From Stigmatella erecta (GTDB lineage: Bacteria > Myxococcota > Myxococcia > Myxococcales > Myxococcaceae): DNA of 64,000 nucleotides. Position 1 is the stretch's first letter, and the number at the start of each line of letters is the position of its first letter. Below are positions 1 through 64,000 of the stretch, one piece after another. The translations under genes were made by a program, and so were the position numbers. The notes beneath the pieces are model-generated. The model was given only the letters and a program-made list of their open reading frames with translations, did not search any database and was not told where the DNA came from. The DNA is taken from the NCBI RefSeq assembly GCF_900111745.1, contig NZ_FOIJ01000002.1, positions 558,001-622,000 of the forward strand, in the 5' to 3' direction.

Positions 1-83
1 AGCGGCCGTGCAGACCCTGCGGGCGCCGCCGGCAGGCACTGAGCGGACAAGCCATCGCGCCGCACCGATTTTCTTCCAAACGC

Positions 84-113
84 TTGACGCGTAAGCATCA
101 CCTTACGCATTAT
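84..113 (+). promoter_or_regulatory. Sigma70-like promoter with embedded palindromic operator
   Basis: TTGACG at 84-89 resembles a -35 box and CATTAT at 108-113 a -10 box, 18 nt apart. A perfect inverted repeat, GCGTAAG (89-95) and CTTACGC (102-108) with a 6-nt spacer, fills the space between them. ArsR-family repressors commonly bind such repeats in their own promoter, so autoregulation by the gene starting at 123 is likely. A start of transcription about 7 nt after the -10 box would leave almost no 5' leader. The promoter assignment is inference from motif matches. Confidence 0.55.
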
Positions 114-122
114 CTGCGGGCG

Positions 123-446
123 ATGATGCACACGGAACCCGGGGTGTTTGGAGCGATCAGCCATCCGGCGCGGCGCCGCATGCTCGACCTGCTGGCCGGC
201 GGCGACCGCCCGGTGAATGCGATCGCCGAGAACTTCGAGATGAGCCGCCCGGCGGTGTCTCAGCACCTGCGCGTGCTCCTGGATGCGGGCCTCGTCACCG
301 AGCAACGGCACGGCAGGGAACGGCGGTACCGCCTCGTGCCGGAGCAACTGGGGCCGGTGCGCGACTGGCTCGCTCACTACGAGCGGTTCTGGGACGACAA
401 CTTCACCCGCCTGCGGCGGCACCTCGAGAAGGGCAACGAGCGATGA
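123..446 (+). CDS. ArsR-family winged-helix transcriptional repressor
   Basis: This 107-residue protein is almost entirely one ArsR-type winged-helix domain. It opens with the typical GAISHPARRRMLDLL helix, followed by a recognition helix (MSRPAVSQHLRVL) and a wing (HGRERRYRL). I see no obvious metal-binding CxC motif, so it is probably not a metal sensor; the group commonly found beside SRPBCC and DoxX genes is a better fit. A TTG start at 84 is possible in frame but lies inside the promoter and operator, so the ATG at 123 (or 126) is preferred. It overlaps the next gene by 4 nt (ATGA), implying translational coupling. It probably represses its own operon through the palindrome at 89-108. 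Confidence 0.85.
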   Translation: MMHTEPGVFGAISHPARRRMLDLLAGGDRPVNAIAENFEMSRPAVSQHLRVLLDAGLVTEQRHGRERRYRLVPEQLGPVRDWLAHYERFWDDNFTRLRRHLEKGNER

Positions 447-913
447 TAACGAAGACGATCCGGCGGGAGCTGAAGTTCACCCAGCCGCCCGCCGCCGTGT
501 GGCGCGCGCTCGCGACTCGCGAGGCGCTCGCCGACTGGATGTACCCGAACGACTTCGAGCCGCGCGTCGGGCATCGCTTCACGTTCCGCGTGCCTCCGGA
601 CCCTCGGGCCCAGTTCGACGGACTCGTCGTGCACTGCGAGGTGCTCCGGTGCGTTCCTCCCTCCGAACTCGAGTTCACGTGGGTCGTTGGCGAGGGCTGG
701 CTGGATACGCGCGTCACCTACCGCCTCGAGGCCGATGGCGAGGGGACGCGCGTGCTCTTCGAGCACTCCGGCTTCAAGGAGGACCAGGCGTTCCACGGCG
801 CCGAGTACGGCTGGAAGATGATGCACGGAAAGCTCGACAAGACGCTCAAGAAGGCGTCGGGCGGCGCCGCTCTGCCCTCTCCCGTCAGCGACAACCCGGC
901 CCTCAAGGCCTAA
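443..913 (+). CDS. SRPBCC / AHSA1-type ligand-binding protein
   Basis: A 156-residue protein of the START-like SRPBCC superfamily, AHSA1 branch. The N-terminal ITKTIRRELKFTQPP strand, the AVWRALATREALADW helix and the final long helix (GWKMMHGKLDKTLKK) are the usual landmarks of this helix-grip fold. Family members bind small hydrophobic ligands; no specific ligand can be read from the sequence. It is the second gene of an operon, overlapping the ArsR gene by 4 nt and followed 17 nt later by DoxX. ArsR-SRPBCC-DoxX is a recurrent bacterial arrangement, often linked to stress or detoxification, but the exact role here is unknown. Confidence 0.8.
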   Translation: MITKTIRRELKFTQPPAAVWRALATREALADWMYPNDFEPRVGHRFTFRVPPDPRAQFDGLVVHCEVLRCVPPSELEFTWVVGEGWLDTRVTYRLEADGEGTRVLFEHSGFKEDQAFHGAEYGWKMMHGKLDKTLKKASGGAALPSPVSDNPALKA

Positions 914-930
914 TCACCGAGCCACCACAT

Positions 931-1317
931 ATGAACATCGTCTTCTGGGGCCTTCAGGCCATCCTCGCGCTGCTGTTCCTCGCAGGCGGGGCGTACAAGG
1001 CGTTCTCGTTTCAGCAGCTCGCGAGCCAGTTCAGCGAGTTCCCCCATGGGGGATGGCGGGCGCTCGGTTTCCTCGAGATGGCCGGTGGCGTGCTGCTGAT
1101 CGTTCCGGCGGCGTTGAAGTGGATGCCCAGTCTCACCGCGCACGCGGCCGCAGTGCTCGCGCTCGAGACGTTTGCGCTCGCTGCGCTGTACGCGCGTCAT
1201 TCGGTGAAGCTGACGCCCGAGAACCCGATGATCTGGGCGCTCGTGATGGGTGTTCTGACCGCCTTCGTGGCGTACGGCCGCTACGTCCTCCAGCCGGTGG
1301 TGTCAGCCGCCGCGTGA
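931..1317 (+). CDS. DoxX-family membrane protein
   Basis: A 128-residue protein with four predicted transmembrane segments: about residues 2-22, 46-64, 70-90 and 100-120. The first contains the DoxX-like LLFLAGGAYKAF stretch, and GFLEMAGGVLLIVP lies at the second. DoxX-like proteins are small inner-membrane proteins of poorly defined function, some tied to redox or thiol stress. The start is the ATG at 931, 17 nt after the SRPBCC stop; no strong ribosome binding site is visible, consistent with coupled translation in the operon. It closes the three-gene unit. Confidence 0.78.
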   Translation: MNIVFWGLQAILALLFLAGGAYKAFSFQQLASQFSEFPHGGWRALGFLEMAGGVLLIVPAALKWMPSLTAHAAAVLALETFALAALYARHSVKLTPENPMIWALVMGVLTAFVAYGRYVLQPVVSAAA

Positions 1318-1385
1318 CGGAGTGAAGGACAATGCCTGCGAAGCCGCCCCCGAAGCCGGGACGGTCTCGAACCGCCTGCCCTGGA

Positions 1386-1400
1386 GCCTGCTGAGCAGGC
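1386..1400 (+). terminator. Weak hairpin downstream of the DoxX operon
   Basis: GCCTGC (1386-1391), a 3-nt loop, then GCAGGC (1395-1400) form a short perfect stem about 70 nt after the DoxX stop. There is no T-run, so it is at best a weak terminator or pause site. Confidence 0.2.
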
Positions 1401-1608
1401 CGCATGGGCACTGTGTAGCCTCGGCGTATAGCGAAGGAGCTGGGCAAGTCCGTGTCTGGCCAAGGGGTGGACGCGATCATGCCCGGGGGCGCCACGGTAT
1501 CCTTCGCCGGGCCAACGCGGCCGCGGAGACTTGGAACGCGGCTCACGGATAGGTCAACAGAGTCGGCAAAGCAACAAAAAATCGACTCTCCCGACAATCC
1601 GGGAAACT

Positions 1609-2274
1609 ATGACTACCTCTCTGCGCTATGACAACAGCTTGTCTGTGGGTGAAGGCCTCGACCGCTATTTCGAGGCCTCGGGCATTGATGCATCGAGCTA
1701 CGGCAAGAATTGGATCAAGGGGTCCATTGGACCCTTGACGGTCTACACGTGGAATTCGCCCGCCCGGAAACGGACCCTGCCCCTGCACGACATCCACCAC
1801 CTGGTGACCGAATATGGTGTGGATTGGCAGGGAGAAACGCAGGTAGCGGGCTGGGAGTTGGGCAGCAATTGCGCCAACTGCCTCGTGGGCTGGTACTTTG
1901 ATCTCTTCGTGCTCTTCCAGAGCATGTTCTTCGCACCGCGCAAGGCGCTGCAAGCCTTCCTTCGCGGCCGCCGCAGCCGGAACCTCTTCCAGCAGACCTA
2001 CCATGAGGGAATGTTGGCCGAGAACCTCGGGGCGCTCCGCAGCCGGCTGGGGGTCCCCATGGAAGAGGTGAAGGCCACCCCCAAGGACCTGGCTGTCTTC
2101 GCGCTCTACCTCTTCATGGGGTTCTTCATCGCGCTGGTCAATTACTCCACGGGCCTCTTCGTGCTGTCTTTTCCCTACCTGCTGCTCTGGTTCTGGCCCG
2201 AGCAGTTCCAGGTCATCAAGCAAAATCCCATGGCCAGCTATCAGCCCCCGGCTCAACCCCAGGCGTCCCCCTGA
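1609..2274 (+). CDS. COQ4-like protein with C-terminal membrane region
   Basis: A 221-residue protein. Residues 60-76 contain H60-D61-x-x-H64-x11-E76, the HDxxHx11E signature that binds metal in the COQ4 family (ubiquinone biosynthesis protein Coq4). The motif is embedded in LPLHDIHHLVTEYG and is followed by WQGE, as in Coq4. A long hydrophobic stretch at about 163-205 probably forms two transmembrane segments, an addition not usual for Coq4, which is peripheral. The ATG at 1609 is chosen over an upstream in-frame codon because the conserved part begins just after it. Myxobacteria generally use menaquinone, so a role in ubiquinone synthesis cannot be assumed; related quinone or lipid handling is possible. 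It stands alone between non-coding stretches. Confidence 0.6.
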   Translation: MTTSLRYDNSLSVGEGLDRYFEASGIDASSYGKNWIKGSIGPLTVYTWNSPARKRTLPLHDIHHLVTEYGVDWQGETQVAGWELGSNCANCLVGWYFDLFVLFQSMFFAPRKALQAFLRGRRSRNLFQQTYHEGMLAENLGALRSRLGVPMEEVKATPKDLAVFALYLFMGFFIALVNYSTGLFVLSFPYLLLWFWPEQFQVIKQNPMASYQPPAQPQASP

Positions 2275-2403
2275 AAAGACGCTTCGCTTGTCATTCCCCC
2301 ACACGTTGAAGCCGCGGGTGCAAAAGCCATCCACGTAACGTTTGAGCAGGAGCCCGTCCGCGCGAGGACGGCTTCGATACGGCCTGTTCTTCATTGGCGC
2401 AAT

Positions 2404-2631
2404 GTGAGCCCCTTTACAGTCCCCGCAGCACCCCCCAGCCGTCAGCGTCCAGCCGGGACGTTCGTCCGAGCGGACCTGGTAAAATGCGCTGCGATGGCCG
2501 TCCAGAAGGCCGCCGCCGTGGGCGCCCCCGTGACCGCTCCTCCCGAGAACCAGCCCTGGGGCGAACGCATTGCCCGCCTTGTCGACCCGACGGGCATCGA
2601 AGTCATCGTCGCCGAGCCGATTGGCTCGTGA
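2404..2631 (+). pseudogene. Decayed glyoxalase/VOC-superfamily C-terminal fragment
   Basis: The only recognisable part is the last 45 or so codons (about 2494-2631), reading AVQKAAAVGAPVTAPP, then QPWGERIARLVDPTG and VAEPIGS before a stop. This closely resembles the C-terminus of VOC/glyoxalase-like proteins, where a PWG-R-DPxG motif ends the fold. No N-terminal half or credible start lies upstream; the preceding codons look random. I read it as the tail of a gene whose front has been lost. Apart from this fragment the 2275-2602 gap shows only a 6-bp hairpin at 2354-2371 and no other gene. Confidence 0.5.
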
Positions 2632-5557
2632 GCGATGGCTCCCCTGAACGGCCCCCCCACCCGCGCAGCGGAGCATCCTGGCCCAAGACGATAAAGGGCG
2701 CCCAATGGTAGGGATGGGGATGGATGGCACGCAGCCAGCGCATGGCCTCGCGCATGGCGGCGGCTCGGCCCTGACCCGCCAGCAGGTTGCGGTAGTAGGC
2801 CTCCATCAGCTGCTGGGTGGAGTCGTCGTTCACCTTCCACAAGCTCATCACCACGGTCTCCGCCCCCGCCACGATGAAGGCACGGCGCAGTCCATAAACC
2901 CCCTGCCCCAGCTTGACGTCGCCCCGGCCCGTGTCGCAGGCGGACAAGACCACCAGTTGGGTGCCCCACAGGTTGAGGCCCGCCAGTTCCAGCGCGGTCA
3001 CCATCGTGCCATCCCACCGGGAGGGAATGCCGCTGGAGGCACCCTCTACCGGCTCGCTTGCCCCAGCCAAGAAGAGACCGGAGCGCAGCAGGGGGTCCGA
3101 GGGGCTCTCGGTGAACACGTCCTCTGCCAGGGCCCCGAAGTGGCCCACGGCGCGGGACTGCGAAGGCCCGGAGACATCCTCCAGGAAGAAACCATGGGTC
3201 GCCAGGTGGAGAATACCGGGAGCAGCAAGGTGCAGCAGCCGTTCCTTGGTGGCTTCGGGACCGAGGAAGAGCCTGGCCTGGGGAAGCAGGCGCTGGATGG
3301 CCTCCGCTTCCTGGCGGGTGCCGGGCAGAGGGCCCAGCGCCGCCCCACGCACGGAGGAAGCGCGGTCTCCCCTGCCAGAACGCTCCGGCAGAGCGGAAAC
3401 CCCTGCCAAGGTGAAGGCTTGGGCGGCAGGCGAGGCACGGAAATCAGGATCCGCCAGGACAGCGATGGAGCCGGCGGGGGCTGTCTTCTGGGAACGGGGC
3501 AGCAGGTCCTTGCCTGAGGTGACGGAGCTGAAATCGAAGGTGTCCACCAGGAACCGGTCGCCATCGTGCAGGACCGCAAAGGGCACCATCCCCAGCTGGC
3601 CATCCGGTGAGAGGATGAGACGGTGGGCTTTTCCCAGCAACGGCAAGAGCGGCTGGAAGACAAGCTGGTAGAGCGCCTGGGCAAGAGGTTGGAAGGCCGC
3701 ATCCCGGTTGGCCAGGGCATCCCGCAGGCGCGAGGCGGCGGTGTCGATGGGCCCAGCGGGCCCCAGATCACAGAAGCGGACGGTGGCATCCGGCAAGAGC
3801 ACCAAGGCCAGGTAGCGCAGCGGGTAGGACCGCGAGCTCATGGGCATGCCGGCCTCGGGCACGAGCGGGCGGTCCTCATAGGCAATGAACTCGATGAGGG
3901 CCCCCTCCTGGGGCAAGGCCGCGGCGACTCGGCCGGCGATGCGGGAGAGCGGGGGCAGCGCGGCCAGCGCACGCAGCGGGGCGGAGCGCTTGGCCAGCTC
4001 GGTTTCGAGGGCATTGCCCTGCCCCGTGAGCTCCTGGAGCCGGTGCTGATAGGCCTTGGGTGAGAGCGAGCCAGGCCCCTGAAGCGAGAGGCTGGCCAGC
4101 TGATTGCGCAGCCCTCTCAGCCGCGAGAAGGTCCCCTGTTCCTCGAGGCCCAGGCTCCGGTAGACAGCATGGGAGATGCCGGCCGTCTCCTCCACGGAAC
4201 GCCCCTTGAGGAGCAGGGCCGCACCCAGCGCCAACTCTCTCACGCGAGCGTTGCCAGGATAAGCACGCACCAGCGCATAGAGCCGCTCCTCATGGGTGCG
4301 CAGATGCTGGAGAAAGCTGGCCAGGCGCGCCTCGGAGAAGTCGAGCGCCTCGTGGCGCAGGCGCAGCTCGGAGATGGCGAACGCGCGCGCGAAGAGGGGA
4401 ACGGCCGCATCGGCCTGGCCTTGCGCCAACTTGAGTACGGCGAGATCATTGAGTGAGACGGCCACCTCGGGATGGCTCTTGCCGAGTGTCCCTTGCTGAA
4501 TGGCGAGCGCTCGCTCGAACAGGGGTTCAGCCCGGCCGTACTCTCCCTGAGCCCGGTAGATGTTGGCGAGGATGTTGAGCGAAGCCCCCACCTCGGGATG
4601 GTTCTTGCCAACGGCCGCTTCCGCGATGGCAATCGCGCGTTCGCAGAGCGGCTCTGCCCGGCCGGGCAATCCCTGCTCCAGGAAAAGCGAAGCCAGGTTG
4701 CTGAGCATCTTGGCCACGCCGAGATGCTTCTCGCCAAAGGCCTCTTCCGTGATGGCGAGCGCACGCGCGTACAGAGGCTCGGCCCGGCTGTACAACCCCT
4801 GGGCTCTGTAGACGTTGGCCAGGTTGTTGAGGACATTGCCCGTGGTGGGGTGATTCTTGCCCAGAGAGGCCTCCGCCACGGCGAGCGCCCGCTCGTACAG
4901 GGGCGCCGCCCGGCCATACATTCCCTGCTCGTAATAGAGGGAGGCGAGGTTATTGAGCGAGCCGACCATGGTGGAGTGATTCCCGCCAAAGGCCTCTTCC
5001 CGGATCTCGAGCGCGCGGAGGTACAGCGGCTCGGCCCGGCCATACAGCCCCTGCACCCGGAGGAGGTTGGCCAGCGTATTGAGCGATTGGGCGACCTCGG
5101 GATGTTTTTTGCCGAGGGCCGCCTCGCGGATGGCAAGCCCCCGCTCACAGAACGGCTCCGCCCGGGCATAGAACCCTTGGGCCTTGTAGAGGGTCGCCAG
5201 GGCGTTGAGTGATTGGGCAACGCTGAGGTGGTTCTTGCCGAGGGACGCCTCCCGGACGGCGAGCCCCCGTCGAAGCAAGGACTCGGCCCGGGCAAAGTCG
5301 CCCTGCACCTGGTGCAGCTCACCGAGCAGGTTCAGGCTGTCGGCGGTCTCGGAATGCAGGCCTCCGAGCGAGGCCTCCCTCAGGGCGAGAGCCCGCGCCG
5401 CGGGGACGGCGGCCTCGGCATACTGGCCCGCCGCCTGGAGCGCCTTCGCCTCGGCATAGGCCGTCCGCGCCTCCTGCAACCGCGCATCAGAGGGTGTCCC
5501 CTCCCCGGCCGCTGCTCCGGCGCAGCAACACAGGAGCGCCACCGTCATCCACCGCAT
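2603..5557 (-). CDS. Exported TPR-CHAT domain protein (putative caspase-like protease)
   Basis: About 984 residues. The start is placed at the ATG at 5557, directly before a hydrophobic segment (MTVALLCCCAGAAAG) that looks like a signal peptide; upstream in-frame starts reach 5626. Residues ~30-430 hold about nine kinesin-light-chain-like TPR units of roughly 42 residues, each with a variant of LGKNHPEVAQSLNTLA. The C-terminal third is a CHAT domain (caspase HetF associated with TPRs). The presumed catalytic dyad is His788 in LHLATHGFF and Cys874 in VVLSACDTG, followed by GAETVVMSLW and WAPFIVLG. CHAT domains are clan CD cysteine proteases, usually cytoplasmic; an exported version is less common. 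The partner and the substrate are unknown. It is a single gene, with a solitary promoter region upstream. Confidence 0.85.
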   Translation of the reverse strand: MRWMTVALLCCCAGAAAGEGTPSDARLQEARTAYAEAKALQAAGQYAEAAVPAARALALREASLGGLHSETADSLNLLGELHQVQGDFARAESLLRRGLAVREASLGKNHLSVAQSLNALATLYKAQGFYARAEPFCERGLAIREAALGKKHPEVAQSLNTLANLLRVQGLYGRAEPLYLRALEIREEAFGGNHSTMVGSLNNLASLYYEQGMYGRAAPLYERALAVAEASLGKNHPTTGNVLNNLANVYRAQGLYSRAEPLYARALAITEEAFGEKHLGVAKMLSNLASLFLEQGLPGRAEPLCERAIAIAEAAVGKNHPEVGASLNILANIYRAQGEYGRAEPLFERALAIQQGTLGKSHPEVAVSLNDLAVLKLAQGQADAAVPLFARAFAISELRLRHEALDFSEARLASFLQHLRTHEERLYALVRAYPGNARVRELALGAALLLKGRSVEETAGISHAVYRSLGLEEQGTFSRLRGLRNQLASLSLQGPGSLSPKAYQHRLQELTGQGNALETELAKRSAPLRALAALPPLSRIAGRVAAALPQEGALIEFIAYEDRPLVPEAGMPMSSRSYPLRYLALVLLPDATVRFCDLGPAGPIDTAASRLRDALANRDAAFQPLAQALYQLVFQPLLPLLGKAHRLILSPDGQLGMVPFAVLHDGDRFLVDTFDFSSVTSGKDLLPRSQKTAPAGSIAVLADPDFRASPAAQAFTLAGVSALPERSGRGDRASSVRGAALGPLPGTRQEAEAIQRLLPQARLFLGPEATKERLLHLAAPGILHLATHGFFLEDVSGPSQSRAVGHFGALAEDVFTESPSDPLLRSGLFLAGASEPVEGASSGIPSRWDGTMVTALELAGLNLWGTQLVVLSACDTGRGDVKLGQGVYGLRRAFIVAGAETVVMSLWKVNDDSTQQLMEAYYRNLLAGQGRAAAMREAMRWLRAIHPHPYHWAPFIVLGQDAPLRGWGGRSGEPSLTSQSARRR

Positions 5558-5799
5558 CCATCGGAAATCCTGCCCTTCGCAGTCTCTGTACCGGCGCATG
5601 CTGCGGACACTGCTCCTTTGTGTCATCTCCCGCGCAGCCAGACATCAATGCAGCCACACCAAAAAGATTCAAAGCAACTGGCGGCCGCAACATGCGTCTC
5701 CCTGGCGGGCGAGAAGGGGATCTCGCACCGCCGGTGAGGAGCCGCTGTGCCGGAAAATGATGCAGAGAATTTATCCGCTTTTGAACGCGCTTGGAATGC

Positions 5800-8700
5800 T
5801 CAGCTTTCGGCGCCCGGGGTGCTGAGCGGCCGCCGCTGGTGCTGGGCCTGGTGCTGCGGGAACATGGCCACGAAGAACTCCGACCAGCCTCCCATGCGCA
5901 CCCGGACCACGTCGTACTTCTCCGGCTCCAGCGCCGCCTGCTTGAACGTCTCGGGATTGGCGCAGGTAATGGTGAGGACGTTGGAGCCCTGCCCCTGGGC
6001 GAACGCGGCCAGCACCCGCTCCAGCGCCTCCACCGGGAAGTCCTCGCGGATGTTGAAGTCCGTGGGGGCGCCGCTCGTGTAGGACTCGGCGCCCGTCCCC
6101 GTGTAGCCGGAGAGCGCCCGGAGCATGGCCACCTCCTGGTGGTCCACGGCCTGGTCCGCGAAGCTGGGCGAGGGGCTCAGGTCCGAGGCCAGCGTCTCCC
6201 CCAGCCGCCGGCCATCCGCCGAGGCCCCGCAGGTGGCGCCGAACTCGACGTAGTTCTCGAAGGTCCCCGCGCCGGGCTGCACCTGGAACCCGCCAAAGGG
6301 CTTCTCCGGCGTTCCGAGCCGCTGGGCCAGGGCCACCATCTTCGCGGCCGTCGGCTCGGCCGGCTCGGTGAAGACCCGCACCGCCGTCTCCGCCACGCGC
6401 TGGAGGAGGTCGCTGCCGAAGCGGTCCACCTCCTCGTTGCCGCGGCCGTATCGGGGCAGCGCCAGGGCCACCCGGCGCAGTTCCTGGAAGCGCTCGGACT
6501 TGGCCTCGATGCGGGCTGGCCCCGCCAGGGTGCTGACGAAGGGCTCGTCCATCGTGAAGCCCCAGTCACAGATGAGCGCCTCCACCAACTCCGGGAGCGA
6601 GGTCACCGCGGTGTCCCGCTCGAACACCATCTTCCGGATGGCGTACAGCGAGTTGATCACCGTGGACAGGCCCGTGAAACACGGGGCGACCATGTTGTAG
6701 CGCGCCCCGCCTTCGTAGAGGTCCAAGCCCTTGTCGATGCAGTCGTCGATGAACATCGACAGCAGCGGGGACGGGCACACGGCACTCATCGTGCCGAACA
6801 CGGCCACCAGCCCGTCCACCTGCTTGGCGTACATCCAGCTCAGGTGCTGGAAGAAGAGCTCCTGGAGCTGCTCGAAGCTGCGGATCTCCGTGGGCGGTGG
6901 CGAGGTGAAGGACACACGCTGGCCGCGGAAGTACATGGGGCCCGCCGTGCTCCAGCTCTTGCCCTGGTTGAGCGCGGCCTCGAGCGGCGTGAGGGCCGTC
7001 ATTCCCCCCAGGGTGAACCAGTTCTGGCCGACGATCTGCGGCTCGTAGCAGCCATCGCACGCGTAGTCGCGGGCCGCCTGGAGCACCACCTCGCTGCGCC
7101 AGGCGCGGCCAGCCTTCTGGGCCACGGGCGTGAAGGCCGTGAGCTGGGTGCCCTGCCCCACGCCATCCCCGCTGTGGAGCAGCCCGGGGATGATCTTCTC
7201 GTCGCTGAGCAGGATGGGATGGGCTCCGCCGCTGAGCAGGGCGAGCGCCGCCTCGTGCAGGTACTCGGCGGGGATGTCCTTGCGCACGCGCAGCGAGAGG
7301 CACGGCGCGTTGAGCGGCAACCGCCGGGCCGCGCGCAGGCAGAACAGCGTGATCTTGTTGTACGCGGGCTTGCCCTCGCCGGGCGAGCCGTCCGCCACGG
7401 TGCCCCCCACCGTCACCTGCTGGATCCACTGGTTGTTCGCGGCGCCCTGGGGGTAATTGCCGCTCATGCCGCCCATGGCCAGGTTGCCGAAGGGCTGGTG
7501 GTCCTCGACGAACTGGCGGTTGAGCTGCACCTTCTCGCCCAACTTGATCCAGAAGCAGTCGATGATCTCCTGCGCCTGCTCGTCATCGAGGGTGCCCGCG
7601 GCCACATCCCGCTCGTAGAAGGGGAAGAGCAGCTGATCCAGCCGGCCCACGGCGGTGGGCTCCCCCACCAGGTGCAGGCAGGAGTGCAGCGTGAAGAGGA
7701 GCTGGGCGGCTTCGAGCAGCGTCTGGGGCCTCTCGGTGGACAGCCGCGTCATCCGCTCCTGGAGCTTCAGCAGGTTGTCCCGCTCGGCGCGCTGCCCGGG
7801 CGGCAGGCCAGCGGCCAGCTTGCCCGCGAGGGCCGCGTAGGCCACGCAGTGGTCCCGGACGCCTTCGAGCGCGAGGAGGACCCCCCGGTAGAACTGGCGC
7901 TTGGTCTCGTCGGTGATTCCGTCGTGACGGGCCTGCACCTCGGCCATCAGGCCGCCGAGGCCGCTGTCCAGCGCCCGCTGGAAGCCGGGCACCAGGTGGC
8001 CCACGCCGGAGGCATGGCTCAGCCCGGCGAAGAAGTTGCCGATCTGCTCCTCCTGCCGGGCATAGTCGATGACGTAGCGGCCCTGGCCCAGCCCCAGGTT
8101 GGGCAGGGCTCCGACGATGAGCTCCACCGGATGGATGCGGTAGGTGTCCGCGCCGTTGATCCAGTTGCCCTGCGCGTCCTGGCGCCTGCCCCGGAAGCCG
8201 TAGGCCTCGCTGGCGAAGACGCTCCCCAGGCTGACCTTGATGGCCCACCCCATGCGCTCGACGACGGAGAGCCCCATCACCTCGCGGGCCTTCGCGGGCC
8301 CATACTGGCGCGCCACGTAGGCACACAGGTGCTCCAGCTCCTGCTGCGCCCGGCTGAAGTACCAGTTGTCCTGCCACCGGGAGAAGGCGTCCGAGAGCAG
8401 CTGCAGCACCCGGTTGGACGGGGGCAGGTGCGTCCGGCGCTTCTCGCCGCTCATCGTGGCCATCTGGAACAGGTAGTTCTTGTGGTTGTAATGCATGTAC
8501 CCGTTGGCCGAGGACACGTCGAAGTGCCGGTCCAGGCGGGTCCAGTCCACGCCCGGGAAGCGCTTCCAGTTCTGCGTCTCGTGGGACTGGAGCGGCACAG
8601 GCTCCAGGTTGAGGTCCGTCTGGCTGGGGATGTAGTAGAAGCCGCCCAGGTTGGAGCGGACCTCCGAGAGGAGCCGGTCCCGCATGAAGCCGGGCTTGTC

Positions 8701-9726
8701 TCCAATCTGCTGCATCATGATGGTTTCGAGCGCGCGGACACTCCGCGCATACCCGGCGAAGTAGATGCCCGCCTCATCGCGGAGGTTGGCGCCCTTGGCG
8801 CGCAGCTCCGCGCTCTCCACCGTGTTCGCATGACCGAAGGGCAATCCCAGCCGGAGCACCTGCTGGGTGTTGCCCTGCGCGTCCTGGATGCGGGCGCTCT
8901 TGATGTGGCTGCGGCTGTCCTGCGTGGGAATGAGGATGTCCGCCGTGGTGCGCCCCACGAGGTCCTCGACCTGCTGGGGGCTCATGTCGAGGATGTGCTC
9001 CCAGTTGATCTCGAAGCGCTGCGCGATGACGAACGAGGCGCCCATGTGCGCGGGGTCCTCGAACCCGACGAGCGTCTGCTCTTGAATGGAGACGGGGTCC
9101 GACGGGTTGTTGAGGTTCTCGGAGAAGCGGCAGCCAAGCACCTTGCCGCCGCGCTTGTCCGGGCGCGTGGACTTGGTGGCGGCCTTCTGGTGGTCCGCCG
9201 GGCCGGAGCGCATGCACTGCTCCTCCTCCTCCAGCCGCCTGCGGATGAAGGCGAAGACCGCATCGCAGTGGGTCTCCTCATCGGACTTGATGTGAAACCA
9301 GAGGTCGCCCTGGGAATCGACGAACGTCCCATGCGAGCGTGAGAACACGGCGGACCGGGAGGCCGGCGCCTCCTGTTCCGGAAAGGCCAGCTTCATCCCC
9401 TCGGGCGGCTCGGTGCCTTCCTCGGCGCACCACTCTTGCCAGAGCCGGAAGCCCACCCCCACGATGGCGGAGGTGTTGGCGCTGCCGTAATGGGTATGGA
9501 TCTCCTCGCGAACGTCTTTCATCAGCCGCTGGAGCACCCCCTTCGTCAGCGGCTTTCCGGTTCCCGAGGGCATGCGCCAGAACGTGGCGAACACGGCGTA
9601 AGGGGAGGGATACACCAATCCCCGCTGAACCAATGACCAGAGGTCATGGCTGAGCTGGTTTCCTTGACGGGTGGACAGAGACTTCGCGGACTGGTGCGCT
9701 TGTGCCAGGACAGACGGCGTTCTCAT
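5800..9726 (-). CDS. Fusion of DyP-type peroxidase domain and glycyl radical enzyme (PFL family)
   Basis: About 1308 residues in one open frame. ATG at 9726 is chosen because GAGG lies 6 nt upstream; the TTG at 9768 is weaker. Residues ~40-375 match the DyP-type haem peroxidase fold: GDLWFHI, SHIKSARI with the putative proximal haem ligand His274, Arg292 in VLRLGLPFG, and GIYFAGYARSV. The usual GxxDG catalytic motif is replaced by RFSEN, so the catalytic Asp appears as Glu203. Residues ~470-1308 form a full-length pyruvate formate-lyase-type glycyl radical enzyme. Landmarks are HPVELIVGALP, GVGHLVPGFQRALDSGLGG, the thiyl cysteine motif DGCYEP (Cys893, Glu895), the GASADGRRLGETLASD segment and the glycyl radical site VRMGGWSEFF with Gly1280. 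The substrate is unknown; the CxE cysteine loop suggests the dehydratase/PFL2-like side rather than PFL proper. A PhyH-type oxygenase gene lies 65 nt upstream on the same strand. No glycyl-radical activase is present in the window. Confidence 0.8.
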   Translation of the reverse strand: MRTPSVLAQAHQSAKSLSTRQGNQLSHDLWSLVQRGLVYPSPYAVFATFWRMPSGTGKPLTKGVLQRLMKDVREEIHTHYGSANTSAIVGVGFRLWQEWCAEEGTEPPEGMKLAFPEQEAPASRSAVFSRSHGTFVDSQGDLWFHIKSDEETHCDAVFAFIRRRLEEEEQCMRSGPADHQKAATKSTRPDKRGGKVLGCRFSENLNNPSDPVSIQEQTLVGFEDPAHMGASFVIAQRFEINWEHILDMSPQQVEDLVGRTTADILIPTQDSRSHIKSARIQDAQGNTQQVLRLGLPFGHANTVESAELRAKGANLRDEAGIYFAGYARSVRALETIMMQQIGDKPGFMRDRLLSEVRSNLGGFYYIPSQTDLNLEPVPLQSHETQNWKRFPGVDWTRLDRHFDVSSANGYMHYNHKNYLFQMATMSGEKRRTHLPPSNRVLQLLSDAFSRWQDNWYFSRAQQELEHLCAYVARQYGPAKAREVMGLSVVERMGWAIKVSLGSVFASEAYGFRGRRQDAQGNWINGADTYRIHPVELIVGALPNLGLGQGRYVIDYARQEEQIGNFFAGLSHASGVGHLVPGFQRALDSGLGGLMAEVQARHDGITDETKRQFYRGVLLALEGVRDHCVAYAALAGKLAAGLPPGQRAERDNLLKLQERMTRLSTERPQTLLEAAQLLFTLHSCLHLVGEPTAVGRLDQLLFPFYERDVAAGTLDDEQAQEIIDCFWIKLGEKVQLNRQFVEDHQPFGNLAMGGMSGNYPQGAANNQWIQQVTVGGTVADGSPGEGKPAYNKITLFCLRAARRLPLNAPCLSLRVRKDIPAEYLHEAALALLSGGAHPILLSDEKIIPGLLHSGDGVGQGTQLTAFTPVAQKAGRAWRSEVVLQAARDYACDGCYEPQIVGQNWFTLGGMTALTPLEAALNQGKSWSTAGPMYFRGQRVSFTSPPPTEIRSFEQLQELFFQHLSWMYAKQVDGLVAVFGTMSAVCPSPLLSMFIDDCIDKGLDLYEGGARYNMVAPCFTGLSTVINSLYAIRKMVFERDTAVTSLPELVEALICDWGFTMDEPFVSTLAGPARIEAKSERFQELRRVALALPRYGRGNEEVDRFGSDLLQRVAETAVRVFTEPAEPTAAKMVALAQRLGTPEKPFGGFQVQPGAGTFENYVEFGATCGASADGRRLGETLASDLSPSPSFADQAVDHQEVAMLRALSGYTGTGAESYTSGAPTDFNIREDFPVEALERVLAAFAQGQGSNVLTITCANPETFKQAALEPEKYDVVRVRMGGWSEFFVAMFPQHQAQHQRRPLSTPGAES

Positions 9727-9762
9727 GCAGGCCTCACGGATGGACACGTGGGGCCTGAATCC

Positions 9763-9768
9763 TGTCAA
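9763..9768 (-). promoter_or_regulatory. Possible -35 element upstream of the DyP-GRE gene
   Basis: A perfect TTGACA lies on the minus strand 37 nt before the preferred ATG at 9726. No good -10 box sits 16-18 nt further on, so this may be chance; the gene could instead be co-transcribed with the PhyH gene upstream. Confidence 0.2.
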
Positions 9769-9791
9769 GCCCCCCCCTGGGGCCCTTTCTA

Positions 9792-10586
9792 TCAGATCCC
9801 TCTCATGCTGTCACCGCCAACGCCCAGGGCTCGCTGAATGGCTGCTTCGACAGGGGATAAGGGGTTGCCTCGCGGCAACAGGCTGGGGGGATGCCGGGGA
9901 AGGAGCGGGGGCTGCGCCATGAACCGCGGCTGTGTTCCGCGATGGGATTGCGCGGAATGCACAAGGAACGGATGGCAGAGATAGACCGTGCCCGCGGGGC
10001 CCGTGGCCAGGGCTTCCGGACACCCGGCGGTTTCACCAAATCCATTCGCGGCCATCTCCCGCAGCGAGAGGCCTTCCTCGCCCGCCGGGGCCAGCATGCG
10101 TGCCATGTGAAGGTGAGAGCCCACCCGGATGCGGGTAGGCGCATCCGCCTCGCCCACATCCGAGAACAGGAACAGCATCAAGAGCGCACGCCCCTTCGAG
10201 GCGGCATTCGCCCGCCACGACATGAAATCCGGATCCTCCAATCCAAAGCTCACATCGATGTGCCAGCCCGCATCGCCTGGGTCTTCCAGCGAGGGGAACC
10301 GCACCGGAAACGTCCCCATGCTGCGGCAAGGCAGCCAGCGGCCTTCGCCCACGAGCTGATCAAACGCCGCATGCAAGACCGCCGTATTGGCGGCCTCGAC
10401 GAAGGGCCGCTGCGCATACATGCCCAGCCGGATGACCGGCTTCGTCCAGGTGCTGGGATTGGCCGGATCGCAGTGTGTGTCCCGCCAGAGGATCGTCCGC
10501 GCCTCGTCCGCCAGGCCGCGCGGAAAGGCCTGATCTATCCGGACGAACCCGTCCCGCATGAACTGCTCGATTTGCTCGCCGGTCAT
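9792..10586 (-). CDS. Phytanoyl-CoA dioxygenase (PhyH) family Fe(II)/2-oxoglutarate oxygenase
   Basis: 264 residues, the usual PhyH length. The N-terminus (EQIEQFMRDGFVRIDQAF) is the typical start of the family. The iron facial triad is probably His109 and Asp111 (WHIDVSF) with His210 in HPFLVHSAQSHRG; Arg221 would bind the 2-oxoglutarate carboxylate. The protein hydroxylates an unknown substrate using O2. It lies 65 nt upstream of the DyP-glycyl-radical fusion gene on the same strand, so the two are probably co-transcribed. That is striking, since one needs O2 and the other is poisoned by it. The last ~35 residues are Pro/Arg-rich and look poorly conserved. Confidence 0.8.
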   Translation of the reverse strand: MTGEQIEQFMRDGFVRIDQAFPRGLADEARTILWRDTHCDPANPSTWTKPVIRLGMYAQRPFVEAANTAVLHAAFDQLVGEGRWLPCRSMGTFPVRFPSLEDPGDAGWHIDVSFGLEDPDFMSWRANAASKGRALLMLFLFSDVGEADAPTRIRVGSHLHMARMLAPAGEEGLSLREMAANGFGETAGCPEALATGPAGTVYLCHPFLVHSAQSHRGTQPRFMAQPPLLPRHPPSLLPRGNPLSPVEAAIQRALGVGGDSMRGI

Positions 10587-10702
10587 GACACGTACCGCCT
10601 TGCCCTCATTCGATGCGCGCGGGGCAACACCCCAGCCTATCAGACCCAGAAATAAACGATGCGGTGACAGAAGTGCGGGCCTTGGGTGTTCCAGGCTGCA
10701 CC

Positions 10703-11125
10703 ATGAAGCTCTACCGCTCCAGCAAGCTCGTCCTCGGCGCGTCCTTGTTGATGTCGTTCATGAGTTATGGAGAGGATGCCCCCAGCCCCCGGGCCCCTGT
10801 CTCTCGCTGCGAACAGCTCGCGCGCCAGTTGCAAAGCGCGCTCCAGGAGGCCCTCCCGGACAAGACCTCCCGAGGCGTCGCCGCCTCGCTCCACCTCCCG
10901 GGTTGTTCCTGGCAGGGCGCCGCGGGGCCGGTCCTGGCCGGGCTCCAGTGGACAGCCACCGAGGGACCTGGCGAGGAACCCGGAGCCACCCTTCCCGGCC
11001 TGGCCTCCTCCTCGGTGTACTTGCCAGAGCAGCACGCCACCCTGGTGGTGTTGACCCACCGTGACGATGACCCCCTGCCGGGCGTGGCCACACGGAAGCT
11101 GCTGAAGGTGCTCACGCCGCCCTGA
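10703..11125 (+). CDS. Secreted hypothetical protein
   Basis: 140 residues from the ATG at 10703. The N-terminus (MKLYRSSKLVLGASLLMSFM) is a plausible signal peptide, which is why this start is chosen over an upstream in-frame codon at 10613. The mature part has two cysteines (SRCEQLARQL and LPGCSWQG), which could form a disulphide in the periplasm. I recognise no family. It is divergent from the PhyH gene and convergent with the UdgX gene. Confidence 0.55.
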   Translation: MKLYRSSKLVLGASLLMSFMSYGEDAPSPRAPVSRCEQLARQLQSALQEALPDKTSRGVAASLHLPGCSWQGAAGPVLAGLQWTATEGPGEEPGATLPGLASSSVYLPEQHATLVVLTHRDDDPLPGVATRKLLKVLTPP

Positions 11126-11144
11126 GGGCGTCAGGCCCGGGCGG

Positions 11145-12545
11145 TCACGCGAGCCCGCGCACGATGGCCACGGCCTTGCGCAGGTCCTCCTCGAAGTGAA
11201 CGCGGGCCTGGACCCGGGCCCGCTCATCCGGCATGCGCAGGAGCGCCGAAGGGTGGAAGGTCGCCATCCACGCCTTCGCCCAGGGCGTCTCGAAAATCTG
11301 TCCCCGGCTCAGGTTGATGCGAAAGCCCGGCCCCAGGAAGGACTGGGCCGCCGTGGCCCCCAGGCAGACGATCATCTTCGGCTTCACCTGCGCCACCTCC
11401 GCGTCCAGCCACGCCTTGCACGCGAGCACCTCGCGCCGGCCGGGCTTCGCGTGCAGCCGCTGCTTCTCGTCTCCCGTCCACCCGAAGTGCTTCACCGCGT
11501 TGGTGACGTAGAGCTCCTCGCGCTTCAGCCCTACCCCCGCGAGCACCTCGTCTAGGAGCTGGCCCGCCGGACCGATGAACGGCTTGCCCTCCCGGTCCTC
11601 CGTGTCCCCGGGCTGCTCGCCCACAAGCATCATCCGCGCCCCCACGGGCCCTTCCCCGAACACCGTGCGCGTGGCCCGCTCGTGCAGCGGACAGGCCCGG
11701 CACCCCTGCGCGGCCTGGGCCAGGGAGGCGAGATCCCGCTCTGCCGGAAGGAAGGGGCTGGCGGCGGACACCTCGATGTGTGGCCGGACCATGCGCTCCG
11801 TGCGCCCGGGCGCCTGGCGCACCAGCTCCGGGATGAGCCGCGCCTCGGGCAATGTGGCCCAGTGCTTCTTCGGCATCTCCGCGCGCATGGCCCTCACGTT
11901 GAGCCGCGCGGGATTGAAGACCGAGGCGTAATACGTCCCCCACATCGCTTCCAAAACGTCCGCCTCGGGCGCCTCCGAGCGTGGAACCCCCGGCCCGAAC
12001 GTGAGCCGCTCCAGGTCCCAGGACACGCTCGCTTCCGGCGTGAGGATGCTCCAGCGCATGGCGGGAAAGCGCCGCGCGAAGAAGGGCGCCACGTACCGGA
12101 CGATGAGGTGCTCCGGCCGGTGCCACGCGATGAAGTGCTCTTCCCCGTCGCGCTCCACCCTCCGGAAGCGCACGAACGCCTTCATCTTGTGCGCGTCGCG
12201 CTGCACCGCCTTGGAGAGCATGAGCACCGGGTACACATCCGGGTCGCTCTCCACCTCCAGGAGCTTGCGCTCGCCGTGGGTGAGCCGCCACAGCACCCGG
12301 TAGAGCAGGCTCCAGCGCTCGGGCGAGCGGTGGCAAGCGGCCCGCTCCGCGAGTTCCAGGAACCCTGGGGGCACGGTCAGCCCCGTCCCGGGAGCGCTCG
12401 CCGGTACAGCCTCGGGCGCGAGCAGGGAGCCCTGCCGCCCCTGTGCCTCCGTGAAGTGGACCTGCCCGGGGGGAATGCCCCGCGCGAGCAGCCCCCGCGC
12501 CGCCGCGCGGAAGGACTCCAGGCCGGCGCCCACCTCCACCCGCAT
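11145..12545 (-). CDS. udgX: DUF4130 domain - UdgX uracil-DNA glycosylase fusion
   Basis: 466 residues in two parts. The first ~250 match the DUF4130 'probable DNA metabolism protein' domain that is often fused to UdgX. The rest is a family-4-like uracil-DNA glycosylase of the UdgX group: GEQPGDTEDREGKPFIGPAG is the water-activating and iron-sulphur region, KHFGW precedes the R-loop KQRLH, and FHPSALLR is motif B. In characterised UdgX the histidine of the R-loop (KRRIH) forms a covalent bond with the sugar after uracil removal; that histidine is present here. Cysteines in CRACPLH and elsewhere can hold the [4Fe-4S] cluster. The start overlaps the stop of the upstream radical SAM gene by one base (TGATG), so the two are translated together. 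Confidence 0.85.
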   Translation of the reverse strand: MRVEVGAGLESFRAAARGLLARGIPPGQVHFTEAQGRQGSLLAPEAVPASAPGTGLTVPPGFLELAERAACHRSPERWSLLYRVLWRLTHGERKLLEVESDPDVYPVLMLSKAVQRDAHKMKAFVRFRRVERDGEEHFIAWHRPEHLIVRYVAPFFARRFPAMRWSILTPEASVSWDLERLTFGPGVPRSEAPEADVLEAMWGTYYASVFNPARLNVRAMRAEMPKKHWATLPEARLIPELVRQAPGRTERMVRPHIEVSAASPFLPAERDLASLAQAAQGCRACPLHERATRTVFGEGPVGARMMLVGEQPGDTEDREGKPFIGPAGQLLDEVLAGVGLKREELYVTNAVKHFGWTGDEKQRLHAKPGRREVLACKAWLDAEVAQVKPKMIVCLGATAAQSFLGPGFRINLSRGQIFETPWAKAWMATFHPSALLRMPDERARVQARVHFEEDLRKAVAIVRGLA

Positions 12546-13795
12546 CAAAGCTCTCCCGTGAGCGCCTCTTGGGCGGAGGTGAACAGGGAGAGCTGCGTGG
12601 CGGGCGGCTTCATCCTCTCGGCGAGGCGCGGCGAGTCCAGCAGCCCCGTGGGCCGGTGGTCCGCCGTCTGGATGAAGGGCTTCACGCGCGTGAGCGGCAC
12701 CCGCAGCCGCGCCAGGTCCGCGAGCGTCACGCGGTGCCACCGGCGGATGCGCAGCAACCGGTCCACCGTGCGAACCCCCATCCCCGGCACCCGGAGCAGC
12801 ATCTCGCGCGGTGCCCGGTTCACATCCACCGGGAACAGCTCGCGCCGGCGCAACGCCCAGGCCAGCTTCGGATCCATCTCCAGCGACAGGTCCGGAGCCT
12901 CGGACGGCGCGAGCTCGTCCACGCGGAAGCCATAGAAGCGCAGGAGCCAGTCCGCCTGGTACAGCCGGTGCTCGCGCACGAGCGGCGGGGACTTCGCGGG
13001 CAGCCGCGCATCCACCAGCGGAATCGGGCTGTAGGCCGAGTAATACACGCGCTTGAGCCCGAAGCGCGAATAGAGCCGGCTCGCGGTGTCGAGGATGGTG
13101 GCATCCGGCGTGGGCGTGGCGCCGACAATCATCTGCGTGCTCTGTCCCGCCGGGGCGAACTTCGGGGCCCGGGGGCTCTCCTTCCGCTCCGCCTTCGACT
13201 GCTCCACCCGCGTGGAGATCTCCTTCATCGTCTCGCCCGTGACGGCGAAGCTCTTCTCCGGCGCGAGCTTGCGCAGGTCGCCGTCCGTCGGCAGCTCGAT
13301 GTTGGCGCTCAGCCGGTCCGCGTACCGGCCTGCCTCGTCGATCAGCTCCTTGGACGCGCCCGGCACCGTCTTGAGGTGGATGTAGCCCTGGAACAGGTGC
13401 ACCTCGCGCAAGGCGCGCGCCACCTCGATGAGCTGCTCCATCGTGTAGTCCGGGCTCTTGATGACGCCAGAGCTCAGGAACAGGCCCTCGATGTAGTTGC
13501 GCTTGTAGAAGTCGAGCGTGAGCAGCACCACCTCCGCCGGGGTGAAGCGCGCACGGGCCGTGTCACTGGAGATGCGGTTGATGCAGTACTGGCAATCGTA
13601 GATGCAGAAGTTGGTGAGCAGGATCTTCAGCAACGACACGCACCGGCCATCCGGCGTGTAGCTGTGGCAGATGCCCATGCCCTCGACGCTGCCGAGGCCC
13701 TCCTTCGAAGCCTTGCGTTTGCCGCCGCTGCTCGAACACGAGGCGTCGTACTTCGCGGCATCGGCGAGAATCTCCAGCTTCTTGCGCACGTCCAT
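12545..13795 (-). CDS. Putative DNA modification/repair radical SAM protein
   Basis: 416 residues, the size of the radical SAM family that travels with DUF4130/UdgX proteins. The cluster motif CxxxCxxC is CIYDCQYC at about residues 64-71, followed by a standard radical SAM barrel (LFLSSGVIKSPDYT, LKTVPGA, STQMIVGATPTPD). The C-terminal third has a helix-hairpin-helix DNA-binding segment (NRAPREMLLRVPGMGVRTVDRLL). The reaction is unknown; the link to UdgX and DUF4130 argues for repair or removal of modified bases. It begins at an ATG with an open gap to the GNAT gene beyond. Confidence 0.85.
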   Translation of the reverse strand: MDVRKKLEILADAAKYDASCSSSGGKRKASKEGLGSVEGMGICHSYTPDGRCVSLLKILLTNFCIYDCQYCINRISSDTARARFTPAEVVLLTLDFYKRNYIEGLFLSSGVIKSPDYTMEQLIEVARALREVHLFQGYIHLKTVPGASKELIDEAGRYADRLSANIELPTDGDLRKLAPEKSFAVTGETMKEISTRVEQSKAERKESPRAPKFAPAGQSTQMIVGATPTPDATILDTASRLYSRFGLKRVYYSAYSPIPLVDARLPAKSPPLVREHRLYQADWLLRFYGFRVDELAPSEAPDLSLEMDPKLAWALRRRELFPVDVNRAPREMLLRVPGMGVRTVDRLLRIRRWHRVTLADLARLRVPLTRVKPFIQTADHRPTGLLDSPRLAERMKPPATQLSLFTSAQEALTGEL

Positions 13796-13900
13796 GGGCG
13801 GATCCTACGCACCGCCCCTGACTGCGGAGAGGCGCACGCGCGTGGATCAGCAGACAGGCGGGCATCCGAGGGCGTGACAGGCCGCTGTCCAGTGAGCCCG

Positions 13901-14566
13901 TCACACCCCTTCCGGGCCGGGAATAACGGCGGTGGTGTAGAGCGAGTGCAGGTTCCAACCGAGCGTCTCGTAGAGGGCGCGTCCGTCCGTCGTGGCCACC
14001 AGCAGACCTCGACGGCTTCCCCTGGCCCGCGCGACAGCCTCCAGGGCCAGGAGCAGGGACCGCGCCAGGCCCCGGCGGCGATGCCCGGGCTCGGTGGCGA
14101 TCCGGTCGTAAATCGCGACATCGCCCACACAGGCCATCCGGCCACGGGCCGCCTCCTGGCCATCCGCCGTGAAGACCCGCGCCAGCGTCACCGGCGAGCC
14201 ACCGGACAGGTCCAGCGCATAGCCCGAGGGGAGCTGGGCGTTGCCCCGCATGGGCCCGTCACAGCGCATCATGAAACCCGGCGGGCGGATCTCCCACGCC
14301 GGCGGCAGCCCAGGACGCACCTCTTCCGAGGAGGCACAGACCTTCAGGAAGCACCAGGGCGTGTCGAGCTCCCGGGCCCGCCGCGCCACCGCCTCGGACC
14401 ACCGCGCGTACACGTAGCGCAGCCGCTGGTCAGGCAGACCGACATCGACCCGCAGCGCCTCGCCCTCACGAACGGGCGGAGGCGTGCCCCGCGTCAGGGC
14501 CCAACCGTTCACCCAGATCTCGACGAGCGCGGGATCCGCGCGAAGGGAGGCTTCGTGAGCCGTCAT
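13901..14566 (-). CDS. GNAT-family N-acetyltransferase
   Basis: 221 residues from the ATG at 14566. The C-terminal half carries the GNAT acetyl-CoA site: VAIYDRIATEPGHRRRGLARSLL is split by the R/QxxGxG/A motif (RRRGLA), followed by a helix and YETLGWNLHSL. The N-terminal ~100 residues are less conserved and may set substrate specificity. The acceptor is unknown. An upstream in-frame start at 14734 would add 56 residues of Arg/Ser-rich, unconserved sequence and is rejected. Confidence 0.75.
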   Translation of the reverse strand: MTAHEASLRADPALVEIWVNGWALTRGTPPPVREGEALRVDVGLPDQRLRYVYARWSEAVARRARELDTPWCFLKVCASSEEVRPGLPPAWEIRPPGFMMRCDGPMRGNAQLPSGYALDLSGGSPVTLARVFTADGQEAARGRMACVGDVAIYDRIATEPGHRRRGLARSLLLALEAVARARGSRRGLLVATTDGRALYETLGWNLHSLYTTAVIPGPEGV

Positions 14567-14606
14567 GGACGGCGAGTCTGAACCGCCCCAGCAGCCGGAA
14601 CAATGC

Positions 14607-15473
14607 TCAACGCAGGGAGCCCTCCAGGTGGACCACGCCCTCCTCCGCGGAGACGCGGAAGGCGATGGCCTCCTCCTGCCGCGCAGTCTGGAATCGCACC
14701 CGCGAGGGCAGGAAGAGGGGCCGCCGGAACTCACACGTCAGCGTGAGGGCGGGCACCTCCCCGGCTTCCCCCATCTCCGCCAGGCAACGGCTCAGCGTCC
14801 ACATGCCATGGGCGATGGCGCGCGGGAACCCAAAGGGGCGCGCGGCGAGCGCCGAGAGGTGGATGGGGTTGTAGTCCCCCGAGGCCCGGGCATAACGCCG
14901 CCCCACGCCCGCGGGGACCGTCCAGTGGGCGGGACGGCTGTCGCGAAACGCGGCTCCCTCCTCTTCGGAGGCCTTTCGCTCCTTGCGCGAGGCGTCCCCT
15001 CCCGGCAGCCGGCGGAGCATGGTGGTGACGGCTTCCCAGACCCGGACTCCCTCCACCTCCACGTGGGTCGACAGGTCGAGTTCCCGGCCCAGGCGCACCT
15101 CGCGCTGCCCTTCCAGGAAGCAGGAGATCGCCAGCGGCGCATCGTCCGGCAACCGGCGCATCTGCCGGATGACGTTGCGGATGTGAATCATCCCCAGCAG
15201 CCGGTAGGGGAACTCCGGCCGGTTGAGCAGGGCCATGTGCAGCGGCGTGGCCAGCACCTGGGGATAGGTGGCGGGCAGAAAGCCATCGGCCTCGAAGCCA
15301 CAGACGGCGCGATAGCGCGCGAGCCGCTGGGGCTCGGCCACCACGTGCCGCACGCGCACTTCCAACCGGGGCACCTCGGCGGCCCGGGAGGGTTTCCGGG
15401 CCACGGCGGCGCGCACCAGTTGCACACCGAGCGAGGGCAATGCGTCGAGCTCGAGCGAAACGGGGAGAGACAT
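14607..15473 (-). CDS. MaoC-like (hot-dog) dehydratase/hydratase
   Basis: 288 residues. The C-terminal half has the (R)-specific enoyl-CoA hydratase signature: YARASGDYNPIHLSALAA, with the catalytic Asp and His, then FPRAIAHGMW. The N-terminal half resembles a second, degenerate hot-dog unit, as is usual for double-hot-dog MaoC proteins. It probably hydrates trans-2-enoyl-CoA or acts on a related thioester. It is divergent from the AmpG-like permease gene across a 326-bp intergenic region. Confidence 0.75.
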   Translation of the reverse strand: MSLPVSLELDALPSLGVQLVRAAVARKPSRAAEVPRLEVRVRHVVAEPQRLARYRAVCGFEADGFLPATYPQVLATPLHMALLNRPEFPYRLLGMIHIRNVIRQMRRLPDDAPLAISCFLEGQREVRLGRELDLSTHVEVEGVRVWEAVTTMLRRLPGGDASRKERKASEEEGAAFRDSRPAHWTVPAGVGRRYARASGDYNPIHLSALAARPFGFPRAIAHGMWTLSRCLAEMGEAGEVPALTLTCEFRRPLFLPSRVRFQTARQEEAIAFRVSAEEGVVHLEGSLR

Positions 15474-15799
15474 GCCGCAGCCCTTATCAAGGATGAGGGC
15501 CCCACTCTCATGGAAAGCGCCCAGCCCCCGCGCCGGGAGAGCTGAGCGCTTGAACCGTGTGACGCTCCGCCCCTGCGGCCAAGCGGCAGCGAGACAGACA
15601 CATGGCCCCCCGTGGTGCTGTCACCCAGCTCGTTTTCAGGGTGCGCAACGCTACGCATTTCCTCTCTCCGTCGGGCAAGGTTTGCACTTCAGGTGTACGC
15701 CTTGCCCCCTGTCTTGCTGCATCGCGGCAGGGACAGATTGCTTACCCGGGCTGCTGGTAAGGTACGGACCGCATCGAGCCCTTTGCTCCCGAGTCCTTC
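15474..15799. promoter_or_regulatory. Divergent promoter region with two inverted repeats
   Basis: No gene is visible between the MaoC start and the permease GTG. Two inverted repeats stand out: GGCAAGG (15674-15680) with CCTTGCC (15700-15706), and CTTACC (15741-15746) with GGTAAG (15756-15761). Either could be an operator or RNA hairpin for the permease gene at 15800. No clear sigma70 pair was found. Confidence 0.3.
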
Positions 15800-17065
15800 G
15801 TGATCGAGTCCGAAGTCGCGCCCCCTTCCCCCGAAACGCGCTGGTCCTGGCCTCCCCTGTTCGGGTTGCTGGAGATCCAGTTCGGCGCCGCCGTGGGCTT
15901 CCTTCAGACGGCGGTCCCCTACTGGCTGGCCCGGGATGGCATGCCCCTGGCCCAGATCGGGCTGCTGTCCGGCACCGCCTTCTCCCCGCATGCCTGGAAG
16001 CTGCTCTGGGTGCCGCTCATCGATCTCGGCCCCTGGCGGCGGATCTGGTACGGCGTGGGCACGCTCCTGACGGCGCTGTTCCTGCTGGCGTGCGCCTTCC
16101 TGGATGAGCCTGCCCAGCATCTCGGGCTCTACACGCTCCTGCTCACGGGCCTGCAGGCCACGGCCTCGACGGCGCACGCGGCGCTCAATGGCCTGATGGC
16201 CACCACCACCCGGACCGAGGACAAGGGCCGCACGGGGGGGTGGCAGATGGCCGGGAACGTGGGGGCCACGAGCATGCTCGGCGCGCTCTGCATCTGGCTG
16301 GCGAGCGTCTCCAGCCGGCAAACCGTGGGCCTCGTGATGGCGGGGCTGGTGCTCGCCAGCGGCGCTGGCATCTTCTGGATCACCGAGCGCCCCGGCGCGC
16401 GCGCTTCCCCCGGGCCCCTGCTGCGCGCGGCCTGGGAGCGCGTGAAGGGCATCGTGAGCGATCTGCTGCGCACGGCCTTCAGCCGCGATGGCCTGGTCAT
16501 GTTGGTGTTGTGCTTGATGCCGGTGAGCTGCGGCGCGCTCACCAACCTCTTCAGCGCCATGGCGGGCGACTACCAGGTGTCCCAGCACGTGGTGGAGCTG
16601 GTGAACGGCCTGGGCATGGGCGTCACCGGCGCCCTCGGCTCCCTCCTGGGCGGCTGGCTGTCGGACCGCATGAACCGCAAGCTCAACTACGCCCTCATGG
16701 GCGGCGCCACGGGGTTGTGTGCCTTCGCCATGGCCGCCGCGCCCCTGACTCCCTCCACGTATGTCTGGGGCACACTGGCCTACAGCTTCGCCAATGGCGC
16801 GGCCTTCGCGGCCTTCGCCGGCATGGTGCTGGACATGGTCAGCGAGGGCGCTGCGGTCACCACGAAGTACACGCTCTTCGTCGCGGCCTCCAACCTCTCC
16901 ATCAGCTACGTCACCGCCCTGGATGGCCAGGCATCCGGCTTCCGCGACCTGGGCGTCCGCGCGAGCATCGCGTTCGATGGCCTCATCACCTTCGCGGGCA
17001 TCCTGGGCGTGGGATTGATTTTTCTGCTGTTCTTGCACCGGAAGCCTCGGCCTACGGCGGTTTGA
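15800..17065 (+). CDS. AmpG-like MFS permease
   Basis: 421 residues with about twelve predicted transmembrane segments. GLLEIQFGAAVGFLQTAVPYWL at the start, AQIGLLSGTAFSPHAWKLLW, and the repeated WLSDRMNRKLNY loop are characteristic of the PAT/AmpG branch of the major facilitator superfamily. AmpG imports cell-wall muropeptides or acetyl-CoA-type cargo; the exact cargo here is inferred only from family. It starts at a GTG at 15800. The histidine kinase gene follows 77 nt after its stop. Confidence 0.7.
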   Translation: MIESEVAPPSPETRWSWPPLFGLLEIQFGAAVGFLQTAVPYWLARDGMPLAQIGLLSGTAFSPHAWKLLWVPLIDLGPWRRIWYGVGTLLTALFLLACAFLDEPAQHLGLYTLLLTGLQATASTAHAALNGLMATTTRTEDKGRTGGWQMAGNVGATSMLGALCIWLASVSSRQTVGLVMAGLVLASGAGIFWITERPGARASPGPLLRAAWERVKGIVSDLLRTAFSRDGLVMLVLCLMPVSCGALTNLFSAMAGDYQVSQHVVELVNGLGMGVTGALGSLLGGWLSDRMNRKLNYALMGGATGLCAFAMAAAPLTPSTYVWGTLAYSFANGAAFAAFAGMVLDMVSEGAAVTTKYTLFVAASNLSISYVTALDGQASGFRDLGVRASIAFDGLITFAGILGVGLIFLLFLHRKPRPTAV

Positions 17066-17142
17066 GGGGGGATGTCCAATTCGAGGCAGCCGGCCGGACT
17101 TCGCGCCGGCATTACCGGAGCGGCAGCTAGGATTCCCAGACA

Positions 17143-18471
17143 ATGGCTCTCGACCCCTCCGGCGCGAAGACCCTGATCCAGGTTCAGAAGAAGAGCTATC
17201 TCACCGGGGCGGGCTATTTGCTCTGTGGTCTGGCTTTCCACTGCCTGGTGTCGGGGGAGTGGCCTCCGGGGCTCGTGGTGAGCGAGCTCGTCCTCGTGGG
17301 GCTCTTCGTCTTGCTGGGCACGAGCATTGGCGTGAAGGGGTTTTCCCCTGTTCGTGTGGGAGTGATTGGCGGATGCCTGGGCCTGGTGGCCGCCGTGCTC
17401 TTCATTCATTGGAGTGGCGGACCGTTCAGCCCATACATTCACATGCTCGGCGCCCTGCCCTTCATGTTGGCCCTGTTCACCCCGGGCAGCAGCCGGCCCA
17501 CGCTCGTGAGCGGGGGGGCCTCGCTCCTCTCGTTATCCCTGGTGAGCGCGCTCAGTGGCATGCCGCCCCGGCAGATGGCGCTTCAGGCCTTCTCCAGCCT
17601 GACGGTCCTGGCCTTGGCGCTCTCCGGCTCCCGCGTGTACCAGCGCTTCGTCCACGCGCAGAGCGAGGCCCACCAGGCACGGCTCCAGGCGGTGGAGCAG
17701 CTCGCGGAGAGCGAGCGGCTGCGGGGCCGCGCCGAGCGCGAGCGCGCCGAGGTGGAGCGCCTGGTGCTCATGGGGCAGCTGGCCGCCGGGGTCGCGCACG
17801 AGGTGAACAACCCGCTGGCCTTCGTGATGGCCAACCTGAGCTTCCTGGAGCGGCAGACGGTCCGCCAGGGCCTCCCCCTGGAGCGGGAAGAGCTCAAGAA
17901 CCTGCTGCGCGAGACGCAAGAGGGGCTGCAGCGCATCCAGCAGATCATCAAGGACCTGAAGGACTTCTCGCGTGCGGGGGCCCTGGACGACGAGAAGCGG
18001 GGGCCGCTGGAGGAGGCCCTGCGCGAGGCGGCCCGCCTGGCCTCGGTGCGCCTGGGCGGGAGCGGTCACGTGGAGCTGGTGCTCGAGCCGGACTTGCCCG
18101 AGGTGAGGCTGAGCCAGCGGCACGTGGTGCAGGTGCTGGTGAACCTGCTGCTCAACGCCACGGACGCGGTGGAGCAAGCAGAGCCCTCCCGCCCTCCCCA
18201 CATCTCGGTGCGGGCGCGGCGGGAGGAAGGGGGCGTGAGCCTGCTGGTAGAGGACAATGGGCCGGGCATTCCCCCCGAGGTGCTGCCCCGGATCTTCGAG
18301 CCGTTCTTCACCACCAAGCCCCCAGGCAAGGGCACGGGCTTGGGGCTCGCCCTGTGCCGGGAGTACGTCACGCGGGCCGGTGGCACCCTGCACGCGGAGA
18401 GCCGCGCCGAGGGCGGCGCCCGCTTCATCCTGAGGCTGCCCCAGACCTCGGCCTCCGAGGCGGCCGCCTGA
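17143..18471 (+). CDS. Orphan membrane-bound sensor histidine kinase
   Basis: 442 residues. About five hydrophobic segments (residues ~20-165) form the membrane sensor, with very short extramembrane loops, followed by a helical linker. The HisKA box is AAGVAHEVNNPLAF, with phosphoacceptor His219. The ATPase domain has LLNATDAVEQ (N box), VEDNGPGIPPEV (G1), EPFFTTKPPGKGTGLGLAL (F and G2). All catalytic elements look intact. No response regulator gene is adjacent, so it is an orphan kinase, as is common in myxobacteria. Confidence 0.9.
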   Translation: MALDPSGAKTLIQVQKKSYLTGAGYLLCGLAFHCLVSGEWPPGLVVSELVLVGLFVLLGTSIGVKGFSPVRVGVIGGCLGLVAAVLFIHWSGGPFSPYIHMLGALPFMLALFTPGSSRPTLVSGGASLLSLSLVSALSGMPPRQMALQAFSSLTVLALALSGSRVYQRFVHAQSEAHQARLQAVEQLAESERLRGRAERERAEVERLVLMGQLAAGVAHEVNNPLAFVMANLSFLERQTVRQGLPLEREELKNLLRETQEGLQRIQQIIKDLKDFSRAGALDDEKRGPLEEALREAARLASVRLGGSGHVELVLEPDLPEVRLSQRHVVQVLVNLLLNATDAVEQAEPSRPPHISVRARREEGGVSLLVEDNGPGIPPEVLPRIFEPFFTTKPPGKGTGLGLALCREYVTRAGGTLHAESRAEGGARFILRLPQTSASEAAA

Positions 18472-18520
18472 GCCCTGGCGTGCGTTGCCGCCCTTCCGGA
18501 TCCAGGTGTAGACCTGCCCC

Positions 18521-19162
18521 ATGAGCGCCCCCAGCCCCGCCGCGGCCCCTTGTGCCCCTTACCAGATGCGAACGTCCCGGCTCGTCCTGCGTTGCCTGGA
18601 GCCGGACGATGCCGTCCGGCGCCAAGAGGCGGTGGACTCCAGCGGGGCGCACCTGGACTTCATGTTTCGCCAGCCCGACGGACGCCCCATTCCCCTGGAG
18701 ACCCATGTCGCGTCCGTGCGCAAGAGCCGCGGCAGCTTCGATCTGGATCAGGACCGCTTTTACGGCGTCTTCGAGCCTGGAACCGGGCGCATGCTGGGCG
18801 AGACCGGCCTGCTCCGGCGCGCCGGCATCGGGGCCCTGGAGCTGTCCTACTGGCTGCGCCGGGATGCGGCCGGTCAAGGCTTCGCCACCGAGATGGCCTC
18901 CGCCCTGGTCAAGACCGCCTTCGAGTTCGACCAGGTGAAGCGCATGGACGTGATGTGCGCGCCGGACAACACGCGCAGCGCCGCGGTGGCCCGCCGCCTG
19001 GGGTTCACCTTCGAAGGGCGGCTGCGCGACCGGCAGCTCGCGCCCTACCACGAGCGGGGGGACCTGCTGTGTTTCACCCTCCTGGCCGCCGAATATCCCC
19101 ACACCCCCGCGCGCCAGCTTGCCGTGCAGTGCTTCGACTTCCTCGGGCGGCCCCTGCCCTGA
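18521..19162 (+). CDS. GNAT-family acetyltransferase (RimJ/RimL-like)
   Basis: 213 residues. TSRLVLRCLEPDD at the start, GTGRMLGETGLLRR and ELSYWLRRDAAGQGFATEM (acetyl-CoA loop), then CAPDNTRSAAVARRLGF are the standard features of the RimJ/RimL/Acetyltransf_3 group, which acetylates protein N-termini or small amines. The acceptor is not known. It follows the histidine kinase by 49 nt and is probably a separate unit or a loose operon member. Confidence 0.8.
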   Translation: MSAPSPAAAPCAPYQMRTSRLVLRCLEPDDAVRRQEAVDSSGAHLDFMFRQPDGRPIPLETHVASVRKSRGSFDLDQDRFYGVFEPGTGRMLGETGLLRRAGIGALELSYWLRRDAAGQGFATEMASALVKTAFEFDQVKRMDVMCAPDNTRSAAVARRLGFTFEGRLRDRQLAPYHERGDLLCFTLLAAEYPHTPARQLAVQCFDFLGRPLP

Positions 19163-19321
19163 CTCCCGGGAGGTGTTGCAATTCGCGCGGCTCCGCCTGG
19201 CGTTCTGCCACGGTCCTGTCCGCGCGCACCGGCCGTTCCGGGGCGGCGCCAGGAAGGCATGTGCCTTGCTCCCGGCCAGGAGGACGCAGGGGACATCGCC
19301 CCGGCTGAGGCCTGGTGGGAG

Positions 19322-20542
19322 ATGCAACGGCTGGAAGTTCTCGACGGACTGCGGGGCTACTTCCTCGTGTTCATGGTGCTCAACCACCTGAGCTTCGAGG
19401 GCGGCTACCTGCTCGTGAAGCTCAACCATGGCGAGCTGGGCTACGTCCAGGATGCTCCCGGGTTCGTGTTCCTGTCCGGCCTGCTCATGGGACAGGTCTA
19501 CGGCGCGCGCATGAAGAAGCAGGGCTACCGTGCCGGCGCCTCACGCATCTACCAGCGCGTCTTCGAGCTCTACCGGTACGCCGCGGGCTGCGTCCTCGCC
19601 ATCTTCCTCCTGGGCTTCCTGCTGTCCGAGTCCTCCGTGTACTGGGAGCCCTGGCTCTGGCAGCTCGCCCGGAACGACTGGGGCTTCGCGCTGGCCGCCG
19701 CGGCGCTGCTCTACCAGCCGACGTATCTGGACATCCTGCCCCAGTACATCGTCTACCTCGCGCTGTCGCCACCGCTCGTGTGGCTGTGCGTGACGGGCCG
19801 CTGGGTGCCGGTGGCGCTCGGCTCGATGATGCTCTGGCTCGCCGTGCAGTTCGGGGTCCACCTGCCCCTGGCCAGTGCCCTCGACGCCGTGATGGGCGCG
19901 CTGCACCCCGGGCTCGTCCTGCGCGCGCACTTCAACGTGCTCGCCTGGCAGCTCGTCTTCACCGCGGGGCTCGTTCTGGGGTGCCTGTCCTCGACCGGCC
20001 AGCTGAGCTGGCGGCGCGTCTTCGATCCGTCGCGCCAGGGGCTCGTCCAGGCGGCGCTCTGCATCACCGGCTTCTTCATGCTCTGCCGGCTCGGCATGAC
20101 CTGGGGGCTGCTCCCGGAAGCCATGCAGGCCCGCCTGCGGGCCGTGGAGATCCGCGCCGAGTTCAGCCTGATGTTCCTGCTGAACTTCGCGGCCATGGCC
20201 TATCTGGTGGGCTGGGTCCTCGTGGCGGGGGAGCGCTCCGCGTCCCGCTTCGTCCGGAGGACCGGGGAGGGGCTCCGCGCCCTCTTCACCCTGCCCTTCC
20301 TGCGGTTGATTGGCCGGCATTCCCTCCAGGCCTACGTCTGGCACGTGCTCGTCATCTACCTGCTGAAGGCGGTGGACTACCACCACGGGCCCTTCCACGA
20401 GCTGACCAAGACCGCCATCGCCGTCGCGGCCGTGGCCTCCCTGGCCCTCCCCGCCCTGCTTCAGGAAGCCAGGGCCGCCCCAACGGCCGCCGTGGGCACC
20501 TCGCCCTCGCTTCCGGAAGCGCCCTCTCGCGCCTCAGAATGA
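19322..20542 (+). CDS. OpgC-type integral membrane acyltransferase-like protein
   Basis: About 406 residues from the ATG at 19322, which is preferred to the upstream codon at 19259 because conserved sequence (MQRLEVLDGLRGYFLVFMVL) begins there. About ten transmembrane segments follow, with GFVFLSGLLMGQVYG, PTYLDILPQYIVYLAL and RHSLQAYVWHVLVIY typical of the OpgC domain. OpgC proteins relate to acyltransferase 3 and succinylate periplasmic glucans; the substrate here is unknown. Its stop overlaps the stop of the convergent PEGA gene by 9 nt. Confidence 0.75.
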   Translation: MQRLEVLDGLRGYFLVFMVLNHLSFEGGYLLVKLNHGELGYVQDAPGFVFLSGLLMGQVYGARMKKQGYRAGASRIYQRVFELYRYAAGCVLAIFLLGFLLSESSVYWEPWLWQLARNDWGFALAAAALLYQPTYLDILPQYIVYLALSPPLVWLCVTGRWVPVALGSMMLWLAVQFGVHLPLASALDAVMGALHPGLVLRAHFNVLAWQLVFTAGLVLGCLSSTGQLSWRRVFDPSRQGLVQAALCITGFFMLCRLGMTWGLLPEAMQARLRAVEIRAEFSLMFLLNFAAMAYLVGWVLVAGERSASRFVRRTGEGLRALFTLPFLRLIGRHSLQAYVWHVLVIYLLKAVDYHHGPFHELTKTAIAVAAVASLALPALLQEARAAPTAAVGTSPSLPEAPSRASE

Positions 20543-21499
20543 GCGGGCACGGGCCGCGTTGATGACCGCGTCGCACTGCTGGCCGCCGCACACGGTGTCC
20601 GGGTTCAGCGGATCCCCGCCCGAGCCCTGCGTCGCCACCGCCGCGCCCACCGCCGCGGCGGTCACCACGGCGCCGACCCCGGCCCAGACGTACCACCGCT
20701 TGAACCACGGGCGGGACGCGCTCGCCTCCGTCTCCTGGGGCAGGGGCGCCAGCGGCGACGGGTTCGTGGCGACGGCAGGCTCGGGCGGCAAGAGGTTCGT
20801 GTCCTTGGGGGTGTCCGTGCGGGCCACGGGCGCGCTCGCCTTCCCCGGCAGGGGCCGCAGGTTGGCGGTCACCGTGTAGTCCTTGCCCGCCCTCACGGCG
20901 ATGCGCTGCTTGTCCGGCTCGAAGCCCTCGCGGCTGACGACAATCTCGTGGGAGCCCGGCTTGAGCACGATGCCGGTGAGCGGCACCGGCCCCTTTGGCT
21001 GCCCGTCGATGGACACCTGGGCGGAGGCCACATCCGAGTTCACCGCCACCACGCCCGCCACGGGGGTCAGCGAGACCGCCACCTCGGCCGTCTTTCCCGC
21101 GGCCACGGGGACGCGGCGGATGAAGTCCGCGTACCCGGGCCTGCGCACCGCCACCGTGTGCTCGCCGGCGGGCACCTCCAGCGCGTCCACCGGCAGCGAG
21201 CCCACCTCGGTGCTGTCCACGAAGAGCCGCGCGCCCTTGATGCCGCCCCCCAGCTTCACCAGCAGCCGACCCTTCTGCTCCACCATGGGGACGGCGAAGT
21301 CGTCGTCCGCCTCGGGGGCCGGGGCCGCCGCGGGCTTCTTCGCTGGCGGCTTCTTCGTCCGCCGCTTGGCCGGCTTCGGCTTGGGCTTGGCGGCCGGCTT
21401 CTCCGGCTCCAGCGGCACGAAGAGATCGTCCTGGGCGTAGGCCCCGGGTGCCAGCAGGACGGCGAGGACGGCGAGGACGGCGAAGCGGCGATGGACCAT
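20534..21499 (-). CDS. PEGA-domain surface/periplasmic protein
   Basis: 321 residues from the ATG at 21499. A signal peptide (FAVLAVLAVLLAPGAYA) is followed by a Lys/Pro/Ala-rich linker (KPKPKPAKRRTKKPPAKK), then two PEGA domains (~110-180 and ~180-250; e.g. AQVSIDGQPKGPVPLTGI). A C-terminal transmembrane helix (WYVWAGVGAVVTAAAVGAA) precedes a short tail with two cysteines. PEGA domains are extracytoplasmic beta-structures found in many myxobacterial proteins; no activity is known. The upstream in-frame start at 21622 adds unlikely sequence. Confidence 0.75.
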   Translation of the reverse strand: MVHRRFAVLAVLAVLLAPGAYAQDDLFVPLEPEKPAAKPKPKPAKRRTKKPPAKKPAAAPAPEADDDFAVPMVEQKGRLLVKLGGGIKGARLFVDSTEVGSLPVDALEVPAGEHTVAVRRPGYADFIRRVPVAAGKTAEVAVSLTPVAGVVAVNSDVASAQVSIDGQPKGPVPLTGIVLKPGSHEIVVSREGFEPDKQRIAVRAGKDYTVTANLRPLPGKASAPVARTDTPKDTNLLPPEPAVATNPSPLAPLPQETEASASRPWFKRWYVWAGVGAVVTAAAVGAAVATQGSGGDPLNPDTVCGGQQCDAVINAARARSF

Positions 21500-21582
21500 G
21501 AGGGCCAGAAGGTTAGAGAGTCGTAATTGGAGGGTCAAACACCGTACCGCCCCGGCCGGGCGTGGTGAAAGATGCGCCCCCC

Positions 21583-22152
21583 ATGTCTCGAACCGCTTCC
21601 CCGGCCCTGGTGCTCGGCGCACTGGCCCTGTCGGGCCTCGCCGCCTGCCCTTCCCACCCTCCCACCCCCACGGCTCCCACCGAGCCTCCCGTGCGCATTC
21701 CCCCGGGCTGCGCCCAGAACCTGTCGGGCGAGTACCACCACGCGGCCAACGCCGCGTTCCATTACCTGGCCCAGGATGACGGGCGCACGCTGTCGCTTAC
21801 CCTGCTGCGGGCCCGCGCGGATGGCGGCGTGGAGCAGGCCCCCAACCCCGGGGCCATCTCCCTGGTGTTGAACCGGACCCCGGACGGCTTCCGGGGGCAG
21901 ACGCATGCCACGGGCTTCAACGTCTCCGGCACGCCCTGCCCCGTCACGTTCCCCACGGAGGTCACCGCCTGTGACAGCGGCAGCCTCACCCTGCGCACGG
22001 TGGCGAGCACCGCCATCGACGAGGCCTGCCAGCCGCCCGCGAGCGGCCCGCTGCCCCAGCGGGTGGAGCACGTGCTGCGCCGGGAGGGGCCCGGCCCCGG
22101 CGCTCCGGACGCGGGCGCTCCGGACGCGGGCACGCCCGATGCGGGGACGTGA
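21583..22152 (+). CDS. Putative lipoprotein with Asp-Ala-Gly repeats
   Basis: 189 residues from the ATG at 21583; a GTG at 21562 is an alternative. LALSGLAAC is a good lipobox (lipidated Cys in AAC). The mature domain has four more cysteines (PPGCAQN, GTPCPV, TACDSG, DEACQPP) likely paired in disulphides. The tail ends in three or four copies of a PDAG/APDAG unit, a motif common in myxobacterial surface proteins. No family is recognised. Confidence 0.6.
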   Translation: MSRTASPALVLGALALSGLAACPSHPPTPTAPTEPPVRIPPGCAQNLSGEYHHAANAAFHYLAQDDGRTLSLTLLRARADGGVEQAPNPGAISLVLNRTPDGFRGQTHATGFNVSGTPCPVTFPTEVTACDSGSLTLRTVASTAIDEACQPPASGPLPQRVEHVLRREGPGPGAPDAGAPDAGTPDAGT

Positions 22153-22160
22153 GCGAAGGC

Positions 22161-23678
22161 TCAGGCCACCCGGCGGGCCTGCTCCTCGGGGGGCTTGAGC
22201 GCCGCGGCGGAGGCCGCGGTGGGCTTCAGCCGCCCCCGGAGCAGGCTGGAGAGCCCCACGTACAGGAAGCCCGCCTGGAACAGGATGATGAACGGCACCG
22301 AGGTGTAGATGCGCGCGTCGATGGCGAACCAGAGCGCGCCCGTGAAGTACGCCGCGAAGAGCAGCTCCAGGAGGGGCATCAGCGTCTTGGCGCCCAGGTA
22401 GCTCTTCTGGATGCGCTTGATGCTCTTGCCCTCGGAGCCCGTCTTCGGCGTCCGCGCGAACCCCGACTGCTGGTTGAGCAGCGCCTCCAGCACGGCCTTG
22501 GCGTTGTTGATGGCCAGGCCAATGCCCAGGCTCATCAGGAACGGCAGGTACTTCAGCCGCGCCCAGCCGCTCACGCCCTGCTCGCGCTGGGTGGCCACGT
22601 AGAAGACGCACACGCTGGCGGTGGCGGTGACGAAGAAGGGCAGGTCCAGGAACAGCGTCCCGTAGAGCCCGTGGTGGAAGCGCACCACCATGGACAGCGG
22701 CATCAGCACCGACAGGAGCACCATCAACAGGTACGCCATGTTGTTGGTGAGGTGGAAGAACGCCTCGCGCTTCACCACGAACGGCAAGTCGCTCTTGAGG
22801 ATGGTGGGCAAGAGCTTCTTCGCCGTCTGGATGGAGCCCTTGGCCCAGCGGTGCTGCTGGCTCTTGAAGGCGTTCATGTCCACCGGCACTTCCGCCGGGG
22901 AGATGACTTCCGGCAGGAAGATGAACTGCCAGCCCTTGAGCTGCGCGCGGTAGCTCAGGTCGAGGTCCTCGGTGAGCGTGTCGTGCTGCCAGCCGCCCGC
23001 GTCCTCGATGGTGCTCCGGCGCCAGATGCCCGCCGTGCCGTTGAAGTTGAAGAAGCACCCGGAGCGGTTGCGCGCCGTGTGCTCGATGATGAAGTGCCCA
23101 TCCAGGAAGATGCTCTGGGCCTGCGTCAGGATGGAGAACTCGCGGTTGAGGTGGCCCCAGCGCACCTGCACCATGCCCACCTTCGCGTCCGAGAAGAACG
23201 GCACCGTGCGCTGCAGGAAGTCCGGGCTGGGCACGAAGTCCGCGTCGAACACCGCCACGAACTCACCCGAGGCCACCTTCAGCCCGTGCTCCAGCGCGCC
23301 CGCCTTGAAGCCCTGCCGGTTCGTCCGGTGGATGTAGACGATGTTGAGGCCCTTGTTGCGGTGGCGCTCCACGCACGCGCGGGCAATGCCGCACGTCTCG
23401 TCGGTGGAGTCGTCCAGCACCTGGATCTCCAGCAGCTCCCGGGGGTAGTCGATGCGGCAGACCGAGTCCACCAGCCGCTCCACCACGTACATCTCGTTGA
23501 AGATGGGCAGCTGGATGGTGACGCGGGGCAAAGCCGGCAGCACGCCCTTGGGTGTGGGCAGCTTGAACTTGTGGCGGTAGTACAAGTACGCCATCCGGTA
23601 CCGGTGTGAGCCATAGACGGCCAGCACGCACAGGACGGTGAAGTACACCCCCAGGAAGATGATCTCGACGGTGGTCAT
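22161..23678 (-). CDS. Family 2 (GT2) membrane glycosyltransferase
   Basis: 505 residues. One N-terminal transmembrane helix is followed by a GT-A domain with the processive GT2 motifs: LDDSTDE (first Asp), FDADF (DxD), TEDLDLSYR (catalytic ED) and QQHRWAKG (QxxRW, acceptor binding). Four or more helices follow. The set matches cellulose synthase-like/beta-glycan synthases that polymerise and extrude a polysaccharide from a nucleotide sugar, but the sugar cannot be read from the sequence. No accessory polysaccharide gene is adjacent. Confidence 0.85.
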   Translation of the reverse strand: MTTVEIIFLGVYFTVLCVLAVYGSHRYRMAYLYYRHKFKLPTPKGVLPALPRVTIQLPIFNEMYVVERLVDSVCRIDYPRELLEIQVLDDSTDETCGIARACVERHRNKGLNIVYIHRTNRQGFKAGALEHGLKVASGEFVAVFDADFVPSPDFLQRTVPFFSDAKVGMVQVRWGHLNREFSILTQAQSIFLDGHFIIEHTARNRSGCFFNFNGTAGIWRRSTIEDAGGWQHDTLTEDLDLSYRAQLKGWQFIFLPEVISPAEVPVDMNAFKSQQHRWAKGSIQTAKKLLPTILKSDLPFVVKREAFFHLTNNMAYLLMVLLSVLMPLSMVVRFHHGLYGTLFLDLPFFVTATASVCVFYVATQREQGVSGWARLKYLPFLMSLGIGLAINNAKAVLEALLNQQSGFARTPKTGSEGKSIKRIQKSYLGAKTLMPLLELLFAAYFTGALWFAIDARIYTSVPFIILFQAGFLYVGLSSLLRGRLKPTAASAAALKPPEEQARRVA

Positions 23679-23870
23679 CGGTGACGCTCAACCCCTACCG
23701 CGAGTTCCGCCTCGCGGTCCTTCCATGCGCGGCCGAGAAACTGCGACTCACGCTGACCGCCGCTACCGGATCCGCTGAGCCCCCGCCACGTATGTGCCCG
23801 GAATTACTGTCTTTTTACAGCAATGGCACCCGAATGGCGCCGGACAATAGGGACGCGTCAAGGGCCTGTC

Positions 23871-23911
23871 AAACAAAACCCCCCGGGAAGAGCCCCTCCC
23901 GGGAGGCTCTT
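23871..23911 (-). terminator. Candidate intrinsic terminator of ddl
   Basis: On the minus strand, AAGAGCC/GGCTCTT (23888-23894 with 23905-23911) forms a GC-rich stem. After a 9-nt gap it is followed by TTTTGTTT (23878-23871), 36 nt after the ddl stop. The gap before the T-run makes it imperfect. Confidence 0.4.
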
Positions 23912-23946
23912 GTCCGTTGGTCCAACTCCGTCAGAACACGCCCGTC

Positions 23947-24927
23947 TCAGCCGACGACGGCGCGGCGGGGCGTGGGCTGCGCGGTGGACGTCAGCGCGGG
24001 CAGCTCCGTCACCCCTGCCTCGTCCCGGGTGGCCAGGCCGAGGATGCGCTCGACGAGCTGGGAGAAGCCGATGCCCCGCTGCGCGGCGATCTTCGGCAAG
24101 AGGCTCGTGGGCGTGAGCCCCGGCAGCGTGTTCACCTCGAGGACGAAGTCGTTCTGCTCCTCGGTGCAGATGAGGTCCACCCGGCCATAGCCACGGCAGC
24201 CCAGGGCGCGCCAGGCGGTCAGCGCCAGCGACTCCACGTTGGCCAGGCGCGTGGGCGACAGCCGCGGGGGGAGGAAATAGCTCGTCCCCCCCTTGTACTT
24301 GGCGTCGTAGTCGAAGCCCTCCCGGGGCGTGGCGATCTCGCAGCTGCCGAGCACCTCGCCCCCGAGGATGCCCACCGTCACCTCGTGGCCGCGCACGAAG
24401 CGCTCCACCAGCGCCTCGCCCCCAAAGCGGCAGGCATTGGCCACCGCGGGGGCCAGGGCCTCGGCATCGTGCACCAGGGCCAGGCCCAGGGACGAGCCGC
24501 CACAGGCGGGCTTCACCACGCACGGAAAGCCCAGGTCGCCGTGGCGCTCCGGGAGCAGCGCGAGCTCCTCCCGGCCAATCCGGTAGCCCTGGGGGGTGGG
24601 CAGGTTGTGCAGCCGGAAGAGCTTCTTGGCGAAGGGCTTGTTCATCGCCAGCGCGGAGGCGAGCACCCCGGAGCCCGTGTACGGCAGCTCCAGCAGCTCC
24701 AGCAGCCCCTGCACCTTGCCGTCCTCGCCCATCCGCCCGTGCAGCGCGACGAACGCCACATCCAGCTCCGCGGTGCGCAGCACCCGGTCCAGCCCTGGCC
24801 CGGCGAACACGCGGGTGACGGTGTGGCCCTCTGCCTCCAGCGCGGCCACGGCGGCCTCACCGGTCTTCAACGACACCTCCCGCTCCTCGCCCCACCCACC
24901 CATCAGCACTCCGACGCGCTTGCCCAT
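23947..24927 (-). CDS. ddl: D-alanine--D-alanine ligase
   Basis: 326 residues. The ATG at 24927 is chosen because AGGAGG lies 9-14 nt upstream and homology begins there (KRVGVLMGGWGEEREVSL); a longer frame begins at 25032. The ATP-grasp landmarks are present: CVVKPACGGSSLGL, VTVGILGG, GTSYFLPPRL, GYGRVDL and FVLEVNTLPGLTPTSLLP. It joins two D-Ala in the cytoplasm for peptidoglycan stem peptides. Ddl is usually in a mur-fts cluster; here it stands alone, with a terminator candidate downstream. Confidence 0.93.
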   Translation of the reverse strand: MGKRVGVLMGGWGEEREVSLKTGEAAVAALEAEGHTVTRVFAGPGLDRVLRTAELDVAFVALHGRMGEDGKVQGLLELLELPYTGSGVLASALAMNKPFAKKLFRLHNLPTPQGYRIGREELALLPERHGDLGFPCVVKPACGGSSLGLALVHDAEALAPAVANACRFGGEALVERFVRGHEVTVGILGGEVLGSCEIATPREGFDYDAKYKGGTSYFLPPRLSPTRLANVESLALTAWRALGCRGYGRVDLICTEEQNDFVLEVNTLPGLTPTSLLPKIAAQRGIGFSQLVERILGLATRDEAGVTELPALTSTAQPTPRRAVVG

Positions 24928-25115
24928 GTTGGTCAACTCCTCCTGGGTCAGTCCCTCAGCACGCCGGATGCCAACACCACTTGTGCTACAGGTCACGAAA
25001 ACTGCCGCCGGGAGTCCCCGTAACCCTGTCATTTCACGGGGCTACAGGGGGGCCCCCGTGGCCCGGGAGCCACGGCGCGGGCGCACAGCCACGCGCCGCC
25101 CCTCTCCCTGCTCAC

Positions 25116-25400
25116 CTACCCGCCATCGAGCGGGAGGCCGCCATCGGTGCCCCCGTCCGGGTCCTGCCCCGCGTCCCCGCCGCCCGCGTCCAGGCCACCA
25201 TCCCGGCCGCCATCCGGGAGCCCGCCATCCGTGGGAGGGGGAGCCTCCCCCGAGACACAGGAGCCGTTCTCGCAGACGAAGCCCTGCAGGCACTGGTTCT
25301 GCGCGTCGCAGGGCTGCCCCTCGGCGTCGAAATCAACGAGCAGGCTGCACGCGGTCAGCGCCAGGGCCGCGGGCAACCAGAGAGTGCGAAGGAAGCGCAT
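25116..25400 (-). CDS. Small Gly/Asp-rich lipoprotein
   Basis: 94 residues. A lipobox (LALTACSLL) places the lipidated Cys at about residue 18. QPCDAQNQCLQGFVCENGSC is a compact disulphide-prone segment. The rest is a low-complexity Pro-Thr-Asp-Gly-Gly tail typical of myxobacterial surface lipoproteins. It follows the large PEGA/coiled-coil gene by 2 nt, so the two form an operon. Confidence 0.6.
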   Translation of the reverse strand: MRFLRTLWLPAALALTACSLLVDFDAEGQPCDAQNQCLQGFVCENGSCVSGEAPPPTDGGLPDGGRDGGLDAGGGDAGQDPDGGTDGGLPLDGG

Positions 25401-25402
25401 GG

Positions 25403-27271
25403 TCAGTAGTTCCGGAGATCGTCTTCGTCGAGTGCAGGCCGTTTCTTCCGCTCTTCCTCGCGCTTGCGCCGCTCGGCCTCCTCGCGCTTGCGCTGCTCCT
25501 CTTCCTGACGCTTGCGCCGCTCGGCCTCTTCCCGCTCGCGCCGCTCGGCTTCCTCGCGCTCGCGCCGCTCGGCCTCCTCGCGCTCGCGCTCCTTCTTGGC
25601 CGCCTCCTCCCGGTTCCGCCGCTCCTGCTTCGCGGCCTCTTCGCGGGCCTGGCGCTCCTGCTTGGCCGCCTCCTCCCGGGCGCGCCGCTCCTCCTCGGCC
25701 CGCTTCTTCGGGGACAGCTTCTCCGGGGCAGGCTCCACGGCCTTCTCCTGCGGGGCCACCGCGGGCTCCGGCGCGGGCGCGGGCGCCTCGCTGGGCACAG
25801 CCTCCACGGGGGGCGGGGGCGTACGGCTCGCGGGGGCTGCCTTCTGTCCGCCGCCTCCGCCTTCGGAGAAGGCGAGCCAGGCCCCCGCACCCGCGGAAGC
25901 CAGTCCGGACAGGATGCCAAGGTCCGCGATGAGCGCGAACGTCTTGCCATCGGACTTCAGCCCCTCGCCGCGCGCGGACGTCTGGGGCGTCTCCTTGAAC
26001 TGATCCGACTTCGAGGAGGCCTCCAGGCCGAAGTAGATTCCGCCCGCGAGCAACGCGGCCCCCGTGGCGAGCAGCACATACCCCGCCGTCCGGCGGTTGG
26101 CGCTGGGCGCACCGGCGCTGAAGTGGTTCACCGGCTTGCTGCCCTTGCGCGGCGCATCCCCCGCCAGCACGCTGGCCAGGAGCGACTGGACGCCCGCCTC
26201 CATCGCCTCGCCCGAGGCGGTCACCGGCCCCGCCGCGTAGCCCAGGTTGTGGCCGTCACGCGTCTCCAGCCGGAGCGCGATGGCATCCTGCGCCCCCGCC
26301 CCCGGCGTTCCCCGGATGAGCAGCGCCAGCACCTGCTGGGTGCCCGCCAGGGTGCCCAGCGCCTTGAGCGCCTCGTCCCGGCCCTTGGACTCGGGCCCTT
26401 CCTCGATGCGCTCCACGAGCTCCCGCAGGCGCGGGGCGTGGGGCGTGGGCACGAGGGTGAAGGCCGCCTCGGCGCCGCCCACCCGCTGCTGGTCCAGCGC
26501 ATAGCCTGGCGCCACCACGGTGATGAAGTGGTCCGCGCGCGACAGGCCCGTGAGCTGTAGGGGGGAGCTGCCCTGGAACTCTCCATCCAGGAAGATCTGG
26601 GCGCGCACCGGCTGGGTCTTGACCTCCAGGGTCTTGTCCGCCTGGGCCAGCACGGCCTTGCGCGTCTTCTCCACCAGGTTGCGCTCGTCCGCGGGGAAGT
26701 AGTTGGGGGAGAACTCCGCCCGGGGGTTCCGGGACAGGACGTCCGAGATCTCCCGCGCCGCGGCCTTGTTGTCCCCGTTGGCCACCTGCGAGGCGATCTT
26801 CATCACCCGCGCCCGGCTCATGTCCGCGAAGTGCCGGGACAGGTCGCTGGCCTCGTAGGCCTGCACCGCCGCATCGAACTGCTGGAGCGCCTTCTGGGTG
26901 TCCAGCTCGTCGTAGGCCTTCTGGCCCTCGGCGAACGCGGCGGCCGCCTGCGCCGCCTTCTCCTCGCGGGCCCGCGCCGCCTCGGACTCCAGCGCATCGG
27001 CCAGGCGCACCAGCTCGAAGCGGCCCGTCCCCGCCGCGGCCTGCTCGGCCAGGTACGTCAGGCGGGACACTTGCGTCCGGGCCGCCGCGTCCAGCGGCAC
27101 CACCACCACGGTGAGCGTGGGGGCGGCCGCGGCCGGAAGCGCACGGGGGAGCAGACGCAGCGGGGGCTGCTGCGCGAACGCAGGACCGGCGGCGAGCAGG
27201 CCCACCAGCAGGCCACTCAGCGCCGCGTCCAGGACGCGGATCCAGGGTCGTCGCATCACTGTTGATGCCAT
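25403..27271 (-). CDS. PEGA-domain protein with Glu/Arg coiled-coil tail
   Basis: 622 residues. A signal peptide (LSGLLVGLLAAGPAFAQQ) leads to a helical, TPR-like section (EKAAQAAAAFAEGQKAYDELDTQ) and a PEGA domain near residues 215-265 (AQIFLDGEFQGSSPLQL). Two hydrophobic helices follow (GYVLLATGAALLAGGIYFGLEA and ALIADLGILSGLASAGAGAWL), then a Pro-rich linker. The last ~90 residues are a strongly charged Glu/Arg/Lys repeat that should form a long single alpha-helix or coiled coil. It probably spans the inner membrane or periplasm; the function is unknown. The start is the ATG at 27271. Confidence 0.65.
   Translation of the reverse strand: MASTVMRRPWIRVLDAALSGLLVGLLAAGPAFAQQPPLRLLPRALPAAAAPTLTVVVVPLDAAARTQVSRLTYLAEQAAAGTGRFELVRLADALESEAARAREEKAAQAAAAFAEGQKAYDELDTQKALQQFDAAVQAYEASDLSRHFADMSRARVMKIASQVANGDNKAAAREISDVLSRNPRAEFSPNYFPADERNLVEKTRKAVLAQADKTLEVKTQPVRAQIFLDGEFQGSSPLQLTGLSRADHFITVVAPGYALDQQRVGGAEAAFTLVPTPHAPRLRELVERIEEGPESKGRDEALKALGTLAGTQQVLALLIRGTPGAGAQDAIALRLETRDGHNLGYAAGPVTASGEAMEAGVQSLLASVLAGDAPRKGSKPVNHFSAGAPSANRRTAGYVLLATGAALLAGGIYFGLEASSKSDQFKETPQTSARGEGLKSDGKTFALIADLGILSGLASAGAGAWLAFSEGGGGGQKAAPASRTPPPPVEAVPSEAPAPAPEPAVAPQEKAVEPAPEKLSPKKRAEEERRAREEAAKQERQAREEAAKQERRNREEAAKKEREREEAERREREEAERREREEAERRKRQEEEQRKREEAERRKREEERKKRPALDEDDLRNY
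25442..25693 (-). repeat. In-gene Glu/Arg/Ala repeat array
   Basis: About 84 codons built from degenerate 8-residue units of the type REREEAER, i.e. roughly 24-nt direct repeats. Neighbouring units differ mainly at third codon positions, as expected for recent tandem expansion followed by drift. Confidence 0.6.
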
Positions 27272-27321
27272 GCTCCGAGCATTACCCGGACTGCCCGGCG
27301 AAAAGCCAGTTGGGAACGCAA

Positions 27322-28659
27322 CTACTGGGGTCCCGCACCCGCTGACGGACGTTCCGGGGCCCCTCCCACCGCGTGGAGGTAGTCCAGGGCCACCTTGAGC
27401 GGGTAATCCTTGAGCTTCGCGGTCACGTCCCAGGGGGCGAGGTTCGCTGGCAAAGCGCGTGCACCGGCCCCCTGCCCAGAGGCCGCCGCCACCCCGGGCT
27501 CCGCCTTGAAGTGCCGCTTCAAGTCCTTCTCGCGCGGCGCCTCCGGACTGGGCTTGGCCCCGGGCTCGTCGGGGATGAGGAAATCCGGGGTGATGCCCCG
27601 CTCCTGGATGCTGCGCCCCAGGGGTGTGTAATACCGGGCAATCGTCAGCTTCAGCCCCGAGCCATCCTCCAGCTCGATGACGGTCTGCACGCTGCCCTTG
27701 CCGAAGGTCTGCGCGCCCATGATGACCGCGCGCCCGTGGTCCTGGAGCGCCCCGGCGACGATCTCCGAGGCCGACGCGCTGCCCGAGTTCACCAGCACCA
27801 CCAGGGGGTAGTTGGGCTCGGTGTCGCGGTCCTTGCTGCGCTCCTCGGTGGCGTTGCGCCCGTTGCGCCCCCGCGTGCTGACGATGGGGAGGTTGCCCGG
27901 CAGGAACCGGTCGCTCATCGCCACGGACTGGTCCAGGAGGCCCCCGGGGTTGTTGCGCAGGTCCAGCACCAGCCCGCTCAGTTCCTTGCCCCCGTTGAGG
28001 CCGCGCAGCCGGTCCAGCTCCTTGCGCAGGTACAGGTCCGTGCGGTCCTGGAAGTTCTTCACCTTCACGTGCCCGATGCCCCCGTAGAGCGCCCCCTCCA
28101 CGGACACGATGCGGATGTGGTCCCGGATGATGGCGATGTCCCGGGGGGCGCTGAAGCCCTCGCGCATGAGGGTGAGCAGCACGCGCTTGCCCGCGGGGCC
28201 GCGCATCTTCTGGAGCACCGCGGCCAGGTCCAACCCCTGGATGCTCTGCTCGTCGATGCGCAGAATCTCGTCGCCCGCGCGCAGGCCCGCCCGGGCGGCC
28301 GGCGTGTCATCGATGGGCGCCACGACGATGATGCGCTCGCCCTTGCGGGCAATCTCGATGCCCAGCCCCCCGAACTCCCCCGAGGTGTCGATCTTCATCT
28401 CCTTGAAGACCTCGGGCGGCATGTAGAGCGTGTGGGGATCCAACGTCTCGAGCATGCCCTTGATGGCGCCCTGCAGGAGCCGGGTGTTGTCCACCGGCTC
28501 CACGTAGTTGTTCTCCACGTAGGAGAGCACCCGGGCGAACACCTCCAGGTTCTTGTAGGTGTCGTCTTCGCGGTCCGCGAGCGCGGCGGGGGCGGCGAGC
28601 CACAGGGCCACCGCGAGCGCCGTGCGCCACGAGGGGTGCTGGCGGTTCACGTCGAGCAT
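27322..28659 (-). CDS. ctpA: Periplasmic C-terminal processing protease (S41)
   Basis: 445 residues. A signal peptide (ALAVALWLAAPAALA) leads to an N-terminal helical segment, a PDZ domain at ~100-175 (GGLGIEIARKGERIIVVAPIDDTPAARAG) and the S41 core. VLVNSGSASASEIVAGAL carries the catalytic Ser and QTFGKGSVQTV the catalytic Lys; DLRNNPGGLL and GRSIQERGITPDF are also typical. CtpA-type proteases trim envelope proteins, including peptidoglycan hydrolases, in the periplasm. The gene is followed 50 nt later by the PEGA gene on the same strand. Confidence 0.92.
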   Translation of the reverse strand: MLDVNRQHPSWRTALAVALWLAAPAALADREDDTYKNLEVFARVLSYVENNYVEPVDNTRLLQGAIKGMLETLDPHTLYMPPEVFKEMKIDTSGEFGGLGIEIARKGERIIVVAPIDDTPAARAGLRAGDEILRIDEQSIQGLDLAAVLQKMRGPAGKRVLLTLMREGFSAPRDIAIIRDHIRIVSVEGALYGGIGHVKVKNFQDRTDLYLRKELDRLRGLNGGKELSGLVLDLRNNPGGLLDQSVAMSDRFLPGNLPIVSTRGRNGRNATEERSKDRDTEPNYPLVVLVNSGSASASEIVAGALQDHGRAVIMGAQTFGKGSVQTVIELEDGSGLKLTIARYYTPLGRSIQERGITPDFLIPDEPGAKPSPEAPREKDLKRHFKAEPGVAAASGQGAGARALPANLAPWDVTAKLKDYPLKVALDYLHAVGGAPERPSAGAGPQ

Positions 28660-28695
28660 CCTTTCCCGAGTTACCCGGACACTCTACACCCAGGC

Positions 28696-29556
28696 CTACA
28701 ACCCTGCCTGGCCGGCGAAGCTCACCAGGCGGGCAACCAGCTCGTCCGGCCGCTCCATCTGGGGCACGTGCCCGAAGCCCTTCACCACCTGGACCTGGGC
28801 ATGGGCGGGCAGGTGGGACCGGAAGTAGTCCAACGTCTCGGAGGGCAACAGCCGCTCGCTGCCCCCCCACAGGAGGAGCACCGGCATGGTGAGCCCCTGG
28901 AGCGCCTGCGGCGTCAGGCAGGCGCGCGTGGCCCGGGCATCCGCTGTCAGGGCCTGCACGGCCGGGGTGGCGTAGAACTTCCGCATCTCCTGGGAGAGCA
29001 GCAGCAGGGGCAGCGGGGCCTTGTGGAAGAGGCGCCGGGTGAGCGCGCGTGCCTGCTCGGCCGTCTCGACGGCGAAGGAGGACAGGAGCGCATCGAATAC
29101 CTCCTCCGAGAGGGCTGCCCCGGCGGGGGCCACCAGCCCCAGGGCCCGGACCAGGGCAGGTGCCTCGGCGGCCAGGTTGACGGACATGGCCCCGCCCAGG
29201 GAGTTGCCCACCACGAAGGCAGGCTCGCCCACCACCTGCTCCACCCAGGCGCGCAGCGTGTCGAACTGACCCTGGACACACCCGGGCCCCGCGCAAAAGT
29301 CGCTGGAGAAGCCGTGCCCCGGCAGGTCCGGCGCCAGCACCCGCGAGAAGCGCTTTCCCAGCGGGAAGAGAACCCGGGAGAAGCCGTTGGCCGAGCCGCC
29401 CAGCCCGTGCACCAGCACCACCGGCGGCCCCTTGCCCTGCCCCTTCAGCTCGTAGGAGTGCACCGACCGGCCCGCCACGCTTCGCACCACCGACTTCGCC
29501 CCGCGCGCCACCAGCATCTGGCGCGTCATCTTCTGCACTCCACCCATCAAGTCCAC
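28696..29556 (-). CDS. Alpha/beta hydrolase
   Basis: About 286 residues. A GTG at 29556 with AGGAG 8 nt upstream is preferred to the TTG at 29574. The fold is clear: VVLVHGLGGSANGFSRVL (oxyanion hole), APDLPGHGFS, and FVVGNSLGGAMS with the nucleophile Ser in GNSLGG; the catalytic His is in KGFGHVPQME. The substrate is unknown (esterase or related). It sits 36 nt upstream of ctpA on the same strand. Confidence 0.8.
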   Translation of the reverse strand: MDLMGGVQKMTRQMLVARGAKSVVRSVAGRSVHSYELKGQGKGPPVVLVHGLGGSANGFSRVLFPLGKRFSRVLAPDLPGHGFSSDFCAGPGCVQGQFDTLRAWVEQVVGEPAFVVGNSLGGAMSVNLAAEAPALVRALGLVAPAGAALSEEVFDALLSSFAVETAEQARALTRRLFHKAPLPLLLLSQEMRKFYATPAVQALTADARATRACLTPQALQGLTMPVLLLWGGSERLLPSETLDYFRSHLPAHAQVQVVKGFGHVPQMERPDELVARLVSFAGQAGL

Positions 29557-29619
29557 GGTGCTCGCTCCTGGCAAAGCTGCCCCCCCAGGATAATGGCGGC
29601 CGTGGATTTGCGCAGCGCG

Positions 29620-30420
29620 TTAAGAATCGCCGGGTCCGGGCGTGAGCAGGAACGGCACCAACACCTCCAGCAGCGGCCCCGGCGCATCGAGCGGGATGAT
29701 GTGCCCGCAGTTCTCCAGTTGCACCTCGGTCAGCTGGCTGGCGACGGGCCGCAACTGGGCCGCGAGCGCAGGACCGATGGGATGCGCGCCAATCGCCAGC
29801 ACCGGCATCGACAGCCGTCTGCCCTGTTCGACGGCGAGCGAGGCGATCTGCGCCGCCGTGACGGGCAGCGCGCGGTAATGCGCGAAGGCGCTGGCCAGTG
29901 CCGCACGTCCGGTGTAGGCGGAGACAAAGGCATGACGAATCTCCGGCGCCACGCCCCGGCCCCCGTGGGTGCCAGCGCGGAGGAACCACTCAATGTACTC
30001 CCGCTCGTGCCCCTCCAGCACCGTCTCGGCCAAGCCGGGCGCCTGATGGAAGCCAAACCACCACGGCGGGCCGTTGGCAAGGAAGGATTCCGCGCCCGGA
30101 AGCCGTCCCAACAACGACTCCATCAGCACGAGCCGCCGCACCCGCTCCGGCCGTGAGAGGGCCAGGAGGAAGGACGGCGGTGCGCCTGCGTCGATGCCGA
30201 CGACGTCGGCCCGGTCAATGCCCAGTCCGTCGAGGAGGTCTGCGACAGCGGCCGCGAGGGCCAGCCCATCGCCGCCAGCGACCAGGTTGGGAGCGATCAC
30301 CCGGTGGGTCTGGGCGAGCCGGGGCAGCACCGCGTCCCACAGCCGCGGCGTGTGCGGAAAGCCATGCAGCAACACGACGGCCGGTCCAGTGCCGGTATCG
30401 ACAAGCCCCTCGCGATTCAT
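29620..30420 (-). CDS. Alpha/beta hydrolase of epoxide/haloalkane-hydrolase type
   Basis: 266 residues. The ATG at 30420 follows GGGAGG by 4 nt, so it is preferred to 30486. The nucleophile elbow is GIDAGAP: the G-x-D-x-G pattern puts an Asp, not a Ser, in the nucleophile position, as in epoxide hydrolases and haloalkane dehalogenases. Other landmarks are VVLLHGFPHTPRLW and the His in NCGHIIPLDAPG. Substrate unknown. It stands between envC and the other hydrolase, all on the minus strand. Confidence 0.7.
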   Translation of the reverse strand: MNREGLVDTGTGPAVVLLHGFPHTPRLWDAVLPRLAQTHRVIAPNLVAGGDGLALAAAVADLLDGLGIDRADVVGIDAGAPPSFLLALSRPERVRRLVLMESLLGRLPGAESFLANGPPWWFGFHQAPGLAETVLEGHEREYIEWFLRAGTHGGRGVAPEIRHAFVSAYTGRAALASAFAHYRALPVTAAQIASLAVEQGRRLSMPVLAIGAHPIGPALAAQLRPVASQLTEVQLENCGHIIPLDAPGPLLEVLVPFLLTPGPGDS

Positions 30421-30513
30421 GGGACCTCCCTGTGAGGACAGTGCTGGGTGAACACGCCGCCGTGAGTAACCGCCGTGCCCCTCCACAACAACCGAGATTC
30501 CCCACGCTCCCGC

Positions 30514-31626
30514 TCAGGGGGCCGGCAGCAGCCACGGCTTCGGGTCCACGGCCCGCCCATCCTGACGAATCTCGAAGTAGAGGTAGGCCCCCTTCAAGGA
30601 GCCCGTGTCGCCCACGGTGCCCACCGCATCCCCGGGCTGAAGCTCCGCGCCCACCTCGGGCGAGACGTTCTCCAGGTGGGCCATGAGCGAGTGGTAGCCG
30701 CCCCCGTGGTCGAGGATGAGCAGGTTGCCATAGCCGCGCAGCCAGCCTGCGTAGACCACCTTGCCTGCCGCCACGGCGCGCACCGGGGCGCCCGCCGGGG
30801 CCCGGATGTCCAACCCCTTCTGCACGGTGACAGTGTTGAAGCGGGGGTTCACCACCCGGCCGAACCCCACCTCCACCAGGCCCGGGGTGGGAAAGGGCAG
30901 CTTGCCGCGCAACGAGCGGAAGCCGGTGGCCGGAATCCCCGCCTCCATGTCGTCGATGATGCGCGTCAGGTCCGCGTCCGCCTGCTCCAGCTCGCGCACC
31001 ACGCGCCGGGCCAGCTCGGCCTCGCCCGCGAGGTTGGCCACCACCTCTTGCAGGGACTCCTGCTGCCGCTCGGCCAGCGCGGACTGCTCCTTGATGAAGG
31101 CCATGCGCGCGGTGAGCGAGGCCTGGAGCCGCTGGAGCTCCCGCAGGGCCCGGCCCTGGAGCCGCGCCACGTGCTGCACGGCGCGCAGCAGCTCCAGGTC
31201 GCTCTTCATGGTCGCCTCCAGCGTCCGCGCCCGCCAGACGAGCGAGGAGAAGTCCCGGGAGGACAGCAGCACCTCCAGGGGCTCGCGGCGCGTGAGCCGG
31301 TACATGGCGCGCAGGCGGGGCGAGAGCCGGTGGAGCTGCTGCCGGAACACCTCGCGCGCCACCGCCTCCTCGCGCTCGGCCACGGCCACGCGCTTGCGGA
31401 AGACGGCCATGTCCTTCTCCAGCACCTGCACGCGCCGGCGCGACAGGCTCACCATCTGCTCCAGCAGCTCCACCCCCTCCAGCACGGACACGCGCTTGGA
31501 CTCGATGAGGGCCACGGTGGCCCGCTGCGTGGCGAGCTGCTCGCGCACGGTGGCCCGCTCCGCGGCCTCGTCCTGGGCGAGCGCGGGAAGGCAGAGCAGA
31601 AGCACCAGAAGGAAGGCCCGGCTCAT
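30514..31626 (-). CDS. envC: EnvC-like amidase activator with degenerate LytM domain
   Basis: 370 residues. A signal peptide (AFLLVLLLCLPALAQ) is followed by a long coiled coil (~20-230) and a C-terminal M23/LytM domain. The zinc and catalytic residues are lost. Where active LytM domains have HxGxD the sequence is QKGLDI (His replaced by Gln), and where they have HLHFE it is YLYFE (both His replaced by Tyr). Loss of zinc residues is known for EnvC, which activates cell-wall amidases rather than cutting itself and is recruited by FtsEX. Here it directly follows ftsX, overlapping it by 4 nt (ATGA). Role: regulation of septal peptidoglycan splitting in the periplasm. Confidence 0.85.
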   Translation of the reverse strand: MSRAFLLVLLLCLPALAQDEAAERATVREQLATQRATVALIESKRVSVLEGVELLEQMVSLSRRRVQVLEKDMAVFRKRVAVAEREEAVAREVFRQQLHRLSPRLRAMYRLTRREPLEVLLSSRDFSSLVWRARTLEATMKSDLELLRAVQHVARLQGRALRELQRLQASLTARMAFIKEQSALAERQQESLQEVVANLAGEAELARRVVRELEQADADLTRIIDDMEAGIPATGFRSLRGKLPFPTPGLVEVGFGRVVNPRFNTVTVQKGLDIRAPAGAPVRAVAAGKVVYAGWLRGYGNLLILDHGGGYHSLMAHLENVSPEVGAELQPGDAVGTVGDTGSLKGAYLYFEIRQDGRAVDPKPWLLPAP

Positions 31627-32525
31627 ACCCGCAGGAAGCGCCCCACCGCGATGAAGCTGCCCACGAGCCCCAGTCCGCCCCCGGCCGCCACCAGCTCCAG
31701 CGCCAGCCCCGGGCTCACCAGCGGCCCGCCCGAGGCAGGCCCCAGGAGGAAGGAGAACAGCGAGGCCAGCGAGGGGCCCACGAGCTGGCTGAACAGCCAC
31801 AGCCCCGCGAGGGCCACCCCCGCGCCCAGGAGCCCCTGCAGGAGCCCTTCCATGAGGAAGGGGGCCTTCACGAAGCGGTCCGTGGCGCCCACGAGCTTCT
31901 GGATTTCGATCTCCTCGCGCCGCGCGTAGATGGCGAGCTGGAGCGTGGCGGACACGATGATGATGGTGGCGAAGAGCACCACCGCGAAGGCCACCACCCC
32001 GCCGTACCGCAGCGCCCGGGCGATGGCCGTCAGCCGCTCCACCGCCTCCTGGCCATAGTCCACGCCGGTGACTCCCGGCAGCGTGCGGACCTGCTGGGCG
32101 AGCGCCTCCAGCCCCTCGGGCGTGCGGCGCTCGGGCGCCACCGCCAGCTCCAGCGAGGGCGGCAGCGGGTTCTCCGGAAGCTGCGCGAGCGCCTCGCCCA
32201 GGTCTCCCAGCTCCCGCGCCAGCCGGTCCAGGGCCTCGTCCGGCTTCACCAGCACGGCCCGGCCGCCACTGGCGGCCTCCAGCTTCCCGCGCAGGGTCTC
32301 CACCTGCTCCGGGGCCAGCTCCGGCGCCAGGTACACCGTCACCTCCACCTCCCCGCCCAGCGAGGCGAGCAGCCCATCCAGGGCCTGTCCCGCGGTGCGG
32401 GTCAGCCCCGCGGCGAACAGCGCGATGGCGATGGTGGTGATGGCGATGAAGTGGACGAACGGGGAGTGCTTCAGCCCTCCGGCCGCCGAGCGCCAGAAGT
32501 AGGAGGCCTTGGCCAGCACCGTCAT
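31623..32525 (-). CDS. ftsX: Cell division protein FtsX
   Basis: 300 residues with one N-terminal and three C-terminal transmembrane helices around a periplasmic domain (~45-165). Landmarks are SYFWRSAAGGLKHSPFVHF, GEVEVTVYLAPE, GVVAFAVVLFATIII and the MacB/FtsX-like C-terminal helices. FtsX couples FtsE ATP hydrolysis to the periplasmic EnvC amidase activator. Four-base ATGA overlaps link it to ftsE upstream and envC downstream. Confidence 0.92.
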   Translation of the reverse strand: MTVLAKASYFWRSAAGGLKHSPFVHFIAITTIAIALFAAGLTRTAGQALDGLLASLGGEVEVTVYLAPELAPEQVETLRGKLEAASGGRAVLVKPDEALDRLARELGDLGEALAQLPENPLPPSLELAVAPERRTPEGLEALAQQVRTLPGVTGVDYGQEAVERLTAIARALRYGGVVAFAVVLFATIIIVSATLQLAIYARREEIEIQKLVGATDRFVKAPFLMEGLLQGLLGAGVALAGLWLFSQLVGPSLASLFSFLLGPASGGPLVSPGLALELVAAGGGLGLVGSFIAVGRFLRV

Positions 32526-33217
32526 ACCGCCGCCATCCGCCGGGCGGCCTTCACCCCGTCCTCGTCCGAGACGATGAAGCCGCGCTCCAGCCGCACCGTG
32601 CGCTTCTGGTAGCGCGCCAGGAGCGTGCTGTCGTGCGTGGCCACCATGACGGTGGTGCCGCGGATGTTCACCTGGTTGAGCAGGTCCATGATCTCCACGG
32701 TGAGCGCCGGGTCCAGGTTGCCCGTGGGCTCGTCGGCCAGGAGGATGGTCGGATCATTGACGAGCGCGCGCGCGATGACGACGCGCTGCTGCTCTCCACC
32801 GGACAGGCGCAGCGGGTACGAGCGGGCCTTGTGCTCCAGCCCCACCCGCTTGAGCATGCGGTGGACCTTCTCGCGCGCCTCGTCCCGGGGCACGCCCAGC
32901 ACATCCAGCGTGAAGGCGACGTTGTCCTCCACCGTGCGGTGGGGCAGCAGCTTGAAGTCCTGGAACACCACGCCGATGTTGCGCCGCAGGTAAGGCACCG
33001 CCGACTCGCGGATGCGCGCGATGTTCTTGCCCCCCACGAGGATCTGCCCCTTGGTGGCCTTCTCCGCGCAGAACAGGAGCTTCAGCAGCGTGGTCTTCCC
33101 CGCGCCCGAGGGGCCCGTCAGGAAGATGAACTCGCCCTTCTCGACGTGCAGGTTGACGTCCGAGAGCACCGGCGGGTCCCCCGGATACGACTTGTACACA
33201 TGGAAGATCTGGATCAT
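32522..33217 (-). CDS. ftsE: Cell division ATP-binding protein FtsE
   Basis: 231 residues. The ABC ATPase motifs are complete: GPSGAGKTTLLKLL (Walker A), LSGGEQQRVVIARAL (signature) and TILLADEPTGNLD (Walker B). IQIFHVYKSYPGDPPVL at the start is FtsE-like. It is the first gene of the ftsE-ftsX-envC operon and controls septal cell-wall hydrolysis from the cytoplasmic face. Confidence 0.94.
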   Translation of the reverse strand: MIQIFHVYKSYPGDPPVLSDVNLHVEKGEFIFLTGPSGAGKTTLLKLLFCAEKATKGQILVGGKNIARIRESAVPYLRRNIGVVFQDFKLLPHRTVEDNVAFTLDVLGVPRDEAREKVHRMLKRVGLEHKARSYPLRLSGGEQQRVVIARALVNDPTILLADEPTGNLDPALTVEIMDLLNQVNIRGTTVMVATHDSTLLARYQKRTVRLERGFIVSDEDGVKAARRMAAV

Positions 33218-33311
33218 CGGCCCGGGGATTGTGGCCCCAACTGGCGCCTGGCTCCACTCCGTGGCGCTCCCCTGCCCGTCCCCAGAGCGGAGCGCCGGGG
33301 CGAAGGCCCGC

Positions 33312-33719
33312 TCACCCCTCCGGGGGGGGGAACAGCGGGGTCAGCAGCGAGGTGACGAACACCCAGCGGGAGCCGTCCCCCAGCACCATCAGCCGGATGC
33401 GCACGTGGCGGGGGCCCCACCGGAAGCGGAAGTGGAAGTCAAAGCTCTCCGTGCCATGCCCGCGCTCGACGAGCGCATCGAAGCGCCCCCGGAAGCCGGC
33501 CACGTTGGTACAGGGGGCAATCTCCTCGAAGAAGCGTCGGCCCAGCACGGACGGCGTCGGCCGCCGGGAGAAGGCGGACTCCGCCGCGTTGTAGGCCAGC
33601 ACCTGGCCCTCGGCGTCCAGCTTGATGGCCCCGAACGGCAGCGCGTCGAACTCCTCGGGCGACAGGAGGCTCAGACGCTCTTCCGTCAATGACTCCGCGT
33701 TCAGGACCCGCTGCAGCAT
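33312..33719 (-). CDS. pyp: Photoactive yellow protein (PYP) homologue, PAS photoreceptor
   Basis: 135 residues, close to the 125 of Halorhodospira PYP. The ATG at 33719 follows an AGGGGGGA ribosome binding site; a longer frame to 33800 is less likely. The PAS core matches PYP closely: LPFGAIKLDAEG, then LAYNAAES, EEIAPCTNVAGFRGRF and SRWVFV. Aligned by eye with the founding PYP, the chromophore and proton-network residues are kept: Tyr43, Glu47 and Arg53 (Tyr42, Glu46, Arg52) and Cys70 (Cys69, the p-coumarate attachment site); Thr50 becomes Ser51. So a blue-light photocycle is plausible. No p-coumarate synthesis gene is nearby. It follows ftsE on the same strand after 94 nt and lies two genes from carF. 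Confidence 0.8.
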   Translation of the reverse strand: MLQRVLNAESLTEERLSLLSPEEFDALPFGAIKLDAEGQVLAYNAAESAFSRRPTPSVLGRRFFEEIAPCTNVAGFRGRFDALVERGHGTESFDFHFRFRWGPRHVRIRLMVLGDGSRWVFVTSLLTPLFPPPEG

Positions 33720-33828
33720 GGGACATCCCCCCTGGACATCCCCCGACCGGGAGGAGATGGCCTCCCTGGAATTGTACAGGGTGTGTTCAGGGATTGTCAC
33801 GCTTCTGCCCGGAAGGGCAGGGGCGGCC

Positions 33829-34386
<558 letters not shown>

Positions 34387-34623
34387 GCCGAAGGCGGCGG
34401 AAGCTAGCAGTGCCCCCCGGGGGAGACAAGTTAGCGTCACACAGTTCGTGCGCATTGCCCGCCCCGGAGGACGGATTTCCACCCTCCAGGGCATCAGGCC
34501 CGTGCCCCCCCACCAAGCGTCCGAGCCCCGGGCTCGTTCTTGAAAACCCGGAGTCCCCTGGGCTACGTACGTCTGGCCGTGAACAATGGTGTCCTCCTGC
34601 GTTGACCGCGCCTCAGGTGTCCG

Positions 34624-35469
34624 ATGAAGAACAACCTCCAGAACCAACTGCGTCAGCAGGACGCCCACGCGCTGGCCCAGGGCTACTCGCGCGCCATCCG
34701 CCTGATGGACATCGGCAGCATCGTCATCTTCTTCGCGCTGGAGCTGGGGCTGGCCTACCTGCTGTGGGGCAACCCCCACGTGGGCCCGTGGCTGCTGCTG
34801 AGCGCCATCCTCCTGGGGTACCTGGCGGCGGACTTCGTCTCGGGCTTCGTGCACTGGATGGCGGACACCTGGGGCTCCACCACCATGCCCGTGCTGGGCA
34901 AGGCCTTCGTGCGGCCCTTCCGTGAGCACCACGTGGACCAGAAGGCCATCACGCGCCACGACTTCATCGAGACGAACGGCAACAACTGTGCCATCTCCAT
35001 CCCCGTGGGCATCGCCACGCTGGTGATGCCGCACAGCAGCCCGGCGTGGGTGTTCCTCGCGGCGTTCCTGGGCTCGATGATTTTCTGGGTGATGGGGACC
35101 AACCAGTTCCACAAGTGGTCGCACCTGGACACGCCGGGCCCCGTGGTGAACTTCTTGCAGCGCGTGCACCTCATCCTGCCGCCGGCGCACCACCGCATCC
35201 ACCACACGGCGCCCTTCAACAAGTACTACTGCATCACCGTGGGCTGGCTGAACAAGCCGCTGGCGATGATCAGCTTCTTTCCCCTGATGGAGCGGCTCGT
35301 CACCTGGGCCACCGGCATGTTGCCGCGCCAGGACGACATCGGCACGGAGGCGGCCAAGGCCGTGCTGAAGGCCTCGGACGGGGAAGCGCCCATGGTCCAG
35401 GCCGCCAAGGCGCTGCTGGAGGGCACCGAGAAGCCGGAGCCGATCGCCCCCAGCGCCCTGCCCCGCTAG
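34624..35469 (+). CDS. carF: CarF/TMEM189 plasmanylethanolamine desaturase homologue
   Basis: 281 residues, the length of Myxococcus CarF. About four transmembrane segments carry the His motifs of the TMEM189/Kua family: HWMADTW, REHHVDQ, NQFHKWSH and HHRIHH, which should hold a di-iron site. CarF makes the vinyl-ether bond of plasmalogens and is needed to transmit the singlet-oxygen/light signal that turns on carotenoid genes in Myxococcus xanthus. Its stop codon shares a CTAG with the stop of the convergent murI gene. Confidence 0.92.
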   Translation: MKNNLQNQLRQQDAHALAQGYSRAIRLMDIGSIVIFFALELGLAYLLWGNPHVGPWLLLSAILLGYLAADFVSGFVHWMADTWGSTTMPVLGKAFVRPFREHHVDQKAITRHDFIETNGNNCAISIPVGIATLVMPHSSPAWVFLAAFLGSMIFWVMGTNQFHKWSHLDTPGPVVNFLQRVHLILPPAHHRIHHTAPFNKYYCITVGWLNKPLAMISFFPLMERLVTWATGMLPRQDDIGTEAAKAVLKASDGEAPMVQAAKALLEGTEKPEPIAPSALPR

Positions 35470-36278
35470 AAGCTCAGGTCCACCTGCTCGGCCGAGGCGA
35501 TGGGGCGCCCCAGGAAGCGGGCCCCCACCTCCACGAAGCGCTCGGGCACATCCGTCACGAAGTAGCCGTGCACGGGCGCCGGGCCCGGCGGCGCCAGCCC
35601 CTGGGTGCGCTCCAGGAGCGCCGCCACCGCCTCCGCCGTGGCCTCCGCCGAGTCCACCAGGGCCACCCGCGGGCCCACCACCTGGGCGATGACGTCCTTG
35701 AGCAGCGGGTAGTGGGTGCACCCGAGCACCAGGGTGTCCACGCCCTCCCGGGCGAAGTCCGCCAGGTACTCGCGCGCCACCAGCGCCGGCACGTCTCCCT
35801 GCGTCCACCCCTCCTCGGCCAGGGGAACGAAGAGCGGACAGGCCCGCGCCTTCACCGGCACGTGCGGGTCCGCCCGCTGCAGCTCCCGCTGGTAGGCCCC
35901 GGAGCGGATGGTGCCCGGCGTGCCGATGACGCCCACGCCGCCGCCCTTCGTCCGGCGCAGGGCCGCCTGGGCCCCCGGCGCGATGACGCCCATCACCGGC
36001 ACCGGCAGCGCCGCCGCCAGCGCGGGCAGGGCCACCGCGGAGGCCGTGTTGCAGGCCACCACCAGGAGCTTGATGCCCTTCTCCAGCAGGAACTGCGCGT
36101 TCTTGAGCGAGTAGCGCGTCACCACCTCGCCGGACTTGGTGCCGTAGGGCACGCGCGCCGTGTCGCCCAGGTAGAGGGTGCTCTCGTGAGGAAGGCGCTC
36201 CATCAGCGCCTTGAGGACGGTGAGTCCTCCGACGCCCGAGTCGAACACCCCGATGGGACCGTGGCTGCTTTGCCGCAT
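35466..36278 (-). CDS. murI: Glutamate racemase
   Basis: 270 residues. The ATG at 36278 with GGGAG 8 nt upstream is chosen over 36326. Landmarks are IGVFDSGVGGLTVLK, the two catalytic cysteines in VACNTASA and LGCTHYPLL, and GVIGTPGTI. It supplies D-glutamate for peptidoglycan. The two convergent stops with carF are one palindromic CTAG (35466-35469), so no terminator fits between the genes. Confidence 0.93.
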   Translation of the reverse strand: MRQSSHGPIGVFDSGVGGLTVLKALMERLPHESTLYLGDTARVPYGTKSGEVVTRYSLKNAQFLLEKGIKLLVVACNTASAVALPALAAALPVPVMGVIAPGAQAALRRTKGGGVGVIGTPGTIRSGAYQRELQRADPHVPVKARACPLFVPLAEEGWTQGDVPALVAREYLADFAREGVDTLVLGCTHYPLLKDVIAQVVGPRVALVDSAEATAEAVAALLERTQGLAPPGPAPVHGYFVTDVPERFVEVGARFLGRPIASAEQVDLSF

Positions 36279-36332
36279 GTCCGGGCTCCCTATCACGTTT
36301 GATGCCAACCCCCACCCTCCCCGCAAAGCGAA

Positions 36333-36360
36333 GAGGGCCGGGGATGTCGCCCCGGCCCTC
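36333..36360 (-). terminator. Perfect 11-bp hairpin downstream of the lipoprotein gene
   Basis: GAGGGCCGGGG (36333-36343) and CCCCGGCCCTC (36350-36360) form a perfect 11-bp stem with a 6-nt loop, 30 nt after the lipoprotein stop at 36390. A T-run is lacking, so it may be a Rho-assisted or bidirectional stop that also shields murI. Confidence 0.45.
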
Positions 36361-36389
36361 GCGCATCTTCCCCGGCGCCCGGCGGCCCG

Positions 36390-37388
36390 TTAGCGGCGGA
36401 ACATCGTCACCTCGAGCGCCTGGTCGGGGGGCGGGAACTGGTGGGCGCGGACCAGGATGGGGGCCATGTTGCTGTTGGAGCGGTACTCGGTATTGCCCTT
36501 CTTCGCGTACAGGGAGACCTTGTAGGAGCCCGGCCGCAGGAAGCTGTAGGTGATGGGCTTGGCGCGGCACTCCTGCCAGTCCCCCAGCGCCCCGTACACC
36601 CACTCGCCCGTCGCCGTGTCCTGGAAGTTGACGTTCACCTCCAGCGCGCCCGACGGGTCGATCTGGTTGCAGTCCATCGTCACCGAGCCGTCCGAGAACT
36701 TCCACGAGATGGCCGCCCCGCCCACCGCGTACAGGTTGAAGGAGGCGGAGACCGGGTTGTAGGCCTGCGTCACCAGCTCCCCATTGAAGTAGTAGAGGGG
36801 GTTGCCGTCGTAGTCCCGGGCGATGAACTCGATGAAGTGCGAGCCCGGCTCCAGCTCCGGCGTCTCCAGGCCCGGCGAGCGCTGGCCCTCGATGCAGGGG
36901 AAGTTCACCGGGTCGCGCTCATCCAGGGTGATGTCCACCGAGGCCACCCCGGCCTGGCCGCAGCTCGCGTTGCCCGGGAACGTCCAGTTCAGCAGCGCGT
37001 AGGAGGCCGGGTCCCCCTGGCCCATCAGGTCGGCCCGCACCGTCGTGTTGCCGTCGATGCGGAAGGTGCCCTGGGCCTCGTAAATCACCACGTTGTGCAC
37101 ATCCACGGCCCGGAGCACGAAGGGGTACGTACCGGCCCGGAAGTCGTGCAGGGTGATGCCATCCACGCCGCCCGTGTTGCAGGCAAAGCGCCCCCCGTTG
37201 TGCAGGCGCTCGCCCGGAATCTCCACGTTCACGCCGAACACGTCGCGGGCCTGATCGCAGCGCAGCCCCTGGAAGGTCCACAGGAACGAGACATCACCCG
37301 GGTACCCGCGATCGTCATCGTCGACGACGATACAGCCCGTGGAGAAGGAGGCGAGACAGAGGAATGCGAGCAGCAGTCGGGAGTTCAT
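36390..37388 (-). CDS. Putative lipoprotein
   Basis: 332 residues. FLCLASFSTGCIVVDDDD gives a lipobox with the Cys at about residue 20, followed by an Asp-rich segment that favours outer-membrane or surface retention. The rest is beta-rich with repeats of a domain around FQGLRCDQARDVFGV and GSHFIEFIARDYDG, each with cysteines; these may be two or three related beta-sandwich units. No known family is recognised. The upstream frame to 37571 is excluded because the lipobox begins just after the ATG at 37388. Confidence 0.7.
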   Translation of the reverse strand: MNSRLLLAFLCLASFSTGCIVVDDDDRGYPGDVSFLWTFQGLRCDQARDVFGVNVEIPGERLHNGGRFACNTGGVDGITLHDFRAGTYPFVLRAVDVHNVVIYEAQGTFRIDGNTTVRADLMGQGDPASYALLNWTFPGNASCGQAGVASVDITLDERDPVNFPCIEGQRSPGLETPELEPGSHFIEFIARDYDGNPLYYFNGELVTQAYNPVSASFNLYAVGGAAISWKFSDGSVTMDCNQIDPSGALEVNVNFQDTATGEWVYGALGDWQECRAKPITYSFLRPGSYKVSLYAKKGNTEYRSNSNMAPILVRAHQFPPPDQALEVTMFRR

Positions 37389-37536
37389 GGGGTGCGTCCA
37401 GGCGTTCGAAGAGGCGGCCGGGCGTTCAGGCCGTTGTGTCTTCTCGGACGCCGCCCCCCGCGTTTTATTCAGGCAGCCTGACGAGCCCCTTTGCTTTGTT
37501 TGACCACCCCGGATCGGAGTGCTACGGCCTGCACCC

Positions 37537-38244
37537 ATGATGTTCCGCCTGCCCCTGGCGCTCGGCGCCATGAACTACGTGGAGATTCTCCGCGGCGCGT
37601 CCTTCATCGAGCTGGCCGTGCTCATCCTGCTCATGGGCGTCTCCGTGGCGTCCTGGGGCCTCATCGTCATGAAGGCCACCCAGCTGTCCCGGGCCCGCAC
37701 ACAGTCACTTACCTTTCTAGACACCTTCTGGAAGGCGACGCGGCTGGAGGGCATCTACCAGACGGCGCGGGGGCTGGAGGGCTCGCCGCTGTCGAAGGTG
37801 TTCTGCGCGGGCTACGAGGAGCTGTCCAAGCTGGCCCAGGCCAAGGAGGGCCCCGAGGGGGCCATGAGCGACAAGCTCGGGGGCATCGAGAACGTGGAGC
37901 GGGCGCTGCACCGGGCCGCCACGGCGCAAATCACCGAGCTGGAGGCGCGCGTGCCGTTCCTGGGCACCGTGGGCGCCGCGGCCCCCTTCGTGGGGCTGTT
38001 CGGCACGGTGGTGGGCATCCTCAACGCCTTCAACGAGATCGCCGACAAGGGCAACGCCACGCTGTCCACGGTGGCCGCCCCCGTGGGCAACGCGCTGTTC
38101 GCCACGGCCGCGGGGCTCTTCGCGGCCATTCCCGCGGTGGTCGCCTACAACTCGTTCGTCAGCCGCATCAAGATCTTCGACACGGAGATGTCCAACTTCT
38201 CCGCCGACTTCCTGAACATCATCAAGCGGCACTTCTTCAAGTAG
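37537..38244 (+). CDS. tolQ: TolQ/ExbB-type proton channel
   Basis: 235 residues from the ATG at 37537 (37519 and 37570 are also possible). Three transmembrane segments are visible, with FLGTVGAAAPFVGLFGTVVGIL and LFATAAGLFAAIPAVVAYN, the conserved MotA/TolQ/ExbB helices. With TolR it uses the proton gradient to energise the outer membrane and septal constriction. First gene of the tol operon, 14 nt before tolR. Confidence 0.92.
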   Translation: MMFRLPLALGAMNYVEILRGASFIELAVLILLMGVSVASWGLIVMKATQLSRARTQSLTFLDTFWKATRLEGIYQTARGLEGSPLSKVFCAGYEELSKLAQAKEGPEGAMSDKLGGIENVERALHRAATAQITELEARVPFLGTVGAAAPFVGLFGTVVGILNAFNEIADKGNATLSTVAAPVGNALFATAAGLFAAIPAVVAYNSFVSRIKIFDTEMSNFSADFLNIIKRHFFK

Positions 38245-38258
38245 GAGCCGGGCGCGCC

Positions 38259-38744
38259 ATGGGCATGGGTGGAGGCAACAAGGGCCAGGGCCGCGTCACC
38301 ATGAGCGAGATCAACGTCACGCCCATGGTGGACGTGATGCTGGTGCTGCTCATCATCTTCATGGTGACCGCGCCGCTCATCCAGCAGGGCGTCAAGGTCA
38401 ACCTGCCCGAGGCGAAGGCCGCCCCGGTGGAGGCCGCCGAGAAGAAGCTCGTGCTCTCCATCGACGCCGGCCGGCGCGTCTTCATCGGGGACGCGGAGGT
38501 GCTCCTGGAGGAGCTGGAGACGAAGCTGGCCGCCAACGCCAAGGCGCAGGCCGAGAAGGAAATCTACCTGCACGCCGACCGCGACGTGCCCTACGGCGTC
38601 GTCGTGGAGGTCATGGCCGCCGCCCAGCGCGCGGGCATCACCAACGTGGGGATGATTACCGACCCCTCCGCCAAGGGCACCCGCACGGACCCGGCGCCCC
38701 CGGCCCCGGCGTCCAAAGGGGGAAAGAAGGAAGCGAAGCGCTAG
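38259..38744 (+). CDS. tolR: TolR/ExbD-type protein
   Basis: 161 residues. A single N-terminal transmembrane helix (MVDVMLVLLIIFMVTAP) carries the essential Asp of the TolR/ExbD family, preceded by MSEINVTP. A periplasmic domain (KEIYLHADRDVPYG) and a Lys-rich Pro/Ala tail follow. The start is at 38259 with AGGAG 11 nt upstream. The next gene begins 3 nt after the stop. Confidence 0.92.
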   Translation: MGMGGGNKGQGRVTMSEINVTPMVDVMLVLLIIFMVTAPLIQQGVKVNLPEAKAAPVEAAEKKLVLSIDAGRRVFIGDAEVLLEELETKLAANAKAQAEKEIYLHADRDVPYGVVVEVMAAAQRAGITNVGMITDPSAKGTRTDPAPPAPASKGGKKEAKR

Positions 38745-38747
38745 CCC

Positions 38748-39527
38748 ATGACCCTGCACCCGGCCGTCTCCCAGAGCATGCTCGCGGCCCGCCCGTCGCG
38801 GGCGGGACTGTTCATCGGGCTGTCCGTGGCGGGCCATGTCCTGCTGCTGGCCGTCGCGGCGCTCTACACGCACCTGACGGCCGCGCCGAAGGTGAACCCC
38901 AACGTTCCGGTCATCCGCGCCACGCTGGTGCGCCAGGGCAAGCCGAGGGACCCCAAGCTGCTGCCCCGCAAGGAGCAGCCCCCGCCGCCCCCCAAGGAAG
39001 TCAAAGCGCCGCCCGCCCCGGCCCCCACGCCGCCCCCGCCCGTGGAGAAGGTCTCGGTGCCCGTGCCCGGGATGAAGCCCGCCACACCGCCCCCCGCGCC
39101 CCAGAAGGGCGAGGCCACGGGCGAGGACCGGCGCAAGCGGCTCTTCGGCGCCTTCGACAAGACCGCGCAGAAGCCCACCGAGCCCGAGGAGCTGGAGGGC
39201 GCCGAGGACGGCGACCCGGATGGCGACTCGGCCATCGCCGAGGGCGAGCGCTACTACGCGCTGCTGTCCACCCAGGTGCGCCGCAACTACAACGTCGCGG
39301 ACACCATCCCCGAGTCCGAGCGCCTCCACCTCAAGGCCCAGGTGCAGATGCGCCTGGGCCGCACGGGGGAAGTGCTGGAGACCCGCCTGGTGGCCTCCAG
39401 CGGGAATGATCTCTTCGACTCCTCCGTCCTGGCCGCGGTGAAGAAGGCCTCTCCCTTCTCGCCGCCCCCCGCCCATCTTCGTGACGCGCTCCAGAAACAG
39501 GGCGTCGTCCTGGAGTTCCGTCCATGA
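38748..39527 (+). CDS. TonB/TolA-like energy transducer
   Basis: 259 residues. An N-terminal transmembrane anchor (~25-45) is followed by a Pro/Lys-rich spacer (PPPPPKEVKAPPAPAPTPPPP) and a TonB-type C-terminal domain (LKAQVQMRLGRTGEVLETRL, SSVLAAVKKASPF). It occupies the tolA position between tolR and tolB but lacks the long Ala/Lys helix of Escherichia coli TolA, so it looks like a TonB-domain TolA substitute. It overlaps tolB by 4 nt. Confidence 0.82.
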   Translation: MTLHPAVSQSMLAARPSRAGLFIGLSVAGHVLLLAVAALYTHLTAAPKVNPNVPVIRATLVRQGKPRDPKLLPRKEQPPPPPKEVKAPPAPAPTPPPPVEKVSVPVPGMKPATPPPAPQKGEATGEDRRKRLFGAFDKTAQKPTEPEELEGAEDGDPDGDSAIAEGERYYALLSTQVRRNYNVADTIPESERLHLKAQVQMRLGRTGEVLETRLVASSGNDLFDSSVLAAVKKASPFSPPPAHLRDALQKQGVVLEFRP

Positions 39528-40798
39528 AAGCCCTGCTGCTGTCGCTGCTGCTCCTGCCCCTGGCGGCCTTCGCCCAGGCCCCGGTCATTCAGATCTCCGG
39601 CGCCAACTTCCGCCCCCTGCCGCTGGCCTACCCCGCCCCCCAGTCCGTGGATGACGGCGGAAAGAAGGCCGCCGCGGACTTCGATGCCCCGTTCCTGTTC
39701 GACCTTCGGGCCTCGGGCCTGTTCCAGGTGCTGGACCGCGCCAGCTTCACCGCGGACGCCAAGGAGGGCATCACCGCGGGCAGCATCAACTTCGCGCGCT
39801 GGGCGGACGTGGGCGCCGAGTCGCTCGTGAAGGTGCAGCTCGGCGCGGAGGGCGGCACGCTGCGCGGCGAGCTGCGCCTGTTCAACGTGGGCTCCGGCCG
39901 GGAGGACTTCAAGGCCAGCCACGCCGTGCCCGCCGCCGAGCCCCGGCAGCTCGCGCACTTCCTCGCCGACGCCCTCTACCGCCACCTCACCCGGGAGCCG
40001 AGCCCCTTCCTGTCCCGCATCGTGTTCGTGCGCAAGGCGCGCGACAACCGGGACGTGTGGACCGCCGACTGGGATGGCCACAACGCACGCGCCCTCACCA
40101 GCGGCGGCATCAACCTGCTGCCCGCCCTGGGCACCGGCGGCACCGTGGCCTACACCTCGTACCGCAAGGGCCAGCCGGACCTCTACCTCCAGAAGGCCGG
40201 GGGCGAGGCCCAGGCCATCGTCCAGAATGGGCAGATGGCCACCGGCGTGGCGTTCTCCCCGGACGGCAAGCGCATCGCCTATGCGCAGGCCCAGGGCGAG
40301 AGCACGCAGATCTTCCTGGCCAACGCGGACGGGAGCGAGCCCAAGCGCATCACCGACACCCCCTACGGCATCAATTCCAGCCCCACCTGGTCGCCGGACG
40401 GCAAGCGCCTCGCCTTCGTGTCCAACCGGGGCGGCTCACCGCAGATCTACGTGATGAACGCGGACGGGACGAACGCCCGCCGGTTGACCTTCCAGGGCAA
40501 CTACAACCAGACCCCGGACTGGTCTCCGCGGGGCGATCTCATCGCCTTCACCGCGCGCGATGAGCGCAACGCCTTCGATCTGTTCACCGTGAACGTGGAC
40601 ACCGGCAAGATTGCCCGGCTGACGCAGGACCAGGGCAACAACGAGGAGCCGGTCTTCTCCCCCAACGGGCGGCTCATCCTCTTCAGCTCCACGCGCAATG
40701 GGACGGGCCAGCTCTTCGTGATGACGGCCGAGGGCAACAATCCGCTCGCGCTTCCGATGGAAAAAGGAGGCGGACTCACCCCAGACTGGGCGCCATGA
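39524..40798 (+). CDS. tolB: Tol-Pal system beta-propeller protein TolB
   Basis: 424 residues. A signal peptide (KALLLSLLLLPLAAFA) leads to the TolB N-terminal domain, then four or five PD40 propeller blades (e.g. FSPDGKRIAYAQ, WSPDGKRLAFVSN, FSPNGRLILFSS). TolB acts in the periplasm, bridging TolA and Pal. It overlaps the tonB-like gene upstream and the aminotransferase gene downstream by 4 nt. No pal gene is adjacent. Confidence 0.92.
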   Translation: MKALLLSLLLLPLAAFAQAPVIQISGANFRPLPLAYPAPQSVDDGGKKAAADFDAPFLFDLRASGLFQVLDRASFTADAKEGITAGSINFARWADVGAESLVKVQLGAEGGTLRGELRLFNVGSGREDFKASHAVPAAEPRQLAHFLADALYRHLTREPSPFLSRIVFVRKARDNRDVWTADWDGHNARALTSGGINLLPALGTGGTVAYTSYRKGQPDLYLQKAGGEAQAIVQNGQMATGVAFSPDGKRIAYAQAQGESTQIFLANADGSEPKRITDTPYGINSSPTWSPDGKRLAFVSNRGGSPQIYVMNADGTNARRLTFQGNYNQTPDWSPRGDLIAFTARDERNAFDLFTVNVDTGKIARLTQDQGNNEEPVFSPNGRLILFSSTRNGTGQLFVMTAEGNNPLALPMEKGGGLTPDWAP

Positions 40799-41982
40799 GC
40801 GTCTCGCCCTTCCGCGCCCACTGGTCCCTCGACCCCAGCATCGTCTACCTCAACCACGGCGCGTATGGGGCCTGCCCCACCGCCGTGCTCCAGGTGCAAT
40901 CCGAGCTGCGCGCGCACCTGGAAGCCTCGCCCATGCGGTTCTTCGTCCGGGAGTACGAGGGGCGGCTCGATGAGGCCCGTGCCGCCCTGGCCGCCTTCCT
41001 GGACGCGGACCCGGAGGACCTCAGCTTCGTGAGCAATGCCACCTCCGGGGTGAACGCGGTGCTGCGCTCGCTGCGCTTCGCCCCCGGGGACGAGCTGCTC
41101 ACCACCGACCACGAGTACAACGCCTCCCGCAACGCGCTGGACTGGGTGGCCAGCCGCTCCGGCGCCCAGGTGGTGACCGCGGCGCTGCCCTGGCCCTCGC
41201 CCACCCCCGCCACCGTGGTGGAGGCGGTGCTCGCGCGCGTGACGCCCCGCACCCGGCTGTTCCTCGTCGACCACATCACCAGCCAGACGGCGCTCGTCCT
41301 TCCCCTGCGGGAGCTCGTCCAGGCCCTGCGCGCGCGAGGCGTGGAGACGCTGGTCGATGGCGCCCATGCCCCCGGGCAGGTGCCCCTGTCCCTGCGGACC
41401 CTGAACGCCGGCTACTACACCGGCAACTGCCACAAGTGGCTGTGTGCCCCCAAGGGCGCCGCCTTCCTCCACGTCCGCAAGGATCTCCAGGAGGACCTCA
41501 AGCCCCTGTCGGTGAGCCACGGCCACAACTCGCCGCGCCAGGACCGCTCGCGCTTCCGGCTGGACTTCGACTGGACCGGGACGGCGGACCCCACCCCCGC
41601 ACTCTGCGTTCCCCATGCCCTGCGCACCCTGGAACGAATGCTGCCCGGCGGCTGGCCCGCGATCATGGCCGGCAACCGCGCCAAGGCCCTCGCCGCCCGG
41701 AAGCTGCTGTGCGAGCGGCTCGGCGTACAGCCCCACTGTCCGGACGAGATGGTGGGCTCCATGGCCACCGTGGCCCTGCCGGACGGCTACCCCACCTCGC
41801 CCCCGCCCCCCTCCTTCCGGGATCCACTCCAGGACCGGCTCATCACCGGGCACCAGATCGAGGTGCCCATCATCCCCTGGCCCCAGGCGCCGCAGCGCCA
41901 CCTGCGCCTGTCCGCGCAGCTCTACAACACCCACACGGAGTACCAGCACCTCGCGGAGGCTTTGGAAGCGCTCTTGCGTTGA
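40795..41982 (+). CDS. Class V (PLP-dependent) aminotransferase
   Basis: 395 residues. The protein matches isopenicillin-N-epimerase-like class V enzymes: LNHGAYGACP, FVSNATSGVNAVLRS, the cofactor-stacking motif VDGAHAPGQ (Asp188, His191) and the PLP lysine in GNCHKWLCAPKG (Lys214). It could be an epimerase, desulfurase or aminotransferase; the substrate is unknown. It overlaps tolB by 4 nt, so it is translated with the tol operon, an uncommon position for such a gene. Confidence 0.82.
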   Translation: MSVSPFRAHWSLDPSIVYLNHGAYGACPTAVLQVQSELRAHLEASPMRFFVREYEGRLDEARAALAAFLDADPEDLSFVSNATSGVNAVLRSLRFAPGDELLTTDHEYNASRNALDWVASRSGAQVVTAALPWPSPTPATVVEAVLARVTPRTRLFLVDHITSQTALVLPLRELVQALRARGVETLVDGAHAPGQVPLSLRTLNAGYYTGNCHKWLCAPKGAAFLHVRKDLQEDLKPLSVSHGHNSPRQDRSRFRLDFDWTGTADPTPALCVPHALRTLERMLPGGWPAIMAGNRAKALAARKLLCERLGVQPHCPDEMVGSMATVALPDGYPTSPPPPSFRDPLQDRLITGHQIEVPIIPWPQAPQRHLRLSAQLYNTHTEYQHLAEALEALLR

Positions 41983-41996
41983 GTAGTGTGGTGGCA

Positions 41997-42920
41997 ATGC
42001 CTCGCTTTGCCACCATTGATGTGGGCACCAACTCCGTTCTTCTCCTCGTGGCGGAACGCACCCCGGAAGGCCGCTTCGAGGCGGTGCTCGAGCGCGCCGA
42101 AATCACCCGGCTGGGCCGCGGCGTCGACCAGAGCCGCCGCCTGTCCCCCGAGGGCATGGAGGCCACGCTGGCGGTCCTCACCGCGTTTGCCCAGGAGGCC
42201 CGCGCCCTGGGCGCCCAGGGCATCGCCGTGTCCGCCACCAGCGCCGCGAGGGATGCGCAGAACGGCCACGAGTTCCTGGAGGCCGCCCAGCGGCGCGCGG
42301 GCGTCTCGGTGGAGATCATCTCCGGGGCGCTGGAGGCCCAGCTCTCGTTCGCCTCGGTCCACCTGGACTTCGCCTCCGAGGCGGCAGGCCCCCTGATGGT
42401 CATCGACATTGGCGGCGGCTCCACCGAGTTCATCTACGGCAACCGGGCGGGCCAGGTGGACTTCCGCCACAGCTACGACGTGGGCGCGGTGCGCCTCACC
42501 GAGCGCTTCCTCCACGCGGATCCGCTCGCGGCCAGCGAGCGCGGGCAGCTCACCGCCTTCCTGCGCGACACCTTCTCCACCCTGCCCCCGCCGCCCCCGG
42601 GCTCGACGCTGGTGGGCGTGGCCGGCACGGTGACCACCCTCTTCACGGTGCAGAACCGCATCGATCCCTATGATGCCCAGCGCGTCCAGGGCGGCACGCT
42701 GACGCGGGCCGAGGTGGAGGGGCTCGCGGACCAGCTCTGCGGGCTGCCCCTGGCGGAGCGCCGGGCCCTGCCGGGGCTGCAACCCAAGCGCGCCGATGTC
42801 ATCCCCGCGGGCGCGCTCATCCTGCTGGAGGCGATGCGCGCCCTGAAGGCCAGCGGCTGCCGCGTGAGCGACCGCGGCCTGCGCTGGGGGCTGCTGGCCC
42901 ACCGGTTCGGAGCCGCCTGA
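41997..42920 (+). CDS. Ppx/GppA exopolyphosphatase-type phosphatase
   Basis: 307 residues from the ATG at 41997. The ASKHA ATPase-fold motifs are present: FATIDVGTNSVLLLV, SATSAARDAQNG, SGALEAQLSF, VIDIGGGSTEFIYG and GVAGTVTTLF. Short members like this act on polyphosphate or pppGpp; which one cannot be told. It lies 2 nt before the MFS gene, and 14 nt after the aminotransferase. Confidence 0.88.
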   Translation: MPRFATIDVGTNSVLLLVAERTPEGRFEAVLERAEITRLGRGVDQSRRLSPEGMEATLAVLTAFAQEARALGAQGIAVSATSAARDAQNGHEFLEAAQRRAGVSVEIISGALEAQLSFASVHLDFASEAAGPLMVIDIGGGSTEFIYGNRAGQVDFRHSYDVGAVRLTERFLHADPLAASERGQLTAFLRDTFSTLPPPPPGSTLVGVAGTVTTLFTVQNRIDPYDAQRVQGGTLTRAEVEGLADQLCGLPLAERRALPGLQPKRADVIPAGALILLEAMRALKASGCRVSDRGLRWGLLAHRFGAA

Positions 42921-42922
42921 CC

Positions 42923-44185
42923 ATGAGCCTCCCCTCCGTGGTGGCCCCTCCCGCCGCGCCGGCCCCTTCGGTCCGCGCGGGCTATGCCCTCTTCGTCCTC
43001 ACGCTCATCAACCTGGTCAACTACCTCGACCGGTACATCGTCTCCAGCGCGCTGCCCGCCATCCAGTCGGAGTTCGGCATCAACAACACCCAGTCGGGCC
43101 TGCTGGGCACCGTCTTCATCGTGGTGTTCATGCTGGCCTCGCCGCTGGGGGGCTACCTGGGGGACCGCATCCCCCGGAAGCTGCTGGTGGCCGGGGGCGT
43201 GCTCTTGTGGAGCCTCGCCACGGGGGCCTCGGGCCTGGCCTCGTCCTTCGCGGCCCTGCTCGTGGCGCGCGCCTTCATCGGCATCGGCGAGGCCGGGTAC
43301 GGGGCCGTGGCCCCCTCCATCATCTCGGACCTCTACCCCCGCGAGCAGCGCACGCGCATGCTCTCGTTCTTCTACATCGCCATCCCCGTGGGCGCGGCGA
43401 TGGGCTACGGCCTGGGCGGGTGGCTCACGGCGAGCTACTCCTGGCACGTGGCCTTCTACGCGGGCGGCGTGCCCGGCCTGCTTTTGGGCACCCTGGCCTT
43501 CTTCATGCCCGAGCCCCAGCGCGGGGCCATGGACGAGCCCGGGGCCCGGACGAAGATGCCTTTCAAGGAGGGCCTGGCGGGCCTGGCCAGCAACAAGGCC
43601 TTCTGGGCCACCACCCTGGGCTACACGCTGATGACGTTCTCCATTGGCGGCCTGGGCTTCTGGATGCCCACCTATATGGAGAAGGCCCGGGGCATGCCCG
43701 GAGACCGGGCCAGCTTCATCTTCGGCGCCATCACCGCCACCGCGGGCCTGCTGGGCACCTTGGCGGGAGGCTGGCTGGGAGACCGGCTGGACCGCAAGCG
43801 CGAGGGCGGCGGCCTGGGGATGTCCGGCGTGGGGCTGCTGCTCGCCGCGCCGTTCATGTACGTGGCGGTCAACCTGGAGTCGGAGCCGGCGATGTTCGCC
43901 ACCATCGCCCTGGCGCAGTTCTTCATCTTCCTCAACAGCGGCCCCATCAACGCGGCCATCGTCAACTGCGTGCCGCCCGCCTTCCGCGCCTTCGCCATGG
44001 GGCTCAACGTGCTCTGCATTCACCTGCTGGGCGACGCCATCTCCCCCACGCTCATCGGCACCGTGGCCGACATGTCCAGCCTCACCACCGCCATCGAGTG
44101 GAACGCGCTGCCCGTGCTGCTCGGAGGCTTCGCCCTGCTCGTGGGCGCCAAGCTCTTCCGCGTGGCGGCCCCCGCGCCCCGCTGA
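42923..44185 (+). CDS. MFS transporter, Spinster-like
   Basis: 420 residues, about twelve transmembrane helices. NLVNYLDRYIVSSALPAI, GGYLGDRIPRKLLVAGG and RAFIGIGEAGYGAVAPSIISDLYP are Spinster/MFS hallmarks. Eukaryotic Spinster proteins export sphingolipids; bacterial relatives transport unknown organic compounds. It follows the Ppx/GppA gene by 2 nt and is probably in the same transcript. Confidence 0.8.
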   Translation: MSLPSVVAPPAAPAPSVRAGYALFVLTLINLVNYLDRYIVSSALPAIQSEFGINNTQSGLLGTVFIVVFMLASPLGGYLGDRIPRKLLVAGGVLLWSLATGASGLASSFAALLVARAFIGIGEAGYGAVAPSIISDLYPREQRTRMLSFFYIAIPVGAAMGYGLGGWLTASYSWHVAFYAGGVPGLLLGTLAFFMPEPQRGAMDEPGARTKMPFKEGLAGLASNKAFWATTLGYTLMTFSIGGLGFWMPTYMEKARGMPGDRASFIFGAITATAGLLGTLAGGWLGDRLDRKREGGGLGMSGVGLLLAAPFMYVAVNLESEPAMFATIALAQFFIFLNSGPINAAIVNCVPPAFRAFAMGLNVLCIHLLGDAISPTLIGTVADMSSLTTAIEWNALPVLLGGFALLVGAKLFRVAAPAPR

Positions 44186-44212
44186 GCCGCCCCGGCCCCT
44201 GCCCGCAGGGGC

Positions 44213-44584
44213 CTACCGGAGGCGGCAGACGCCCTCCACCCACTGGGGGCGCGGCCGCCGCGTCAGGGCACAGTTGGACATGATGCCCGCGGCCTCCTGC
44301 CACTCCCGCTCGGCCTTCAGCAGGGCCTCGAGCTTCGTCTGCAGGGCCTTCGCGTCCGTCGTCCGGGAGCAGTAGACGACGAAGGCGCGCGGCCCGCCGC
44401 AGGCCTTCTGGCCAAGCCCCGCCAGCTCGCACTCCTCCACCTTCGAGCAGCCCTCCGGGTTCACCAGCGCCCGCGCCTCGGCCTCGAGCCGCTCCGCCTT
44501 CTGCTTCAGGGCCTCGGTGGACGCCGGCTTCGCCGGGCCCGCCACCAGCATCAGGGCCACCCACACACGGCCTGCCAGCACCAT
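44213..44584 (-). CDS. Small exported hypothetical protein
   Basis: 123 residues from the ATG at 44584, with AGGAG 7 nt upstream. The N-terminal hydrophobic stretch (VWVALMLVAG) is a signal peptide. A helical segment and a Cys-rich part (CSKVEECELAG, ACGGPRAFVVYC) follow, with a last Cys near the end (EGVCRLR), suggesting disulphides. No family recognised. It lies just after the terminator of the subtilase gene. Confidence 0.55.
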   Translation of the reverse strand: MVLAGRVWVALMLVAGPAKPASTEALKQKAERLEAEARALVNPEGCSKVEECELAGLGQKACGGPRAFVVYCSRTTDAKALQTKLEALLKAEREWQEAAGIMSNCALTRRPRPQWVEGVCRLR

Positions 44585-44599
44585 CGGGACGCTCCTTCC

Positions 44600-44642
44600 A
44601 AAAAGAAAACGCGCTGGGGGGAGACGTTCCCACCAGCGCGTT
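44600..44642 (-). terminator. Intrinsic terminator of the subtilase gene
   Basis: On the minus strand, a perfect 10-bp stem (AACGCGCTGG 44608-44617 with CCAGCGCGTT 44633-44642) is followed at once by TTTTCTTTTT (44609-44600). It sits 75 nt after the stop of the large protease gene and separates it from the small gene at 44584. Confidence 0.75.
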
Positions 44643-44716
44643 CATTCATCCGCCAGGCGGCTGCGCCCGGCACACCCCAGGCCCCCCGCGAGGGGCGCCT
44701 GGGGCTGCGTCAGCCC

Positions 44717-47700
44717 TTAGGCCGCCAGCTGCCCGCGGCGCTTCCGGCCCAGCGCGTACTTCGCCAGGACCAGGAGGCCCAGGTAGATGCTGGCGTCAGT
44801 GCCGGACGTGGCGCTGCAGCCAGAATCATCGTCGTCGTCGTCGTCGCCGCCACCGTTGCCGCCACCGTCGCCGGAGGACGTCGTGGTGTTGGTCTGGACC
44901 GACGCGGACAGGCTCTCCGTGGTGGCATCCGTCACGGTGATGGTGTTGAGACCCCCCGTGGCGAACTTCACCGTGAAGCTGGCCTTGCCGCCGGCGAACT
45001 GCACGGTCGCGGGGAACGTCGCCGCCGCATCCGAGCTGGTCACCTTGGCCGCACCCGCGTAGGGGGTGGCCACGTTGCGGAACGCATCGTAGGCCGTGGC
45101 CGTGAGCGTCACATCCGTACCGGCCGGAACGCTCGCGGGGAGCGCCAGCTTGTAGGAGGCCGCCGCGGCCGGCGTCACCGTGAACGCCGCGCTCGCCGCG
45201 CTCTGGAACGTCGGAGCGCTCGCGCGCAGGGTGTAGCCCTCGCCCGCCTTGCGCACCGACAGGTCATCGAACTTCGCCACGCCGTTGACCGTGGAGGCCG
45301 AGGTGGCGCCCAGCAGCGACGCCCCCGTCGGGTTGGTGCCCAGGTACAGCGACACGGTGTGCGTGCCGTTGGTGATGACACGGCCCTGCGAGTCCTGCAG
45401 CTCCACCTCGACCGCGGACAGCGTCTCACCGGCCACCACGGTGGTGGGGGCCGCGCGGAAGACCAGCTTGGTCACCGAGCCACCGGTGCCGGCGGCCACG
45501 TTGAAGCCCTTGCTGGTGTCCGGGTAGAGGCCGCTGGCGCCCGCCACCAGGGTGTAGTTGGAACCGGCGCGATCCACCTCGAGGTCGTCGAAGACCGCGA
45601 TGCCGTTGACCGGGATGACCGTCGTGACGCCGTTCAGCGAGGCGCCGCTCGGGTTGCTGGCCAGGGCGATGGACACGGCCGTCGTGGCACCCGTGGAGAC
45701 GTTATCGAACTCGTCGTACAGGGTGACCTGCACGGCCGGGCTGATGGGCGTTCCCGCGGTGGAGTTGCCCGGCTGGGTGGTGAAGCGCGCACGGTACGGA
45801 GGCGCCGCGCCCAGGTCGAACGGGCTGCTGACCGCCTTGGTCAGCGTGCCGGAGGTCGCCGCCAGCGTGTAGCCGGCGCCGAGCTTGGTGATCTTCAGGT
45901 TGTTGAACGTGGCCACACCCGCGACCGCCGCCACCGTGGTGGTGCCGGTCAGCGTCCCGCCGGCCGGATTGGCATCCAGCGCGATGGTGACGTTGGCCGT
46001 GGAGGTGGTGTTGATGTTGCCGAACTTGTCCTGCACGGCGACCTGCACCGGCGCGAGGATGCCCACCGGGCCGTTGGCCGGCTGCTTGATGAAGGCCAGC
46101 TTGGCGGCAGGACCCGCGACCACCGCGAACGCCGCGCTGGTGGCGGTGGCGCCCGTGAGGCCCTCGGCGGTGGCCGTGAGCGTGTAGCCCGTGCCCACCT
46201 TGTCCAGGGACAGGTTGCTGAAGGTGGCGACGCCGTTGACCGCCGTCACCGTGAGGGTGCCGGACAGCGTGGCGCCCGTCGGGTTGTTGCCCAGGGCCAC
46301 GGTGATCTTGTTCGTGCCGGTGGTGACCGGGTTGCCGAACTGATCCACCAGGCCGACCTTGACGGCCGGCACGATGGACACGCCCGCGCCGACGGTGGCC
46401 GGCTGAACGGTGAAGGCGATGCCCGCGGGGGCGCCCGGGGTCACCGTGGTGCTACCGGTGCCCATGATGGAGGCCGTCACCGTGTCCTTGGCGGTCACGG
46501 TCTGCTTGCCCAGCGTCTTGAAGGTGATGCTCACGTTGCTGGCCACACCGGCCGTGAAGGCCGCGGGAGCCGGCAGCACCGCCTGGGGATCCGAGCTGGT
46601 GAAGGACGCGCTGCCCGTGTAGCCCGTCGCCGTCTGGCCCACGGCATCCAGCGCCGTGACCGTGAAGGTGACCGGGGAGCCCGCCTGCGCGGAGGCCGGC
46701 AGGTCGGTGACCTTGTAACCCACCGCCGGACCCGGAGGAGGCGTGCTGGTGGTGCAGGCGGCGATGTTGTCGGCCTTGAGGCGGACGTCATCGATGTAGA
46801 CACCCTCGTAGTTGTAGAGGTTGTCGGCGTAGAAGCGGAACGCGAACCACACCTTCTTGCCCGCCAGCGCCTTCAGGTCGACGGTGACCGCCTTGAGCGA
46901 GCCGTTGGCACCCTGGTTCTGGGTCGTCCAGATGCGGGTGGTCGTGCTGCTCTTGAGCGCGCCGTCATAGCCGCCCGCCGAGACGTACGGCTGGGTGGTG
47001 GACACGACGTCCGAGATGGCCGTCCAGGGGCCCGTCGCCGCGGTGGTGCTGTAGGCGAGGTAGGCGCCGTCGTAGTCCTTCTCGAAGTTGTACCAGAGGT
47101 TGAAGGTCATCTTCGCCTCGGTGGCCGACGCATCGATGGTGAAGCCATTGATGGAGGGCGAGACCGAGCCGTTGCCGCCCAGCGACAGGGTGGCGTCCGT
47201 GCTGATGGGGTAGGTGCCACCGCACGAGGTGTTCGGCGCGCCGAAGCGGTAGGCGCTGGTGGCCGACTGGTAGTGGCAGCCCGACACGACGTTGATCGTG
47301 TTCACGTTGCCAGTGGTGGCCGTGGCGATCCAGTACGCGGCCGGGGTCGCCGGACGGTTGCCATCCAGGTCGTCGAAGAAGTTCAGGCCCGGGGTGATGA
47401 CGCCCGTGGGGGCGGCGGACTTCTGGACCGTGTTCTGCTCCTCGACCGGGGTGGGGGCGATGCCGGACTCAGCGGCGCGCACCACGTAGTGGTAGGTGGT
47501 GCCCTGGGTCAGGTTCAGGATGTCGGAGAAGCTGGTGCCGGTGACGCCCGTGGCGATGCGGTTGGCCTCGGACGGGGTGAAGTTCGCCGTGGTGCTGCGG
47601 TAGACGTTGTAGCTCAGGGTACCGCCGCACGAGGCGCTGCCCGCGGCCCAGTTCACCGTGGTGCCGCACGTGGCCTGCGCCGCGTTGGTCACCGAGGTGA

Positions 47701-50467
47701 CGCCCGCGAACGTGGGCAGCAGCGTGCACACGCCGGTGGCGGTGGCCGAGGACTCGTTGGAGTTGGCCGACTCGGCGCACTCCACGCCGCGAACGACGTA
47801 GTAGTACGTGGTGCCACCGGAGACGGTGGTGTCGGTGTAGGGCGAAGACGTCGCCGTGGCCACGCGGGTGTAGGGGCCGCCCGCGGTGGTGGCGCGGTAG
47901 ATGGCGTAGCTGGCGGAGCTGTTGGCCGTCCACGCCACGTCGATCTTGTTGTCGCCCGAGACGGTGGCCGTCACGCCGGTGGGAACCTCGCCCGCGTCGT
48001 CGCAGCTGTTGTAGACGACGACCGCGAAGTCCTGGTCCAGCGCCGAGGCATTGCCCGGCACGCCGTCCGAGTTGACGTTGGTCGCCGTGACCGTGATGGA
48101 GTAGTTGCCCGTCACGCCGGCCGGCAGGAACACGCTCTCGACGTTGTTGCGCTCATCCGCGGCACCGCCGGTGATGGAGGCGCCCTTGTCGAAGACGTTG
48201 CCCTTGTAGGTGACGCCGCCGATGGTGACCGACAGGTCCAGGTTGTTCTTCCAGGCGCTGCCGCTCGTGGGGCCCGGCGCGTCCGTCCACGCCAGCGTGA
48301 CGCGGAAGGGCTTGGTGGTATCGGCGAGCGTGCCCTCGAAGGTGCGGGTCTGGCCCGTCGCGGTGAAGAGGTTCGCCTCGGTCTGGTCGTTGAGCAGACG
48401 CGGCGTCCCGTCGAACGCGAAGCCCAGGTCCATGAGACCCATGCCCTGGTTGTTCGAGAACAGGTTGTCGTTGGCGCCCGTGCCCGTCATGTAGTGGGCG
48501 GAGTTCATCAGGTAGGCCTTCGTCATCGCCGCGCTGGGGGGCGTGAGGGCCTTGTTGATGAAGTACTGGCGGACCAGCGCCGCGCCGCCGGCCACGGCCG
48601 GGGTCGAGTGGCTGGTGCCGGAGGAGGCCGAGTACCACTCCTGGCCCGGCGGGTGGAAGTCGCTGTTGTAGCCCGCGCACACGCCCGAGGCGTCGAAGCA
48701 CGGCAGCGCGTCACCCAGCGGATTGGCCGGGGTGCCGCTGCGCTGGCCCTCGGTCTGGGCCATACCGCCCGAGACGTGGGTGCCCGGCGCCACGATATCC
48801 GGCTTCTTGCGGCCGTCGGAGGTCGGGCCGCGGCTGGAGAAGCCCACGATGTCGTTCGCGGAGTCCGCCTCGTTGTCGCCCGTGTCGCACGCGTCCGCGC
48901 CACCGAAGGGGTGGACGTTCTCGGAGGCACCGACCGTGATGATGTTCTTCGCGGTGCCCGGCGTGCCGACCGTGTTGGCCGACGAGCCGCTGTTGCCCGC
49001 GGCGAACAGGATGACCATCTCCTGGTTGCCCGGGTTGGCCTGCGCGGAGCCCTCGGGCTGCGCGTCACGCACCAGCGCGTCGTACGCCTGCGCGTCGACG
49101 TTGTACGCGTTGGAGCTGGCGCCCCAGCTGTTGCTGCTGATGCGCATGCCGTCGTTGTAGGCGCGCGACTGCAGGTCCTCGTAGACGGGGTCCGTGAACG
49201 AGCCCGGGTCGAAGACCACCGACGAGCCCAGCTTCACGAAGGGCGCCACGCCCAGGCCGTAGGAGAAGCCCAGCGAGTCGGTGTGCGGCGTGCCGGTCAG
49301 CGCGGCGTAGCCGCCGACGATGTGCGAGTTCAGGGTACCGTGGCCGTCACAGCCCTGGATGGTGCTGCCGGAGTTCGGCGAGCCTTCCAGGCGGTTGTAG
49401 ACGACGCGGCTGGTGTTGGAGACGCTGCCACCGGCGTACAGGGCGAAGTGGTTGGGCGTCTGCGAGCCGTTGTCCAGGCCGCTGTCCGACACGTCCACGC
49501 CGAAGTCGGCGATCTGATTGGTGTTGAAGCCCTTGGACTGCAGCCACTGCAGGTAGCCCGGCCCGGTGATGCCGTTGCCGGACAGGTTCCCGCTGACGAT
49601 CATGTTCTGCCGCTCGTCGAACTTGCGCGGCGTGAAGTACGGCTGGATGGAGATGACGTCCGGCCGCTCGGCGATGGCGAACAGGTTCTCGCGCGTCAGG
49701 TGCGCCACGATGTTCACGTAGCCCTGGCTCTCGCGGATCTTCCCATCACGCGACTGCAGCTTGTTGATGAGCGCCAGCGTGGCCTGGTTGACCTCGGCGT
49801 CCTTCACCAGCTGGATGGCGAACGTCGGCGTCTCGGACTTGTACGCGGACGGATCCAGCTTGTAGTCGTTGAGGTAGTCGCCGTTCCACTGGATGACGCG
49901 CGAGGCGCGCACGTGCGAGTCCAGCTTGCTGAGCGCCGCCGCGTCCCCGTAGACGATGTACGCGTTGTTGGGGATGTAGGTGACGATCCGGACGCCCGTC
50001 TTCTCGAGCTCCTTGTACCACTCGGGCTTCACGGGGCCGGCGAACTGCACGATGTGCAGGCCCTTGCTGAAGGCCAGCGGACGCATGCCGCGCAGGGACT
50101 GGCCGTGCTCCGTCGCGGTGTGGATGACACCGGCGTTCAGCAGGATCTCGTTGTAGTTGTCGCGGAGCTCCACGGACGAAGCGGGCAGCGCCGACAGCAC
50201 CTGATCATCGGCCTGCACGAGCTTGAAGGAGCCGTAGTCGCCAATCACCTGGAACTTGGCGCCGCTCTTCTCCAGCTGCGCGACCTGCGCCGCGCTGAGC
50301 TGCACCTTGTGGCCAGCGTTGGCCTGGTACCCATCGGTCTGCTGGGAGGTGGAGGAGGTGCCCGGCCCTTCGCAGGCCAGAGCCGCCATGATCCATACCG
50401 CGCCGAGGGTCTTCGCGCTGCGCGCACGAATGCCCGTTCCGAGCGGACGGGTTACTGATTTCGTCAT
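44717..50467 (-). CDS. Giant multidomain subtilase (S8) with MYXO-CTERM-like tail
   Basis: 1916 residues. After an exported N-terminus (lipobox-like MAALACEG) comes a propeptide region, then an S8 domain with Asp328 (VDVSDSGLD), His376 (CDGHGTLNSH) and Ser619 (SSGTSHSTPAVAGG), all intact. A P-domain-like stretch, two Fn3-like repeats (APTGV.., e.g. TATSSPYTDTTVSGGTTYYY) and a MAM/choice-of-anchor-like domain follow (NLWYNFEKDYDGAYLAYS). Five filamin/Ig-like units of about 100 residues come next, each with a variant of VQDKFGN and ATFNNL. The tail is GGGDDDDDDDSGC, a hydrophobic segment, and RKRRG. This arrangement fits the MYXO-CTERM sorting signal of myxobacterial surface proteins. It should be a secreted, surface-attached protease, possibly for predation or remodelling. 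Confidence 0.85.
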   Translation of the reverse strand: MTKSVTRPLGTGIRARSAKTLGAVWIMAALACEGPGTSSTSQQTDGYQANAGHKVQLSAAQVAQLEKSGAKFQVIGDYGSFKLVQADDQVLSALPASSVELRDNYNEILLNAGVIHTATEHGQSLRGMRPLAFSKGLHIVQFAGPVKPEWYKELEKTGVRIVTYIPNNAYIVYGDAAALSKLDSHVRASRVIQWNGDYLNDYKLDPSAYKSETPTFAIQLVKDAEVNQATLALINKLQSRDGKIRESQGYVNIVAHLTRENLFAIAERPDVISIQPYFTPRKFDERQNMIVSGNLSGNGITGPGYLQWLQSKGFNTNQIADFGVDVSDSGLDNGSQTPNHFALYAGGSVSNTSRVVYNRLEGSPNSGSTIQGCDGHGTLNSHIVGGYAALTGTPHTDSLGFSYGLGVAPFVKLGSSVVFDPGSFTDPVYEDLQSRAYNDGMRISSNSWGASSNAYNVDAQAYDALVRDAQPEGSAQANPGNQEMVILFAAGNSGSSANTVGTPGTAKNIITVGASENVHPFGGADACDTGDNEADSANDIVGFSSRGPTSDGRKKPDIVAPGTHVSGGMAQTEGQRSGTPANPLGDALPCFDASGVCAGYNSDFHPPGQEWYSASSGTSHSTPAVAGGAALVRQYFINKALTPPSAAMTKAYLMNSAHYMTGTGANDNLFSNNQGMGLMDLGFAFDGTPRLLNDQTEANLFTATGQTRTFEGTLADTTKPFRVTLAWTDAPGPTSGSAWKNNLDLSVTIGGVTYKGNVFDKGASITGGAADERNNVESVFLPAGVTGNYSITVTATNVNSDGVPGNASALDQDFAVVVYNSCDDAGEVPTGVTATVSGDNKIDVAWTANSSASYAIYRATTAGGPYTRVATATSSPYTDTTVSGGTTYYYVVRGVECAESANSNESSATATGVCTLLPTFAGVTSVTNAAQATCGTTVNWAAGSASCGGTLSYNVYRSTTANFTPSEANRIATGVTGTSFSDILNLTQGTTYHYVVRAAESGIAPTPVEEQNTVQKSAAPTGVITPGLNFFDDLDGNRPATPAAYWIATATTGNVNTINVVSGCHYQSATSAYRFGAPNTSCGGTYPISTDATLSLGGNGSVSPSINGFTIDASATEAKMTFNLWYNFEKDYDGAYLAYSTTAATGPWTAISDVVSTTQPYVSAGGYDGALKSSTTTRIWTTQNQGANGSLKAVTVDLKALAGKKVWFAFRFYADNLYNYEGVYIDDVRLKADNIAACTTSTPPPGPAVGYKVTDLPASAQAGSPVTFTVTALDAVGQTATGYTGSASFTSSDPQAVLPAPAAFTAGVASNVSITFKTLGKQTVTAKDTVTASIMGTGSTTVTPGAPAGIAFTVQPATVGAGVSIVPAVKVGLVDQFGNPVTTGTNKITVALGNNPTGATLSGTLTVTAVNGVATFSNLSLDKVGTGYTLTATAEGLTGATATSAAFAVVAGPAAKLAFIKQPANGPVGILAPVQVAVQDKFGNINTTSTANVTIALDANPAGGTLTGTTTVAAVAGVATFNNLKITKLGAGYTLAATSGTLTKAVSSPFDLGAAPPYRARFTTQPGNSTAGTPISPAVQVTLYDEFDNVSTGATTAVSIALASNPSGASLNGVTTVIPVNGIAVFDDLEVDRAGSNYTLVAGASGLYPDTSKGFNVAAGTGGSVTKLVFRAAPTTVVAGETLSAVEVELQDSQGRVITNGTHTVSLYLGTNPTGASLLGATSASTVNGVAKFDDLSVRKAGEGYTLRASAPTFQSAASAAFTVTPAAAASYKLALPASVPAGTDVTLTATAYDAFRNVATPYAGAAKVTSSDAAATFPATVQFAGGKASFTVKFATGGLNTITVTDATTESLSASVQTNTTTSSGDGGGNGGGDDDDDDDSGCSATSGTDASIYLGLLVLAKYALGRKRRGQLAA

Positions 50468-50775
50468 CGTTTAGCCCCGAGAAACGAGCGCGCTTCCAGG
50501 GAGGGCCCAGAAGGCGCTCGATGTAGAACCAGCCCCGTGGCTTCGCTTCTGTCGAAGAGTCGTCACGTGAACTGGTTCACTAGGGGTAGCACGACCGGCC
50601 CTCTGTTTTCAAATCATCACCAATAATCCGTGGCGCTTGAAATTGGAATAACAGGTCTTGGCCGTCAAACCAGACGTACGGGAACACACGTGTCGCACCG
50701 TTCCGTAGCATCCAGGCAAGCATTCCTCGAAAGCCAGGCATCGACGCGGCCCGGTGGACCCTTTATGGAGAGGGC
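50468..50775. promoter_or_regulatory. AT-richer divergent control region
   Basis: No gene lies between the subtilase start and the octahaem cytochrome start. It is more AT-rich than its flanks near 50600-50660. A 14-bp palindrome-like element, GTGAAC-TG-GTTCAC (50567-50580), is a likely regulator site for one or both genes. No convincing -35/-10 pair was found. Confidence 0.35.
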
Positions 50776-52632
50776 ATGAAGCCCGCTGGCCCGCGTCCTC
50801 CCCGCCCGTTGCTCGCCTGGGCCGTGGGGCTGCTGGTGCTGGGGGGCGCCGTGGGGCTGGCGCTCCGGGCCACCGCGGCCGAGGTGGCCACGCCCGTGGC
50901 CCTGGCCCCCGTGGCCTACACGGGCTCGGCGTCCTGTCAGGCCTGCCATCCGGATCATTCCGCGAGCTGGCGGCGCACCTTCCACCGGACGATGACGCAG
51001 GAGGCCTCCGCGGACTCGGTGGTGGGGGACTTCGGCGGTGCGAGCTTCACCTACGCGGGCGTCACCTCCCGCTTCCTGCGCGACGGTGCGCACTTCGTCA
51101 TCGAGACGCTGGATGGGCAAGGCCGCCTGCGCCGGCAGACGGTGGCGCGCACCGTGGGCTCGCGGCGCGTGCAGCAGTACCTCGTGCGGGAGGCGGACCG
51201 GTACATCCGCCTGCCCGTGGCCTGGAACATCGAGGAGCGGCGCTGGTTCCACCTCACCGGCGGGTTCCTGGATCCCGACGGCACGGACTTCAACGCCCAC
51301 CGCGCCGTCTGGGATGCCAACTGCATCTTCTGTCACAACGTCAAAGCCCGTCCCGGCTACGACTGGGCTCAGGCCCGGTTCGACAGCCACGTGGCGGAGC
51401 TGGGGGTGGCCTGCGAGGCCTGCCATGGCCCGGGCTCCGAGCACGTGGCGCGCAACACCCTGCCCCTGCGGCGCTACCTCCTGCACTACTCGGACCGGGC
51501 GGATCCGTCGATCGTCAACCCCTCGCGCCTGGGAGCGCTTCAGCAGGTGCAGGTCTGCGGCCACTGCCACGGCCAGCGCCTGCCGGAGCCCCTCGGCCGC
51601 ATCCGCCAGTTCCTGTCCGAGGGAGACCCTTACACCGCGGGCGAGAACCTCTCCGCGTACACCCAGCCGCTCCAGCGCGACAGCCACCTTGCGGGCGTGG
51701 ACGTGTCCTTGCGCTTCTGGAAGGACGGGACGCCCCGCCTCAGCGCCTACGAGTACCAGGGGCTGCTGATGTCCAAGGACTTCCAGCGCGGCGGGCTGAC
51801 GTGCCAGCACTGCCACGCCATGCACGGAGGAGACCCCCAGGGGATGATGACCCAGGCCATGCGCGGACCCGCGGCGTGCCAGGGCTGCCACCCGGCCCTC
51901 GTGGCCCGCGCGGCCGGACACAGCCGGCACCGGGAGGGCTCCGCCGGAACCGACTGCTACGCCTGCCACATGCCCAAAATCACCTACGGCATCGGGACGG
52001 TGCACCCCACGCACCACATTCAGAACCCCGACCCGTCGCGCGCCTGGCGCCACGAGATGCCCGAGGCCTGCACGCTCTGCCACACCGACCGCAGCGCGCG
52101 CTGGGCCGCGCAGACCCTGCGCCAGCAGCAGGGCCTGCCCCCGTCCGGGGACCTGCCCCAGGATGCGGACTTCGCGCTGGCCGAGAGCGTGCGCAGCCTG
52201 CTCTCCGGCGACGTGGTGCAGCGCGCCGTGGCCGCCGCGGCGCTGGGCGACGAGCGCAGCGCCCTGTCCTCCCCGCTCGCGCGGCTGTGGGCCGTGCCGT
52301 TCCTCCTCCGGGCCCTCGACGACAACTACCCGTCCATCCGCCGCCTCGCGTGGCGCTCGATCGAGTCGCTCGTGGCCCGCGCGGGCCAGGGGCGGCCCGG
52401 GCTCGCGGCATCCGCCCAGCGCCTCCCCCGCTTCGACTTCCAGGCCCCGGCGGAGGAGCGCCACCGGGTGGTGCGGCAGTGGAAGCAGTGGTGGGCGGCC
52501 ACGGCCACGGGTGATATTCCCCGGCCCGGCCCGGAGGTCCCCCTGGATGCCGCGATGGAGCCGCTCGAACCGGTCATCGAGCACCTCCTGCGGCGGCGCG
52601 CCACCCAACCTCCCATCCAGATCGGCGAGTGA
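50776..52632 (+). CDS. Octahaem cytochrome c-type protein with C-terminal helical repeats
   Basis: 618 residues. An N-terminal membrane segment (LLAWAVGLLVLGGAVGLAL) may anchor or export it. Eight CxxCH haem sites are present: CQACH, CIFCH, CEACH, CGHCH, CQHCH, CQGCH, CYACH and CTLCH. The pattern resembles cytochrome c554/tetrahaem-rich respiratory proteins. The last ~150 residues (after DADFALAESVR) look HEAT-repeat-like and carry no haem motif. It should move electrons in the periplasm or at the membrane, probably with a terminal reductase outside the window. The start is the ATG at 50776, after GGAGAGGGC. A small membrane protein gene follows 1 nt after its stop. Confidence 0.85.
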   Translation: MKPAGPRPPRPLLAWAVGLLVLGGAVGLALRATAAEVATPVALAPVAYTGSASCQACHPDHSASWRRTFHRTMTQEASADSVVGDFGGASFTYAGVTSRFLRDGAHFVIETLDGQGRLRRQTVARTVGSRRVQQYLVREADRYIRLPVAWNIEERRWFHLTGGFLDPDGTDFNAHRAVWDANCIFCHNVKARPGYDWAQARFDSHVAELGVACEACHGPGSEHVARNTLPLRRYLLHYSDRADPSIVNPSRLGALQQVQVCGHCHGQRLPEPLGRIRQFLSEGDPYTAGENLSAYTQPLQRDSHLAGVDVSLRFWKDGTPRLSAYEYQGLLMSKDFQRGGLTCQHCHAMHGGDPQGMMTQAMRGPAACQGCHPALVARAAGHSRHREGSAGTDCYACHMPKITYGIGTVHPTHHIQNPDPSRAWRHEMPEACTLCHTDRSARWAAQTLRQQQGLPPSGDLPQDADFALAESVRSLLSGDVVQRAVAAAALGDERSALSSPLARLWAVPFLLRALDDNYPSIRRLAWRSIESLVARAGQGRPGLAASAQRLPRFDFQAPAEERHRVVRQWKQWWAATATGDIPRPGPEVPLDAAMEPLEPVIEHLLRRRATQPPIQIGE

Positions 52633-52633
52633 T

Positions 52634-53083
52634 GTGAGCACGCACCCGAAAACAGCGGCAGCCCCGGAGGCCAGCCCCGCCCGCACCCACTCCCGTTTCG
52701 GCTGGACGCTGCTGCTCGTCTCCCTGACGTTTGGGACCCTCCTCGAAGCGCTGGAGGCATTCCGCTGGGCGCCCCTGGTGTCGGATGTCTTGAAGCACCG
52801 GATGTGGGCGCTTGCCCATTTCCATGGGTCCGCGCTCGGGCTGCTCAACCTCGTCTACGTCCGGTGGGAGGACACGCCGGCGCTGGGCGAGGCGGCCCGG
52901 CGGCGCGCCTCCCGGTGCCTCTTGCTGGGCAGCACCGCCCTGCCCCTGGGCTTCCTGCTGGGGGGCATCGCCCACCCGGAGGGAGATCCATCGCTGGGCA
53001 TCTTCCTGGCGCCCCTGGGGGCCTTGCTCGTGCTCTCCACCGTCGCCACGCAGACCTACGCGGCCTGGCGCGGCCCCCGCTAG
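52634..53083 (+). CDS. Small four-helix membrane protein
   Basis: 149 residues from a GTG at 52634, just after the cytochrome stop. Four transmembrane segments are visible (RFGWTLLLVSLTFGTLLEAL, FHGSALGLLNLVYVR, LLLGSTALPLGFLLGGI, APLGALLVLSTVATQTY). No family is recognised. Co-translation with the octahaem cytochrome suggests a membrane partner, possibly a quinol or haem docking subunit. Its stop shares CTAG with the convergent acyltransferase gene. Confidence 0.55.
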   Translation: MSTHPKTAAAPEASPARTHSRFGWTLLLVSLTFGTLLEALEAFRWAPLVSDVLKHRMWALAHFHGSALGLLNLVYVRWEDTPALGEAARRRASRCLLLGSTALPLGFLLGGIAHPEGDPSLGIFLAPLGALLVLSTVATQTYAAWRGPR

Positions 53084-54405
53084 GCCCCGGAGGGAGCAGG
53101 CCGCTCCAGCTGGCCCCGGTACTCGCTGGCCAGCTGCTCGAGCTCGGTGGCCAGCTGCGCCCCGTCCGCCTGGAGCAGGGCCTTCAACCGGGAGCGGTTG
53201 CCGAGCGCGAAGAACACGGTGATGTCGTGCCACAGCACGCTCCACCGCTCGGAGAAGTACAAGGTGAAGAGCGCCAGCGGCGGCAGGCCCAGCAGGGCCC
53301 CCACGCCCCAGCCCCCTCCGCCCAGCGCCCAGAACACCGCCACCAGGCCCGGCCACCACACGAAGACCAGGACCAGCGACACCAGGAACTTCACCGTGCC
53401 CTGAAGGTCCAGCTCGCTCCGGCGGGCCACCAGCGGTGGCAGCCGGTACGGCAGACCAAAGAGCACGAGCCCCGCCAGGAACAGGGGCAGCCCCAGGCAC
53501 ACCACCGCGAGGTTCTTCACGATGAAGGTGAGCACCCCCCGGGGGTGATAGGTGAGCGCCACGTCTTCCGGGGTGGCCTGCACCACCGTGAGCCGCCGGT
53601 GGTACGACATCAGCGCCGAGCGCACCTGCTCGAACCGCTCCGGCTGCCCGGCCTGCAGGAGTTGCAGTCCGCGTGCCCAGTGCTTCAACCGCTCGGAGCC
53701 CACCTTCTCGCCCTGGCGAAAGGCGTAGAGCCGTTCCGCGAGCTGGATGACCGGCAGATCCTCCCACCGGTCCAGGTTGACCGTGATGGCCTTGAGCTCC
53801 GCCGCGATGCGCGCGGTCAACGCACGCACGGCCTCGCGCTCCGCCTCCTCCCCTTCTCCCCGCAGGAAGGGCAGCACCTCGATGGCGGGTCCCACCTCCA
53901 CGAGGGCCTCGCTGCGAAAGACGTTCTTCTCCTCATAGGTGAAGCCCACCGGAATGATGCGCACGGGAGCCCCCTGGCGCGCCGCCCCCAGGGCGATCCG
54001 CGCCGCGCCCGTCTTCAGCTCCCCCAGCGAGGGCTCCGAGTGGCTCCGTCCCTCGGGAAACAGGGTGATGGCCCGCCCCTCGACGAGCGCCGTCCGCGCC
54101 GCATCCAGCGTCCCCTCGTTCTTCGTCATCTGCGCGGGGCTGTCCTGCTTGCGGTAGACGGGCAAGGCATCCAGCCCCTTGAGGATCCACCCGATGACGG
54201 GCATCCGGAAGAGCGGCTCCTTGGCCAGGAAGGTGACGTGGCGCCGGGTGAGGATGAAGACGAGCGCCGGATCAATGAGGCTGTTGGGGTGGTTGCCCAC
54301 GAAGATGAGCGGCCCGTCGAACCCCTCGGCCGGCGCCTGCACCTTCACCCGGTAGAAGAGCCGCAGCGCCAGGGACACCAGACCACGGATGAACGCGTAG
54401 AACAC
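53080..54405 (-). CDS. Lysophospholipid/glycerolipid acyltransferase family protein
   Basis: 441 residues. The PlsC-type core is at the N-terminus: VGNHPNSLIDPALV holds the catalytic His39 with Asp45 (an HX5D variant), and LFPEGRSHSEPSLG is the FPEG glycerol-phosphate motif. A long C-terminal half has two or three hydrophobic helices (LPLFLAGLVLFGLPY, FLVSLVLVFVWWPGLVAV). It probably acylates glycerophosphate or a lyso-lipid at the membrane. Stops overlap with the convergent gene at CTAG (53080-53083). Confidence 0.8.
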   Translation of the reverse strand: MFYAFIRGLVSLALRLFYRVKVQAPAEGFDGPLIFVGNHPNSLIDPALVFILTRRHVTFLAKEPLFRMPVIGWILKGLDALPVYRKQDSPAQMTKNEGTLDAARTALVEGRAITLFPEGRSHSEPSLGELKTGAARIALGAARQGAPVRIIPVGFTYEEKNVFRSEALVEVGPAIEVLPFLRGEGEEAEREAVRALTARIAAELKAITVNLDRWEDLPVIQLAERLYAFRQGEKVGSERLKHWARGLQLLQAGQPERFEQVRSALMSYHRRLTVVQATPEDVALTYHPRGVLTFIVKNLAVVCLGLPLFLAGLVLFGLPYRLPPLVARRSELDLQGTVKFLVSLVLVFVWWPGLVAVFWALGGGGWGVGALLGLPPLALFTLYFSERWSVLWHDITVFFALGNRSRLKALLQADGAQLATELEQLASEYRGQLERPAPSGA

Positions 54406-54443
54406 GGACGGGACTCTACACCGTCCTGCCCCCCGCTCCGGCT

Positions 54444-54986
54444 TCAGGGAAAGCGATCCACCACCAGGATGACGCCCCGGGCATCCTGCACCACGGCCGT
54501 GCCCCGCTCCGGCCCCGGGTAGGAGAGGATCCCCTCGCCGTCCTTGTCCCAGCGCGGATCCAGCAACACCCCGCAGAAGGGCACCTCGTAGAAGTCGCGG
54601 ACCTTGCCGTCCTCGTAGTAGCGGACGTAGGCGCGGTCATACCGCCCGAAGACGCGGTGGTTGGCCACGTACAGGTAGCCCGCGATGCTGACGTCCTTGA
54701 GCTCGCCCTCCTCCACCTTGGGCACCGACATCACGAAGCGGCTCTTGTAGCGGGCCGAGCCGGGCCGGTTCTGCGTCTCGTCCACGACGACGGGGATGCG
54801 GTCTCCCAGCATCAGCCCCATCTTCTTCATCTGCTCGGGGGCCTCCTGCGGACACTTCATCTCCGGGGGCATCCAGGACGGGCGCTGGGACTCGGCCACC
54901 AGGGCGGGCTTGCTCGCGCACCCCCCGCCCAGCCCGAGGCCCCCGGCGGCCACCAGAATCAGCCCGATGTGACGGCCTCCGGACAT
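54444..54986 (-). CDS. Putative lipoprotein
   Basis: 180 residues from the ATG at 54986. LVAAGGLGLGGGCAS gives a lipobox with the Cys at about residue 23. The mature domain is a beta-rich, soluble fold (VPKVEEGELKDVSIAGYLYV, FYEVPFCGVLLDPRW) of unknown family. It directly follows the seven-POTRA Omp85 gene by 13 nt, so it may be a lipoprotein partner of that assembly protein. Confidence 0.65.
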   Translation of the reverse strand: MSGGRHIGLILVAAGGLGLGGGCASKPALVAESQRPSWMPPEMKCPQEAPEQMKKMGLMLGDRIPVVVDETQNRPGSARYKSRFVMSVPKVEEGELKDVSIAGYLYVANHRVFGRYDRAYVRYYEDGKVRDFYEVPFCGVLLDPRWDKDGEGILSYPGPERGTAVVQDARGVILVVDRFP

Positions 54987-54999
54987 GCGTGCGGCCTCC

Positions 55000-57900
55000 T
55001 CAGAAGACCCCGATGCTGAAGTGGAACTGGGTGGTGGGCTCGTTGAAGTCCTCGTCCCGGTCCAGGTTGTAGCCCACATCGAAGGCCAGCGGCCCCACGG
55101 GCGTGACATAGCGCAGGCCCACCCCGGACGTGTACCGCAGCGCCCCCAGCTCGAAGTTCGCCCGGTCTCCCCACAGGTTGCCCGCCTCGAAGAAGAGGCC
55201 CAGATCCAACGAGCTGAACACCGGCAGGCGCAGCTCCGCCTTGCCCAGCGTGAACAGCTCGCCGCCCGGGCTGATGGGCGCCTGCCCATCCAGGAGGGCC
55301 CGCAGCTCGGGCGGGCAGGCCGCCGGATTGACGAGCGAGCGGCAGGACTGGAGCTGGGGCCGCACGGCGGTGCGCTGGTCCTGCGGCAGCACCCCATCCT
55401 CCCGGAAGCCGCGCAGGCTCGACGAGCCGCCCAGGTAGAAGAGCTTGGAGCCAATCGACTGCGCCCCCTCGGACAGGGGCAGGATGGTGCCGCCCCGGGC
55501 CGACAGGGCCAGGCTCGCCCGGCGTCCCAGGGGCGCATACACCGTCACGTTGGCGGCCAGCTTCACCCCGTCGATGGGGAAGTCCGGCACCGGCGTGCCC
55601 CGCGCGTCGGTGGGCGACACGCTCAAGTCCCGGGTGAACTCCGTGCTCGCGGACACCCACAGGCCCCGGCGGGGGTTGGTGGGATCGTCCCGGAAGTCCA
55701 GCGTGACGGCGGGCCGCAGCGAGTGCAGCGAGAACACGCCGTACGGAAAGCGCAGCCGCTCCTGGTCCGCCCGGTTCAGCTCGCTCAACACGCCCCCGCG
55801 CGAGCGGAGCCGGTTGTGCTCCAGTTCGTACTGGAGCGACACGCTCAGCCACTTCGTCGCCGCCCAGTCGAGCCCCGCGGCCGCCGCGAACCGCGTGGAG
55901 AGGTAGGAGGGCCGGTGGACGCGCTCGCCGATGAAGTCCAGCCGCGCGCCCACCTCCCGGGACAGCCAGGTGTTGAGGCGGGGATAGGTGAAGGACACGC
56001 TGCCCCGCCCGCCGAGCCCTTCCCATCCATAGAGCGCGCTGTCCTCCTCGAGCTCTTCCGAGTACCTGCCGGAGAACGCATCCGCGCTCAGGCCCACGTA
56101 GTTGATCTTCCCGCGCGCCAGCACGTTGAGCCCACGGCCGTTGATGTTCGGAAACGCCGTATCCAGCGTGAGCCGGGGCCCATCCACCAGGAAGTACCCA
56201 CCGGACACCTCCCCGTCCAGGCGCGGGCGCTCCTGGATCGTCACCAGCACGTCCTTGATTTCCTCCCGCCGGCCCGGCTCGCGCAGCTGCACCTCCACCT
56301 GCCGGAAGATGTTGAGGCGCGCCAGGCGGCGCCGCCCCTCCGCCAGCTTCTCCAGGTCCATCACCTGCCCGACTTCCACGTCGAGGTGGTCTCGCACCGT
56401 GCGCTCATCCGTGCGGACCTGGCCCTGGAGGATGATGCGGCCCACGCGGACCCGGGGGCCGGGCTCCACATGCAGGCGCACGAGCATGTCCCGGGGGTCC
56501 CCCTCCCCGGGCACCGCCTCCATCTCGACGCGTGCGAACAGGTACCCGGCCCTCGCCAGCTTCAGCTCCAGCGCCCTCCGGGCCCGATCGACGGCCTCCT
56601 CGCTCAGCGAGTCCCCGGGGTAGAGCTCCACGTCCTCGGAGGACACCTCCGGGGGCATCCCGTCCACCGTCACGTCGCCCACCCGCCGCTCCTGGCCCTC
56701 CACCACCTCGAACTCAGCCACCGCCGTCTGGCCGGTCTCCTCCAGCTCCAGGCGCAGGAAGCTCACCCGCGCCTCCGGGAAGCCCCGCTCGCGGTAGGCC
56801 TCGGTCAGCACCTCGGCGGCGTCCAGGTAGGCCTCTTCCACGAAGACGGTGTGCGGATCCGGCACCGGCGGGACGGTGCCCCGGCCCAGTTCCTCCCGCC
56901 CATCGATGCGCAGGGGATCGTCCTGCAGGGGCAGCTCCAGGTCGGGGACGGGCTCGTTCGCGCGGACGCGCTCGGCGAGCACCTCGCGCAGCACGCCGCT
57001 CGGCAGGGCCCGGTTGCCGCGGAAGCGCACCTCCTTCACGACGAGGCGCTGGCCCTCCTCGATGTCGAAGGCCAGCACCGCCTCCGCCTGGTCGGGCCTG
57101 CGCACCTCCCGGGGCGTGACGCGCACGAAGTGGTAGCCCCGGTAGCGGTAGAAGTTCGCCACCCGCCACGCGAGCTGTTCCGTCATCCCCAGGTCCAGCG
57201 GCTCCGAGCCGTCATACGCCAGCACCCGCGCCAGCACCCGCGAGGGGAAGTGGTGGTTGCCATGGAAGTGGAAGGCGTAGCGGGGGCCCGCCGACAGGGG
57301 CACCGTCACCGCCGCGCGGCCCTCCTCCTGCGTCACCTGGAGGGCCCCCACGCGCGCGCGGTAGTAGCGCTGCTCCCGCAGCAGCTTCCGCAGCCGCTCC
57401 AGGCTGGCATCCAGCCGCGCCTGGTCGAACACCATGCCCAGCTCCAGCCCCAGGGCCTCCAGCAGCCGGGGCAGGGCCAAGCCAGGGCTTCCCGTGAACG
57501 TCACCCGGCCGATGCGCAGGGGCTCGCCCTCCTCGAGCGTGAACACCAGGACGGCCCCCTCCGGCACGGGCTCCTGGGTGTCCGCCACCCGCGCCTGGTG
57601 GTAGCCCTTGCGGCGGTAGGCCGCGGCGATGGCCTCCTTGGCCGCATCCAGCGCATCGGGGTCCAGCGGGGTGCCCTCTTGCAGGCCGCTGGCCTCGAGG
57701 ATCTCCTCGTCGCTCAGGACGACGTTCCCCTCGATGACCAGCCGCGTGAGCCGCTGGACCGGCGTGAGGTGGAACACGAGCCGCACGCCGCCGGGCACCT
57801 CCACCGTGCGGGCCACCACGTCCGTGAAGCGGCCGGTGTTCCACAGCCCCTCCACGCTCTGGCGCACCGCCCGGGGCGAGAGCACCTGGCCGCGCCGCAC

Positions 57901-58125
57901 CTCCACCAGCCCCGCCAGCCCCTGCGTGTCCGAGCCCTCGGGCAGCACCAGCTCCACGGCCACCACGTTGGGGGGAGAGGGGAACGCCTCCCCGGGCAGC
58001 GACGGGCTCGCCAGGACAGCGCTGGCGGCGAGCAGGCACACCGCGAGCGCTACTCGACCTCCCAGCTCAATTTGAGCTCGAGACCCAGGTTGCCCAAGGC
58101 GGCTTCGTTGTTCTCGTTGTCCCAC
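55000..58125 (-). CDS. tamA: Seven-POTRA Omp85 (TamA/BamA-like) outer-membrane protein
   Basis: 1041 residues. The start is uncertain: a GTG at 58125 overlaps the tamB end by 76 nt and gives a signal peptide around GGRVALAVCLLAASAVLA; GTG at 58041 would give a shorter one without a positive n-region. Residues ~50-640 contain seven POTRA-like repeats of about 75-90 residues, each with a variant of the A/GYxxARV turn (RKGYHQARV, EQRYYRARV, YRGYHFVRV, ERGFPEARV, RAGYLFARV). A 16-strand barrel follows, with LRGF (the conserved RGF/Y of the L6 loop) near residue 910. With tamB directly upstream, TamA-type outer-membrane assembly is the most likely role. Confidence 0.8.
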   Translation of the reverse strand: MGQREQRSRLGQPGSRAQIELGGRVALAVCLLAASAVLASPSLPGEAFPSPPNVVAVELVLPEGSDTQGLAGLVEVRRGQVLSPRAVRQSVEGLWNTGRFTDVVARTVEVPGGVRLVFHLTPVQRLTRLVIEGNVVLSDEEILEASGLQEGTPLDPDALDAAKEAIAAAYRRKGYHQARVADTQEPVPEGAVLVFTLEEGEPLRIGRVTFTGSPGLALPRLLEALGLELGMVFDQARLDASLERLRKLLREQRYYRARVGALQVTQEEGRAAVTVPLSAGPRYAFHFHGNHHFPSRVLARVLAYDGSEPLDLGMTEQLAWRVANFYRYRGYHFVRVTPREVRRPDQAEAVLAFDIEEGQRLVVKEVRFRGNRALPSGVLREVLAERVRANEPVPDLELPLQDDPLRIDGREELGRGTVPPVPDPHTVFVEEAYLDAAEVLTEAYRERGFPEARVSFLRLELEETGQTAVAEFEVVEGQERRVGDVTVDGMPPEVSSEDVELYPGDSLSEEAVDRARRALELKLARAGYLFARVEMEAVPGEGDPRDMLVRLHVEPGPRVRVGRIILQGQVRTDERTVRDHLDVEVGQVMDLEKLAEGRRRLARLNIFRQVEVQLREPGRREEIKDVLVTIQERPRLDGEVSGGYFLVDGPRLTLDTAFPNINGRGLNVLARGKINYVGLSADAFSGRYSEELEEDSALYGWEGLGGRGSVSFTYPRLNTWLSREVGARLDFIGERVHRPSYLSTRFAAAAGLDWAATKWLSVSLQYELEHNRLRSRGGVLSELNRADQERLRFPYGVFSLHSLRPAVTLDFRDDPTNPRRGLWVSASTEFTRDLSVSPTDARGTPVPDFPIDGVKLAANVTVYAPLGRRASLALSARGGTILPLSEGAQSIGSKLFYLGGSSSLRGFREDGVLPQDQRTAVRPQLQSCRSLVNPAACPPELRALLDGQAPISPGGELFTLGKAELRLPVFSSLDLGLFFEAGNLWGDRANFELGALRYTSGVGLRYVTPVGPLAFDVGYNLDRDEDFNEPTTQFHFSIGVF

Positions 58126-61100
58126 TGAGCCTGCGCGGAGAGGCGGTTGTCGAAGCGATACTCGGCCCGGGCACGCGTCCCGCGCCCGCTGACGGGTTGT
58201 GTCATACCGATCTTAAGCTGGTCACTGAGGATCTTCGACTCCAGTTGTGCGGTCGGCTCCGCCTGACGGGTCGCGTCGTTGTAGGTGGTGGAGATCTGGA
58301 AGGACAGGTCCTTCAGGATGGAGTTGCTGGGCAAAAAGCGCTTCACTTGCCGGTCCAGCCCCGAGGCATTGAAGAGCGCCTCCGCGGCCAGGCCCGCGCT
58401 GGCCGAGGCCGCGGTCTCCTTGTCCGTGCTAGTCACGCCCAGGGTGAGGAGCGAGAGCACATCCCCCTCGGCCAGGGAGGGCTCGGAGGAGAACAGCACC
58501 TGGGGGTCCGCGGGCCGGCCGAAGGCGTGGACCTTGACGGTGTACTCGCGCACCAGGGTCTGCGCCCGGACGTCGAAGACCATGTCGATGCCGTAGCGCT
58601 CCCGGAACTCGACCTGTCCCTCGCTCAGGGCGAACTGGTTGTTACGGAAGAACACCTGGCTGCCCTCCGCGGCCTCCACCCGGCCCAGGAGCCCCGGCCG
58701 CACGTTGGTGCCCGTCAACCGCAAGTCCCCCACCAGCCGGGCCCGCGCCAGGTTGTTGTCCACGCGCACGTCCTTCAGGTGCGTGCGCACATCGAAGGAG
58801 AGGAACTCCCGGGGCTTCTCCGCCGAGGTGGGCAGCACGCTGCGCCGCCCGGCGTTCTTGAGGAGGCTATCCAGGTCCAGCCCCTTCTGGTAGCGCAGCC
58901 GCAGCACGTCCACATCGCCCGCGAGCAGCAGCGCCTCGGGCGTGCCGGTGAGCTGCAGCGCGCCGGACAGCGTGACGGGCAAGTCGTCCAGGACGCGGTA
59001 GGTGGCGTTCTCCAGCTCCGCCACCAGCGACACCTTGTCGAGCTGGAGCTGCTTGAGGACGAGCTCTCCGCTGGCGGTGATGGTCCCCTCGTTGAGCATG
59101 CCGCGGAAGCCCTTGAGCAGCACCCACTGGTCCGTGAACGTGGCCCGGCCGGACACGTTGCGCAGCGTCAGCGGCCGGCCCCGAAGGGAGAGCCGCATGT
59201 CGGTGAACTCCGCGTCTCCCGCGAGGGAGGGCTTCTCCAGGGGCCCCGTGGCCTGGATCTGGAAGGCCATCTTGCCCGCGGTGCGCTCCAGCTCGGGGCT
59301 CAGCGCCTCGATCAGCCGCAAATCCACCGCGCCGCGCAGGTTGAGATCCAGCGAGCGCGGCCCCACCCAGCCCCAGGCCGACAGCTCCGTGTCCGGCCCC
59401 CGGAAGGCAAAGGACTGCACCTCCAGCCGGCCGCCCGCGTAGCTCAGCACGATGGGGCCCTCGTTCTGGCCGCTCAAGGGCCCCTGGGACAGGGAGAGCT
59501 TGTCCACCGTGCCGCTCACCTGCATGGCCTCCAGGTTGCGCAGGTTGCCCTGCGCGCTGAGGTACGCCGAGAGCGCGCCGGACACCCCCTGGGCCGCCAC
59601 CCCCTGGGGCAGCAGCGGGCGGATCTCCGGCAGCGCCAGCGTCACGGAGGCCTCGAAGGGGAACGGCTCCTTGACCTTCATCGACAGCACACCGCTGGCG
59701 TCCTGGAAGGGCTTGCCGGAGATCTCCAGCTCGCGGCCCTCCAGCTTGCCCTCCAGGAACAGCTCCCCGAGGTCCCGGTCCGCGAACGTCACGCGGGGGC
59801 TGTGCAGGGACGCCACCGTCACCGGCAGCTCGGAGTTGCCCTCCACCCGGCCCTCCAGCGTGAGCACGCCCTGCATGCCCATCTGCGCCGCCAGCTCCGG
59901 CCCCACCATCTCCGCCAGCGACAGGCTCTCAATCCCGAAGCGGTAGTCCAGGTCTCCCGCGAAGGTGAAGGTGCCCTCGGCCCAGCTCCGCCCGAGCGGC
60001 CCCTCCAGCACGGTGCGCTCCAGCACCATCGCCTTGCCATCCACGAAGCGCAGCCGGGTGGAGCCGTCGCCCACCCGGCGCCCGTAGTAGGTGGTGTCCT
60101 TGAAGTCGAGCGCCACCAGCCCCTCGAAGTGGTCCACCGGGCTGTCGATCTCCACCCGCCCCGAGGCCACGCCCGCGAGCGTGCCCTGCAGGAGCGCCAT
60201 GTTCGGGTGCAGGCCCGCGATGAGGTCCACCAGGTCCTCGGTCCGCCCCTGCGGCACGTTCACCTCGGCCCGGGCGTGCAGCGACGAGCCGAAGGTCAGC
60301 GCCGCCTTGCCGAAATACGGCGTGCGGCCCTTCTGCCCGGACATCGAGGGGAAGCCGAGAACCCCGTCCTCGTACGCCACCTTGCCCTGCACCACGCCCA
60401 GCCCGAAGCCCCAGAAGGTGAAGTCCCGCAGGGAGAGGTTCGCCTCCACGCGCACGTCGTTGTACGGCCCCACCACCGAGAAGCCCGCCGTCCCCTTCCC
60501 CGCCCAGGGCAGCTCGGCGATGGCCCCGTAGTCCGACAGGTCCATCTCGCCTTGCCCGCGGACCTCCAGCCCCCGGGACGTGTCGAAGAAGAGCGTCACG
60601 TCCGCGTTCACCCGGGAGCGGCCGGACTCCACCTGGGCCCCGGCGAAGGACACGCGGTCCGGGAGGATCTTCAGCTGGGTCTGCACGCGCCCCTGCTCGA
60701 ACGTGAGCAACGTGAGCCCGTCGCGCTCCGGGACATCGAAGGCATGCGTGGCCAGCACGAAGCGCCCGGTGCGCACGTCCATGTCCCCCGCGAGCTGGAA
60801 GCGGGGAAACAGGGAGCCCGACAGCTTCCCGCTCGCGGTCGCCGGGAAATCCACCCAGGAGCCCTTGAGCCCCGCCTGCGCCAGGATGCGGCCCAGCGAC
60901 GCGTCATACGTCGCCACCTCCACCTGCACGGGGAACCCCGGCACGAGCCGCACCAGGCCACGAATCTCGGCCCGCCCATTGCCCACGGGCACCGTCAGCT
61001 GCTCCACCCGGAGCTGCTCGCCCGAGTAGAGCAGCCGGGCCGAGAGGGAGGAGGGCCCAAACCGGCCGTAGGCGAGGTTGCTCGCGGACAGCTCCATGCT

Positions 61101-61958
61101 CACGTGGGGCGCCGCCGGAGGCCCATTCACCGTCAGCCGGGACCAGAGGTGCCCCGAGGCGGGCTGCGGCAACACCCCCGTGCGCGACAGCGCGCTCAGC
61201 GGCAGGAACACCTGCGCATCCAGCGCGAGCTGCGGCTCGCAGAACGACTCCACGCGGCCCGAGAGGCTCACGCTGGCCTCGTCCAGGGCCACCTCGGCGC
61301 GGTTGAACTCCACCAGCTCCGAGTCCACATCCAGGCCGCCGGTCAGCACCAGGCGCCGCAGGGGCACCTCGCCGCGGTCCGGCCCCAGCCACACCTTGCC
61401 CCGCTGCGCCTCCACGTCGAACTCGGCGACGCCCCAGCGGTCCCTCCACTCCACATCCAGGTCCGTCACCTCCACCCGCCTGCCTTCGGGCAGGGCCAGC
61501 CGGACCTGGGCGCCGGTGAGCGCCAGCCGGGAGATGCGCAGCCGCCCCAGGGGGCCCAGGCCGCACGCGGACGCCTCCTTCGGCGGCGTGTCCGAGGCAC
61601 GGGAGAGATCCAGCACCACCCGCGGCCGCTGCACGCGGACCAGCTCCAGGTTCAGCTTGCCGGACAGGGGGCGGATGAACCCCAGCCGCACCTCGGCCAT
61701 GTCCGCGGCGAACAGCGGCGTGTCGGTGCCGGGGGTGAACAGGGACAGGCCCCGCAGGATGACCCGCTGGCCCAGCGGGTCCAGCTCACACTGGCCAATG
61801 CCGACATCCAGCCCGAGCAGCTCGGGCAACTGCCGCCGCGCGAGCGTGCACGCCGCATCCCAGGCCATGGACGTGCGCAGCACCAGGATGGCCCCCAGCA
61901 AGAGCAGGAGGATCCCCAGCAGCGCCTTGCGCGCGCCCTGACGGCTCGAAGTGGCCAA
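58050..61958 (-). CDS. tamB: TamB-type translocation and assembly module (DUF490)
   Basis: 1302 residues. A single N-terminal transmembrane anchor (LLGILLLLLGAILVL) is followed by a very long beta-strand repeat region typical of AsmA/TamB bridge proteins. The C-terminal ~350 residues match the DUF490/TamB domain (VEAAEGSQVFFRNNQFALSE, VRAQTLVREYTVKVH, PVSGRGTRARAEYRFDNRLS). It should span the periplasm and move lipids or assist outer-membrane protein insertion with the Omp85 protein encoded next to it. Confidence 0.87.
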   Translation of the reverse strand: MATSSRQGARKALLGILLLLLGAILVLRTSMAWDAACTLARRQLPELLGLDVGIGQCELDPLGQRVILRGLSLFTPGTDTPLFAADMAEVRLGFIRPLSGKLNLELVRVQRPRVVLDLSRASDTPPKEASACGLGPLGRLRISRLALTGAQVRLALPEGRRVEVTDLDVEWRDRWGVAEFDVEAQRGKVWLGPDRGEVPLRRLVLTGGLDVDSELVEFNRAEVALDEASVSLSGRVESFCEPQLALDAQVFLPLSALSRTGVLPQPASGHLWSRLTVNGPPAAPHVSMELSASNLAYGRFGPSSLSARLLYSGEQLRVEQLTVPVGNGRAEIRGLVRLVPGFPVQVEVATYDASLGRILAQAGLKGSWVDFPATASGKLSGSLFPRFQLAGDMDVRTGRFVLATHAFDVPERDGLTLLTFEQGRVQTQLKILPDRVSFAGAQVESGRSRVNADVTLFFDTSRGLEVRGQGEMDLSDYGAIAELPWAGKGTAGFSVVGPYNDVRVEANLSLRDFTFWGFGLGVVQGKVAYEDGVLGFPSMSGQKGRTPYFGKAALTFGSSLHARAEVNVPQGRTEDLVDLIAGLHPNMALLQGTLAGVASGRVEIDSPVDHFEGLVALDFKDTTYYGRRVGDGSTRLRFVDGKAMVLERTVLEGPLGRSWAEGTFTFAGDLDYRFGIESLSLAEMVGPELAAQMGMQGVLTLEGRVEGNSELPVTVASLHSPRVTFADRDLGELFLEGKLEGRELEISGKPFQDASGVLSMKVKEPFPFEASVTLALPEIRPLLPQGVAAQGVSGALSAYLSAQGNLRNLEAMQVSGTVDKLSLSQGPLSGQNEGPIVLSYAGGRLEVQSFAFRGPDTELSAWGWVGPRSLDLNLRGAVDLRLIEALSPELERTAGKMAFQIQATGPLEKPSLAGDAEFTDMRLSLRGRPLTLRNVSGRATFTDQWVLLKGFRGMLNEGTITASGELVLKQLQLDKVSLVAELENATYRVLDDLPVTLSGALQLTGTPEALLLAGDVDVLRLRYQKGLDLDSLLKNAGRRSVLPTSAEKPREFLSFDVRTHLKDVRVDNNLARARLVGDLRLTGTNVRPGLLGRVEAAEGSQVFFRNNQFALSEGQVEFRERYGIDMVFDVRAQTLVREYTVKVHAFGRPADPQVLFSSEPSLAEGDVLSLLTLGVTSTDKETAASASAGLAAEALFNASGLDRQVKRFLPSNSILKDLSFQISTTYNDATRQAEPTAQLESKILSDQLKIGMTQPVSGRGTRARAEYRFDNRLSAQAQWDNENNEAALGNLGLELKLSWEVE

Positions 61959-61963
61959 AACCG

Positions 61964-62908
61964 CTACAGCTTACCGAGACCCTCGAGGTAACGGTCGATC
62001 TCCGCGAGGTCCACCTTGGAGCCGCTTGGCCGGCTGCTCGACGCCACGGCGGCAGGCGGCTTCGCCAGGCCTTCGGCGGACGGGCTGACCGAGCCCTGGA
62101 GGCCCAGATTGTCCGCCACCCGGCGAATCAACTCCTCGGAGATGGACTCCTGGCGCGACAGGAACGCCTCGAAGAGGGCGTTGTCGCACAAGGTGTTGAT
62201 GACGCGGGGGGTGCCGCCCGAGGCCTGATGGACCGCCAGCAGGGCCTCCGGTGTAAAGGGCATGCGGGGACAGCCCGCGAGCCGCAGCCGGTGCTTGATG
62301 TAGGCCTCGGTGGACTCGGCGGTGAACGGCTCCAGCTTGTAGCGGAAGGCCACGCGCTGGGCGAGCGGCGGGTCCAGCTTGAGGTTCTTCTCGATCTCCG
62401 GCAGCCCGAAGAACACGAAGGAGATGAGCTTGCGCTCGGGCACTTCCAGGTTCAGCAGCCCCCGGAACTCCTCCATCAGCTCCCGGGTCTCCAGCATCTG
62501 CGCCTCGTCGATGAGGACGACGGCCTTCTTGCCGGACTCGTAGATCTGCAGGAGCCGCTGGTAGAGCTGGGACAGGAGCGCCAGCTTCTCCTGGGCGGGG
62601 TTCTCCACGCCGAGCTGGAGGGCAATGCGGCGCAGGAGCCAGTTGGCGGTGATGCCCGAGTGGATGATGACGAGCAGCGCCGCCTCGTACTCGGCCTCCG
62701 GGAGCGAATCGAGCATCCGCCGCGCCAGCGTCGTCTTCCCCGCGCCAATGTCACCGACAAGGATGGACAGGCCCTTCATGTAGCTGACGGCGTGCATCAG
62801 CCGGGTGAGTGCCTGCGAGTGCTGGACGGAGTTGTAATAGAACCGGCTCACCGGCGCGTTGGAGAACGGCTCCGTCGTGAGCTCGAAGAAATCGATGTAG
62901 GTCGTCAT
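61964..62908 (-). CDS. ExeA/GspA-like AAA ATPase
   Basis: 314 residues. Walker A is LVGDIGAGKTTLA and Walker B is VVLIDEAQML; sensor and arginine-finger segments follow (VFFGLPEIEKNL, LAQRVAFRYKLEPF). The N-terminus YIDFFELTTEPFSNAP is typical of ExeA/GspA. Such ATPases help secretin or cell-envelope machines pass the peptidoglycan; the target here is unknown. There is no peptidoglycan-binding domain, so it is a short cytoplasmic version. It is 18 nt after the TPR gene and 5 nt before tamB, all on one strand. Confidence 0.82.
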   Translation of the reverse strand: MTTYIDFFELTTEPFSNAPVSRFYYNSVQHSQALTRLMHAVSYMKGLSILVGDIGAGKTTLARRMLDSLPEAEYEAALLVIIHSGITANWLLRRIALQLGVENPAQEKLALLSQLYQRLLQIYESGKKAVVLIDEAQMLETRELMEEFRGLLNLEVPERKLISFVFFGLPEIEKNLKLDPPLAQRVAFRYKLEPFTAESTEAYIKHRLRLAGCPRMPFTPEALLAVHQASGGTPRVINTLCDNALFEAFLSRQESISEELIRRVADNLGLQGSVSPSAEGLAKPPAAVASSSRPSGSKVDLAEIDRYLEGLGKL

Positions 62909-62926
62909 AGGCTCCGCCGGACTGAA

Positions 62927-64000
62927 CTAAACGTAGCCTACTTTGCGCGCCTTGGGGGTGCCCACCCCGGAAGTGGCCGCTCGCGGGGGGACGGCGGCCG
63001 GAGCCGGCGTCAGCGGGTCATCCTCGGGCTCGGTCAGCTCCGCCAGCCGCGCCGCCTGAGACGAGACATCGCGGTACTTCGGGTCGAGGGCGGCCACGCG
63101 CTGGTAGTGGTAGAGCGCCTTGCCGTTCTCCCCCGTGCCCTCGTAGGCCGTGGCCAGCTCGAAGCCCAGCGCCTTGGCGGCCTCGCCCGTGGCGTGCGGA
63201 TGGGCCAGGCCCTCGCGGAAGATCTCCACCGCCTCGGTGTGCTCGCCCCGCATGCCGTGGAGCATGCCGAGCATGGTGATGCAGTCCAGCTCGCGCTTCT
63301 TGCCCACGCAGCCCTGGCGCGCCACGCGGAACTCCCCGAGCGCGTCGTCGGTGAGGCCCATTTCCTTGTAGGCGATGCCCAGATCGTAGTGGGTGTCCAC
63401 GTCCTCGGGCTTCACCACCTTCTCCAGGCCCTTCTTGAACTCGGCGAACACCTCTTCGACCGAGTACTGGAAGTCGTCCTCCGCCGCCGGGGCGGGCGTC
63501 CCGCCCAGGTTGTCGATCTCCCCGGCCAGCTCCGCCGCCAGGTCGAACGCGTCGCGCCCCTCGGACTCCTCGCCCAGCGGCTGCACGGCGGGCACCGCCG
63601 ACTCGGCCGTCTCGGTCTCCTGCGTCGTCGAGGCCTCGCCGCCCGCCTCCAGCGCCTCCAGCCGCGCCATCAGCTCGCTGGCCCGCGCGTGGCCCGGGAA
63701 GGCGATCATCACCGTCTCGAGGATCTCCCGCGCCTCCTCGGCCAGCCCCTGATCCAGGAAGAAGCTTGCCTCGTCGCACTCCTCGGACGCAGGCTCTTCC
63801 TCGGAGGCGGCCTCCGCCACGGGCTCGGCGGCAGGCGCCTCGTCCTCCGGAGCGAAGGGCTCGTCCGCGGGCGGCTCCATGGCCAGCACGGCGCCCACGA
63901 CGGTGGTGGCCTCTTCCGGCTCGTCCGGGTAGTCCAGCCCGGTGGAAACGGAGACCTCGGGCTCGCTGTCGAACGGCTCGTCGTCCAGCGGACGCGCCCC
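62927..64000 (-). CDS. Acidic TPR protein (partial, runs off the window)
   Basis: At least 357 residues; the frame stays open to base 64000, and an apparent start at 63898 (GTG) lies inside the same acidic, repetitive reading frame. So the true start is probably beyond the edge. An acidic, Pro/Glu-rich segment leads to at least three TPR-like helices pairs (ELMARLEALE, THYDLGIAYKEMGLTDDAL, ELATAYEGTGENGKALYHYQRV). TPRs scaffold protein complexes; the partner is unknown, with the ExeA-like ATPase encoded next to it as a candidate. Confidence 0.75.
   Translation of the reverse strand, partial: GARPLDDEPFDSEPEVSVSTGLDYPDEPEEATTVVGAVLAMEPPADEPFAPEDEAPAAEPVAEAASEEEPASEECDEASFFLDQGLAEEAREILETVMIAFPGHARASELMARLEALEAGGEASTTQETETAESAVPAVQPLGEESEGRDAFDLAAELAGEIDNLGGTPAPAAEDDFQYSVEEVFAEFKKGLEKVVKPEDVDTHYDLGIAYKEMGLTDDALGEFRVARQGCVGKKRELDCITMLGMLHGMRGEHTEAVEIFREGLAHPHATGEAAKALGFELATAYEGTGENGKALYHYQRVAALDPKYRDVSSQAARLAELTEPEDDPLTPAPAAVPPRAATSGVGTPKARKVGYV

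Follow-up and report, generated by a model that had tools for sequence, protein, structure and literature searches.

A DyP peroxidase-glycyl radical enzyme fusion of Stigmatella erecta and relatives, and a possible peroxide-driven start for its radical

Glycyl radical enzymes (GREs) are normally destroyed by O2, and DyP proteins normally use H2O2. To our knowledge, all characterised GREs of the PFL type work anaerobically and depend on a radical-SAM activase that is sensitive to oxygen. Class I ribonucleotide reductase, in which an oxygen-dependent metal cofactor gives rise to a thiyl radical at a distance, within a barrel like that of GREs, serves here as a working analogy, although its di-metal cofactor sits on a separate subunit and the families on the cofactor side differ. 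The closest described proteins are the DyP-PFL fusions that Zamocky et al. (2016) reported from fungi and bacteria (PMC5041501), which are peroxide-induced, occur in distantly related prokaryotes and eukaryotes, were spread by horizontal transfer and have a function called "elusive"; a 2014 encyclopedia article is cited there for further prokaryotic and eukaryotic cases. H2O2 raised the transcript of the Chaetomium fusion 3-fold and peroxyacetic acid raised it 18.5-fold; those authors assumed a radical-SAM PFL activase, reporting a putative one in C. cochliodes, a homologue of CHGG_03160, and offered no mechanism (PMC5041501). In the DtpA-GlxA system of Streptomyces, a radical enzyme likewise depends on a DyP in order to mature, but the two are secreted as separate proteins; the enzyme, GlxA, is a copper radical oxidase whose copper DtpA is proposed to oxidise (PMC4736821).

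We analysed a window of 64,000 nucleotides (the whole stretch of DNA presented here) and found a gene whose product, likened through the published description to Ccochdyprx of Chaetomium cochliodes (PMC5041501), joins an N-terminal B-type DyP to a C-terminal PFL/GRE. Its features are as follows.

5800..9726, minus strand: DyP-GRE fusion gene P0001, 1308 aa, reading from the ATG at 9726 to the stop at 5800 in one frame with no interruption
8602..9621, minus strand: B-type DyP domain, about residues 36-375 (PF20628, TIGR01413, PDB DypB/DtpB, fold of a relative)
9103..9129, minus strand: distal haem motif RFSENLNNP, residues 200-208, aligned to FVDGTENP of DypB
8905..8907, minus strand: His274, candidate proximal haem ligand, in SHIKSARI, aligned to the His of SHV in DypB
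8851..8853, minus strand: Arg292, the distal Arg by alignment to DypB and within the family
8359..8379, minus strand: linker motif RWQDNWY, residues 450-456, a hypothetical radical conduit
5803..8316, minus strand: GRE domain, about residues 471-1308 (PF02901; PDB diol dehydratase, CutC and others; fold of a relative)
7042..7059, minus strand: thiyl loop CDGCYE, residues 890-895, with the thiyl Cys893 and Glu895
5884..5904, minus strand: glycyl loop RVRMGGW, residues 1275-1281, with Gly1280 as the predicted radical site

The fusion is real. Since it is kept at full length in related genomes (97% identity in a genome of the same genus, 87% in three Corallococcus-like genomes and 80% in Archangium) and dN/dS is low, an assembly artefact is ruled out. 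The dN/dS values (0.13-0.26 in the two halves, 0.14-0.28 given for the gene) indicate purifying selection on the DyP half and the GRE half alike; several Myxococcaceae also carry decayed-looking copies. An earlier note on this DNA had read the single frame as a DyP-type domain followed by a complete GRE, and the open reading frame, Pfam, NCBIfam and the fold of a relative agree with it, as do the motifs it quoted (SHIKSARI, GIYFAGYARSV, DGCYEP and VRMGGWSEFF), all present as given. It erred in taking the architecture to be undescribed, as DyP-PFL fusions were published in 2016 (PMC5041501). What is new relative to that description is the absence of an activase, the GGW form of the glycyl loop, a split version with an A-type DyP, and the bacterial range.

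The N-terminal half shares the ferredoxin-like fold and the proximal His of B-type DyPs (Rhodococcus DypB, Streptomyces DtpB) and has the distal Arg; it differs from them in lacking the GxxDG motif and in being fused to a GRE. The match to Pfam Dyp_perox_C over residues 206-369 passes the cut-off (E 5e-14), as does that to NCBIfam TIGR01413 Dyp (117.8 bits versus 100.5). Where GxxDG is expected the protein reads R-F-S-E-N (Asp to Glu, Gly to Asn), a substitution already pointed out in the earlier note, and the alignment to DypB places Glu203 at the position of the catalytic Asp. This position is E, D or H within the family, with the Asp replaced in most members, while His274 is invariant in all 17 aligned fusions. 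Because the one position varies and the proximal His is constant, the altered distal Asp is weak evidence against catalysis. The distal Arg is retained in the near clade and in one distant member (L010), and is Gly or Ser in the remaining distant members; the L045-L049 group is without it. A literature search on the distal residues of DypB found nothing relevant.

The C-terminal half matches the PFL-like family PF02901 over residues 564-1122 with 369 bits (E 7e-110; cut-off 24.3), scores under every GRE-specific NCBIfam cut-off, and reaches 14.4 bits, again under the cut-off, with PF01228 at the glycyl loop. It has in common with canonical GREs (1,2-propanediol and glycerol dehydratase, CutC choline lyase, HypD) the barrel fold, a thiyl Cys in GCxE and a C-terminal Gly. 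In contrast to these enzymes, it bears a haem-protein domain, most of its carriers have no cognate radical-SAM activase, and its glycyl loop has GGW in place of the canonical xGY (canonical relatives finish in RVSGY); the Gly-Gly-Trp is invariant. Cys893, Glu895 and Gly1280 do not vary from phylum to phylum. The thiyl Cys, the glycyl Gly and the haem-ligand His are constant in the 17 aligned fusions, which share about 40-87% identity with the window protein, and are kept even in the divergent Asticcacaulis protein. Cys890, which makes a CxxC with Cys893, is nearly always present (Ala in Asticcacaulis L064), and all 17 fusions have Trp451, Trp455 and Tyr456 of the linker. As to the type of reaction, both the nearest folds and the GCxE motif point to a lyase or dehydratase and away from a C-acetyltransferase.

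We searched for similar folds with the predicted model of a relative that is ~40% identical. Its residues 2-300 matched DyP (Z 17.9), and its residues from about 340 to 1186 matched GREs (Z 29 to propanediol dehydratase). The two models obtained have a pLDDT of 62-66, low in the C-terminal half of the DyP and in the glycyl loop, and the distance from haem to Gly is not readable from them.

Other genomes do hold the same fusion: it is scattered over at least seven bacterial phyla, and the carriers are largely aerobes. The family is rare, since single-protein searches of 292 genomes of Anabaena's phylum and 296 genomes of Actinophytocola's phylum, as well as searches for the GGW pattern in 398 and in 247 genomes, each returned the seed genome alone. 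No relative was found on viral contigs. In a tree, the GGW GREs form one group, separate from canonical GREs (100/100). In a deep branch of this group, represented by an Acidobacteria MAG (L077) and a Hymenobacter plasmid (L065), the GRE and the DyP lie side by side as distinct genes, with their order reversed. The DyP of these split pairs belongs to the A-type (EfeB-like) and has the canonical FDDG, His and Arg. We compared this A-type DyP with the fused B-type DyP chosen for the test and detected no meaningful BLAST similarity; thus, a DyP appears to have been paired with the GGW GRE lineage twice. Every case of the GGW family that we found has a haem peroxidase fused or adjacent.

Activase searches gave a consistent picture. 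In the genome of the window, which is 99.99% complete, TIGR02494 had zero matches and the only sub-threshold PFLA match was a QueE; a recognised cognate radical-SAM activase, in activated GRE systems usually a neighbour of the GRE, is missing there. No match to TIGR02494 above the cut-off occurred in 20 of the 24 fusion carriers, and the single-contig Myxococcaceae genome G059 also had no match to PF13353. As a control, we examined myxobacterial genomes with canonical GREs, and 10 of 11 carry an activase above the cut-off, adjoining the GRE. The near-clade exceptions are G147 and G154, where the activase directly adjoins a canonical PFL; in Chromobacterium a canonical pfl operon with its activase lies ~5 kb from the fusion, and activases are also present in G157 and G158.

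The absence of an activase in most carriers, together with the pairing of a second DyP class, canonical in its catalytic residues, with the GGW GRE as a separate gene, favours an active radical-generating role for the DyP. Our best explanation, held tentatively and at slightly less than even confidence, is that the peroxide-oxidised haem of the DyP makes the glycyl or thiyl radical in place of a radical-SAM activase. Specifically, peroxide would take the haem presumed to be held by His274 to the ferryl state, Compound I. From there the oxidising equivalent would travel through the conserved aromatics toward the GRE half, and a radical would form on Gly1280 or straight on Cys893; like other GREs, the enzyme would then use the Cys893 thiyl radical to attack its organic substrate. 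Such an enzyme could work in aerobes, because peroxide could remake the radical, as in class I ribonucleotide reductase. We are a shade more guarded about the wider proposal that a DyP with peroxide starts the GRE radical in aerobic bacteria and fungi alike, and that this was reached with two DyP classes. Against peroxide-driven radical generation, activases do occur in G157, G158, G147 and G154, and peroxide activation may be weakened, as the distal Asp is mostly replaced and the distal Arg is gone in the L045-L049 group.

We considered that the GRE might instead owe its activation to a radical-SAM enzyme that is borrowed or that went unrecognised, with the DyP shielding the radical by removing peroxide or oxygen. 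Gly1280 is retained in all members, so a conventional radical of this origin is possible, and both the canonical peroxidase residues of the split DyP and the induction of the fungal fusion transcript by peroxides (PMC5041501) would suit a shield. However, most carriers have no GRE activase while canonical GREs of the same order have one alongside, and a mere shield needs neither a fusion nor two pairings with one activase-less GRE lineage; we judge this explanation unlikely. We find it harder to credit a bifunctional sequential enzyme, in which the DyP oxidises a substrate and the GRE cleaves the product, or the reverse. Enzymes of successive steps are typically paired in either of these ways, by fusion or as neighbouring genes, and phosphodiesterase and HAD neighbours recur, but no partner genes consistently accompany the near-clade genes and the formation of the GRE radical without an activase would be left unexplained. 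Quite improbable is a DyP that acts as a haem or redox sensor gating the GRE without peroxide catalysis: E203 at the distal Asp position and the loss of the distal Arg in the L045-L049 group would fit it, whereas the split pairing employs a DyP with canonical catalytic residues, and a sensor supplies no radical source. The earlier note had thought of a sensor, a shield or a radical store, ideas that omit the absent activase and the second DyP class, both of which favour active radical generation. Finally, we give very little credence to a GRE half that has given up radical chemistry, which would make the fusion a peroxidase on a re-used GRE scaffold, since the thiyl Cys, Glu895 and Gly1280 stay unchanged from one phylum to another and purifying selection acts on the GRE half, for all that the activase is absent, the glycyl loop has diverged (PF01228 under its cut-off) and decayed-looking copies exist in several Myxococcaceae.

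If radical generation by the DyP is correct, it would be a new start for glycyl/thiyl radical chemistry, usable in aerobic settings; the PFL family would gain a radical generator, much as ribonucleotide reductase has its class I generators, and the physiological role of some DyP peroxidases would become clear. The question it poses is whether a ferryl haem can install a glycyl or thiyl radical.

We also examined neighbouring genes. A role in anti-phage defence was rejected, as no PADLOC model represents either the fused or the split form, and a literature search for conflict systems with PFL found nothing. CHAT, TIR, trypsin and toxin-like genes lie near some copies; they are common in such genomes, and a link to the fusion is not demonstrated. 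In the near clade, no neighbour is shared by three or more genomes, save among close species and for chance families. Phosphodiesterase and HAD genes recur as neighbours, a hint that the pathway may be catabolic or concern lipid head groups; the PLD, PF04185 and HAD neighbours offer a phospholipid head group as a lead to the substrate, and as a lead only.

The earlier note had described one uninterrupted frame encoding a haem peroxidase (DyP) domain and then a full glycyl radical enzyme (GRE), and both the frame and the profile matches bear this out:

5800-9726, minus strand: DyP-GRE fusion gene, 1308 aa, a single frame
Residues about 36-375 of its protein: DyP domain, PF20628 and TIGR01413 above cut-off
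Residues about 470-1308 of its protein: full GRE domain, PF02901, E 7e-110

The window genome (9.2 Mb, 47 contigs, 99.99% complete) holds one copy. The DyPs nearest to the DyP domain are B-type, e.g. DypB, and the PDB entries nearest to the GRE domain are diol dehydratases, PflD and CutC. AlphaFold models of a ~40%-identical relative (pLDDT 65.5) and of residues 109-1308 of the window protein (pLDDT 62.4) are good in the GRE core and poorly predicted in the glycyl loop and the C-terminal half of the DyP; in fold comparison, residues 2-300 of the relative's model match DyP (Z 17.9) and about residues 340-1186 match GREs (Z 29). We also note an antisense 1183-aa open frame across the fusion (5791-9342, plus strand), most likely a shadow frame, the genome being high-GC.

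The doubt that the gene might be split or artefactual was settled in favor of the fusion, which is full-length in relatives of many genera and is not an artefact. Identity is 97% in a same-genus genome, 87% in Corallococcus, 80% in Archangium, 68-70% (best segment) in Nostocaceae cyanobacteria and 63-65% in Pseudonocardiaceae; full-length fusions are also present in Reyranella, Chromobacterium and Polyangium, and the more distant ones (37-43%) include those of Scalindua, Gemmatimonadota, Acidobacteria, Desulfobacca, a gamma symbiont and Asticcacaulis, and a second Archangium copy. Most carriers, going by named genera, we take to be aerobes. Between the window gene and its closest three relatives, dN/dS is 0.13-0.25 for the DyP half and 0.15-0.26 for the GRE half. 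One Archangium genome (G046) holds two fusions (the L006/L078 pair), one of the near clade at 80% and one of the distant clade at 42%. In several Myxococcaceae (G070, G073, G074, G075, G047) matches are fragmented or frame-broken, which suggests that a dispensable gene is decaying and being lost.

The earlier note had thought this architecture undescribed, but a "Dyp_B peroxidase (fusion w. PFL)" was published from Chaetomium cochliodes (Zamocky et al. 2016; PMC5041501). That paper, citing Strittmatter et al. 2014, notes other prokaryotic and eukaryotic genomes with the fusion, infers transfer between proteobacteria and ascomycetes, reports that H2O2 induces it 3-fold and peroxyacetic acid 18.5-fold, names a putative PFL activase in C. 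cochliodes and terms the significance of the fusion elusive. Our literature search found no further paper describing a DyP-PFL fusion. Thus, the architecture is already known.

Cys893, Glu895, Gly1279-Gly1280-Trp1281 and His274 are invariant in all 17 aligned fusions, as are Trp451, Trp455 and Tyr456 of the linker, for which we conjecture a part in radical transfer. Canonical GREs from the same taxonomic order carry RVSGY or RISGY as the C-terminal glycyl motif. Cys890 and the thiyl Cys together form a CxxC everywhere except in Asticcacaulis. The distal haem Asp position is Glu in the near clade (fusions closer to the window protein), Asp in the distant member L010 and His in the distant members L045-L049; near-clade members and L010 have the distal Arg, and L045-L049 have Gly or Ser at that position.

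We searched for the radical-SAM activase of GREs with three profiles. TIGR02494 at E 1e-5 had no match in the window genome, the same-genus relative or the Corallococcus-like genomes, and nothing above cut-off in 20 of 24 carriers, some distant carriers being incomplete MAGs. TIGR02493 was passed by just two of 19 carriers (G147 and G154, both also TIGR02494-positive); its single sub-threshold match in the window genome is QueE, named by eye from sequence. With PF13353 the window genome had nothing beyond weak generic matches, the single-contig genome G059 had no match, and five carriers had stronger matches, NrdG-like by eye where read. The Actinophytocola and Chromobacterium activases directly adjoin canonical PFL; in Chromobacterium alticapitis the fusion is followed on its own strand, at a distance of about 5 kb, by an apparent focA-pflB-pflA operon (L043, 18049-22330). 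Of 11 myxobacterial control genomes that carry a canonical GRE, 10 had an activase above cut-off adjoining it.

Relative searches were seeded with the fused protein and so biased to fusions; plasmid tblastn and GGW pattern searches are free of that bias. An Acidobacteria MAG (L077) encodes a GGW-type GRE (888 aa) and, after 39 bases, a complete DyP gene (443 aa). The order is the same on a Hymenobacter plasmid, GRE-DyP-PLD-HAD, in a record with frame breaks (L065, 9935-14206; GRE and DyP each split into two overlapping frames), which probably stem from decay or from errors of assembly. The DyP of L077 belongs to the A-type and is nearest to EfeB/deferrochelatase, with FDDG, THIR and the distal Arg, and BLAST found no meaningful similarity between it and the fused B-type DyP of L046. 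In the tree, the GRE parts of the fusions and the split pair group against canonical GREs (100/100), the pair on a deep branch (98/100) whose exact position is uncertain because branches are long. These sequences suggest that GRE was coupled to DyP by two recruitments or, alternatively, that one DyP was swapped for another; replacement, like two recruitments, implies the same functional need.

The most economical reading of these sequences is that DyP supplies the radical to the GRE, because the thiyl/glycyl apparatus is intact, no activase was found, the haem ligand is invariant and the coupling to DyP is repeated; the DyP domain or partner would provide the radical in place of an activase. 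The main rivals are that DyP protects the GRE, that the two catalyse in sequence, or that DyP acts as a sensor. DtpA-GlxA offers a published DyP role in radical-enzyme maturation, although with other proposed chemistry.

Among the genes beside the fusion, for which names beyond Pfam were assigned by inspection, PLD and HAD-like genes occur in several distant carriers, a PF04185 phosphoesterase lies directly upstream in L036 and L038, and PLD directly downstream in L038; as a lead, these point to phosphodiester or lipid head groups as candidate substrate. Upstream of the fusion in the window, a 264-aa protein (9792-10586, minus strand) stops 65 bases short of it; this protein has no Pfam match and is phytanoyl-CoA dioxygenase-like by eye only. 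At 11145-13795 (minus strand) two genes overlap; by eye, one resembles a uracil-DNA glycosylase of the UdgX type and the other a radical-SAM protein of the DNA-repair type, which is not a GRE activase. Such pairs are known. Downstream, 174 bases separate the fusion from the start of a TPR-CHAT protein (1007 aa; 2603-5626, also minus strand), and CHAT and TIR genes flank the L077 split pair too.

Follow-up and report, generated by a model that had tools for sequence, protein, structure and literature searches.

A selected, single-domain photoactive yellow protein gene beside romY in Stigmatella erecta, in a genome without the canonical chromophore genes

The window analyzed here, a stretch of 64,000 nucleotides from the genome of Stigmatella erecta, contains a genuine, selected and standalone photoactive yellow protein (PYP) gene of a myxobacterial clade, designated type A. 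Judged by its sequence and its modelled fold, the product is probably a competent apophotoreceptor, and we hold with moderate confidence that it functions as a single-domain p-hydroxycinnamate photoreceptor with a most likely external chromophore. The presence of PYPs in myxobacteria, including Stigmatella, is already known (PMC9664959, PMC11832031), and the origin of the PYP family has been placed in the Myxococcota (PMC9664959). The fixed pairing of pyp with romY, a second PYP of the genus with Phe at position 42, and the lack of chromophore genes were not found among the papers listed for PYP, myxobacteria, Stigmatella, RomY, FtsE, FtsEX and CarF; the string "fts" is absent from the main text of PMC12826048, and "ftsx" from PMC9664959.

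Results

The pyp frame and its selection

The pyp gene extends from 33312 to 33719 on the minus strand and encodes 135 amino acids, with an ATG at 33719 and a stop codon ending at 33312. The initial annotation had proposed an open reading frame at this position with no strand given, and had regarded its product as an independent protein; both proposals are borne out, as the position of the ATG and the length of 135 residues are common to the four type A copies of the genus, all with intact frames that begin and end as a single domain. Membership of the domain in a larger protein was accordingly rejected. The ribosome-binding site invoked in the same annotation is present as a run of G residues, while a textbook Shine-Dalgarno motif is lacking. 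A promoter-like site, GTGACA-N18-TACAAT, precedes the gene on the same strand (33771 to 33800; 10 of 12 consensus matches) and was the only one in 1,601 bases, compared with 0.1 (sd 0.4) expected from shuffled sequence. Both hexamers are conserved in the four copies of the genus, apart from one base of the second hexamer that differs in two of them. A longer frame of 162 residues, starting from a GTG at 33800, was rejected because this GTG belongs to the first hexamer of the conserved promoter-like site.

In all six pairwise comparisons within the genus dN/dS ranged from 0.20 to 0.37, which indicates that the frame is under purifying selection. At the same time, pyp is the fastest-changing among the compared genes of its locus: between the window and the same locus of the congeneric genome G038 the PYPs are 81-83% identical, compared with 99% for FtsE, 94% for both FtsX and RomY, and 87% for CarF. 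This pace of change, together with the restriction of type A to 9 of 96 family genomes and its absence from 3 of the 7 genomes of the genus, could be explained if pyp were a decaying remnant without a current role in the family. The dN/dS values, the intact frames and the promoter-like site kept in all four copies argue against such decay, which we regard as very unlikely.

Membership of the PYP family

A phmmer search of the PDB returned the PYP domain of Ppr from Rhodospirillum centenum (1mzu) as the best match (E=2.3e-22; 42-46% identity), followed by entries of the Halorhodospira halophila PYP (E of about 1e-20, residues 13-123), and with a threshold of E<=0.001 the search yielded 33 PDB sequences, every one of them a PYP, Ppr or a PYP-derived tag. 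The NCBIfam model TIGR02373 (photo_yellow) scored 97.9 bits (E=4.1e-28) and thus did not reach its equivalog cut-off of 143.05, although this model covers only about 20% of the PYP homologues considered in PMC9664959; Pfam recognized PAS_4 and PAS only. An AlphaFold2 model of the protein (pLDDT 87.8, pTM 0.81) was closest to the H. halophila PYP (2phy) in Foldseek (E=3.3e-11, TM 0.82/0.88), where the first 40 rows were all PYPs or PYP-derived, and VIA-align gave a Z of 20.3 for PYP (rmsd 1.5 over 120 residues) relative to 12.9 for the first PAS domain that is not a PYP.

Residue numbers in the window protein exceed those of the H. halophila PYP by one. The equivalents of Tyr42, Glu46, Arg52 and Cys69 are retained as Tyr43 (codon 33591-33593), Glu47 (33579-33581), Arg53 and Cys70 (33510-33512; all codons on the minus strand), while Thr50 is replaced by Ser51 and the position equivalent to Met100 is occupied by Trp. 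The assignment to the PYP family and the retained residues, both put forward in the initial annotation, hold. In PMC9664959 the family is defined by homology together with the residues that bind p-coumaric acid (pCA), and the window protein combines a homology to PYPs above that to other PAS domains, the equivalents of Cys69, Tyr42 and Glu46 and, in the model, the PYP version of the PAS fold. Like the H. halophila PYP it is a single domain of similar length and fold with the Ala67-Pro68-Cys69 loop, but the two proteins share only about 33% identity and differ in Ser for Thr50, Trp for Met100 and Phe for both Tyr94 and Tyr98. The Ppr domain also has Ser at position 50 (PMC12826048); however, Ppr is a fusion of PYP, phytochrome and kinase (PMC9664959), whereas the domain in the window stands alone.

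Distribution of type A and other PYPs in Myxococcaceae

A PYP match at E<=0.001 was obtained in 37 of 96 Myxococcaceae genomes. Type A proteins (58-100% identity) occur in nine, namely the genome of the window (G000), three others of the genus (G036, G037 and G038), G056, G079, G014, G015 and G051. From the 53 PYP matches in the family, the 31 with loci entered the alignments and the tree, and the other 22 were left out. In a tree of 112 domains type A formed one clade of 11 rows (support 100/98), in which G014 and G056 are each represented by an additional, named copy, as did a second type, B (17 rows; 100/91), and a group of V4R-like fusions (4 rows; 100/99); since the columns are few and the branches long, the deep joins of this tree are unsure. 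The PYP of G049 (49% identity) falls beside type B. Citreicoccus inhibens and Pyxidicoccus fallax also carried type A in a named genome collection, where no match outside the Myxococcaceae exceeded 52% identity; both statements refer to the 80 of 550 relatives listed, a selection that may omit records near the genome of the window. At four loci (L014, L018, L022 and L023) a PYP domain forms the N-terminus of a longer frame whose C-terminal stretch appears V4R-like by eye; PYP-V4R fusions have been published (PMC12826048).

The genome of the window contains a type B gene in addition to pyp (G000:C3:307986-308360, loci L002 and L094), the product of which is 40% identical to that of pyp, and G038 likewise has two PYP-like genes, in contrast to the single PYP reported for S. 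aurantiaca (PMC11832031). The type B protein keeps Glu46 and Cys69 but has Phe42, Ala50, Ile52 and His100, and this pocket is common to all 17 type B proteins read. Position 100 is consistently Trp in type A (9 of 9) and His in type B (17 of 17), while Met occurs in 54 of 111 aligned rows. Cys69 is present in all 111 rows, partly by construction, as 80 of them had been retrieved by means of a pattern that includes APCT, unlike the other 31. The equivalents of Glu46, Ala67, Pro68 and Cys69 do not vary among the 16 members of the family that were aligned, and in type A both Cys69 and Glu46 are found in nine of nine proteins and Tyr42 in seven, the two others (G014 and G015) having Phe42. The type A pocket as a whole was not significantly more conserved than the rest of the protein (1532 of 20000 random sets were as high), and the type B pocket was (133 of 20000).

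Chromophore genes

The genome of the window encodes three proteins of the aromatic lyase family (PF00221), none of the tyrosine ammonia-lyase (TAL) type. One is HutH with a Ser-His selectivity pair; the second is a histidine ammonia-lyase (HAL)-like protein with an Ala-His pair and a histidine ammonia-lyase as its best PDB match; and the third is a putatively secreted homologue with GEAD replacing ASGD. This third protein (L093:6488-8131, plus strand; also L086 and L087), a HAL homologue found in three genomes of the genus, has GEAD in place of the MIO-forming ASGD, a signal-peptide-like start and a neighboring porin-like gene, the last two judged by eye. The His-Leu pair of 2o6y, which we take to be the TAL of R. 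sphaeroides (PDB entry text: putative histidine ammonia-lyase), is in none of the three. HAL-like enzymes of this genome may have residual activity with tyrosine.

The ligase model TIGR02372 did not exceed its cut-off in any of the 96 family genomes (best 114 bits). In the genome of the window (17 of 76 candidates scored) the best match scored 59.7 bits and covered only about a quarter of the model (positions 286-385). As a control, eight PYP-containing genomes of other groups were searched; six gave matches of 278-338 bits near full length, one of the eight exceeded the cut-off, and two had no ligase. The standard pathway is thus missing from this genome and not just unlinked to pyp. A TAL-type lyase and a PYP-type ligase were likewise not found in any of the four type A genomes of the genus (G000, G036, G037 and G038). 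In both G056 and G038 HutH is the only intact lyase (in G038 beside a motif-less homologue), and Tyr42, Glu46 and Cys69 are kept in both. The Halorhodospira-type pyp-pCL-TAL system was not found in S. erecta, whose genome has no such operon, no PYP-type ligase and no TAL-type lyase.

Elsewhere in the family, a ligase of the pCL-TAL pair was found near full length in seven of the 96 genomes, with G060 as an eighth, weak match, in a search that scored at most 17 candidates per genome out of as many as 349. These seven include three of the nine type A genomes (G014, G015 and G051), an overlap with a hypergeometric tail of 0.017 when kinship is ignored, and three genomes without any PYP match (G045, G081 and G082). 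The same three type A genomes have a His-Leu lyase, which adjoins the ligase gene and is nearest to 2o6y in G051. In G014 the neighbors of the lyase-ligase pair encode a halogenase-like FAD enzyme, a methyltransferase and a glycosyltransferase-acyltransferase, surroundings that resemble an aryl-polyene pigment cluster. Since the ligase also occurs in PYP-less genomes and the G014 pair has these pigment-like surroundings, there is no clear sign that the pair is a pathway dedicated to PYP in this family.

A tyrosine ammonia-lyase and a coumarate ligase were the genes that the initial annotation had looked to elsewhere in the genome, taking the lack of a p-coumarate pathway to point to a light-independent PAS sensor; neither a TAL-type lyase nor a PYP-type ligase was found. 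Its interpretation is well supported as regards an independent member of the PYP family whose pocket is suited to pCA, judging from the fold, the residues and the clade, and less so as regards a photoreceptor. As a criterion the absence is weak, because a published survey of predicted pyp operons counted TAL in no more than 5% of them and pCL in 32% (PMC12826048), and two of our eight control genomes lacked the ligase. Nevertheless, the protein could be a light-independent or otherwise-liganded sensor with the PYP fold, in which Cys70 would respond to some other electrophile or to a thiol or redox signal, or would bind a different acyl thioester. In line with such a role are the missing lyase and ligase in the four type A genomes of the genus, Phe42 in the proteins of G014 and G015, the replacement of Met100 by Trp throughout type A, and the light-to-redox switch proposed for some PYPs (PMC9664959). 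On the other hand, Glu46 and Cys69 are retained in every type A protein and Tyr42 in most of them, PYPs with Tyr42Phe but with Glu46 and Cys69 have been counted as functional (PMC9664959), and published pyp operons usually have no TAL or pCL gene linked to them (PMC12826048). We therefore consider this possibility doubtful, though worth serious attention. If the protein is a photoreceptor, as we prefer to assume, its chromophore is likely external, since the genome lacks both TAL and a PYP-type ligase, and uptake has been named as a possible chromophore source (PMC12826048).

The romY-ftsEX locus

Directly upstream of pyp and on the same strand lies romY (33829-34386, minus; 185 residues as searched), identified by the RomY_Nterm model NF053858 (134.9 bits, cut-off 50) and single-copy in the four genomes searched with this model. 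It is the counterpart of MXAN_5749 of Myxococcus xanthus, where RomY regulates the GAP activity of MglB and is needed for a proper reversal frequency; its discoverers stated that no flanking gene had previously been tied to motility (PMC9481161). Downstream of pyp follow ftsE (32522-33217, minus; TIGR02673 302.5 bits, above the cut-off of 264.85), ftsX (31623-32525, minus; TIGR00439 253.6 bits, just below the cut-off of 255, with an FtsX_ECD domain, PF18075), which overlaps ftsE by 4 bp, and a gene for an EnvC-like M23 peptidase (30514-31800, minus; PF01551 E=4.4e-29), for which the murein hydrolase activator EnvC is the closest NCBIfam model, though below its cut-off; the GTG start taken here overlaps ftsX, and the true start probably lies further inside the frame. 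Divergent from romY is carF (34624-35469, plus; NF045946 551.7 bits, above the cut-off of 500), encoding a plasmanylethanolamine desaturase, an enzyme of plasmalogen formation that takes part in the carotenoid response to blue light (PMC9131029, PMC8156234); it is present at the locus with or without pyp. Next to it is the glutamate racemase gene murI (35466-36326, minus; TIGR00067 235.5 bits, above the cut-off of 146.65). Frames resembling an ordinary tolQ-tolR-tolA-tolB cell-envelope operon were seen by eye at 37519-40798.

The backbone of murI, carF, romY, ftsE and ftsX is kept across much of the family. Among 30 romY loci read, romY adjoins ftsE in 21, pyp lies between them in four (those of the genus), and ftsE is not within 1.5 kb in five, where another gene, for example an aminomutase-like or a DASS-like transporter gene (by eye, in the two of these five read), is present. 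The junction between romY and ftsE (33217-33829 in the window) has received different genes in different genera. Beside romY and on its strand, pyp is found in eight of the nine type A genomes, representing three genera, although the G056 contig breaks off within romY. Only G051 departs from this, with pyp and romY on different contigs. Other DNA separates pyp from ftsE in G014/G015 and G056/G079 but never romY from pyp. Read plainly, one ancestral insertion of pyp beside romY was followed by repeated loss.

Such an arrangement raises the possibility, compatible with a photoreceptor, that excited PYP acts on RomY, and thereby on MglB GAP activity and reversal, or on FtsEX-EnvC via shared transcription. 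The persistence of the romY-pyp adjacency despite the genes that entered the pyp-ftsE gap in two genera would fit such an output, as would the distance of only about 95 bp between pyp and ftsE within the genus, on the same strand and with no terminator-like site found between them on the minus strand, and the control of reversal frequency by RomY in M. xanthus (PMC9481161). Yet the backbone lacks pyp at 26 of the 30 loci, so that the adjacency may represent one inherited position; moreover, pyp lies behind a promoter-like site of its own, PYP was not seen fused to RomY or to proteins of FtsEX-EnvC, and the contigs of G051 provide a counterexample. An output of this kind thus appears unlikely to us.

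Discussion

The photoreceptor that we propose would operate as follows. Cys70 would take up an activated p-hydroxycinnamate, the phenolate of which would be held by Tyr43 and Glu47, and blue light would cause isomerization and proton transfer, leading to partial unfolding to a signaling state. The chromophore would most likely come from outside, from plant matter, and be activated by a general CoA ligase of the genome. By analogy with two measured PYPs with Ser50, which absorb at 432-434 nm (PMC12826048), the Ser in the window protein points to an absorption maximum shifted to the blue, at about 430-440 nm. Met100 is among the candidate tuning residues (PMC12826048). The Trp found there in the window protein points to a dark recovery that is altered and probably slow. 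Changes of Met100 in the H. halophila PYP slow its dark recovery. An organism that responds to light is also consistent with two phytochrome genes in the genome of the window (G000:C21:90825-91367 and G000:C12:222571-223095; PF00360 205.6 and 171.8 bits), as reported for S. aurantiaca. Against the photoreceptor stand the missing canonical chromophore pathway, the fast change of the gene, a type A pocket that is not significantly more conserved than the rest of the protein, and the absence of type A from most relatives.

A downstream partner of the H. halophila PYP was never identified (PMC9664959), and the signal chain behind PYPs has been described as an important gap (PMC12826048). The pyp-romY pair provides a named candidate partner, for which the biochemistry of the MglA GTPase, MglB and RomY has been worked out in M. 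xanthus, and the conservation of the pair together with the known biochemistry of RomY makes a control of polarity by light directly testable. In its most far-reaching form, which we rate as a long shot, a blue-light receptor would be wired into the switch of gliding polarity, with PYP altering the GAP activity of MglB/RomY, and hence reversal, and with a need for a plant hydroxycinnamate. The missing chromophore genes also make it possible to test whether a PYP can live on environmental p-coumarate. If the polarity switch were indeed the target, this PYP would sense light only where plant matter is at hand, because the cell itself would make no p-coumarate.
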